IMG/VR virus record: IMGVR_UViG_3300025305_000070
Coordinates: 1-32,673 of that record
DNA from: a virus
DNA: 32,673 nt
Direction: 5' to 3' (one strand)
A program made the translations under genes and the position numbers. Of the stretch, positions 1 through 32,673 are shown one piece after another. The notes beneath the pieces were generated by a model. That model was given only the letters and a program-made list of their open reading frames with translations, ran no database searches and was not told the origin of the DNA. Within the stretch, counting starts at the first letter, position 1. Each line of letters begins with the position of its first letter.

Positions 1-32
1 TTATCATCGCGAGTGGGGTGGAGGTGACCTCT

Positions 33-392
33 TTAGGCCCCCTCCCGGTTGAGGTATGCGTCCAAGGTCATCCGCTCTGCGTCGATCCGCTCTTCGTAGT
101 AATTGAGGTAGTCGATGATGACCATCGGCTCAGTGCCTTTGTCGAAAATATGGATGGTCTGACCGTTGACCTCTTTGCCGTCCTCGTCCCTGCCGAAACT
201 GGTTGTCATCGCGTAGGTGTTTTTCCCGTTGCGCGGTGCCATTGCATGAACGTGCCAACCCTCCGGGGCCTCTTGGTTGAAATACTTGCGGGGCTGTCCA
301 GTGGCGGGGCGGTATCCGACTCGCACCCGTGGCGGGCCTAGCCGTGTCGTCTCCCTCTCTTCGCGTGTCATCTGCATAAACGTGTCGGTCAT
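33..392 (-). CDS. Small phage protein of unknown function (119 aa)
   Basis: I do not recognise this protein. It is a small charged protein without a signal peptide or membrane segment; its middle carries a Gly-Arg-Asp-Glu-Asp-Gly turn followed by a strand-like stretch (TIHIFDKG), and the end (YYEERIDAERMTLDAYLN) looks helical. The start chosen is the ATG at 392, because an AGGAG ribosome site lies a few bases upstream inside a 37-bp repeat that also precedes the neighbouring gene; an in-frame upstream extension exists but would run through that ribosome site. The ATG overlaps the stop of a 14-codon mini-ORF by ATGA, suggesting coupled translation. It is last in a minus-strand cluster of small genes on the far side of the terminase. 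The reading frame and ribosome site are seen; function is unknown. Confidence 0.7.
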   Translation of the reverse strand: MTDTFMQMTREERETTRLGPPRVRVGYRPATGQPRKYFNQEAPEGWHVHAMAPRNGKNTYAMTTSFGRDEDGKEVNGQTIHIFDKGTEPMVIIDYLNYYEERIDAERMTLDAYLNREGA

Positions 393-425
393 CTCGGTGC
401 TCCTGTTGCGAAGGTGATTATCCAT
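389..425 (-). repeat. 37-bp direct repeat, copy A (leader with ribosome site)
   Basis: An exact 37-bp copy of the sequence at 633-669. Read on the minus strand it begins ATGGATAATCACC, contains AGGAGC and ends at the ATG of the 119-residue gene. Each copy supplies the ribosome site and start region of a different small gene, so it looks like a duplicated translation-initiation cassette. Confidence 0.9.
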
Positions 426-436
426 GGGTTGTTCAT
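389..436 (-). CDS. Possible 14-codon coupling or leader peptide
   Basis: Reading leftwards, an ATG at 436 opens a 14-codon frame (MNNPWITFATGAPR) that ends in TGA at 391-389. The ATG overlaps the stop of the 67-residue gene upstream as ATGA, and the stop overlaps the start of the 119-residue gene as ATGA. A strong AGGAGGGA ribosome site lies about seven bases before the ATG. Most of its length is the 37-bp direct repeat. It could be a translated coupling element that hands ribosomes from one gene to the next, or chance. Only the frame and ribosome site are seen; there is no evidence of product. Confidence 0.3.
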   Translation of the reverse strand: MNNPWIITFATGAPR

Positions 437-636
437 GGTGTCTCCCTCCTCGCGTCAAGGTTGGCGAAATACTCGTCTTCAGTGATGCCCTTCTTGAACT
501 CGTAGCCATCGCCCTGTCCGGTGGGCACCTCTTGGTAACACCTCTTGCAGCAGAGGGTGGCCTCAACGTAAGTCGAATAGGCCCCACAGCAATCGGTTAC
601 GCGCTGGCCTAATTCATCGTAGCGTGGGCTGCTCAT
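433..636 (-). CDS. Small putative zinc-ribbon protein (67 aa)
   Basis: The protein has four to five cysteines packed in its first half: a CC pair (TDCCGAY) and then CCKRC about 14 residues later. This is the spacing of a small zinc ribbon or rubredoxin-like knuckle. The acidic C-terminal half (ITEDEYFANLDA) has no motif I know. Such small ribbon proteins are common phage accessory proteins, often of unknown role. The start at 636 is preferred because the ribosome site AGGAG sits directly before it; a longer in-frame start at 669 lies within the 37-bp repeat, upstream of that site. It is followed by the coupled mini-ORF and preceded by two palindromes. Zinc binding is inferred from the cysteines only. 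Confidence 0.7.
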   Translation of the reverse strand: MSSPRYDELGQRVTDCCGAYSTYVEATLCCKRCYQEVPTGQGDGYEFKKGITEDEYFANLDARRETP

Positions 637-669
637 CTCGGTGCTCCTGTTGCGAAGGTGATTATCCAT
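633..669 (-). repeat. 37-bp direct repeat, copy B (leader with ribosome site)
   Basis: Identical to 389-425 over 37 bp, 244 bp away. It ends at the ATG of the zinc-ribbon gene. The bases on either side differ between copies, so the repeat boundaries are sharp. Confidence 0.9.
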
Positions 670-687
670 CTTCTTTAGCTAAAGAAG
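670..687. promoter_or_regulatory. Perfect 18-bp palindrome (operator or terminator stem)
   Basis: CTTCTTTAGCTAAAGAAG is a perfect palindrome without a loop. It lies between the stop of the 114-residue gene and the 37-bp leader of the next gene, next to a second palindrome. There is no T tract after it on the minus strand, so an operator or processing site is as likely as a terminator. Confidence 0.45.
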
Positions 688-689
688 AC

Positions 690-705
690 ATGTTTCGTGA
701 AACAT
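690..705. promoter_or_regulatory. 16-bp inverted repeat resembling a shortened parS
   Basis: ATGTTTCGTGAAACAT has 7-bp arms around GT. The bacterial ParB site parS is TGTTTCACGTGAAACA; the inner 14 bases here are the same two half-sites with two central bases missing. That phasing change would probably spoil ParB binding, so an operator for an unknown phage regulator, or a hairpin between two genes, is the safer reading. Confidence 0.4.
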
Positions 706-711
706 ACCGAT

Positions 712-1056
712 CTAGCCGCTACCCGCTATGCCATACCTGCGCCACGCAGTGGCATCGGTAACGTCCTTAATAGCACCGTAGCCGTAACGGTACCCGCCCC
801 GCGATATCTTGCGGGTGTACTCGCCAATGAATTGGCCCTCACGCCTAGCCCTAGCATTACTCTCGGAGTCGGGATCGTAGCTCGCTACAAAGCGAACTCC
901 GTACCTTTCCCATAAGTCATTGGTGAATCTGGCTGTGATTTTGTCGGCTGACGTTTGACATAACGAGCCGTCTACGGTACACGCGAATCGTGCCCGTCTG
1001 TAGGCACCGGGATTGATTAATCCCAGCTTCTCTGGCACTATATTGTAGCGCACCAT
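712..1056 (-). CDS. Unknown small phage protein (114 aa)
   Basis: I do not recognise the family. The protein is basic and rich in Arg, Tyr and Gly, with a C-terminal stretch of Arg-Gly-Gly-Tyr-Arg-Tyr-Gly-Tyr-Gly that could bind nucleic acid. Two cysteines (residues ~25 and ~33) lie in the first third. The start is supported by an excellent AGAGGAGG site six bases before the ATG. It is the first gene of the minus-strand cluster and sits head to head with the terminase small subunit with only 32 bp between the starts, so its promoter must lie inside or beyond the terS gene. Two palindromes follow its stop. Nucleic-acid binding is a guess from composition. Confidence 0.7.
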   Translation of the reverse strand: MVRYNIVPEKLGLINPGAYRRARFACTVDGSLCQTSADKITARFTNDLWERYGVRFVASYDPDSESNARARREGQFIGEYTRKISRGGYRYGYGAIKDVTDATAWRRYGIAGSG

Positions 1057-1088
1057 TGCCTCCTCTTTGGAAGGAATAGAGTACTGCT

Positions 1089-1529
1089 ATGGATACTTCT
1101 AAGGCTAAGGGCTTGCCCCTAACTCCAAAACAATCGGCGTTCGCTGGCTTCGTGGCTGAAGGAAAAAACTATACCGCTTCCTATCGCCTGGCGTATAACG
1201 CCAAGAATATGTCGAACAATGCGATCAGTATCGAAGGTTATAAACTCATGAAGAAAGAACACGTTAAACTTCAAGTCGATTTGCTGAAAGCAAATAACTC
1301 GACGGCTACCAAAGCACACGAACATACCCGCCAAGCTTGGATCCTAGAGCGACTCAAGGAAGAAGCACTGGATCAGGATAACAATGCTTCCACCCGTGTT
1401 CGGGCACTTGAATTACTAGGTAAAGGAGCCGGTCTGTTCGACTCCACTCAAACCGTGGTAGTAGAGAACCGTACACCTACCCAGATTGAAGCTGAATTGA
1501 GCGAGAAACTAGGCATACTGTTTGACTGA
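1089..1529 (+). CDS. terS: Terminase small subunit
   Basis: Small subunit of the DNA-packaging motor: it recognises the packaging site and hands DNA to the large subunit. The N-terminal block LTPKQSAFAGFVAEGKNYTA followed by a second helix and a conserved basic stretch (residues ~11-65) is the helix-turn-helix of the Terminase_2 type. A helical middle (residues ~75-115) fits the oligomerisation region, and the C-terminal end (TPTQIEAELSEKLG) may contact the large subunit. The 146-residue length is typical. An AAGGA site lies 13 bases upstream of the ATG, slightly far. The large subunit is 1.8 kb downstream rather than adjacent, because a minus-strand gene and two regulatory stretches lie between. 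The family call rests on the N-terminal pattern and on the gene's position in the genome. Confidence 0.8.
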   Translation: MDTSKAKGLPLTPKQSAFAGFVAEGKNYTASYRLAYNAKNMSNNAISIEGYKLMKKEHVKLQVDLLKANNSTATKAHEHTRQAWILERLKEEALDQDNNASTRVRALELLGKGAGLFDSTQTVVVENRTPTQIEAELSEKLGILFD

Positions 1530-1567
1530 TAGCACCCACATAGGAGCAATGCTCTCTCTACTGTCTG

Positions 1568-1587
1568 GCATCTTTAGCGAAAGATGC
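1568..1587 (+). terminator. Hairpin downstream of terS
   Basis: The arms GCATCTTT and AAAGATGC close on a four-base AGCG loop, 39 bases after the terS stop. No T tract follows, so it is either a weak or factor-dependent terminator, or a 3' stabilising stem. Confidence 0.35.
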
Positions 1588-1594
1588 TGGCTAA

Positions 1595-1634
1595 AAACAG
1601 ATAGTCAGGTTTGACCCTGACTACCTGTACCGTG
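1595..1634 (+). repeat. 40-bp direct repeat 1 with internal hairpin
   Basis: This is the first of two exact 40-bp copies 75 bp apart. Inside it, ACAGATAGTCAGG pairs with CCTGACTACCTGT around a six-base TTTGAC loop (13-bp stem with one mismatch, which becomes a G-U pair in the minus-strand RNA). Confidence 0.9.
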
Positions 1635-1669
1635 CGTCCTAGCCTAATGATTTTCTTAGCACGGTCTCC

Positions 1670-1709
1670 AAACAGATAGTCAGGTTTGACCCTGACTACC
1701 TGTACCGTG
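1670..1709 (+). repeat. 40-bp direct repeat 2 with internal hairpin
   Basis: This second exact copy of the repeat at 1595-1634 has the same stem and loop. Two copies in phase-like spacing near terS would suit a protein-binding array; a pair of transcription stops is the alternative. Confidence 0.9.
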
Positions 1710-1793
1710 AAATAACTTCACCTGAGCCGTTCGCATCGAGTTCGATGCCCGCTTTAGCAGATTAAGAACGGTGGCCCCTCACGGACTCCGCTT

Positions 1794-1820
1794 TGACTGA
1801 CTGACTGACTGACTGACTGA
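1794..1820. repeat. TGAC tandem tetranucleotide tract
   Basis: This is a 27-base run of TGAC units (nearly seven). It lies outside any credible gene, beyond the terminator of the minus-strand gene. Copy number may vary between isolates by slippage. Confidence 0.85.
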
Positions 1821-1845
1821 GTAGGAACGTCCCCACAATACACAC

Positions 1846-1890
1846 AAAAAAAAAGGAAACGGAGGGACAGGTTTGATCCGGTCCCTCCGT
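1846..1890 (-). terminator. Rho-independent terminator of the minus-strand gene
   Basis: On the minus strand a 10-bp stem (ACGGAGGGAC at 1859-1868 with GTCCCTCCGT at 1881-1890) and a 12-base loop are followed within a few bases by a run of nine T (1854-1846). It lies 48 bp past the stop of the 291-residue gene. This is a textbook intrinsic terminator. Confidence 0.85.
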
Positions 1891-1937
1891 GGCCCTGCTC
1901 ACTAACTACAGCCGGTCCAGTGGTGGATTCTCTTAGG

Positions 1938-2813
1938 TTACTTCGCGAACAGAGCGGCTCGCTCCTCAGTAGTACCGTTCCTGAGAGTTTCAATTTCTGA
2001 ATCGGTATACTGATTCCTTGCCACACTCCACTTCGTGGCACTCTCGACAGCGGCTTTTTGCGTTTCCGCTTTCGTTCGCATGTCCACCATCCCAGCAGGG
2101 TTAAGCTTGCGGAATCTGGCCCGTACTTCCCTCCACTCTGGACCATTCTCCTCAGAAAGCTTTTTTACTGCTGCTTGAGCTTTCTGATACCTTGCTAGGG
2201 ATGCAGCGGCTTTTGCTACGGTGATGGTACTATTTTCGCCCGCTGTGCCTTTCTGTTCCTTCTGTCGGAACGTGATCGTTCGATCCTTCTCTTCCCAGTG
2301 TTTCGGGTTGAAAATGAGCGTATCGGTCATATCCCTAGCGTAGGTTTTAACCCTTCCCAGTGAAGCTTTATCCTTCTTAGCTTCCGCCAGGATACCCTCA
2401 GAACCCTCATCGGTACTGCATATATGCGACAGGTTCCAGAAGGGTTGCCAGTTTTGCTTGAGGGTCGTTTCCGCACCGTTGCGATAACCTGCAATCGCTT
2501 CCGATGCTGCCTCTCTGGTACGGGCTACCTTGGCCACTTTGTTCGAGTGAGTCGCCCGTAGGTGATTGTAATACTCAGAGAGAGAATGTCCAGCCTCCAA
2601 GATTCTAACTATCGAAAGCCGTAAGCTCTCACTCAGGCTGTTCTGTGCCTTGGAAGCTTCCGGAGCCGCCGTCTGTCGCCAATAATCAGCAACAGCCAAC
2701 AAGTCGCCCTCAGCATTCATCAAGTCCAGTTTGCCCATTACTTCGGGAACTTCTGTCACTTCGGGAACTTCTGTTACTTCGGGTACTTCGGGAACCACCG
2801 TTACGGTAGTCAT
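1938..2813 (-). CDS. Unknown protein in a moron-like unit between terS and terL (291 aa)
   Basis: I do not recognise this protein. Residues ~8-25 are a short tandem repeat (PEVTEVPEVTEVPEV), probably extended. The rest is mainly helical and charged, with coiled-coil-like stretches at ~150-175 (EAKKDKASLGRVKTYARD) and ~205-270 (AAASLARYQKAQAAVKKLSE onwards). No signal peptide or membrane segment is seen. The start at 2813 has a GGGAAG site nearby; an upstream in-frame start at 2999 would add 62 residues that read like untranslated DNA. The gene points against its neighbours and has its own terminator and a plausible promoter, the hallmark of a moron. It might be a regulator, an internal head protein or a host-interaction protein; none can be chosen from sequence. 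Confidence 0.75.
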   Translation of the reverse strand: MTTVTVVPEVPEVTEVPEVTEVPEVMGKLDLMNAEGDLLAVADYWRQTAAPEASKAQNSLSESLRLSIVRILEAGHSLSEYYNHLRATHSNKVAKVARTREAASEAIAGYRNGAETTLKQNWQPFWNLSHICSTDEGSEGILAEAKKDKASLGRVKTYARDMTDTLIFNPKHWEEKDRTITFRQKEQKGTAGENSTITVAKAAASLARYQKAQAAVKKLSEENGPEWREVRARFRKLNPAGMVDMRTKAETQKAAVESATKWSVARNQYTDSEIETLRNGTTEERAALFAK

Positions 2814-2949
2814 AGATTGCTTCCCTTGGTTTGCAAGTTTTATGAAACTTGTATGGGAAGAACCCATCCACTGGACCGGCTTGTCGGATGCACTCTGGCT
2901 CTTTGGCCAGCCACGAGGGTCTCTAAACCCTCTCCCACTTCCGACAGTA

Positions 2950-2969
2950 CCAAGCTCGCTTAATGTCAA
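2950..2969 (-). promoter_or_regulatory. Possible promoter of the minus-strand gene
   Basis: On the minus strand a perfect -35 TTGACA lies at 2969-2964. A TGGTACTGT extended -10-like element follows, but at a spacing of about 14 bp, shorter than the usual 17. It would give a transcript starting roughly 130 bases before the ATG. This is a weak call. Confidence 0.25.
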
Positions 2970-3003
2970 CGGCCAGTCAAGGGGTCTCGGTATATCCACA
3001 ATC

Positions 3004-3021
3004 TATGCATATTTATGCATA
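3004..3021. promoter_or_regulatory. Paired TATGCATA palindromes
   Basis: TATGCATATTTATGCATA consists of two palindromic octamers separated by TT, so the whole is nearly palindromic as well. It is probably an operator for a dimeric regulator; the target is unknown. Confidence 0.45.
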
Positions 3022-3039
3022 CTGGCTGACTCGGTGTGG

Positions 3040-3056
3040 TTGAGAATGGTTCTCAA
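3040..3056. promoter_or_regulatory. Fur-box-like palindrome 1
   Basis: TTGAGAATGGTTCTCAA contains TGAGAAT-G-GTTCTCA, a 7-1-7 inverted repeat like the Fur consensus TGATAATNATTATCA, with GAGAA/TTCTC half-sites seen in several proteobacterial Fur sites. A second site lies 35 bp away, centre to centre. Confidence 0.45.
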
Positions 3057-3070
3057 GTAGCGGAGTTCTG

Positions 3071-3095
3071 CTAGATGAGAATGGTTCTCAACTAG
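3071..3095. promoter_or_regulatory. Fur-box-like palindrome 2 with CTAG ends
   Basis: The core TGAGAATGGTTCTCA (3076-3090) is identical to that of the first site and is framed by CTAG on both sides, giving a 25-bp imperfect palindrome. Exact repetition of a 15-bp palindrome argues for a bound protein. Confidence 0.5.
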
Positions 3096-3222
3096 GACCG
3101 GGTACCCCGGACCCCCCCTTTTTTGCGCCGCGCTAGGCGCGGGGGGATAAGACGGTTTTGCTCGTCCCACGTCACGATTTCAAAACTGTTTGCGTTTTCC
3201 TGGCGTGTAGGTTCTATCTAGC

Positions 3223-3290
3223 TGGTATAATCTAGGTTTTTTGAAGTTGGTATATATCTGGTTGGTTTAATCTATCTGGTATATACTAGT
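3223..3290 (+). promoter_or_regulatory. Promoter region with four extended -10-like elements
   Basis: TGGTATAAT at 3223-3231 is a perfect extended -10 (TGnTATAAT); no good -35 is present, as is normal for that class. Three related elements follow: TGGTATATAT at 3248, TGGTTTAAT at 3263 and TGGTATATACT at 3277. The first could drive terL and the late genes. The repetition could mean tandem promoters or a recognition ladder for a phage factor. Confidence 0.5.
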
Positions 3291-3301
3291 ACTAATCTAG
3301 A

Positions 3302-3347
3302 AGAGGAGGGGGGGGTATTTTCTCAGGATTAGGCCCCCCCCTTTTCT
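3302..3347 (+). promoter_or_regulatory. G8/C8 inverted repeat in the terL leader
   Basis: AGAGGAGGGGGGGG at 3302-3315 can pair with CCCCCCCCTTTTCT at 3334-3347 (14 pairs including two G-U) around an 18-base loop. It ends 29 bases before the terL ATG. It may act as a transcription attenuator or as a barrier to translation; a terminal or packaging-related sequence is another possibility. Confidence 0.45.
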
Positions 3348-3376
3348 CGCGTAAAATTTTTATGTAATTTTTGAAA

Positions 3377-4864
3377 ATGGACATTGCTACGATACAGGAC
3401 CAAATCAGTTCACTGCCTGCCGATAGACAGCGTGAGATACTCGTTTTGCTTGACGAGTTATCCGACGCTCGTATCAGGGAAGAAGCGAACGACGACTTCC
3501 TGGCATTCGTGAGGGAAGCTTGGCCTGCCTTCATAGAGGGAAGCCATCATCGCGTGATGGCGGACGCATTCAATCGTATTGCAAGCGGCGATTTGAAGCG
3601 TTTGATCATCAACATGCCCCCACGCCATACGAAGTCCGAATTCGCGTCTCATCTGTTTCCTGCTTGGTATTTAGGAAAGTTTCCTGATCGCAAAGTGATT
3701 CAGACTGCTCATACTGCGGAACTGGCGGTTGGCTTTGGGCGTAAGGTTCGTAATCTCGTGGGATCTTCCGAATATGCTACGATGTTTCCCGGTGTCGCGT
3801 TGAGTGTAGACTCGAAAGCTGCGGGACGCTGGAACACCAACAAAGGTGGCGATTACTTCGCTATCGGGGTTGGCGGTGCCGTTACGGGTAAGGGCGCGGA
3901 CATCTTGATTGTCGATGACCCACATTCCGAACAGGAAGCGGCATTGAACGATCCCGATGTCTACAATAAAACTTATGAGTGGTACACTTCCGGTCCACGT
4001 CAGCGGTTACAGCCTGGTGGCGCGATTTGTCTGGTGATGACCCGTTGGTCGAAGAAGGATCTGACGGGTCAAATTCTGAAGGCTTCCATCCAAAGGGGTG
4101 GTGCGGACGAATGGGAGATTATCGAACTACCCGCGATCCTTCCTAGCGGCAAACCGTTATGGCCCGGATTTTGGCCATTGGAGCAACTTGAATCTCTCAA
4201 GGCGGAACTGCCGGTACCGAAGTGGAGTGCCCAGTATCAGCAAGATCCGACTTCCGAAGAAGGCGCGATCATCAAACGGGAGTGGTGGAAGGAGTGGAAG
4301 GAAAAGAAACCACCCGACTGCGAATTCATCATCCAATCGTGGGATACCGCATTTCTCGCGAAGGAGACCGCAGATTACAGTGCATGTACGACGTGGGGTG
4401 TTTTCTACACGGAGGACAATCAGGCCAAGATCGTTCTTCTAGATGCACTACAAGAACGTCTGGAATTTCCCGATCTGAAGGTTCGTGCGTATGAGATGTA
4501 CAAGGAATATAAACCCGACGCTTTTATCGTGGAGGCGAAGGCGGCGGGTAGTCCCCTGATCTTCGAGCTTCGCAGAATGGGAATTCCGGTTGCGGAATAC
4601 ACGCCAAGCAGGGGAAAGGATAAAGTTGCCAGGGTGAACGCGGTATCGGACCTCTTTTTCAGTGGGCACGTCTATGCGCCTAAAACCCGTTGGGCCGAAG
4701 AGGTGATGGAGCAATTTGCATCTTTCCCGTTTGGCGACCATGATGATCTGGTGGATTCCTCGACACAAGCGTTGATCAGATTCAGGCAGGGTGGTTTCAT
4801 CAATCTGGACAGCGATGACCCGTGGAATGATTTGCTACCCACTCGTAAGGCGGACTATTATTGA
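3377..4864 (+). CDS. terL: Terminase large subunit
   Basis: ATPase-nuclease motor that cuts concatemeric DNA and pumps it through the portal. The N-terminal ATPase has a Walker A-like loop MPPRHTKS (residues 80-87) and Walker B ILIVDD with D180-D181. The C-terminal RNase H-like nuclease shows its acidic residues at D323 (SWDTAF) and in GDHDDLVDS (D454, D456, D457, D460). The length of 495 residues is normal for the family. The start is uncertain: an ATG at 3377 is used, a TTG two codons earlier is possible, and neither has a clear ribosome site; a strong inverted repeat sits just upstream. It is the first gene of the uninterrupted plus-strand late module. The assignment is firm from the motifs. 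Confidence 0.95.
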   Translation: MDIATIQDQISSLPADRQREILVLLDELSDARIREEANDDFLAFVREAWPAFIEGSHHRVMADAFNRIASGDLKRLIINMPPRHTKSEFASHLFPAWYLGKFPDRKVIQTAHTAELAVGFGRKVRNLVGSSEYATMFPGVALSVDSKAAGRWNTNKGGDYFAIGVGGAVTGKGADILIVDDPHSEQEAALNDPDVYNKTYEWYTSGPRQRLQPGGAICLVMTRWSKKDLTGQILKASIQRGGADEWEIIELPAILPSGKPLWPGFWPLEQLESLKAELPVPKWSAQYQQDPTSEEGAIIKREWWKEWKEKKPPDCEFIIQSWDTAFLAKETADYSACTTWGVFYTEDNQAKIVLLDALQERLEFPDLKVRAYEMYKEYKPDAFIVEAKAAGSPLIFELRRMGIPVAEYTPSRGKDKVARVNAVSDLFFSGHVYAPKTRWAEEVMEQFASFPFGDHDDLVDSSTQALIRFRQGGFINLDSDDPWNDLLPTRKADYY

Positions 4865-5271
4865 CTGCAACCGGGGAAATGATGTCCAGAAAGGGACATG
4901 AGTCGTTTTCGAGGATGGTGTTACGCGACCGGATGTTGGGTGACAGCGAAAACACCAATTTCACGCTAGACTCTGACGGCGAGTGGCAGAAGGATCACGG
5001 CTACTCGACGGTTGGTTCTCATGTCGAGGCCACGGGTGAGGTTACGGTTCCCGCCAACTTCGCTGATGGCATTTCGGCTACTTGGAACATCAAGGTCGAA
5101 TCTAGTGTCAGCCCGGAGTACAAGAAGGAATACGACAATATACCTACGGGTACACCCGTCAGTTTCAGTATTCCGACGAATTTCGGCAGCACGAAGATCA
5201 CGATCAAGATTTTTTCTACGCGGGGTGGTGTTGATGAAGGTTGTGAAGGCACTATCCAGATGAGCGACTAA
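4861..5271 (+). CDS. Unknown late-module protein (136 aa)
   Basis: I do not recognise this family. After a short charged start (RKGHESFSRMVLRDRM) the protein is strand-rich with alternating polar and hydrophobic residues (ATGEVTVPANF, PVSFSIPTNF, TKITIKIFS), which suggests a small beta-sandwich. The start is open: TTG at 4861 overlaps the terL stop and has AAGGCGG seven bases upstream; ATG at 4879 or 4882 is the alternative. It ends one base into the next gene (TAATG), so the two are probably translated together. Its place between terminase and portal gives no firm role. Confidence 0.65.
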   Translation: MTATGEMMSRKGHESFSRMVLRDRMLGDSENTNFTLDSDGEWQKDHGYSTVGSHVEATGEVTVPANFADGISATWNIKVESSVSPEYKKEYDNIPTGTPVSFSIPTNFGSTKITIKIFSTRGGVDEGCEGTIQMSD

Positions 5272-5894
5272 TGACAGGTCAAGAGGTTCCTCCCGGTTAT
5301 TACGTCAGCAATAGTTCCGATGCGGATGTATTCTATGCGGACAAGAGCGGTAACTTCTATTTCAAGAAAGAGATAGGAGATAAATGGTCGCGTACCGATA
5401 AATGGAACTTCGACCATATCTGCGATGTGGAGACCGTGAACGAGCAGCAGGGTGTATCCGCTTCCGTGGATTCACATGACGGTAGGGGCTTCGAGGTAAA
5501 GGTGAGTGCCCATATCGGTGTCACCGTATCGGACGTGATGAAATGGCATTACGTCAATCCGGATGGTAATCAGGCTACGGTATGGGCTGGACCGGAAGGT
5601 GGGCCGGGTGAAGGAGCGAGTCTGGACGCGGGTGTCTGGTACGACAAAGATGGTAACATCCATGTGAAGTTTTCGACTTGCGGTGTTATTCCACATGTGG
5701 CGTTTGGCGCTGATCTGGTCATCAACCCGAAAACCGTCGAGAATCTGGATAAGCCCACGGAAGAAGATAAACAATTCTCCAAGGGTTTGACCGAAGGGCT
5801 GACGCTTGGTATTGCCGACAAGGCCCCGCCCGTGATCACGCATACGGTTGCCACCTTGCATAAGGTTGCCGACGATCTTGATAAGATTTTTTAG
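5271..5894 (+). CDS. Unknown late-module protein (207 aa)
   Basis: I do not recognise this protein. The first two thirds are rich in Gly, Asp, Val and aromatic residues in strand-like order (YYVSNSSDADVFYADKSGNF, GFEVKVSAHIGVTVSD). The last 60 residues form probable helices rich in Lys and Asp. No signal peptide or membrane segment is seen. The start overlaps the previous stop by one base (TAATG), so it belongs to the same transcript and is likely co-translated. It could be a secreted-fold or head-associated protein; nothing in the sequence decides. Confidence 0.7.
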   Translation: MTGQEVPPGYYVSNSSDADVFYADKSGNFYFKKEIGDKWSRTDKWNFDHICDVETVNEQQGVSASVDSHDGRGFEVKVSAHIGVTVSDVMKWHYVNPDGNQATVWAGPEGGPGEGASLDAGVWYDKDGNIHVKFSTCGVIPHVAFGADLVINPKTVENLDKPTEEDKQFSKGLTEGLTLGIADKAPPVITHTVATLHKVADDLDKIF

Positions 5895-5907
5895 AGATAC
5901 CGTCTAG

Positions 5908-6249
5908 ATGCCAACGGAAGAGGTTCCGCCGACTACGCGACTGAACGAGTCGAGCGAAATCACTATCCCGGTCAGAAACTTATTGGCATTGGTGGTTGCG
6001 ACGGGCGTTGCGGTTACGGGTTATTTCAGGGTTACCGAACGCTTGAGTTTTATTGAGCGCAGTGTTGAGTTGATGAACGTGCAGGTGGAATCGAATTCGG
6101 AATTTCGTATTTTATGGCCGCGAGGCGAGTTAGGTGCTCTGCCGGATGACGCGGAACAGAATCTACGATTGACGTACCTTGAAGATATGATCGACGAGAT
6201 CGAAGAGCAGATCATTTTCCTGAATCAAGATCGAACTAGGCTGGAGTGA
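5908..6249 (+). CDS. Small membrane protein with C-terminal coiled coil (113 aa)
   Basis: The protein has a short polar N-terminus, one membrane segment at about residues 22-42 (VRNLLALVVATGVAVTGYF), then a helical acidic tail (LTYLEDMIDEIEEQIIFLNQ) that should form a coiled coil. No signal-peptidase site is seen, so a single anchored helix with the tail on one side is likely. This layout is seen in pinholins, inner-membrane spanins and small accessory membrane proteins. No lysin is visible nearby, so a lysis role is only a guess. The ribosome site is weak. It lies four bases ahead of the portal gene. Confidence 0.7.
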   Translation: MPTEEVPPTTRLNESSEITIPVRNLLALVVATGVAVTGYFRVTERLSFIERSVELMNVQVESNSEFRILWPRGELGALPDDAEQNLRLTYLEDMIDEIEEQIIFLNQDRTRLE

Positions 6250-6253
6250 TTAG

Positions 6254-8857
6254 ATGGCGATAGACAAACCCCTTGGCGGGTTACTTGATCAAGATGATTT
6301 CGAGATGGGGCCGGAAGGGCTTGTCGTTGTCGAGGAAGAAGAAATTCCCGGCGATTCGCTCATCACCGAACTGGAAGATGGCGGTGTTGAAATCGACTTC
6401 GATCCCATGGCGGATCTCATGGGTGTCGGGGGCGATGAGTTCGATTCCAATCTCGCCGAACATATCGAAGACAACGATCTTCGTACATTGGCAATCGATT
6501 GCATATCGAAGTTTGATTCCGATAAGAGCAGCCGTTCGGATTGGGAGACGACGTACAAGGAAGGTCTTGATCAGTTAGGCTTGGAAATCGAGGATCGTAC
6601 CACCCCATGGGCTGGAGCTTGTGGCGTGTTCCACCCGATGTTATCGGAAGCTGTCGTCAGATTCCAGGCACAGACGATCCAAGAAATCATGCCAGCCAAG
6701 GGTCCGGTCAAGACACATATTTGGGGTGTTGTCACCGATGATAACGAGAAGCAGGCGCGGCGTGTTCAGGAATACATGAATTACCAGCTTATCGAAGTGA
6801 TGACCGAATACAGGTCCGAAACCGAAAAACTTCTGTTCAGCCTGCCACTCGCGGGTTCGGCGTTCCGTAAAATCTACTTCGATCCGTCGTTGGGCAGACC
6901 AACTTCGATGTTTGTTCCGGCAGAGGACTTCGTCGTGTCGTACAACGAATCCGAACTAGAACAAGCAGAGCGTTATACCCATGTCATGAGCCGAAGCACG
7001 AATCAGGTGAGAAAGCTTCAGGTGAGTGGGTTCTATCGTGATGTTGAATTGACCACGTCACATGTTGAAGAAAATCCAATTACAAGTAAATACAACGAGA
7101 TCGGTGGCGTTAGCCCTTCGTGGGACGATAGTGAACGGCATCAATTGCTTGAAATGCATTGTGATATGGATATACCGGGATTCGAGGATCCCGATGGTGT
7201 CGCATTGCCATACGTCATCACCATAGACAAGGGTAGCTCCACGATTCTATCGATTTACAGGAATTGGTCCGAAGACGATCCACATAAAATAAAGAAACAA
7301 CATTTCGTTCATTATGGGTATGTTCCGGGCATTGGATTCTATAATCTTGGGTTGATCCACATGATCGGCGGATTAGCCAAGTCGGCTACGAGCTTGCTGC
7401 GTCAACTCGTCGATGCGGGCACCTTATCCAATTTACCTGGAGGGCTGAAGACCCGTGGACTCAGAATCAAGGGTGACGACACGCCCATCATGCCCGGAGA
7501 ATTCAGGGATGTCGATGTTCCGGGTGGCGTTATCAGGGATAACATCACTTTCCTTCCCTATAAGGAACCTTCTTCGGTCCTTTACCAGTTGCTGGGTAAC
7601 ATCGTGGAGGAAGGCAGGCGCTTCGCGTCGATGGCCGATCTCAAGGTAGCGGACATGAATCAGGAGGCACCTGTCGGTACGACACTTGCCATCCTTGAAA
7701 GAGCGATGAAGGTGCAGTCTGCTATCCAGGCTCGTATTCATGCGAGCCTTAAACAAGAATATAAAATTCTCGTCGGGGTCATCCGTGACTATACATCACC
7801 GGATTATCCTTATGAAACCGAAGAGGGAGAAGGGATCAAGGCTCAAGATTTCGATGATCGTATCGATGTTGTTCCCGTTTCGGATCCCAATGCGTCTACC
7901 ATGGCCCAACGAATCATGCAGTATCAAGCGGCCATGCAATTGGCACAACAATCGCCCGGTCTATACGATATGCCGCTTCTCCATCGCGAGATGATGGATT
8001 TGATCGGTATTCCAAATGCGGATAAGATCGTTCCCAAGCCGGACGAGGTTCGTCCCACGGATCCGGTCAGCGAGAATGAAGACGTTCTTACGCTGAAGCC
8101 CGTGAAGGCGTTCGAGTACCAAGACCACGAAGCGCACATGAGAGTGCATATGGTACTCAAGAACGATCCGCAGATCAGGGAGCAAATGAAGAACAACCAA
8201 ATGGGTAGTGCCATTAATTCTGCTCTGGATGCCCATATCCGCGAACACCTGGCATTCATCTTCCGTGATCAGATCGAAGAAGAGCTTGGTGTTCCGCTGC
8301 CTCCAACGAACCAGCCGTTGCCCGAAGATATCGAAAAGCGGCTTAGTACCTTGGTTGCCGATGCAGCCGATCAGATGCTGGGCAAGAAGAAAGCGAAGGC
8401 CAAGGCGGAGCAAGACGCGAAGATGCAAAAAGATCCTATCGTGCAGCAGCGCGAGAAGGAACTACAGATCAGACAACAGGATGTTCAGCGTCGAGCGCAG
8501 GCGGATCAGGCCAAGTCACAATTGGAGCAGCAGAAACTCGCGGTCACGGAGCAAGTAGATCGGGAGAAACAACAGATCGAACGCGAGAAGATCGCTTCCA
8601 GGGAACGCTCCGATGCCGCCGCGTTGGAACAAGAGCGCCAGGAAATGTTACTTAAATCTCAGTTGGATCAAGAAAAGTTCGACGCGGAACAAGAGGTTGA
8701 AGGCGTTAAGGTTGGATTGGAACAAGAAAAGTTTAAGGCCGAACAGAAGTCTGAGGACGTGAAACTTAGGTTGGAACAGGAAAGGTTCGATGCCGAACAG
8801 GAGGCCGAAGGCGTGAAACTTGGCTTGAAGATATTGGAGAAAAACAAGGATGAGTGA
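6254..8857 (+). CDS. Portal protein with extended helical tail
   Basis: Dodecameric head vertex through which DNA enters and leaves. The acidic N-terminus is followed by a P22 gp1-like core; the block around residues 470-510 (PVGTTLAILERAMKVQSAIQ) is a typical signature of this portal class. Residues ~709-867 are a Lys/Glu/Gln-rich helix, longer than the P22 barrel (P22 gp1 has about 725 residues in all). It ends in three 18-residue repeats (about 804-857: LDQEKFDAEQEVEGVKVG and two variants). The extra tail would extend the internal barrel into the capsid. A GGAG site sits seven bases before the ATG. It lies between terminase and GroES/scaffold genes, as expected. Confidence 0.92.
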   Translation: MAIDKPLGGLLDQDDFEMGPEGLVVVEEEEIPGDSLITELEDGGVEIDFDPMADLMGVGGDEFDSNLAEHIEDNDLRTLAIDCISKFDSDKSSRSDWETTYKEGLDQLGLEIEDRTTPWAGACGVFHPMLSEAVVRFQAQTIQEIMPAKGPVKTHIWGVVTDDNEKQARRVQEYMNYQLIEVMTEYRSETEKLLFSLPLAGSAFRKIYFDPSLGRPTSMFVPAEDFVVSYNESELEQAERYTHVMSRSTNQVRKLQVSGFYRDVELTTSHVEENPITSKYNEIGGVSPSWDDSERHQLLEMHCDMDIPGFEDPDGVALPYVITIDKGSSTILSIYRNWSEDDPHKIKKQHFVHYGYVPGIGFYNLGLIHMIGGLAKSATSLLRQLVDAGTLSNLPGGLKTRGLRIKGDDTPIMPGEFRDVDVPGGVIRDNITFLPYKEPSSVLYQLLGNIVEEGRRFASMADLKVADMNQEAPVGTTLAILERAMKVQSAIQARIHASLKQEYKILVGVIRDYTSPDYPYETEEGEGIKAQDFDDRIDVVPVSDPNASTMAQRIMQYQAAMQLAQQSPGLYDMPLLHREMMDLIGIPNADKIVPKPDEVRPTDPVSENEDVLTLKPVKAFEYQDHEAHMRVHMVLKNDPQIREQMKNNQMGSAINSALDAHIREHLAFIFRDQIEEELGVPLPPTNQPLPEDIEKRLSTLVADAADQMLGKKKAKAKAEQDAKMQKDPIVQQREKELQIRQQDVQRRAQADQAKSQLEQQKLAVTEQVDREKQQIEREKIASRERSDAAALEQERQEMLLKSQLDQEKFDAEQEVEGVKVGLEQEKFKAEQKSEDVKLRLEQERFDAEQEAEGVKLGLKILEKNKDE

Positions 8858-9038
8858 TGACGTTCTCTCGTTACTCAAAAAGAAATTGAGGGACCAGATG
8901 AATGAAATAGCAGATTTGGTTTCCCTTGGTTCGGCAAAAAATATGGAAGATTACCGCAAGATGTGCGGGATAATCGAAGGGTTGGCGTGGGCAGAGCGTG
9001 AAATTATAGATATAGAGGATAGACTCAAGGAATTTTAG
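8850..9038 (+). CDS. Small helical protein (62 aa)
   Basis: A short charged helical protein (LLKKKLRDQMNEIADLVSLG, then AWAEREIIDIEDRLKEF) with no known motif. It overlaps the end of the portal gene by eight bases, with GGAG 11 bases before its ATG. A small gene right after portal is common in podoviral modules and its role is generally unknown; a head-assembly helper is possible. Confidence 0.75.
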   Translation: MSDDVLSLLKKKLRDQMNEIADLVSLGSAKNMEDYRKMCGIIEGLAWAEREIIDIEDRLKEF

Positions 9039-9067
9039 TGCGTAGGACGCAACGCTCGTTCGGAGCG
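9039..9067 (+). other. Two small hairpins ahead of the co-chaperonin gene
   Basis: TGCGT-AGG-ACGCA (9039-9051) is followed at once by CGCTC-GTTCG-GAGCG (9053-9067). They fill the 52-bp gap before a strong ribosome site GAGGAG. They may mark an RNA processing point or tune translation of the next gene. Confidence 0.4.
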
Positions 9068-9090
9068 CAATAATTCAACGAGGAGCCATC

Positions 9091-9501
9091 ATGGCTACGC
9101 TCGCAAAAGAAGTTTTGGACGAGATGGTATCGCCCAACGAGGATCTCGAAGAAGAAAAACCAAATTTTGCATCGCAGTTGCCGGAGCCAAAAGGCTATAA
9201 ACTTCTAATTGCGCTCCCCGAAGTAGAGGAAGCCACCGAAGGTGGCATCATCAAATCGTCCGAATCCCAACATGAAGAGTCTATTGCCACCGTCGTGGGA
9301 TGGGTGATGTCCATGGGACCGGATGCTTACGTCAATTATGCCAGGTTTCCCAATGGACCATACTGTCAGGTAGGTGATTGGGTGGTTTTTCGGGCATTCA
9401 GTGGTACTAGGTTGAAAATACATGGTAGGGAGTTCCGTTTAATCAACGATGACACCGTAGAGGCGGTCGTAGAAGACCCCAGAGGCGTGGAGAGAGCCTA
9501 A
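9091..9501 (+). CDS. GroES-like co-chaperonin
   Basis: Caps the host GroEL chamber during folding of phage head proteins. After a 30-residue acidic extension, the Cpn10 fold is readable: an opening strand (GYKLLIALPEVE), then a mobile loop with the GroEL-binding hydrophobic patch as EGGIIKSS (compare GGIVL in GroES), a strand ATVVGWVMSMGPDAY, VGDWVVFRAFSG, and a closing strand LINDDTVEAVVEDP. Length 136 is longer than bacterial GroES (~97) owing to the N-terminal extension and an insertion around PDAYVNYARFPNGPY. It lies between portal and scaffold, the place of phage co-chaperonins. GAGGAG six bases upstream fixes the start. No GroEL gene is in the window. Confidence 0.88.
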   Translation: MATLAKEVLDEMVSPNEDLEEEKPNFASQLPEPKGYKLLIALPEVEEATEGGIIKSSESQHEESIATVVGWVMSMGPDAYVNYARFPNGPYCQVGDWVVFRAFSGTRLKIHGREFRLINDDTVEAVVEDPRGVERA

Positions 9502-9502
9502 A

Positions 9503-10522
9503 ATGAGTGACGAAACCGGAAGAATGAGCGAAGAAGATAAGTTTTTGGGCGTCAGAACCACGATTGAGCCTCCTGCGGGCGCGGATACGAGTGCCGATGA
9601 CGGTGAAGTTAAGATTGAAGTCGTGGATGACCGCCCGGAAGAGGACCAAAGGGCTTCCGGGGCCGAAACACCGGAAGATGACGGCACGGCAACTGATCAG
9701 GAACTGTCACAATTGGGAAATCGTGCCCAAAAACGTATAAAAAAGCTGAAATGGGAGTACCACGAAGAGCGTAGGGCCAAGGAAGCGTCGGATCGCCTCG
9801 CAAACGAGGCCGTCAACTACACACAGAACCTTCAAATTGAAAATCAGCGTCTTTTGAAGCTCGTTCAGGACTCTCAAGGTGCCTTGACGGAGCAAAGTAA
9901 GTCTAGAGCGGTCGCTTCACTCGCGATTGCCCAGGAAAACTTCAAAAAAGCGCATGAATCGGGCGATAGCGAACAAATCACCATCGCACAGCAGCAGTTG
10001 ACCAACGCGCAGCTTGCTCAAGCCTATGCTCCTGCCGTTTCGCAAAAAATCATCGATAATTGGAAGCAGCAGGTGATGGCGGAGGACCAACAGCTTGCGA
10101 GCCAGCAACAACAGTACATTCCAGAGCCGATTCAGCCGGATGGGAAGGCGGTGGAGTGGCAAGGTCGTAATCCTTGGTTTGGTACTGATAAGGAAATGAC
10201 CAGTTTTGCTTATGGCGTACACGAAAGGTTAGTTGGAGACGAAGGTATTGACCCGGAGTCCGAAGAATACTATCAATTGATTGATTCTCGTATGAAAGAA
10301 GTTTTTCCTACGCAATTCGGTAGTAGCGGCCAGCGCACCAGTTCTACGATGGTTGTTGACACCGCACCGCCTCAAAAAAAGTCCGTGGTAGCGTCTGCTT
10401 CTAGAAATAGCGGAGCCAGGCCACGCACCGTCAGGTTGACGGAGACCCAAGTTAGACTCGCGAAACGCTTGGGGCTTACCCCTCAGCAATATGCGGCCCA
10501 GGTAATGAAGGAGATGGTCTAA
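9503..10522 (+). CDS. Scaffolding protein
   Basis: Internal protein that directs capsid assembly and leaves before or during packaging. The composition fits: an acidic N-terminus (residues 1-65), a long coiled coil (about 75-200, starting AQKRIKKLKWEYHEERRA), a Gln-rich middle, and a basic C-terminal helix-turn-helix-like end (LTETQVRLAKRLGLTPQQYA) that in scaffolds contacts the capsid protein. No recognised enzyme motif is present. It sits one base after the co-chaperonin stop and two genes before the capsid gene, in the normal place. A GGAGAG site is present. The role is inferred from composition, C-terminus and position. Confidence 0.82.
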   Translation: MSDETGRMSEEDKFLGVRTTIEPPAGADTSADDGEVKIEVVDDRPEEDQRASGAETPEDDGTATDQELSQLGNRAQKRIKKLKWEYHEERRAKEASDRLANEAVNYTQNLQIENQRLLKLVQDSQGALTEQSKSRAVASLAIAQENFKKAHESGDSEQITIAQQQLTNAQLAQAYAPAVSQKIIDNWKQQVMAEDQQLASQQQQYIPEPIQPDGKAVEWQGRNPWFGTDKEMTSFAYGVHERLVGDEGIDPESEEYYQLIDSRMKEVFPTQFGSSGQRTSSTMVVDTAPPQKKSVVASASRNSGARPRTVRLTETQVRLAKRLGLTPQQYAAQVMKEMV

Positions 10523-10992
10523 TGGCTGAAGAACGCGCCCCACGGGAACCAAGAGAACTTGAGAGTCGTGAAAATGAAATTCGGGCACAATCTTGGGAGC
10601 CCGCTTCCATACTTCCAGACCCGGATCCGCAAGATGGATGGGTGTTTAGATGGATACGAACCTCTATGGTAGGCAGTCCAGACAACACGAACGTGTCAAA
10701 GCGTTTTCGTGAAGGATGGGAGCCGGTTCGTGCCGAAGATCACCCGGAATTGCAAATTATGAGCGATCATAAATCGGAATGGGGCGCGAAGGGTGGCATT
10801 GAGGTTGGTGGGTTACTGCTCTGCAAGGCACCGGACGAATTGGTGGCCCAAAGGCGAGCTTATTATAAGAATCACGCCGAATCGCAGATGCAAGCAGTTG
10901 ATAACAACTACATGCGTGAGAACGATCCACGAATGCCTGTTCTTGCGCCTGACCGTAAAACTCGTGTAGCATTCGGTGGCGGCGGTCGCTGA
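10522..10992 (+). CDS. Conserved pre-capsid protein of unknown role (156 aa)
   Basis: Its middle (GWVFRWIRTSMVGSPDNTNV, then SKRFREGWEPVRAEDHPE) is a pattern I associate with proteins lying just before the capsid gene in marine podoviruses. The charged N-terminus and the helical LVAQRRAYYKNHAESQMQAV block (~115-135) are unremarkable. The family has no assigned function that I know; a minor head protein or assembly helper is possible. Its ATG overlaps the scaffold stop (TAATG) with AAGGAG upstream, implying co-expression with scaffold. Confidence 0.75.
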   Translation: MAEERAPREPRELESRENEIRAQSWEPASILPDPDPQDGWVFRWIRTSMVGSPDNTNVSKRFREGWEPVRAEDHPELQIMSDHKSEWGAKGGIEVGGLLLCKAPDELVAQRRAYYKNHAESQMQAVDNNYMRENDPRMPVLAPDRKTRVAFGGGGR

Positions 10993-11021
10993 TGCCACGA
11001 TACGACTAGATAGAGGTACTT

Positions 11022-11639
11022 ATGGCTACTACGGCGGCCCCATACGGGGCTAGACCCATTGGCACTCTTAGTGCTTCGGGTTCATTCACCAGTAAGACGA
11101 GACATTTGCCGATTATCACTACTTACGGCACTCAGATCTCTAATGGTGATTTCGTTAAGGTCGCGGCGGATGGTACTATTCAGAAGGATACTGGTACTAC
11201 CGCCCTGACCGCAGTTGGAATCTTCTTGGGTTGCTCTTATACGGACCCGACTACCAGCCAGAAGACGTTTTCAAATTTTTGGCCCGCATCGAATGCGGCC
11301 ACTGATGCGATGGCGTATGTGCTGGACGATCCTTTTGTCGTGTTTCAGATGCAGTCCGACGAGGCGCTCAACACCACGGATCGTGGACTTAATGCATCCA
11401 TTGTCGTGACAGCCGGTAGTACGACTATCGGTAAGTCCAAGAGCGCACTTGATGGCAGCACTCCGGCAACAACGAATACGCTGCCCCTTCGTATCATCGA
11501 TTTCGTCGATGGGCCTAACAGCCTACCTCCGAAAGGAACGACGGCGAGTGATACTTATCCAGATGTTATCGTGAAGTTCAACGCTGCGTCTAGCGGGTCA
11601 GCTTCTAATCATTCCTATTTGAACGCTACTGGCGTATAG
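11022..11639 (+). CDS. Putative head decoration or structural protein (205 aa)
   Basis: A Ser/Thr/Ala/Gly-rich, strand-forming protein with few charged residues. It opens APYGARPIGTLSASGSF and later reads GTTALTAVGIFLGCSYTDPTT. It sits directly before the capsid gene, where decoration proteins or minor head proteins are usual, and its composition suits a virion surface protein. There is no enzyme motif and no signal peptide. AGAGG lies eight bases before the ATG. I infer a structural role; the family is not named. Confidence 0.7.
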   Translation: MATTAAPYGARPIGTLSASGSFTSKTRHLPIITTYGTQISNGDFVKVAADGTIQKDTGTTALTAVGIFLGCSYTDPTTSQKTFSNFWPASNAATDAMAYVLDDPFVVFQMQSDEALNTTDRGLNASIVVTAGSTTIGKSKSALDGSTPATTNTLPLRIIDFVDGPNSLPPKGTTASDTYPDVIVKFNAASSGSASNHSYLNATGV

Positions 11640-11651
11640 GAGAACTGACCA

Positions 11652-12587
11652 ATGGCTATTAGTCGCGCACAACTTCTCAAGGAACTACTTCCGGGCTTGA
11701 ATGCGCTTTTCGGGATGGAATATGCTCGCTATGACGATGAGCATGGTGAAATCTACGAGACGGAAAGTTCGGATAGGTCATTTGAAGAAGAAGTGAAGCT
11801 TTCGGGCTTCGACGCTGCCCCGGTGAAGGATGAGGGGTCTGCGATTTCTTACGACGCTGCACAGGAGAGCTTTACGGCTCGTTACAATCACGAGACAATC
11901 GCCATGGGCTTTGCCATTACGGAAGAGGCCATGGAGGATAATCTCTACGATTCGCTGTCGGCTCGTTATACCAAGGCTTTGGCTCGTGCCATGGCCCACA
12001 CCAAGCAGGTTAAGGCCGTTGTTCCATTGAACAATGGGTTTACCAACGCTTATCAGAGCGGCGACGGTGTGAACCTTTTCACGGCGTCCGGTGATGGTGT
12101 AACCGGTGGTGACGGTCACCCGCTTGTTTCAGGTGGCAAGAATTCCAATCGTCCAGCGACTGCCGTCGACCTCAACGAGACTTCTCTTGAGGCTGCTGTA
12201 ATTCAGATTGGCAAATGGACCGATGAGCGTGGTCTGATGATCGCTGCTCGTCCCCAGACGCTCGTCATCCCGCCGGATCTACAGTTTGTGGCGACACGGG
12301 TGATGAAATCTGAGCTTCGTCCCGGTACTGCGGACAATGACATCAATGCCGTAAGAAGCATGGGTGTTGTTCCCGGCGGAACGGTAGTGAATCACTATCT
12401 GACGGACACGGATGCGTGGTTCCTGCTTACCGACGTTCCGAACGGCATGAAGCACTTCAATCGCGTAGCACTGGAAACGAGCATGGACGGTGATTTCGAT
12501 ACCGGAAATGTTCGCTACAAGGCTCGCGAGCGGTACAGCTTCGGTGTATCCGATCCACTAGGGATCTGGGGTTCGCCCGGAGCGTAG
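11652..12587 (+). CDS. Major capsid protein (HK97 fold, Mu gpT-like)
   Basis: Main shell protein. The N-arm (QLLKELLPGLNALFGMEYAR) is followed by the spine and A-domain pattern of the gpT/Mu-like capsid class: a YNHETIAMGFAITEEAMEDN block (~80-100), helical SARYTKALARAMAHTKQVKA (~103-122), an insertion rich in Gly and Asp (~130-160), then PQTLVIPPDLQFVATRVMKS (~207-226) and the late FDTGNVRYKARERYSFG strand. Length 311 is usual. No N-terminal delta domain or protease is nearby, so a separate scaffold (upstream) fits. A GGAGAA site precedes the ATG. It is followed by a terminator-like stretch, as common for capsid genes made in excess. Confidence 0.9.
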   Translation: MAISRAQLLKELLPGLNALFGMEYARYDDEHGEIYETESSDRSFEEEVKLSGFDAAPVKDEGSAISYDAAQESFTARYNHETIAMGFAITEEAMEDNLYDSLSARYTKALARAMAHTKQVKAVVPLNNGFTNAYQSGDGVNLFTASGDGVTGGDGHPLVSGGKNSNRPATAVDLNETSLEAAVIQIGKWTDERGLMIAARPQTLVIPPDLQFVATRVMKSELRPGTADNDINAVRSMGVVPGGTVVNHYLTDTDAWFLLTDVPNGMKHFNRVALETSMDGDFDTGNVRYKARERYSFGVSDPLGIWGSPGA

Positions 12588-12777
12588 GATAGTTAGGGGG
12601 GGTGGGAGTGGTAGACAATGATGGTCGTCGTTTCCAGGTGGCTTCCGGCGATTTATCTCCTGTCTCGCGTCAACACTCCCGTCCCCCTTTTTTGTTCTGG
12701 GATACATAGTCCCGGCGACTGGCCCAGCAGACGTTACGAAGACTTCGGGACGAATCCTTTCGTAAAAAGGTAGAGTT
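12588..12777 (+). other. Structured intergenic stretch after the capsid gene
   Basis: A 190-bp gap, the largest in the plus-strand module. It holds a terminator-like long-range stem (12596-12693), a small stem AGTC-CCGGC-GACT, and a stem around CGAAGACTTCG just ahead of the next ribosome site. No gene is seen. Confidence 0.5.
12596..12693 (+). terminator. Probable terminator of the capsid transcript
   Basis: The G-rich left arm (12596-12610, ending TGGGAGTG) pairs with CACTCCCGTCCCCC (12674-12687) with one small internal loop, followed at once by six T. The loop is long (~63 bases) and can fold internally. It is probably partial, reducing read-through from capsid to downstream genes. Confidence 0.55.
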
Positions 12778-13302
12778 ATGGCTAACACGACTTTCTCGGG
12801 ACCAGTCAGGTCCGAAGATGGATTCGATGTAGTATCGAAAAACTCGACAACTGGTGCGATCACGACGGAATTCAGCTTAGACGGATCGGGATTGCAGGTT
12901 ACTCCCATTACGTTTGGGGATGAAGACACTACTCTGACTGCTACTGCCAATGCTGGCAGGGTCAATGTTGTTCCGGCGATTACCGGAAACCGGACGATCA
13001 CTCTTCCGTCGCCTACGGCGGGAGTATGGTTCAAGTTTGTTTATGGTGGCGCGGCGGAAGAGGCTGAGAATGTCATTTTCGATACGGGCTCCGATACCAA
13101 TTTCTACATTGGTGGTATCGTCCATATGGATTCCAACGCAGACAATGTTTCCGTGTATGCCGACGGCGGTTCAAATTCCATATTAACTCTGACGGATTTT
13201 GGTATTTTTGAAATCAATATTCTGGCAAAGGATTCAACGAATTGGATCATTTGGGGTTATCAGGAAGGTGCGGATGTACCTGCCTTCACCGATCAGCCGT
13301 AG
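12778..13302 (+). CDS. Phage structural protein downstream of capsid (174 aa)
   Basis: The opening MANTTFSGPVRSEDGF is one I associate with proteins next to the capsid gene in marine phages. The whole chain is strand-rich and acidic, with Gly-Asp turns and few Lys or Arg. A trimeric decoration protein or head fibre would fit; I cannot choose. No enzyme motif or signal peptide is seen. It is the first gene after the terminator and has a modest AGGTAG ribosome site. Confidence 0.72.
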   Translation: MANTTFSGPVRSEDGFDVVSKNSTTGAITTEFSLDGSGLQVTPITFGDEDTTLTATANAGRVNVVPAITGNRTITLPSPTAGVWFKFVYGGAAEEAENVIFDTGSDTNFYIGGIVHMDSNADNVSVYADGGSNSILTLTDFGIFEINILAKDSTNWIIWGYQEGADVPAFTDQP

Positions 13303-13320
13303 AAGATGATTTGTTAAACT

Positions 13321-13360
13321 GAGATAAGGCCACCCATCTACGGGTGGGTGGTCGTATCTC
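13321..13360 (+). other. Two-part hairpin in an intergenic gap
   Basis: The outer arms GAGATA and TATCTC and inner arms CCACCCA and TGGGTGG form one stem broken by a 3x3 internal loop. There is no T tract after it. It lies 18 bases after the stop of the 174-residue gene and 49 before the next ATG, so it could be a factor-dependent stop, an RNase barrier or a protein site. Confidence 0.5.
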
Positions 13361-13409
13361 CTATTGCGAGCGGGGCTAGAAGTCCTGTCCTCGCGGGGAG
13401 AACGGGAAA

Positions 13410-13805
13410 ATGGCCGATGCAGTAACGTCTCAGACTATCCAAGACGGCGACCGTATCGCCGTTATGAAATTCACCAATATCTCCGACGGTAGTGGTGAAG
13501 CCGCAGTTACGAAGGTCGATGTATCCGCACTTCAAGCCGAATCCGGTACGGAAAGAGCTTGTGATGGCGTAACAATCCAACAAATGTGGTATGATTGTTC
13601 CGGCATGACCGTAGATATTCTCTGGGACGCCAGCACGGATGTTGTCTGCTGGACGCTCAGTGGCTACGGCTTCTACGATTTCCGACAGGCTGGTCCGCTT
13701 ACGAATAATGCATCCAGCCCGACTGGGGATATAAACTTTACTACTACGGGCCATTCAAGCGGTGATCGTTATACCGTCATGATGGCTATGAGGAAGAGCT
13801 ACTAA
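13410..13805 (+). CDS. Conserved phage structural protein of unknown role (131 aa)
   Basis: A strand-rich protein opening TSQTIQDGDRIAVMKFTNIS with a central aromatic, Cys-bearing part (QQMWYDCSGMTVDILWD, ~58-74). The pattern is one I know from the structural block of marine podoviruses, usually unnamed. Decoration, head-tail connector or fibre-base roles are all possible. GGGGAG lies 12 bases before the ATG. It overlaps the next start by one base (TAATG). Confidence 0.7.
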   Translation: MADAVTSQTIQDGDRIAVMKFTNISDGSGEAAVTKVDVSALQAESGTERACDGVTIQQMWYDCSGMTVDILWDASTDVVCWTLSGYGFYDFRQAGPLTNNASSPTGDINFTTTGHSSGDRYTVMMAMRKSY

Positions 13806-13993
13806 TGGCCGAAGATCCGAAAAACCCGACTGCAAAGGTTCCGACGTATAACGAGGTCGCTCGCCAGAAGGCGGAGGCAGATCATAATTGGGGGTATTAC
13901 AGTAGACTTGTTGAAAATTATCCCGATCATGAGGAAGAAGTCGGGCACACAAGTCATATTGCTAAGGAGTATCCCAACTGGAAGGCGTTTTAG
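13805..13993 (+). CDS. Small hypothetical protein (62 aa)
   Basis: A charged, aromatic, mostly helical protein (NEVARQKAEADHNWGYYSRL) with several His and Tyr. I see no known motif. GAGGAAGAG precedes its ATG, which overlaps the previous stop, so it is clearly part of the translated chain of small genes. Role unknown. Confidence 0.65.
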   Translation: MAEDPKNPTAKVPTYNEVARQKAEADHNWGYYSRLVENYPDHEEEVGHTSHIAKEYPNWKAF

Positions 13994-13995
13994 AA

Positions 13996-14247
13996 ATGCC
14001 CTTCAAGAGTGAGAAACAGAGGAAGTGGATGCACGCCAACAAGCCCAAGATGGCGGCTAGGTGGGAACAAGAAAAGGCGTATGGCGGGCTTGTTAAAAAG
14101 GCGATCACCAACGGATTTTCCAAGCAAGGTTCCTTGCAGGACTTCGCGGAAATGAGAAGTGGTGGCCTGATTGGCAATGGATCCCTGACACCTGGCAATG
14201 TTGTCGAATTCAAGAAGCGACATAAAGACAAATTTGGTGATAACTGA
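13996..14247 (+). CDS. Small conserved phage protein with a PFKSEKQRKW start (83 aa)
   Basis: The opening MPFKSEKQRKWMHANKPKMA is a short basic element found at the start of many small phage proteins in structural gene blocks; its function is not established. The rest is basic (LVKKAITNGF, EFKKRHKDKFG). It may bind nucleic acid or a capsid partner. It starts two bases after the previous stop with GGAAGG upstream and overlaps the next start by one base. Confidence 0.7.
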   Translation: MPFKSEKQRKWMHANKPKMAARWEQEKAYGGLVKKAITNGFSKQGSLQDFAEMRSGGLIGNGSLTPGNVVEFKKRHKDKFGDN

Positions 14248-14924
14248 TGGCTACTTCGGGGACTTCTGCATTCAACCTCGAAATTTCAGAGGTGATCGAA
14301 GAGGCGTTCGAGAGGTGTGGTCTTCAGTCCAAGACGGGCTACGATATCGAAACGGCTCGTAGGTCGTTGAACCTATTGAGCCTTGAGTGGACAAATCGTG
14401 GCCTTAACTTCTGGACCATAGAGCAGGGTACCAAGACATGCACGGCGGGAACTTCCACGATTACTATGGATTCGGATACGATTGATCTGATTCAGCATTG
14501 GATTCGTGATGGGTCCGGCACCTCGCAAAGCGATCTGCCGCTCTCGCGATTCAGCGTGTCACAGTATTCCACGATCCCGAATAAACTCACCGAAGGGCGT
14601 CCCGTAAACTTGTATATAGACAAGCAGCGTGATGCTCCGGTTGTTTATCTTTGGCCTACGCCAGACGAAGCTTATACGTTTGTTTATCAGCAAATACGGC
14701 GTATTGAGGATACGGGCGCCGTGGGATCTACCGATCCAGACGTGCCTGCTCGCTTCCTCCCGGCATTGGTTTCTGGTCTAGCCTTTATGATATCGCAGAA
14801 ATATCCAGAAGCGTTTGTACGTTCTGCTGAACTTAAAGCCGAATACGAATTTCAGTGGCAATTGGCGGAACAGGAAGATCGTGACAGAGCGTCTGTTCAC
14901 TTTGTTCCGGGGGGATATTCCTGA
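14247..14924 (+). CDS. Head-tail adaptor, P22 gp4-like
   Basis: The N-terminal helices (LEISEVIEEAFERCGLQSKT, then ARRSLNLLSLEWTNRGLNFW) match the start of P22 gp4-type head-completion proteins, which bind the portal ring and lead to the tail nozzle. A strand region (~60-165) and a C-terminal helix (VRSAELKAEYEFQWQLAEQE) complete it. Length 225 is somewhat above P22 gp4 (166). The next-but-one gene is a second adaptor-like protein, so one binds the portal and the other lies beyond, or they fill different roles. The start overlaps the previous stop by one base. Confidence 0.7.
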   Translation: MATSGTSAFNLEISEVIEEAFERCGLQSKTGYDIETARRSLNLLSLEWTNRGLNFWTIEQGTKTCTAGTSTITMDSDTIDLIQHWIRDGSGTSQSDLPLSRFSVSQYSTIPNKLTEGRPVNLYIDKQRDAPVVYLWPTPDEAYTFVYQQIRRIEDTGAVGSTDPDVPARFLPALVSGLAFMISQKYPEAFVRSAELKAEYEFQWQLAEQEDRDRASVHFVPGGYS

Positions 14925-15259
14925 TGGCTAAATTTGCCAATGGCAAATATGCGTTTGGGTTCTGTGACCGTACCGGATTTCGCTACAAGATCAAAGACTT
15001 GGTCCCACAAGTTAGGGCTGGCCGTATGACGGGATTGATGGTCGGTAAGGATATGTTGGATGAAGACCAGCCACAGAACTTTTTGGGTAGGTTGGGCGAT
15101 TACGCCGATCCACAGGCACTTAGAAATCCGCGTCCTGATTTGTCGCAAGATACCAGTAGACGATTATTTGCGTTCGATCCCGTAGGAAACGGGGGCGCGG
15201 ATGGATCGGGTAATATTCTGGCACATGGACGGGTGGGCACCGTGACGGTGACTACATGA
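14924..15259 (+). CDS. Small conserved structural protein between adaptors (111 aa)
   Basis: A Gly-, Asp- and Arg-rich protein opening FANGKYAFGFCDRTGFRYKI, with a middle LGDYADPQALRNPRPD and a Gly/Thr/Val tail. I associate this type with the head-tail block of marine podoviruses, without a known function. It is tightly packed: one base overlap with the previous gene and four with the next, so its product is presumably needed with them. A GGGGGGA stretch lies before the ATG. Confidence 0.7.
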   Translation: MAKFANGKYAFGFCDRTGFRYKIKDLVPQVRAGRMTGLMVGKDMLDEDQPQNFLGRLGDYADPQALRNPRPDLSQDTSRRLFAFDPVGNGGADGSGNILAHGRVGTVTVTT

Positions 15260-15888
15260 CTTACGCGGAATTGACTGCGGCCATCAAGGATTATTGCGAT
15301 AACACGGAAACGAATTTCGTAGCTGCTATTCCTACGTTTATCAAGCAGGCGGAGCAGCGTATCTATCGTTCGGTCAATCTGCCCGTGAACCGCAAGAACG
15401 TCGCTGGCACGATCACCGATGGTAATCAGTATTTGACGATGCCCACGGACTTTCTGTTTCCATTGTCACTGGCGATCACGAGTTCCAGTAATCAGATATT
15501 TCTATTGAACAAGGATGCAAACTTCATCAGATCGACGTATCCCAATGCGTCTACCGAAGGGGTGCCTAAGTATTATGGCATATTTGCCAGTGATGCGTTC
15601 ATTGTCGGGCCTACTCCCAATGCGGATTTTACCACGGAGCTTCATTACTACTATCAGCCAGCCTCAATCGTTGATACGAGTCCTTCATGGTTGGGCACTA
15701 ACGCCGATACAGTTCTGCTCTACGGCTGTTTAGTGGAAGCATATACCTACATGAAAGGTGATGCGGATATGATGCAGTTGTATCAGCAGCGGTATCAGGA
15801 AGCATTAGATCTTCTGAAGATACAGGCAGAAGGCCGTATGACTGGTGACGAGTATAGGGATGGCACGATAAGGATGGCAAAAGTCTAA
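15256..15888 (+). CDS. Phage adaptor protein, SU10-like
   Basis: The N-terminus (MTYAELTAAIKDYCDNTETN) followed by a helix PTFIKQAEQRIYRS, strands, and a C-terminal helical pair (VEAYTYMKGDADMMQLYQQR) is the pattern of the phage SU10-type adaptor family, rings joining portal or first adaptor to the nozzle. Length 210 is usual. It overlaps the preceding gene by four bases (ATGA) and the next by one. The family call rests on remembered sequence pattern; the structure-function link is from that family. Confidence 0.75.
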   Translation: MTYAELTAAIKDYCDNTETNFVAAIPTFIKQAEQRIYRSVNLPVNRKNVAGTITDGNQYLTMPTDFLFPLSLAITSSSNQIFLLNKDANFIRSTYPNASTEGVPKYYGIFASDAFIVGPTPNADFTTELHYYYQPASIVDTSPSWLGTNADTVLLYGCLVEAYTYMKGDADMMQLYQQRYQEALDLLKIQAEGRMTGDEYRDGTIRMAKV

Positions 15889-16166
15889 TGATCAATGGAG
15901 AGATTGGCAGCGTAACCGTAACCACGACGGAGAATGGTAGCCTGCCTACGGAATATTGGGCGGAGCGAGCGGTAGAGCATATCGTGAGCGTGGGTGATAA
16001 TGCTCCTCCCGTTATCGCGGAGCAGGCACGGGCATTCAGGGCCAAGGTTCAAAAAACTATTGATTACTTCATCAAGGAAGCAATCAAGGAAGATCGTTCC
16101 AAGGTGGTTACTTTGTTGCGTTCGGCAGGTCATAACGATTTGGCTAATTCCGTGGAGAAGCTGTAA
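15888..16166 (+). CDS. Small hypothetical protein (92 aa)
   Basis: Strand-like start (IGSVTVTTTENG) then a helical half (QARAFRAKVQKTIDYFIKEA, then EDRSKVVTLLRSAGHNDLAN). No known motif. Its place between the adaptor and tail genes, and its overlap with both by one base, suggest a minor virion or assembly role. Unknown. Confidence 0.68.
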   Translation: MINGEIGSVTVTTTENGSLPTEYWAERAVEHIVSVGDNAPPVIAEQARAFRAKVQKTIDYFIKEAIKEDRSKVVTLLRSAGHNDLANSVEKL

Positions 16167-16597
16167 TGGCTATTACTCAAGCGATGTGTACGAGCTTCAA
16201 GAAGGAATTGTTGGAAGCGAAGCATAACTTCCTCCTTTCTGGTGGAAATACCTTCAAGATTGCGCTCTATACGAGTAGTGCGACCATGAGCGCGTCCACC
16301 ACGGCGTATTCCACGAGCAATGAAATCAGCGGCACGAACTATACTGCCAAGGGCAATACGCTTACTAGGATAGATCCGTCATCCAGTGGTACGACCGCTC
16401 TTACCGATTTTGCGGATACTTCGTGGTCTACGGCGACGTTTACCGCCAGAGGGGCTCTGATCTTCAATGAGGACACGAGTGGTGATACATCTGTTCTCGT
16501 TCTGGATTTCGGTGCGGATAAGACCGCTACCGCTGGCACGTTTACGATTGCTTTCCCTGCGGCAGATTCGAGTAACGCGATTATTCGTATAGCGTAA
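16166..16597 (+). CDS. Beta-rich phage structural protein (143 aa)
   Basis: The start MAITQAMCTSFKKELLEAKH and the following FKIALYTSSATMSASTTAYS are a pattern I know from many marine and other phage structural blocks. The chain is strand-rich and Ser/Thr/Ala-rich throughout. Usually annotated only as a virion or tail protein. GGAGAA precedes the ATG. Overlaps the next gene by one base. Confidence 0.75.
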   Translation: MAITQAMCTSFKKELLEAKHNFLLSGGNTFKIALYTSSATMSASTTAYSTSNEISGTNYTAKGNTLTRIDPSSSGTTALTDFADTSWSTATFTARGALIFNEDTSGDTSVLVLDFGADKTATAGTFTIAFPAADSSNAIIRIA

Positions 16598-17361
16598 TGG
16601 CCGATGTAACTGGCTGGGGCCGTTCTACTTGGGGCTCCGGTACTTGGGGTGAGCCAGTACCCGTTGAAGTAACGGGTGTAGCGGGAACGGGTGCGGTAGG
16701 AAGTGTTACGGTAACGGCAGATGCAAATGTTACCGCAACGGGACTGGCGGCTACCGGATCCGTAGGATCGGTCACGATAACCGCAGATGCGAATGTTTCC
16801 GCTACTGGTTCGGCGGCAACGGGAGCAGTAGGAAGCGTCACCGTAACAGGTACGGCTAGTGTTACGGCGACAGGCAGTGCCGGAACGGGCGCGGTTGGTT
16901 CTGTAACGGTAACAGGAGATGGAAGTGTTTCCGTAACAGGATTGGCTGGAACGGGCGCAGTCAGTTCGGTAACGGTAACGGCTGATGCAAATGTCAGCCC
17001 AACCGGAATTGCTGCAACTGGTGGCTTGAGTTCGGTAACGGTGACAGGAGATGGAAGTGTCACTGTTACGGGGCTGGCAGGAACGAGTGCGGTAGGAAGT
17101 GTTACGACGAGTGTAAGTCAGGATATCGACGTAACGGGCGTGGTAGGAACGACGGGCATGACCGGGGTCAACGTATGGAGCATAATAGATGATTCACAGA
17201 CACCGGACTGGAGAGCGATAGATGACTCGCAAACACCGGGATGGTCGGAAGTATCGGATTCCCAGACACCGGATTGGGCTAACGTAGATGACTCGCAGAC
17301 GCCGGGATGGTCGGAAGTGTCCGATTCGCAGACACCTGATTGGGAGATCGTGCCTTCATAA
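16597..17361 (+). CDS. Tandem-repeat tail-associated protein (254 aa)
   Basis: The short N-terminal GWGRSTWGSGTWGEP (residues ~6-20) is followed by seven to eight 22-residue repeats (about 24-190; unit like VTATGLAATGSVGSVTITAD), then five 11-residue repeats (about 198-250; unit DDSQTPDW plus three residues). The 22-residue unit alternates Val/Thr with Gly/Ala, as in a beta-helix or beta-roll. The second repeat ends in Trp each time. No enzyme motif or signal peptide is seen. Position just before the fibre suggests a tail or fibre accessory. The ribosome site is weak. Repeat numbers may vary between relatives. Confidence 0.75.
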   Translation: MADVTGWGRSTWGSGTWGEPVPVEVTGVAGTGAVGSVTVTADANVTATGLAATGSVGSVTITADANVSATGSAATGAVGSVTVTGTASVTATGSAGTGAVGSVTVTGDGSVSVTGLAGTGAVSSVTVTADANVSPTGIAATGGLSSVTVTGDGSVTVTGLAGTSAVGSVTTSVSQDIDVTGVVGTTGMTGVNVWSIIDDSQTPDWRAIDDSQTPGWSEVSDSQTPDWANVDDSQTPGWSEVSDSQTPDWEIVPS

Positions 17362-17392
17362 TGCTTATGAGCAATGCGACAAGGAATAAGAC

Positions 17393-19198
17393 ATGGCAAC
17401 ATATGTAAATAACTTGAGGCTCAAGGAAATTGCCACGGGTGCCGAATCCGGTACTTGGGGCACTTCTACCAACACGAACCTTGAGCTTATAGCAGATGCT
17501 TTTGGTTCCGGTACCGAAGCCATCACGACTAATGCCGATACGCACACTACTACCATAGCGGACGGCTCTGCCGATGAAGGTAGGGCCGTGTACATGAAGT
17601 ATACGGGTACACTGGATTCAACGTGTACCATTACGTTGGCACCAAACACCATCAACAAGCTCTGGATCATTGAGAACGCTACGAGTGGCTCTCAAGATAT
17701 CGCTATAAGTCAGGGGTCCGGGGCTAATGTCACAATCGGTAATGGTAAAATTGCGACAATTTTCACCGATGGTGCCGGATCCGGTGCGGCTGTTCTGGAT
17801 GCGTTCACCGATCTGGTGGTGACCGATAGCTTCCAAGTTGCAGGCCCCACTTTGACTGTTGGTGATGCTGCGGCAGAAGATACGAAGTTGCTGTTTGATG
17901 GTAACGCCAAAGATTTCTATGTGGGCCTAGATGATAGTGCCGATAAGCTGGTCATCGGAGAGGGTTCAACTGTTGGCACCAATAACATTCTGACAATTAC
18001 AGATGATACAGTAACAATTGGTGACGCAGCCGCTACTGATACGGCCATTGTGTTTGATGGTAATGCACAGGATTTCTATATCGGACTGGACGATTCGGCG
18101 GATGATTTGGTGATCGGGCTGGGATCTACTGTTGGAACGACTCCCGCTATCACGATTGACGAGGATCAAAAACTTGTATTTCCTGCGGCCCATGTAACGA
18201 TAGGAGATGGCACCGCCGAAGATACTGCACTGATTTACAATGGTAATGCACAGGACTTCTACATCGGCTTGGATGATTCAGCCGATGACTTGATAATCGG
18301 TTTGGGGAGTACCGTTGGTACTACCGCCGCTTTGGGAATCGACGCAGATCAGAATGTAACCATCACCAACGATCTCATCGTTTCGGGTGCCGGGCCTCAC
18401 GCGATAGGTGGCGCAACTAATGCCGCAGTTCGTCTAAGCCTACTAGGCTCATACACTTCCAGTGGTGTCTACGATGTTCTGGTTGGCACCGAATCGACTG
18501 GGGTTCTGACCGGCGTAGCAGGGGATACCAGTTATCATGCTGGTCAGAGATGGGCGAACCAAATCACCACGCAAGCGTCCGAAACCATTGCCGTTGTCAC
18601 GCAAGGTTATTTCAAGGAGCCAGCGATCACCAAGGGGAGTGGCGCTACCGTCACTACCGCATCAACCGTGTATATCGCGGATGCGCCTACGGAGGGAGGT
18701 ACCAATAATGCCGCGCTCTATGTGGCGGCTGGTAGCACCCAGCTAAAGGGTAGCTTGCTCGTTGAAGCAAACACGAACTGTATCGGTGGTGCAGTAGATG
18801 CGTCCTCGCAGTTGCACATGAGAGGGTCTCTGGACTTCTCTGCCGTCAACTCCAGCGCCCAGTCCCTTCAGATGATCACCAATCTCATACCCAAGAACGG
18901 ATACAACGGGTACGGCATGCTCATCGCGCCGACATTCACCGAAGGTAGTTCGGGTAACCATGTTATTTTGGCTACCGCCCGATTTAATGCTCTGACCACT
19001 TCGGCTGGTTCTGCCACTATTACCAATACTTCGACTGTTTATATCGCCGGGGCCGCGACTGCCACTGTCTCCGGTACCAACTATAGCCTGTGGGTTGATG
19101 CGGGTCCTGTCAGAATGGACGGCCTACCCACTTCCGATCCAAGTGATGCTGGTCAGCTTTGGAATGATTCCGGCACCGTCAAGGTGAGTGCCGGATAA
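17393..19198 (+). CDS. Tail fibre-like protein
   Basis: Probable host-binding fibre. The N-terminus (YVNNLRLKEIATGAESGTWG, then TSTNTNLELIADAFGSG) is one I know as the tail-attachment part of marine phage fibres. Residues 157-325 are three 53-61-residue repeats, each reading GDxxxxDTxxxFDGNAxDFY-like then GLDDSADxLxIGxGSTVGT, probably beta-structured. The remainder is Ser/Thr/Gly-rich, with a Gly-Ser-rich region and a conserved C-terminus (LPTSDPSDAGQLWNDSGTVK) common to such proteins. AAGGAATAA precedes the ATG. It has no chaperone domain that I can see. Confidence 0.82.
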   Translation: MATYVNNLRLKEIATGAESGTWGTSTNTNLELIADAFGSGTEAITTNADTHTTTIADGSADEGRAVYMKYTGTLDSTCTITLAPNTINKLWIIENATSGSQDIAISQGSGANVTIGNGKIATIFTDGAGSGAAVLDAFTDLVVTDSFQVAGPTLTVGDAAAEDTKLLFDGNAKDFYVGLDDSADKLVIGEGSTVGTNNILTITDDTVTIGDAAATDTAIVFDGNAQDFYIGLDDSADDLVIGLGSTVGTTPAITIDEDQKLVFPAAHVTIGDGTAEDTALIYNGNAQDFYIGLDDSADDLIIGLGSTVGTTAALGIDADQNVTITNDLIVSGAGPHAIGGATNAAVRLSLLGSYTSSGVYDVLVGTESTGVLTGVAGDTSYHAGQRWANQITTQASETIAVVTQGYFKEPAITKGSGATVTTASTVYIADAPTEGGTNNAALYVAAGSTQLKGSLLVEANTNCIGGAVDASSQLHMRGSLDFSAVNSSAQSLQMITNLIPKNGYNGYGMLIAPTFTEGSSGNHVILATARFNALTTSAGSATITNTSTVYIAGAATATVSGTNYSLWVDAGPVRMDGLPTSDPSDAGQLWNDSGTVKVSAG

Positions 19199-19210
19199 GG
19201 AGATAAAATC

Positions 19211-19519
19211 ATGACATACGAGTGGTCGTTCGGAGACCTGACCTGCTTCAAGGAATACGAGGGACAGGTAGACGTGGTGTCCACGATACCGTGGACCCTT
19301 ACCGCTACCGATGGAGACTATTCGGCTTCGGATTTCTCGACGGTCGTAGTGCAGTATCAAGCTGGAGATCCGTTTATTGCTTTTGCCGATTTGACCAAGG
19401 CGAATATAGAGGGTTGGGTAGAGGAAGCTCTTGACGTGGACGCAATCAAGTCACGACTCGACGCTAAAGTTACGGAACAGCAGAATCCCACAACTGAAAA
19501 TCTGCCTACACCATGGTAA
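19211..19519 (+). CDS. Conserved phage protein downstream of fibre (102 aa)
   Basis: The start EWSFGDLTCFKEYEGQVDVV, a strand pair, and a tail LTKANIEGWVEEALDVDAIK with a Lys/Glu/Gln helix match a small protein seen after fibre genes in marine phages and cyanophages, with no proven role (possibly a DUF7936-type protein). A near-perfect AAGGAGAT site lies before the ATG. A fibre assembly helper is possible. Confidence 0.7.
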   Translation: MTYEWSFGDLTCFKEYEGQVDVVSTIPWTLTATDGDYSASDFSTVVVQYQAGDPFIAFADLTKANIEGWVEEALDVDAIKSRLDAKVTEQQNPTTENLPTPW

Positions 19520-19520
19520 A

Positions 19521-19754
19521 ATGGAAATTAGCATAGCCACGCTCTTGTCGCTTCTCGTTGTGCCTGCCGCTGCCGGGGCCGCTTTTGGTGGCGTAAAGAT
19601 GGGGTTGAACGGCGCGAAGCAGAGTATATCTCAGATTGAGCATATAGTTAACAGGTTAGATGAAAAGGTGGATCGTCATGGGGAGCGCCTTGCGTCGGTT
19701 GAAGCGGAAACAGCAAACCTCAAAGAGAGAGTTACGGATGCCGGAAAAAGATGA
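19521..19754 (+). CDS. Small membrane protein, holin-like layout (77 aa)
   Basis: A hydrophobic N-terminal segment (residues ~3-25: ISIATLLSLLVVPAAAGAAF) is followed by a basic break and then a coiled-coil tail (SISQIEHIVNRLDEKVDRHG, then ERLASVEAETANLKERV). This fits a holin with one membrane helix, an i-spanin-type protein, or an accessory virion protein; no lysin is next to it. An in-frame upstream start at 19431 exists but would overlap the previous gene heavily, so the ATG at 19521 is used; no clear ribosome site is seen, suggesting coupling to the preceding gene. Confidence 0.65.
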   Translation: MEISIATLLSLLVVPAAAGAAFGGVKMGLNGAKQSISQIEHIVNRLDEKVDRHGERLASVEAETANLKERVTDAGKR

Positions 19755-19989
19755 AACTAACAATCAGCTTACCGAAAATATCCAACTCTCTTTGGGACAA
19801 GCCGATTTGTTCAAAAAGCTGCTCGTCATAGGTGACGAGGCTCATGCTGCACATGTTGAAGCTCAGAAACAAGTTCAGATTGCCATGATAGCAGCCGGAT
19901 TTGCGGACAAGAAGATCGTTGGTGGTGATCTGGATTCAGAGAATCCATATTTTACGGTTGAAAATGGTAATGGTATCACTACCGAATAA
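19738..19989 (+). CDS. Small hypothetical protein (83 aa)
   Basis: A helical protein (LTENIQLSLGQADLFKKLLV, then HAAHVEAQKQVQIAMIAAGF) with an acidic, Gly-rich tail. The ATG at 19738 overlaps the membrane-protein gene by 17 bases and has GAGAG upstream; a longer start at 19660 would overlap far more and is not used. No known family. It runs to six bases before the nozzle gene. Confidence 0.65.
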   Translation: MPEKDETNNQLTENIQLSLGQADLFKKLLVIGDEAHAAHVEAQKQVQIAMIAAGFADKKIVGGDLDSENPYFTVENGNGITTE

Positions 19990-19994
19990 CGGCC

Positions 19995-22376
19995 ATGCCT
20001 TTCACTAAAATCGCCCCTCAAGCTGGAATCGTCACGGATGGTACCAGATACTCCGCGCAAGGTACTTGGTATGATTCCGATAAGGTGCGGTTTCGTAAGG
20101 GATTTGCCGAAAAGATCGGTGGTTGGGCCAAGTATGTTCTGGCGACCTATTTGGGAACTGCCAGAAAGCTTCACGATTGGGTTACCGATTCCGGTAATAA
20201 GTATATCGGGGTTGGGACCAATCTGAAGTTATATGTAAACTTTGGTGACAGTTACTACGACATTACCCCTACCCGCACCACGATCACCCTTGGCACGGAC
20301 AAGATCACCGCTGTCAGCGGCACTGCCGTCGTAACCATAGACACGACAAGCGCCCACGGGGCGGTTGCTGGTGATTATGTAACCATTGCCGGTGCGACCG
20401 CTACGGCTGGCATTGGTACGGCTGCACTCAATACGGAGCATCGTATTGTAGCACTTGGTGATCCCAGTGATGCTAATCCATCTACGAAGTTTCGGGTCGT
20501 ATGCTCCACGAAAGCAACATCTAGTGCGAGTGGTGGTGGAAGTAGTGTAACTGCCGCATTCCAGATCAATGTCGGACTCAATGAATATGTGAGTGGTTCT
20601 GGTTGGGGTGCGGATACATGGGGATCTGGCACTTGGGGATCTAGTGCTACCTTGGGGCAATCCTTGCAGTTGCGTTTGTGGTCGATAGCGAACTTTGGTG
20701 ACGATATGATCGCTAACGCCCGCCAGGGAAATATCTATTATTGGGATGAAAGTGCAGGTACGGGGACTGCCGCCGTGGCGTTAAGTGATACAACGCGCCG
20801 TACCGTAACCCTTTCAAATGATCCGGTAACCACTACGAGTGGTGGCACTATTATTACAATTATCGACAAGGCTGGTCATGGGGCTACTGCTGGAGATACG
20901 GTCACGATATCCGGGGTAGACGCAACGATAGGTGGTATAACTGCGGCGAGATTGAATGTAGAGATGACGGTGGCTTCGGTTACAAACAAGGCCACGTTTA
21001 CGGCGGATATTGGTGGTGCGAATGCTAGTGGTACCGCAACGGGTGGTGGCTCTGCCGTAGTCGCGGTCTACAAGGCTGGAACCTACTACACCCCTACAGC
21101 CGCTCATCAAGTGATGATGTCGGATGTTGCCCGTCACGTTATCGCGTTTGGCTGTAACGAGATTGGCGCAACCACGATCAATCCATTGCTTGTCAGGTGG
21201 TCTAGTTCGGAAGCTGCCGGGGTGTGGCAACCATTATCTACGAACAGTGCTGGTGGTCAGGAGTTACCGGCCTGTTCGGAGATAGTGGGTGCAATGACGG
21301 CTCGCCAAGAGATTCTGATATGGACCGACTGCGGTATCGTCAGCATGAGGTACATCGGTAGCCCCTTCTATTTCTCGTTTACGGAGACGGCCAAGGGTAT
21401 GTCGATGGTATCGCCCAATGCTGCGGTAAACGCGGGTGGTACGGTTTATTTCATGGATCGTGGTGCATTCTACACCTATACCGGAACGGTACAGAGACTT
21501 ATCTGCCCCGTGCTGGGCACCGTGTTCGATGATTTTGATGATAGTCAATCTTATAAGGTGGTTGCCGGATCAAATACGGATTTCTCCGAAGTTATATGGT
21601 TTTATCCATCCGAATCGGGTAATGGAGAGATCGACAAGTATGTCATCTTCAACTATGCCGAAAATATCTGGTATACCGGAACGATGGTGCGTGGCACATG
21701 GAACCATGCCGGTACTAAAACTTATCCGCTTGCTTCTTCGATACGGGAAAGGGACTTAGGTACTACTCCGCTATCGACAAGTAGTAGTTCCGGTACCGTC
21801 ACGATCACGGATTCGGGTCACGGGCTTAAAGCGGATGACGAAATTATTTTGAATAACGTATCGACGGTTGGTGGTTTTTCGACTGTTGTGCTCAACAATC
21901 AGCATACCGTCGCATCCGTTACGGATTCGGACACATATACGATCACCTTGGCTGATCTTGCTACATCCTCCGCCACGGGCGGTGGGGACGAGGCCAAGGG
22001 TATATATCCAAACTTGTTATACAGTCACGAAAGCGGCCATGACGATGATGGATCGGCGATGACGGCATACATCGAAACGGGTGATATAGAGCTTGGCGAA
22101 GGTGATCAATTCTGGTCGCTGAACAAGATTATACCGGACATCCAATTCAGGGGTGGTGATTCAAGTGACGAGGTGACGGTCAGCTTGAATGGACATAACT
22201 ATCCCGCACAAGCCCAATCCGAAATAGCGACTGCCACGGTCACGCCCTCCACGGATCAAGCGTTCATTCGTGGTAGGGCACGGCAGGTGTCGATGAAAGT
22301 GCAGAGTACGGGTGCCGGATACGGTTGGCGTGTTGGCTATGTACGACTCGACGGCAGAACGGATGGCAGACGATGA
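19995..22376 (+). CDS. Tail nozzle-like protein with inserted repeated domains
   Basis: The start IAPQAGIVTDGTRYSAQGTW followed by YDSDKVRFRKGFAEKIGGW is typical of large structural proteins of marine podoviruses. The 793-residue length equals that of T7 gp12 (794) and it follows the adaptors and fibre, so the tail nozzle (T7 gp12, P22 gp10) is the likely role. Three copies of a strand-rich module of about 75-90 residues are inserted near residues 93-184, 266-352 and 590-667. Each carries a GHG or AHG turn, an A-G-D/D-x-V/E strand and a GGG end. Residues ~201-214 read SGWGADTWGSGTWG, shared with the repeat protein at 16597. The C-terminal end is not unusual. Confidence 0.75.
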   Translation: MPFTKIAPQAGIVTDGTRYSAQGTWYDSDKVRFRKGFAEKIGGWAKYVLATYLGTARKLHDWVTDSGNKYIGVGTNLKLYVNFGDSYYDITPTRTTITLGTDKITAVSGTAVVTIDTTSAHGAVAGDYVTIAGATATAGIGTAALNTEHRIVALGDPSDANPSTKFRVVCSTKATSSASGGGSSVTAAFQINVGLNEYVSGSGWGADTWGSGTWGSSATLGQSLQLRLWSIANFGDDMIANARQGNIYYWDESAGTGTAAVALSDTTRRTVTLSNDPVTTTSGGTIITIIDKAGHGATAGDTVTISGVDATIGGITAARLNVEMTVASVTNKATFTADIGGANASGTATGGGSAVVAVYKAGTYYTPTAAHQVMMSDVARHVIAFGCNEIGATTINPLLVRWSSSEAAGVWQPLSTNSAGGQELPACSEIVGAMTARQEILIWTDCGIVSMRYIGSPFYFSFTETAKGMSMVSPNAAVNAGGTVYFMDRGAFYTYTGTVQRLICPVLGTVFDDFDDSQSYKVVAGSNTDFSEVIWFYPSESGNGEIDKYVIFNYAENIWYTGTMVRGTWNHAGTKTYPLASSIRERDLGTTPLSTSSSSGTVTITDSGHGLKADDEIILNNVSTVGGFSTVVLNNQHTVASVTDSDTYTITLADLATSSATGGGDEAKGIYPNLLYSHESGHDDDGSAMTAYIETGDIELGEGDQFWSLNKIIPDIQFRGGDSSDEVTVSLNGHNYPAQAQSEIATATVTPSTDQAFIRGRARQVSMKVQSTGAGYGWRVGYVRLDGRTDGRR

Positions 22377-22576
22377 GCATCAAATCTTATCGTCCGCTCA
22401 ATCGCGCACCGGAGGAATATCAGGAATACGACGAGAGTATGTCCCGTAGGACCATCGAACAAAACTTTCAAGATGTCAGTAGTGATATCCATTCCGTGAA
22501 GATACAGGCCGACAGCGACAGTTCCCTGTCACTTCGTAAATATCAGTTTTTGTTGCTTGGTGCGAGTAATGGCTGA
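22373..22576 (+). CDS. Small hypothetical protein after the nozzle gene (67 aa)
   Basis: The chain opens IKSYRPLNRAPEEYQEYDES and has a short helical middle (RRTIEQNFQDVSSDIHSVKI). The ATG overlaps the nozzle stop by ATGA, so it is translation-coupled; a longer in-frame start lies inside the nozzle gene and is rejected. It may be a coiled-coil fibre or tail accessory. No family recognised. Confidence 0.7.
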   Translation: MSIKSYRPLNRAPEEYQEYDESMSRRTIEQNFQDVSSDIHSVKIQADSDSSLSLRKYQFLLLGASNG

Positions 22577-22898
22577 TATCTTAAAGGTACTGGGGCAATC
22601 AGCACCGTCTGCCACGACGAATACCGATCTGTACACGGTACCGGATGCTACCGTAACGACGGTCAGTTCTATTGCCGCCTGCAACCGCTCCGGTGGGGCA
22701 CTCACCTTCAGGGTGGCTGTTCGCCCATCGGGCGCAACCGTAGCGAACGAGCATTACATCTACTACGGTAAATCGGTTGCCGCCAACGATACGGTATTCA
22801 TCATCGTTGGCATAACCCTGAGTGAAAATGACGTGATCACCATTTACGCGAGTTCAGGCGATATGTCGTTCAGCATTTTCGGCGTAGAGACTAGTTAA
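22569..22898 (+). CDS. Small beta-rich structural protein (109 aa)
   Basis: The start ADILKVLGQSAPSATTNTDL is followed by strands alternating Val/Thr/Ser (VTTVSSIAACNRSGGALTFR) and an AAND turn. A compact beta-sandwich of the type found as small tail or decoration proteins in marine phages is likely. It overlaps the previous gene by eight bases and ends directly before the largest gene. Confidence 0.7.
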   Translation: MADILKVLGQSAPSATTNTDLYTVPDATVTTVSSIAACNRSGGALTFRVAVRPSGATVANEHYIYYGKSVAANDTVFIIVGITLSENDVITIYASSGDMSFSIFGVETS

Positions 22899-25800
22899 AT
22901 GGCATTCGGCGGAGCATGGGGCAGAGGTATAGGTGGGTTGCGTGGTCAATTCCAGCAACCCCGGCAGATGCAGCAGCGTAACCAGCGTTTTCAGCCGATG
23001 CAGCAGGCGGGGGTGCAGCTAAGTGCCCAGCAGCCGCAATTACAGCCGCTGCCTTATGGGCAGCCGCGACCCCAGCAACAGCAGATGCAGTTGGGGCAGC
23101 AGGGGCCTCCGCCGGGATTGTATAATCCGCAGCTTGCTGCACGGCAGCGAGCAGATGCAGCAAGAATGCTTCATTTAGCACCGGATAGAATGGTAGAAAC
23201 TGCCTCTCCTGCGGATACGGCATATCTGCGAGAACGAGTGGAAGCAATTCAACCAAATGTTTTTCGGCCACCACGTGGACCGGGATTTGCCAAGCCATTG
23301 TCACCTCCTCCTTCCGCTCCCGATCAAGCAGGTGGTGGTGCAGGTGGACCTCCAACGAGTTGGAAAATGAGTATTGAACCAATGGCTCATGGTGGTATGA
23401 TTCCGGGTTATCAGAATGGTGGTGGAGTTGACCCGGATGATGAGAAAATTGCTATGATGGAGCTTATGTTAAGGGAGATAGCGAAGGGTGACTCCCGATT
23501 TGCAAGCCGATCTCCTTTTGGTGAGAATCCTGAAGAGAGTGAATGGTATCGGGAGAATATCCTACCTGAAGAAAAACGCACTTTTGGTGGACAAGTGGTT
23601 CCTCTTGATTCTATAAATTATGCGGTATCAAACAATCCACTCAGAGCAGCGACAAGTTTGTCGGATTTAGGTGCTAAAAATGCAGAGCTTGCGTTGTTAC
23701 ATGATTGGGCCAAGAACCCGGAGAATGTTGTTCTTCCGGGTCAAAGATCAGGGGCGGGTTCTCGTTTATTTGGGAAAGAAATAATGTGGCAAAATCCCGA
23801 CGATCCCCGACCGGGAATTCGCAGGTCAATCACCCCATATAGCAGGTATGCGACAGAATTACAGGCACGGGCTGATGAAGGTCGTGCTTATGGCGGCATA
23901 ATCGGGCTACAAGGTGGCGGTTATATACCGATGTATGCAGGTGGGGGAATTCCTGGTTATAGCATAGGCGGATTCTTTAGAGGATTGGGCAAGGTACTAT
24001 CTAAAGTAGTACCCACGGCAATGAATTTCATTCCAGGGCTTAGTTCTTTGAGTGGAGTGGCCAAGGCGGGAATAGGTGCGTTGTCTCAGGGTATAGGCGA
24101 TATATCTTCTGGAAGAGACTTGAACTTAGATAGAATGTTGGGTGGGGCAGGCAGAACGTATGCGACCTCAAGTGCTATCAATAGAATAAGGGATATAGAG
24201 GGATTAAAGGATGAGGGCCTATGGGGGGGTCTTGGTAAGGTTCTGACCGATGAAGATGTTAGCAGGCAAGCGATGGCAGCATTGGCTGACATTCCGTTTG
24301 GCGAGGCTCAAGCATTAGCCGTAACCGAAGCAGCGGCGAAACGAGGTGCAGAACAGCAGGCGGCAGAGGCGGGCGACTATACCGGAGTAGTTAATCCGAT
24401 GGGCACCGCTGGACGCATAATGCCTACATTGGTGAGTGCTGATCCTGTCGGTGGAATTGCAGAACGGATGACTTATGGTCAACAACCAATCGATTATTCG
24501 AGATCGGATGGTGGAATAGTTCCCGGTTATAGGAAAGGTGGGCGCACGAAGAGAAGGGGGAGAGGGGGGAGAGGGCAGTCACGACGAAGGATTGCTCCCG
24601 CTGTTCGGGAGCCCATTATGCCACCTCCTCAATATGATGACAATGGAGAGGATGAGGAGCAGGATTGGTTTGCTCCACCACCTATCGTCCCTGCCGTTCA
24701 GCCGGTTGCCCAGCAGTTACAGCAATCGGGGCTTGTGCCGCTGACGCCAATGATACCGGCTGTTCGGACGCCACCTCCAGTCGTGCCTGACTGGCGGGCC
24801 ATGGAAGAGAATGAAGACTTTGTGGAGCCAGAATATCCGGTTGTACCGCCGGTTGTGCCACCCGTAGTTCAGCTGCCGGTCACACCTCAAACTGCTGCTG
24901 TCACGCCACCTATTCCGACGCCTGCTCCCGTTCCCGTACCCCTGGCTGCCGACCAGCAGGAGATAATAGAAGAAGAGGAATTTGTTCCAGAACCTCAGCC
25001 AGTTTTACCGCAAATACAACAACAAATTCCCCAGACTGCTGCTGCCTTGCCCGTGAAAGCAAAAAAAAGAAAGAAGGTAAAAAAACCTCCTATCAAAAAG
25101 AAACCTCCTAAACCTGCGCCCGTGGACTGGCGAGATGAGGAAGAAGAGGATATGGAGGATGTGAGGCCAGTTGTTCCAGAGGTCATTACTCCCGCGCCTC
25201 CACCGATTTTACCGCAAATACAGGAACAAATACCCCAGACTGCTGTTGCCTTGCCCGTACCACCCATGATTACGCCGCAAACGTCAGTTCCAGAGGAGTC
25301 GCGTGACTGGGGGGAAGAGCCCGTAGCTACACCTTATCCTGTGGATAGGCGGCAGATACCAGATGATATTGAAGATTTAGTGCCGGAAACAACTCGTAGT
25401 TTACGCAGGAAAGAGGCTGTAGCCACGCCTACGGATACCCAACGAGCGGCATTTGAAGCCGAACAGCGTCGTTATGCCGAAGAGGGGGCGGATGTAGCAC
25501 CTCCGTCGGCAGCACCTCCGGTTGAGTCTCCTTCAATGGCTGATCGACAACGGGAAATGGCTACACGGGAACAGGCAGCGATGTCAGCAACGACAGGAGA
25601 ATTTGATCCTGCTGATCTCTCCGGTGAATTGCCAGCTACGATGGCGGGATATGTGCCACCTGCAAGACTTCCAGAGGACTGGCGAGACGAAGAATTAGAG
25701 GAGGAAGGAGCCGAATCGGATGCTGCCTATCAGAAAACCATTGATTCATTAGAGCGGAGACGAGAAATACGGCTGGCTGACGCGAGTGAGGAAGAGAAGG

Positions 25801-27143
25801 AAGCTTTAAAACTTCCCGAAGATTTGGGGCCGGGTGTAGTTGGTATTGGAGAGGCTCCTGTAGATTGGGAGCGTCTCGCTAAAGATCCTGATTATGATCC
25901 ATATGCCAAGCCACATACTCCGACAGATGAAGAGCGGGCGGCTGTCGAAAAAGAGAAGGAGCGTCATGCCCAGTCTACCACATCTGCTGGTAGCATTACT
26001 CCCACAACCAGAAGTGGAACGGGTGTGGGGTCTGGTTTCTATGGTGAGCAGAAATGGTTTGATCCCAATGCCCCCGATCCGGCCAAGAGAGATATTGGTG
26101 GATTTAGTCCACATGAACTTCCACGAACTTCTGCCGACTTTGCCGTGGCGGGTGATGCGGGTGGTGCGGATCTCTTAAGCAGATTGAATGCACCTGCTGC
26201 TCCGGTACAGAATTATTTGTCTCCTGCGCCTGTACCAGGGGCGGCAGAGGGTGGCCTTGTTGACATTGGCCAAGTTCCCATGGACAGGCTTGAGCGGTTA
26301 GCGAAAGCCGCCCAACAAATTGAAAGTCCCGGTTCCCAACAGATTATAGAACAAGCTATTGAAGATTTTGGCGTAGAGATGGTTAATCAGATCATAACAA
26401 TGATCCAACAGCAGGGTCCGATGACGGCTCCCGATGGTTCTGTTCCAGAGTATGGTATCGGAGGTTTTCTAAAAAAATTAGGTAAGGCGGTGACATTAGG
26501 TGGGACACAGCTTCTTCCTAAAAGAATAAGAGATCCCATTAATAGGGGTGTGTTAAAAGCTGCACCTGTAGCAGTTAACTTTATTCCAGGGGTTGGTCCA
26601 ATCGCTGCTGCTGGTATTGGCGCAGTAGCAAAGGGCATAGAAGGTAGGATGGATGCGGCGGATAGGGATAGGGAAGCTGCCGCCGTGCCGCAGGATCAGC
26701 TAATAGATGCACCTCAGCTAGAGGAAGATCCCCTTACTGCGTTGCCAAGTCCTCAACCTCAGCGGTATATGCCTAATCCAGCCGCATGGCAAGCTCCCGC
26801 ACAACAGGAAGTTGCAGGCCAAATGACTTATGGGCATGAAGATTGGGCTAGAGGTGGCTTGATCAATGGTGGCGGTGGCGATGCCATGGCTGATGACATT
26901 TTGGTGAATGCCGAAATGGGCATGAATGGAGAAAGACAACCGATAGCGGTATCGGCAGGTGAATACATCGTTCCTGGGGATGTCTTGGCCCATTTAGGTA
27001 GTGGAAACACCGAAGAAGGTGGTGAAGTTATGGATCAGTTTGTGGAGGATGTCAGAGTACAAAGAACTGGTTCGCCCGAACAACCGGCCCCTATTGATTT
27101 AAGAGATGTATTACCCGGTACATATGGTGAGAGATATGGATAG
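22899..27143 (+). CDS. Giant putative DNA-ejection or internal virion protein (1414 aa)
   Basis: Residues 1-80 are Gln/Pro-rich. Glycine-framed GGI-type motifs lie near 164, 331, 348 and 539. Residues ~350-400 hold an amphipathic module (IGGFFRGLGKVLSKVV, NFIPG, GIGALSQGI), repeated at ~1186-1248 (IGGFLKKLGKAV, NFIPG, GIGAVAKGI). Residues ~550-1000 are a Pro-rich, acidic linker with DW(R)-acidic motifs at 631, 743, 803 and 927 and a basic KKRKKVKKP patch. The C-terminus (ADDILVNAEMG, then QPIAVSAGEYIVPGDVLAHL) is one I know from large late proteins of marine phages. No enzyme motif is visible. First of four such genes; ejection is inferred from size, position and membrane-active-looking modules. 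It overlaps the next gene. Confidence 0.72.
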   Translation: MAFGGAWGRGIGGLRGQFQQPRQMQQRNQRFQPMQQAGVQLSAQQPQLQPLPYGQPRPQQQQMQLGQQGPPPGLYNPQLAARQRADAARMLHLAPDRMVETASPADTAYLRERVEAIQPNVFRPPRGPGFAKPLSPPPSAPDQAGGGAGGPPTSWKMSIEPMAHGGMIPGYQNGGGVDPDDEKIAMMELMLREIAKGDSRFASRSPFGENPEESEWYRENILPEEKRTFGGQVVPLDSINYAVSNNPLRAATSLSDLGAKNAELALLHDWAKNPENVVLPGQRSGAGSRLFGKEIMWQNPDDPRPGIRRSITPYSRYATELQARADEGRAYGGIIGLQGGGYIPMYAGGGIPGYSIGGFFRGLGKVLSKVVPTAMNFIPGLSSLSGVAKAGIGALSQGIGDISSGRDLNLDRMLGGAGRTYATSSAINRIRDIEGLKDEGLWGGLGKVLTDEDVSRQAMAALADIPFGEAQALAVTEAAAKRGAEQQAAEAGDYTGVVNPMGTAGRIMPTLVSADPVGGIAERMTYGQQPIDYSRSDGGIVPGYRKGGRTKRRGRGGRGQSRRRIAPAVREPIMPPPQYDDNGEDEEQDWFAPPPIVPAVQPVAQQLQQSGLVPLTPMIPAVRTPPPVVPDWRAMEENEDFVEPEYPVVPPVVPPVVQLPVTPQTAAVTPPIPTPAPVPVPLAADQQEIIEEEEFVPEPQPVLPQIQQQIPQTAAALPVKAKKRKKVKKPPIKKKPPKPAPVDWRDEEEEDMEDVRPVVPEVITPAPPPILPQIQEQIPQTAVALPVPPMITPQTSVPEESRDWGEEPVATPYPVDRRQIPDDIEDLVPETTRSLRRKEAVATPTDTQRAAFEAEQRRYAEEGADVAPPSAAPPVESPSMADRQREMATREQAAMSATTGEFDPADLSGELPATMAGYVPPARLPEDWRDEELEEEGAESDAAYQKTIDSLERRREIRLADASEEEKEALKLPEDLGPGVVGIGEAPVDWERLAKDPDYDPYAKPHTPTDEERAAVEKEKERHAQSTTSAGSITPTTRSGTGVGSGFYGEQKWFDPNAPDPAKRDIGGFSPHELPRTSADFAVAGDAGGADLLSRLNAPAAPVQNYLSPAPVPGAAEGGLVDIGQVPMDRLERLAKAAQQIESPGSQQIIEQAIEDFGVEMVNQIITMIQQQGPMTAPDGSVPEYGIGGFLKKLGKAVTLGGTQLLPKRIRDPINRGVLKAAPVAVNFIPGVGPIAAAGIGAVAKGIEGRMDAADRDREAAAVPQDQLIDAPQLEEDPLTALPSPQPQRYMPNPAAWQAPAQQEVAGQMTYGHEDWARGGLINGGGGDAMADDILVNAEMGMNGERQPIAVSAGEYIVPGDVLAHLGSGNTEEGGEVMDQFVEDVRVQRTGSPEQPAPIDLRDVLPGTYGERYG

Positions 27144-30141
27144 GCGTTATCCAAAATATCAGGCAGGTGGGATGCCTTCCGGGGTGCCCACGGACATTCA
27201 GCGACTTATCAGAAGAATGTTGGAAGCGAGAACGGATAGGGCGGAAGACGTGATTCCCGATCTGGCTTACGGTGGCATAATTGGGCTACAGCGGGGTGGT
27301 TTTTTGAGGGATCTCCCTCAAGGACCGACGTTTGGAACAGTTCCCGATTATGGGCCACGGCCACGCGGTAGTGACACTATTCAAGAACTTCTAGAGCGGG
27401 CTAGAGCCGTACCAGATGGACTTCAGGTGATCGGACGTGGCTTGGAGCGGGATCCTAGTCAAATGGAAGAGTCTCGTGGTCCCAGTAGATTAGGGGAATA
27501 TGCAGAAAGAATTATGGGAGGTATTGGTCAAATATCACCATTTTCCGGGTTAAGGAGGTTACGAAGAGCCGGTAAAAGTCTTGGGAATGTGGGAGAAAGA
27601 CTTAGAGATCGGATTGCGCCCCACATTGAGATAATGGAAGCGATAGGAAGAGGAACTGGAAGGCCCGAAGATCGGAATCCCGCAGAACGTCGATGGGGGG
27701 CTGATATAGCGGTACGAGATTTAAGTAGACGTTTCAGGGATAGTGATATCGCAGAGAAACTGAGAAGTGGTATTCTTCAATCTGCTCGACGCCTGACGCC
27801 AGGGCGATTTCGGAATCCTGACTTTGGTATGGATTTCCAGAAGAATGAATTGGAAGGTCGTGCTTCTGGTGGCATAGTAGGATTCCAAGCTGGTGGTAGC
27901 CCCTATCGGGAGAGAATGGTTCAATCTTATGTGTCACCTGAAGTGGCACGGCCTTATGCCGATCTAACTGGTAGAATCCAAAGAGCAGGTGCACAACCCT
28001 ATACCCCATATGGTGGACAGCGTCTAGCTGCTACAACTGCCGATCAGGCACTCGCACGGGCTGCTTATGGAGCTTACGGGCGTGGTGCTGGTCCGGCTGG
28101 CACGCAACAAGCAGCCGCTACGATGGGACAAGCTGGCCAGATGCTTGGTGGTGCCTATCAGGGTATGGCCGGGCTACAGCCGCAATATGCTCAGATGGCT
28201 GGACAGTTTGGTGGAGCGGCTCAAGGTGCGTTAGGGCAAGCACAGGCTGATGCTGCCCGTCTGCGTGGCGCTGCCGGTACTGCTCAAATGCGTGGTGATC
28301 TTGCCGCTGCCGGAATGAGAGGGACCGGGGCTGCTGCTCAAGCAGAACAACAGGCTTTAGGTGTCGGACAAGCGGCTGCTGGTGCGGCTGGCCAACAGCA
28401 AATGACTGGCTTGGGCACGGGAATGGGTGCGGCTGGACAAGCTGCATTAGCGGCACAGCAGCAATTTGGTACTGGAATGCAGGGGTTTGGGGCTGGCGCA
28501 GCAGGACAGGCTCAAGCTCGTGAGGCTCAGGCGGCGGCATTAGGACAGCAGGCGCAACAGGCTGGTGCGGCAGGACAAGCTCAAATGGCTGGGTTGGGAA
28601 CTCAGGCAGGGCAGCTTGGCACTCAAGCCATGGGCCAAATGGGCCAGACTGGACAGCAATCCAGGGAACAGGCGCAACAGGCTGCTGAACGTATGCGTCA
28701 AATAGGTGGTCAGGCACCTCAATTGGGTAAGGGTGCGGATCTGTCCGACTATATGTCCCAGTACACCGCTGGCGTCACCGATCCTCAGTTACAGCAGTTG
28801 ATGGAATTTCAGAGGATGCAGGGACAGGAATTGGGATCACGAGCGGCACAGGCTGGTGCCTTTGGTGGTTCACGAATGGGTGTTGAAAGAGGGAAGCTGG
28901 CGGAAACTACAACACAGGAAGCTTCCAAGATCATTGGCGAGGGCCTGAAAGAGGGACAAAAGCAGGCGGTAGAGCGAGAGCGTGAAGATGCTCGCCGCAG
29001 GGAACAAGCCCAGCAGACCGGACTTACCGCCGAACAGCAGGCTGCTCAAATACGCGCAGCGGCACAAGGACAGGCGTTGGCGGCACAACAAGCTGGTGTT
29101 GGTGCCGCACAGGCAGGTGGGGCACAACAGCTACAGGCTGCACAGCAAGGTCTGGCCGCAGGTCAGCGAGGCAGTGATGCACAATTACAAGCGTTGCAGA
29201 CGGGTATCGCTGCTGGTCAGTTTGGTAGTGAAGCCCAGATGAGGGCACAGCAGCAAGCTGCGGCCATGGGACAGGCTGGTGCGGGAGCGTATCAGCAAGC
29301 TCTTGCAGGACAGGGTGCGCTTACCGGACAGGGCATCGGCATGGGTATGCAAGGACTTACGGCCCAACAAGCTGCTGCTGCCAGAGGCGCACAGTTTGGT
29401 CTACAAGGACAACAACAGGGTTTCCAAGCTGGTCAGGCAGGCGCACAGCTTGGCATGACCGGACTACAGCAGGCTGGTCAGTTGGCCCAGCAGGGTTATG
29501 GCACGATGGGTCAACTGTTAGGACAACAGCAGGGTGCTTTAGGCGCACAGGGTCAGGCATTTGGTCAGATGGGCCAACTTGGTGGCCAGATGGGCCAACT
29601 TGGTGGTCAGCAGAGACAGCTAGGTTATGAAGAACAACGGCAGCAATTACAGAGACTACAGGCAATGGAGCAGGCTGGTGCCCGTACCCAACAAGAACAG
29701 CAACGGGACTACGATATCGCCCATCAGGATTTCCTGAGACAGCAGCAATATCCTCAGCAACAGATAGGATGGCAGTTAGGTGCGATGCAACAGTTGCCGT
29801 ATCAGAGCACGCAGGTAATCGGTGACTATGAGCCGACACCGGGCCTTGCGTCCGATGTAGCTGGGGCAGTGGATGCCACGGCAGCAGAGAAAGAGGCAGA
29901 ACTAGCCCGTCAGCGGCAATTCCCTGATCAAGGTGCGTCCACCACGGGGACGGATCTTGGGATTGGTGGAGCAACAGAATATGATCACCTTGATGACGAT
30001 AGTTCTGATGCCGACGATTCGTACGATCCATACAATCCTTACGCAGCAGGTGGTGGATACCTATCAAGCAGTGGCATTCTGGCACCATATCATAAGAAAC
30101 TTATAGATGGGCTGTATGCTGGTGGGAGGATCAACTACTAA
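27136..30141 (+). CDS. Large Ala/Gly/Gln-rich putative internal virion protein (1001 aa)
   Basis: The N-terminal third (1-260) contains two glycine-framed motifs (YGGIIGLQRGG ~45; SGGIVGFQAGG ~244). Two long Ala/Gly/Gln-rich low-complexity parts (about 316-532 and 620-835) flank a more ordinary helical block (535-620) with AGAFGGSRMGVERG, a signature I know from internal or ejected podoviral proteins (gp14-like). The C-terminal part is Asp/Ser/Tyr-rich. The ATG at 27136 is used because it overlaps the preceding stop and a GGTGAG lies just upstream; an in-frame start at 27106 is deeper in the previous gene. No enzyme motif or signal peptide. Role by analogy with T7 gp14-type proteins. Confidence 0.7.
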   Translation: MDRRYPKYQAGGMPSGVPTDIQRLIRRMLEARTDRAEDVIPDLAYGGIIGLQRGGFLRDLPQGPTFGTVPDYGPRPRGSDTIQELLERARAVPDGLQVIGRGLERDPSQMEESRGPSRLGEYAERIMGGIGQISPFSGLRRLRRAGKSLGNVGERLRDRIAPHIEIMEAIGRGTGRPEDRNPAERRWGADIAVRDLSRRFRDSDIAEKLRSGILQSARRLTPGRFRNPDFGMDFQKNELEGRASGGIVGFQAGGSPYRERMVQSYVSPEVARPYADLTGRIQRAGAQPYTPYGGQRLAATTADQALARAAYGAYGRGAGPAGTQQAAATMGQAGQMLGGAYQGMAGLQPQYAQMAGQFGGAAQGALGQAQADAARLRGAAGTAQMRGDLAAAGMRGTGAAAQAEQQALGVGQAAAGAAGQQQMTGLGTGMGAAGQAALAAQQQFGTGMQGFGAGAAGQAQAREAQAAALGQQAQQAGAAGQAQMAGLGTQAGQLGTQAMGQMGQTGQQSREQAQQAAERMRQIGGQAPQLGKGADLSDYMSQYTAGVTDPQLQQLMEFQRMQGQELGSRAAQAGAFGGSRMGVERGKLAETTTQEASKIIGEGLKEGQKQAVEREREDARRREQAQQTGLTAEQQAAQIRAAAQGQALAAQQAGVGAAQAGGAQQLQAAQQGLAAGQRGSDAQLQALQTGIAAGQFGSEAQMRAQQQAAAMGQAGAGAYQQALAGQGALTGQGIGMGMQGLTAQQAAAARGAQFGLQGQQQGFQAGQAGAQLGMTGLQQAGQLAQQGYGTMGQLLGQQQGALGAQGQAFGQMGQLGGQMGQLGGQQRQLGYEEQRQQLQRLQAMEQAGARTQQEQQRDYDIAHQDFLRQQQYPQQQIGWQLGAMQQLPYQSTQVIGDYEPTPGLASDVAGAVDATAAEKEAELARQRQFPDQGASTTGTDLGIGGATEYDHLDDDSSDADDSYDPYNPYAAGGGYLSSSGILAPYHKKLIDGLYAGGRINY

Positions 30142-32072
30142 TGGGCATTCTTGATGAGAGGCGATATGCAGATAGTATGACCCGTAAGGAAATAGCGGAT
30201 GCACTGAAGAATGGTCATCCTCTGATTCCGGGTTTTTTGGTGGCTGATGCAGCCAAACAGATGCAGGAGAATGACGCTTTATTGAAGGTTTTGGAAGAGC
30301 AAGCCGGGCTCCCACAACCCGGTCAAAGTGTCACCGATAAGCTAGAAGCATATCTGCGTAACCCGGATGCAGCCCGACAACAAAGGCCCGGAGGTCCGCC
30401 ACCCGGCGCACCACCCGGCGCACCACCCGGTGCACCGCCTGAAAGACGAAGATCCATGCCACAGGGTGGATCGTTAGGACCAGGCGAGCCTTTCCCCGAA
30501 CCCGTAGGGGCGGGTGGTCCCATGCCTGGGCCTAGAGTGCCGGGGGGAGCAGGTGGAGCTATGCCCGGAATGTTGCGAGGAGCACAAGGGCCGGGTGCCC
30601 CAATGAGACGTGGTGGTATAGTCGGTTTCCAAGAAGGTGGAATTGCAGATGAGTTGACCTATGGGGATCAGGATGACCCAAGTGGCTGGCAAAGAGCAGG
30701 TGGAATTGGCCTGAACTTTTTGACTGGCGCAGGAAGCTTGGAAGAACTTGGGGATCAGTCGCGATGGGAGACTGCTGGCAACCTTGCACTGGCAGGTTCG
30801 ATGCTCGTGCCGGGCTTAGGCTGGGGAGTTGGTGGTGCGGCCAGGGCGATCCCATGGGCAGGAAGGGCCATGAAAGGTCTTTGGGGGCTTCGGACTCCAA
30901 CCAGAGTGGGACAGGCTGTAAAGGCTGGTGCGGCTGGAGAGAGTCTAATAGGAAGAGGACTTGCTCGCCTGTTAGGTGGTAAGTCCAATGTCTCCGCTCT
31001 CCGTGGCCCTGGCCCTCGTGGTTTTACGATGCCAGGACATACCGGCTTTACAAGGAGGACACTTGTGGATCGTGCGTTAAGGCGTCCGGGTTCGGAGATA
31101 GGCTTCAGTGCTCTTGGAAGACGGGCTCTTCTCAGGGCGACTGTTGGAGGTTTAGCAGCTTCTAGTTTGCTAGGCAGGATGAGTGATGAAGAGATTGATG
31201 CGTTGAGTGATGAAGAGGTCGAGGTGGAGCTTCGCCGTCGAGGAATACCTTCTGGAGAGGGAACAGGAGCAGGAAGATCTCCAAGCCAAGATATATTTGA
31301 CCAGATAGAGACATACAGAACTGCGGCTGGTATCCCGACAGAAGCAGAAAAGAACCAAAACAAACTAGACGAGGATCGTGCTAAAGAGCTTGGAGGTTAT
31401 AAAGCTGGAATCGCAGGATTGAGGCCCACCGAAGAGCAATACCGTTTAAGGAACAGAAGTGTCGGGTTCGGTGCGTTGGCCAAACTTCTCGCTAGAACCG
31501 GCGGTCCCGACGATATTGAGCCTGGTGGGGTAGGGGCAGCTATTCGTGGTGAGACAGAAAGACAGTTGGTTGAGAGGCTGGGATTTGAAGATAAACTTGC
31601 CGGTATCGACACGGACATCTATGGCGTTGAAAGTGGGTCAGCAGGAAGACAGGCTTTACTCTCACGGGCTGGCCAGGCGTATGACATGCCTACACTAGAA
31701 TTGATGATGCAAGAGAGGCGGGATGCGGCGGCTCATAGGCGTGCAGTGGAGGTAGCTAATATCCAAGCAGGGGGAAGGAATCAGGCAATGATTGCACGCC
31801 TCTACGAGGCCCTGTTTAGCGGGGTTCTTTCAGAAGAAGAGAAAGAGATGTATCTAAGAGAGATAGAGAGACTGAGGGGGGGTGCGTCACTAGGAGGACT
31901 TGAAAAAGAAATGGATCGAGCACGGAGCGGAAGATCCGGGCCACCAGGCTCTGAGAGGATAGCGGTTGGAGGACCGGAGGATGCCATAGGAATGGATCAG
32001 ACGCCATCAGCAGCCGATACTTATCAAATGTGGCTAAGGGGGAACAATCCGCAGTCAGTAGGAATGGGATAA
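30141..32072 (+). CDS. Putative internal virion protein with collagen-like and hydrophobic parts (643 aa)
   Basis: Residues 1-75 are helical and charged. Residues ~84-153 are Pro/Gly-rich with PGAPPGAPPGAPP tandem units. The glycine-framed motif RRGGIVGFQEGG is near 155, followed by ADELTYG, a combination also in the 1414-residue protein (TYG next to a GGI motif). A hydrophobic stretch at ~207-250 (NLALAGSMLVPGLGWGVGGA) and another at ~332-348 could insert in a membrane or form helices. The C-terminal third is helical and charged. GGGAGGA lies ten bases before the ATG, which overlaps the previous stop by one base. I infer an ejection role from neighbours and shared motif. Confidence 0.7.
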   Translation: MGILDERRYADSMTRKEIADALKNGHPLIPGFLVADAAKQMQENDALLKVLEEQAGLPQPGQSVTDKLEAYLRNPDAARQQRPGGPPPGAPPGAPPGAPPERRRSMPQGGSLGPGEPFPEPVGAGGPMPGPRVPGGAGGAMPGMLRGAQGPGAPMRRGGIVGFQEGGIADELTYGDQDDPSGWQRAGGIGLNFLTGAGSLEELGDQSRWETAGNLALAGSMLVPGLGWGVGGAARAIPWAGRAMKGLWGLRTPTRVGQAVKAGAAGESLIGRGLARLLGGKSNVSALRGPGPRGFTMPGHTGFTRRTLVDRALRRPGSEIGFSALGRRALLRATVGGLAASSLLGRMSDEEIDALSDEEVEVELRRRGIPSGEGTGAGRSPSQDIFDQIETYRTAAGIPTEAEKNQNKLDEDRAKELGGYKAGIAGLRPTEEQYRLRNRSVGFGALAKLLARTGGPDDIEPGGVGAAIRGETERQLVERLGFEDKLAGIDTDIYGVESGSAGRQALLSRAGQAYDMPTLELMMQERRDAAAHRRAVEVANIQAGGRNQAMIARLYEALFSGVLSEEEKEMYLREIERLRGGASLGGLEKEMDRARSGRSGPPGSERIAVGGPEDAIGMDQTPSAADTYQMWLRGNNPQSVGMG

Positions 32073-32078
32073 GTATCG

Positions 32079-32673
32079 ATGCCTGACAAGTGGTATCGCC
32101 TACCTGACGGTTCGGAAATCAACATACCGGACGATTATACCCCAGCCCAATTATCTTCCGTATTCGACCAACTCTCCACGGAGTTTCCAGACTCTATCGG
32201 GAGAGCATGGGCTACCTACGGCCAAGAAGAAGAGGAAGACGAGGGCAACATCTTCGGGGCACTCTACCAGGCTGTAGAGAACCTCCCCCGTGGAGCCGCT
32301 AGTGTACCACTCATGGGAGCGCAGGGTATCGCTGCGTTGCTCACGCCCCATAAAGACACAGCCATAGAGAAGAAGCTCAGAGGAGCTAAAGATTGGCTGT
32401 TTAGCGGTATCGATCCCAAGTATCGTGAGTCCAAGATAGCGGGCATCGGATTGGGAGTGGGCCAGATAGCTCCGATGATGCTTGGCGGTCAGGCTTTGGC
32501 TGCTCTTGGTGTTGGCGCGGCAGTGCCTGGGATGCTCACTGCCCGTGGGCTATCTATGGCCTCTCCTGCTATGAAGCTCTTAGGTGGCGCACAAGGAGTT
32601 CAGAGCATAGCTGCTGGTTCATTGATGAGTATACCCATGCATTGGGGCCAGTACGCTTCAGGGATATCCGATT
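32079..32673 (+). CDS. Fourth large ejection-type protein, N-terminal part only
   Basis: The gene runs off the window end; 198 residues are visible. The opening KWYRLPDGSEINIPDDYTPA resembles the short first domain of large phage proteins that begin with a strand and an Asp-Asp-Tyr turn. Then come acidic residues, a helical block (LPRGAASVPLMGAQGIAALL) and a long hydrophobic Gly/Ala part from ~120 (IAGIGLGVGQIAPMMLGGQA) onwards. This hydrophobic part recalls the membrane-active segments of T7 gp16-like proteins. It starts six bases after the previous stop with AGGAATGGGA upstream. Whether it carries a peptidoglycan hydrolase domain cannot be told from the visible part. Confidence 0.65.
   Translation, partial: MPDKWYRLPDGSEINIPDDYTPAQLSSVFDQLSTEFPDSIGRAWATYGQEEEEDEGNIFGALYQAVENLPRGAASVPLMGAQGIAALLTPHKDTAIEKKLRGAKDWLFSGIDPKYRESKIAGIGLGVGQIAPMMLGGQALAALGVGAAVPGMLTARGLSMASPAMKLLGGAQGVQSIAAGSLMSIPMHWGQYASGISD

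Follow-up and report, generated by a model that had tools for sequence, protein, structure and literature searches.

The window, by which we mean the whole stretch of DNA that was analysed, is a single IMG/VR record of 32,673 bases. Among its genes is one for a large terminase (phrog_38), for which the closest named phages are 023Pt_psg01, DSL-LC04 and the pelagiphage HTVC027P. Others specify the portal (phrog_1216), the major capsid protein (phrog_371) and a gp10-like protein of the virion (phrog_3287). Three consecutive late genes, p1414, p1011 and p643, follow downstream of the last of these, and all of them carry copies of a short glycine-framed motif (Table 1). The neighbours of p1414, that is, the gp10-like tail protein and the ejection-type genes, suggest that the phage is short-tailed.

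No PHROG, Pfam or NCBIfam profile covers any of the three proteins. For p1414 as a whole, these libraries yielded no match at E 0.01, nor again at 0.1, and a full-protein match thus places it in no tape measure family; it is nevertheless syntenic with a DSL-LC04 gene annotated "tail tape measure protein", and its matches in INPHARED are confined to its C-terminal module. In the same collection p1011, p643 and the L010 protein had no match. The second gene is best understood through its relatives: p1011 groups in one BLAST cluster with the L028 protein, for which a match to phrog_4287 ("DNA ejection protein") was obtained at 5.1e-9, and the corresponding gene position in DSL-LC04 is occupied by a 294-aa member of that family (6.9e-9). 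Homology and gene position therefore both indicate a kinship with phrog_4287, although p1011 itself has no match to the phrog_4287 profile at E 0.01; it differs from that family in being expanded by Gln/Gly/Ala-rich sequence and in carrying the motif upstream of the common region. The sequence-only reading of this DNA had given the protein 1001 residues. Its longest ORF has 1011, from the ATG at 27106, but the shorter version, which starts at the second ATG (27136), agrees better with the L020 homologue. For p643 the AlphaFold model is poor (mean pLDDT 46.9) and was used solely to place the motif in predicted disorder; its predicted helical head comprises residues 1-54. The fourth gene was ruled out as a carrier, the motif being absent from its 19-member cluster.

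Table 1. Genes, motif copies and the C-terminal module in the window
Feature	Position	Strand	Description
Gene 1 (p1414)	22899..27143	+	1414 aa, low-complexity; 4 motif copies; C-terminal GE[FY]V module
Copy 1, GGMIPGYQNGG	23391..23423	+	11-mer, p1414 residue 165; kept in L003, L020, L076, L079
Copy 2, GGIIGLQGGG	23892..23921	+	10-mer, p1414 residue 332
Copy 3, GGIPGYSIGG	23943..23972	+	p1414 residue 349; weakest copy, without Gln
Copy 4, GGIVPGYRKGG	24510..24542	+	11-mer, p1414 residue 538
GE[FY]V module	26853..27080	+	p1414 residues about 1319-1394; from alignment A1, AlphaFold and PDB sequence profile
Gene 2 (p1011)	27106..30141	+	Gln/Gly/Ala-rich ejection-type protein; 2 motif copies; FGGSR signature at residue 586
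Copy 5, GGIIGLQRGG	27271..27300	+	In gene 2; aligned in L020, not alignable in L003, L091, L092
Copy 6, GGIVGFQAGG	27868..27897	+	In gene 2; just before the family-wide SYVSPEVARPYADLTGRI...YGGQRLA region
Gene 3 (p643)	30141..32072	+	643 aa; predicted helical N-terminal head, then Pro/Gly-rich disordered stretch with the motif, then low-confidence helical body
Copy 7, GGIVGFQEGG	30612..30641	+	p643 residue 158; predicted disordered, pLDDT about 34
Gene 4	32079..32672	+	First part of a giant protein, truncated where the window ends

Forms, conservation and enrichment of the motif

The seven clear copies that had been read from the sequence are all present, in frame and on the + strand, and all fall within the three consecutive genes; the reuse of one element by neighbouring ejection-type genes is thus borne out. 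No copy occurs in any other window ORF of at least 60 aa, and none was found among the 77 members of the gp10-like family. The string GGI[IV]GFQxGG, by which the motif was originally described, captures a real recurring element, but taken strictly it fits just two of the seven copies. It is more accurate to speak of two kindred forms, one of ten residues (the 10-mer, A-x-GGI[IV]G[LF]QxGG) and one of eleven (the 11-mer, A-x-GG[LM]IPGYQxGG); fixed in the consensus are the spacing, a central Gly, a [LF/Y] position, the Gln and an Ala two residues ahead of the GG. Copies of the two forms sometimes stand in tandem and share a GG (GGIVGLQDGGIIGFQAGG; GGLIPGYQNGGIVGLRGGG).

The motif is considerably better conserved than its surroundings. 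In pairwise alignments with homologues of the three genes, identity is 75% within the motif, as against 46% in the flanking 40 residues and 47% in the rest, while the codons of identical residues differ in 50% of cases in the motif, 43% in the flanks and 45% in the rest. Since the codons vary freely while the motif residues are conserved, purifying selection acts on the protein. Absence from homologues had been named in advance as an observation that would count against a functional motif; instead, the motif is conserved in homologues of all three genes. Copy 6 recurs in each of the five homologues that were compared (L003, L004, L020, L091 and L092), with the L003 version reading -GIIGFQAGG. 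Some plasticity is evident: in genes 1 and 2 copy number and placement vary among close relatives, and gene 3 of L004 has no copy by pattern, with GGIVGFQDRG instead.

A trivial origin, either in the composition of Gly-rich proteins and chance or in a repeat or signal at the DNA level, had to be weighed, p1011 and p1414 being of low complexity. When each protein was shuffled 20,000 times in 60-residue blocks, the pattern GG[IVLM]x(0-2)G[FYL][QRS]xGG appeared on average 0.001, 0.006 and 0.002 times per protein, compared with the 4, 2 and 1 copies observed. A codon scan of the whole of IMG/VR for GGI[IVM]G[FL]QxGG recovered 64 stretches, whereas the reversed peptide, of equal degeneracy, recovered 2; moreover, many of the carriers have an ordinary Gly content of 6-9%. 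The possibility that the motif is equally frequent in any Gly-rich protein, which had also been raised at the outset, is refuted by these controls. A DNA-level repeat was likewise rejected, as synonymous codons differ both among the seven window copies and between homologues. We consider this whole class of explanation scarcely credible.

The matches in IMG/VR were in frame in 69 of 69 cases and within the main ORF in 68 of these. Among prokaryotes (84,980 species genomes, 257 Gb) 56 stretches match, of which only 11 lie in the main ORF; the majority of the genome matches fall outside the reading frame, on the antisense strand or within minor ORFs, and a general bacterial motif was rejected on this ground. 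A random 15-mer recovered 40 stretches in the viral set, which by a rough reckoning puts the size of that set near 21 Gb; on this roughly estimated size, in-gene motifs are denser in viruses than in prokaryotes by a factor of some tens. The 11-mer GG[LM]IPGYQxGG, which the first scan did not contain, was found independently in 34 stretches. Its carriers are partly relatives of p1414 and partly siphophage-type tape measure proteins, such as those of L204 and L223 (phrog_10030, 1e-116 to 1e-122). The motif occurs too in proteins with lytic or transglycosylase-like domains, where it often adjoins the GE[FY]V module. The expectation that its home would be the ejection genes of podoviruses therefore holds for adjacent late ejection genes but is too narrow with respect to these other carriers. 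A search of named phages by tblastn with a tandem-motif peptide returned 0 matches even at E 10, the query probably being too short and of too low complexity.

The GE[FY]V module and the ejection cassette

Towards its C-terminus p1414 carries a module that is shared with the tape measure proteins of siphophages. It runs from a leader (RGGLINGGGG) through DAMADDI and SAGEYIVPGDV, with GEYIV at 26958-26972, into a series of helices. The string RGGLINGGGG had been taken for a stray weak relative of the motif in the sequence-only reading; it is in fact the leader of this tape-measure-type module. A profile built from 29 sequences, drawn largely from motif-bearing loci (alignment A1), matched the tape measure protein of mycobacteriophage Douge (gp16, 8ZDO) in two stretches at E 1.3e-15 and, weakly, residues 1010-1059 of that of JBD30 (8RK3). 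The module is thus common to p1414 and tape measure proteins of solved structure. It is unnamed in the profile libraries searched. For the JBD30 protein, cleavage at residue 1066 upon ejection has been proposed by its authors (PMC11445458).

The module occurred in 37 of the 50 10-mer records and in 20 of the 23 11-mer records (57/73 together), and in 0 of 40 random viral records, a co-occurrence that is suggestive and yields no measured odds ratio, as it arises partly by construction from the origin of A1 and as the random records were unmatched for tail genes. A few long motif records (G011, G027, G035 and G044) have no recognisable module. The free-standing motif resembles the leader strand of the module. 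The module is characterized by a leader of the type GG-hydrophobic-hydrophobic, followed by D-x-I-x-A and SDGEFV, both at the p1414 C-terminus and in most motif-bearing records; in several clades it opens with GGIARLNxG... or GGIITAQSGTYIPGFANGD... (leader forms GGIaRLNxG... and GGxYIPGFxxGD...), which is reminiscent of the free-standing motif. The latter differs in ending with QxGG, without the remainder of the module behind it. In an AlphaFold model of the module (mean pLDDT 69) two-residue strands are predicted, one within GGLI of the leader (model residues 63-64) and one within GEYI (99-100), and we infer that the leader may pair with the GEYI segment. A search of the PDB with the fold of this model gave no match.

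The three motif proteins had been said to share little else in visible sequence; they are, however, the first three genes of a recurring cassette. The clustering of 852 ORFs from motif-pattern and gp10-anchored loci placed the motif in more than 20 ORF clusters, including those of p1011 (12 of 13 members) and p643 (5 of 7). The cassette opens with the protein that bears the GE[FY]V module; next come an ejection protein marked by the FGGSR signature and a protein that has the motif around residues 100-176, and in most cases a giant protein follows. The second slot belongs to phrog_4287 in L028 as in DSL-LC04, and the third gene, directly behind the ejection-protein slot, carries the motif after an N-terminal stretch that in p643 is predicted to be disordered. 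This arrangement was seen in the clade of the window, in several distant clades (L018, L042, L053, L059, L130 and L132) and also in DSL-LC04 (OR003939.1), a publicly available lake phage assembled from a metagenome (PMC10611076). In the clade of the window, cassette genes 1 and 2 carry the motif as well. In DSL-LC04, gene 1 is the annotated tape measure protein, which has a motif-like GGIASLAKGGS about 40 residues ahead of GEFVF, and gene 3 has MANGGIVQRFQEGS at residue 165. By BLASTP, DSL-LC04 gene 3 has no similarity to p643, and yet the motif is still present, so that the slot, the architecture and the motif outlast the remaining sequence. An hhalign comparison of third-gene N-termini across clades gave P of 0.012-0.41.

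The location of the motif in gene 3, where it follows a disordered stretch and separates a head predicted to be helical from the body, would be in keeping with a proteolytic processing site, at which a phage or host protease would cut at or near the GG pairs and so release a delivery segment, N-terminal in position, from the mature ejection protein. The presence of as many as four copies per protein, and of tandem copies with a common GG, would however be odd for a cutting site; residues on both sides of the centre are conserved, and the cassette genes included no protease that could be recognised. On balance, we regard processing as unlikely.

Docking and other possible explanations for a shared motif

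Short linear motifs in virion proteins are, in principle, a known kind of element. What is seen here has, as the sequence-only reading supposed, no name that we could find in profile libraries or open papers: neither the motif strings nor the GEFV strings were in any open paper found, and the reuse of the motif across ejection and tape measure proteins appears to be undescribed in the open literature. A partial parallel is the TP901-1 Tal protein (NGGGNSGGGD; PMC11409707), likewise an injection-side phage protein, in which a Gly-rich interdomain stretch is subject to proteolysis. That stretch, however, has another sequence, without the hydrophobic core and the Gln, and is confined to a single protein family.

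The fixed spacing, the fixed Gln, the disorder, the several copies and the shared fate of the carriers together give the element the look of a docking motif. The best explanation, to which we would assign nearly an even chance, is that ejection and tape measure proteins use it as a short docking element by which they attach to one acceptor, and of the shared functions originally suggested, docking fits better than either processing or membrane contact. The motif would then be a short linear motif, selected as protein, in virion proteins that are threaded out with the DNA, the carriers being podovirus-like ejection proteins and siphophage tape measure proteins. Its free-standing copies would mimic the strand with which the GE[FY]V module begins and would dock by edge-strand pairing onto a single acceptor, which might be that module or a conserved surface of the tail or portal. 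Such multivalent but weak docking could keep disordered ejection proteins together and in register within the virion; once the channel opened, they would peel off one by one.

A less specific role can be imagined for the same features. The motif might be a flexible and weakly self-adhesive linker, comparable to the Gly-aromatic segments of reversible cross-beta type, which glues disordered ejection proteins to each other without a dedicated acceptor. Its Gly-framed aromatic or aliphatic core within low-complexity sequence, its tandem repetition and the low predicted confidence around it are all consistent with this. Nevertheless, the constant length, the constant Gln and the Ala ahead of the GG point to specific recognition, and there are carriers with just 6-9% Gly. 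As a plain linker needs no defined spacing, Gly, [LF/Y], Gln or Ala, the specific consensus speaks for docking, and we regard the adhesive linker as about as unlikely as a processing site.

Similarly unlikely, in our view, is a role in membrane or envelope contact, with the motif as a Gly-framed hydrophobic plug that aids the entry of the ejected proteins into the host envelope. In favour of such contact, copy 3 of p1414 runs straight into an amphipathic, hydrophobic segment (FFRGLGKVLSKVVPTAMNFIPG), p643 and L025 have comparable [FL][IV]PGxG stretches behind the motif, and tape measure proteins are believed to make channels in membranes once they have been ejected (PMC11445458). Most copies in unrelated proteins, in contrast, precede polar, Pro-rich or charged sequence, and insertion into a membrane needs no invariant Gln.

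The docking explanation can be carried a step further. A single docking code, in its two forms, might serve podovirus-like ejection proteins and siphophage tape measure proteins alike, read in both cases by a single conserved acceptor, for which the GE[FY]V module is a candidate; this broader version we consider doubtful.

To our knowledge, little is understood of how podoviruses choose, order and release the proteins that precede the DNA, and the majority of these proteins in environmental phages have no known family match. A motif that marks proteins without detectable similarity could assist the sequence-based annotation of ejection and tape-measure-like genes, and a defined ten-residue element offers a handle, by mutation or crosslinking, on what holds the ejection proteins in the virion. 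If the common docking code were true, two injection machineries that are usually treated apart would share a molecular address for the cargo that leaves the virion with the DNA.

Further occurrences of the module and the motif

The tape-measure-type GE[FY]V module and the glycine-framed motif also occur together in a different protein family, cluster 16 (L017, L047 and their relatives), in which the GEYV or GEFV module lies near the N-terminus and the motif follows some 40-65 residues on; the L017 member matched phrog_2588 and, weakly, endolysin profiles. The motif-bearing protein of L211 combines GE[FY]V modules with an aggregation-promoting-factor C-terminal-like domain (NF052397, 2.1e-19). 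Many matches in prokaryote genomes share the context HELGGI[VM]GFQxGGL...VRFVE...GE around the motif (L142, L160, L165, L166, L168, L174, L176, L177, L182, L191 and L193); these are mostly in non-main frames and look like one conserved gene read antisense.

Hydrophobic stretches and the gp10-like protein

Hydrophobic Gly/Pro stretches of the [FL][IV]PGxG type (NFIPGLSSL, NFIPGVGPIAAAGIGAV, MLVPGLGWGVGG and MFVPGVGFVSGG) occur twice in p1414, the first cassette product, and also in p643, the third, and its L025 relative; they are possible membrane-active segments. The gp10-like protein of the window is longer than its distant relatives (~620 aa). It weakly matched an endosialidase beta-barrel profile as well as E1_FCCH, and may hold inserted domains.

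Features located in the window and in the compared loci
Feature	Position	Size or note
L211 motif-bearing protein	L211:1286-6484	1732 aa in the stretch examined
[FL][IV]PGxG-type stretch, p1414	window 23973-24080	after motif copy 3
[FL][IV]PGxG-type stretch, p643	~residue 213-235	gene 30141-32072 of the window
[FL][IV]PGxG-type stretch, L025		gene 3
gp10-like protein	window 19995-22376	793 aa
L018 giant fourth cassette protein	L018:4592-11374	2260 aa

Cassette fusion and the giant fourth protein

In L070 and L026 a single ORF joins the FGGSR ejection protein to the GE[FY]V protein, which supports a functional link between cassette genes 1 and 2. The giant fourth protein of L018 matches phrog_10089, a DarB-like antirestriction family, at its C-terminus (8.8e-62), as well as Pfam LPD39; these matches suggest a polyvalent protein that would be injected.
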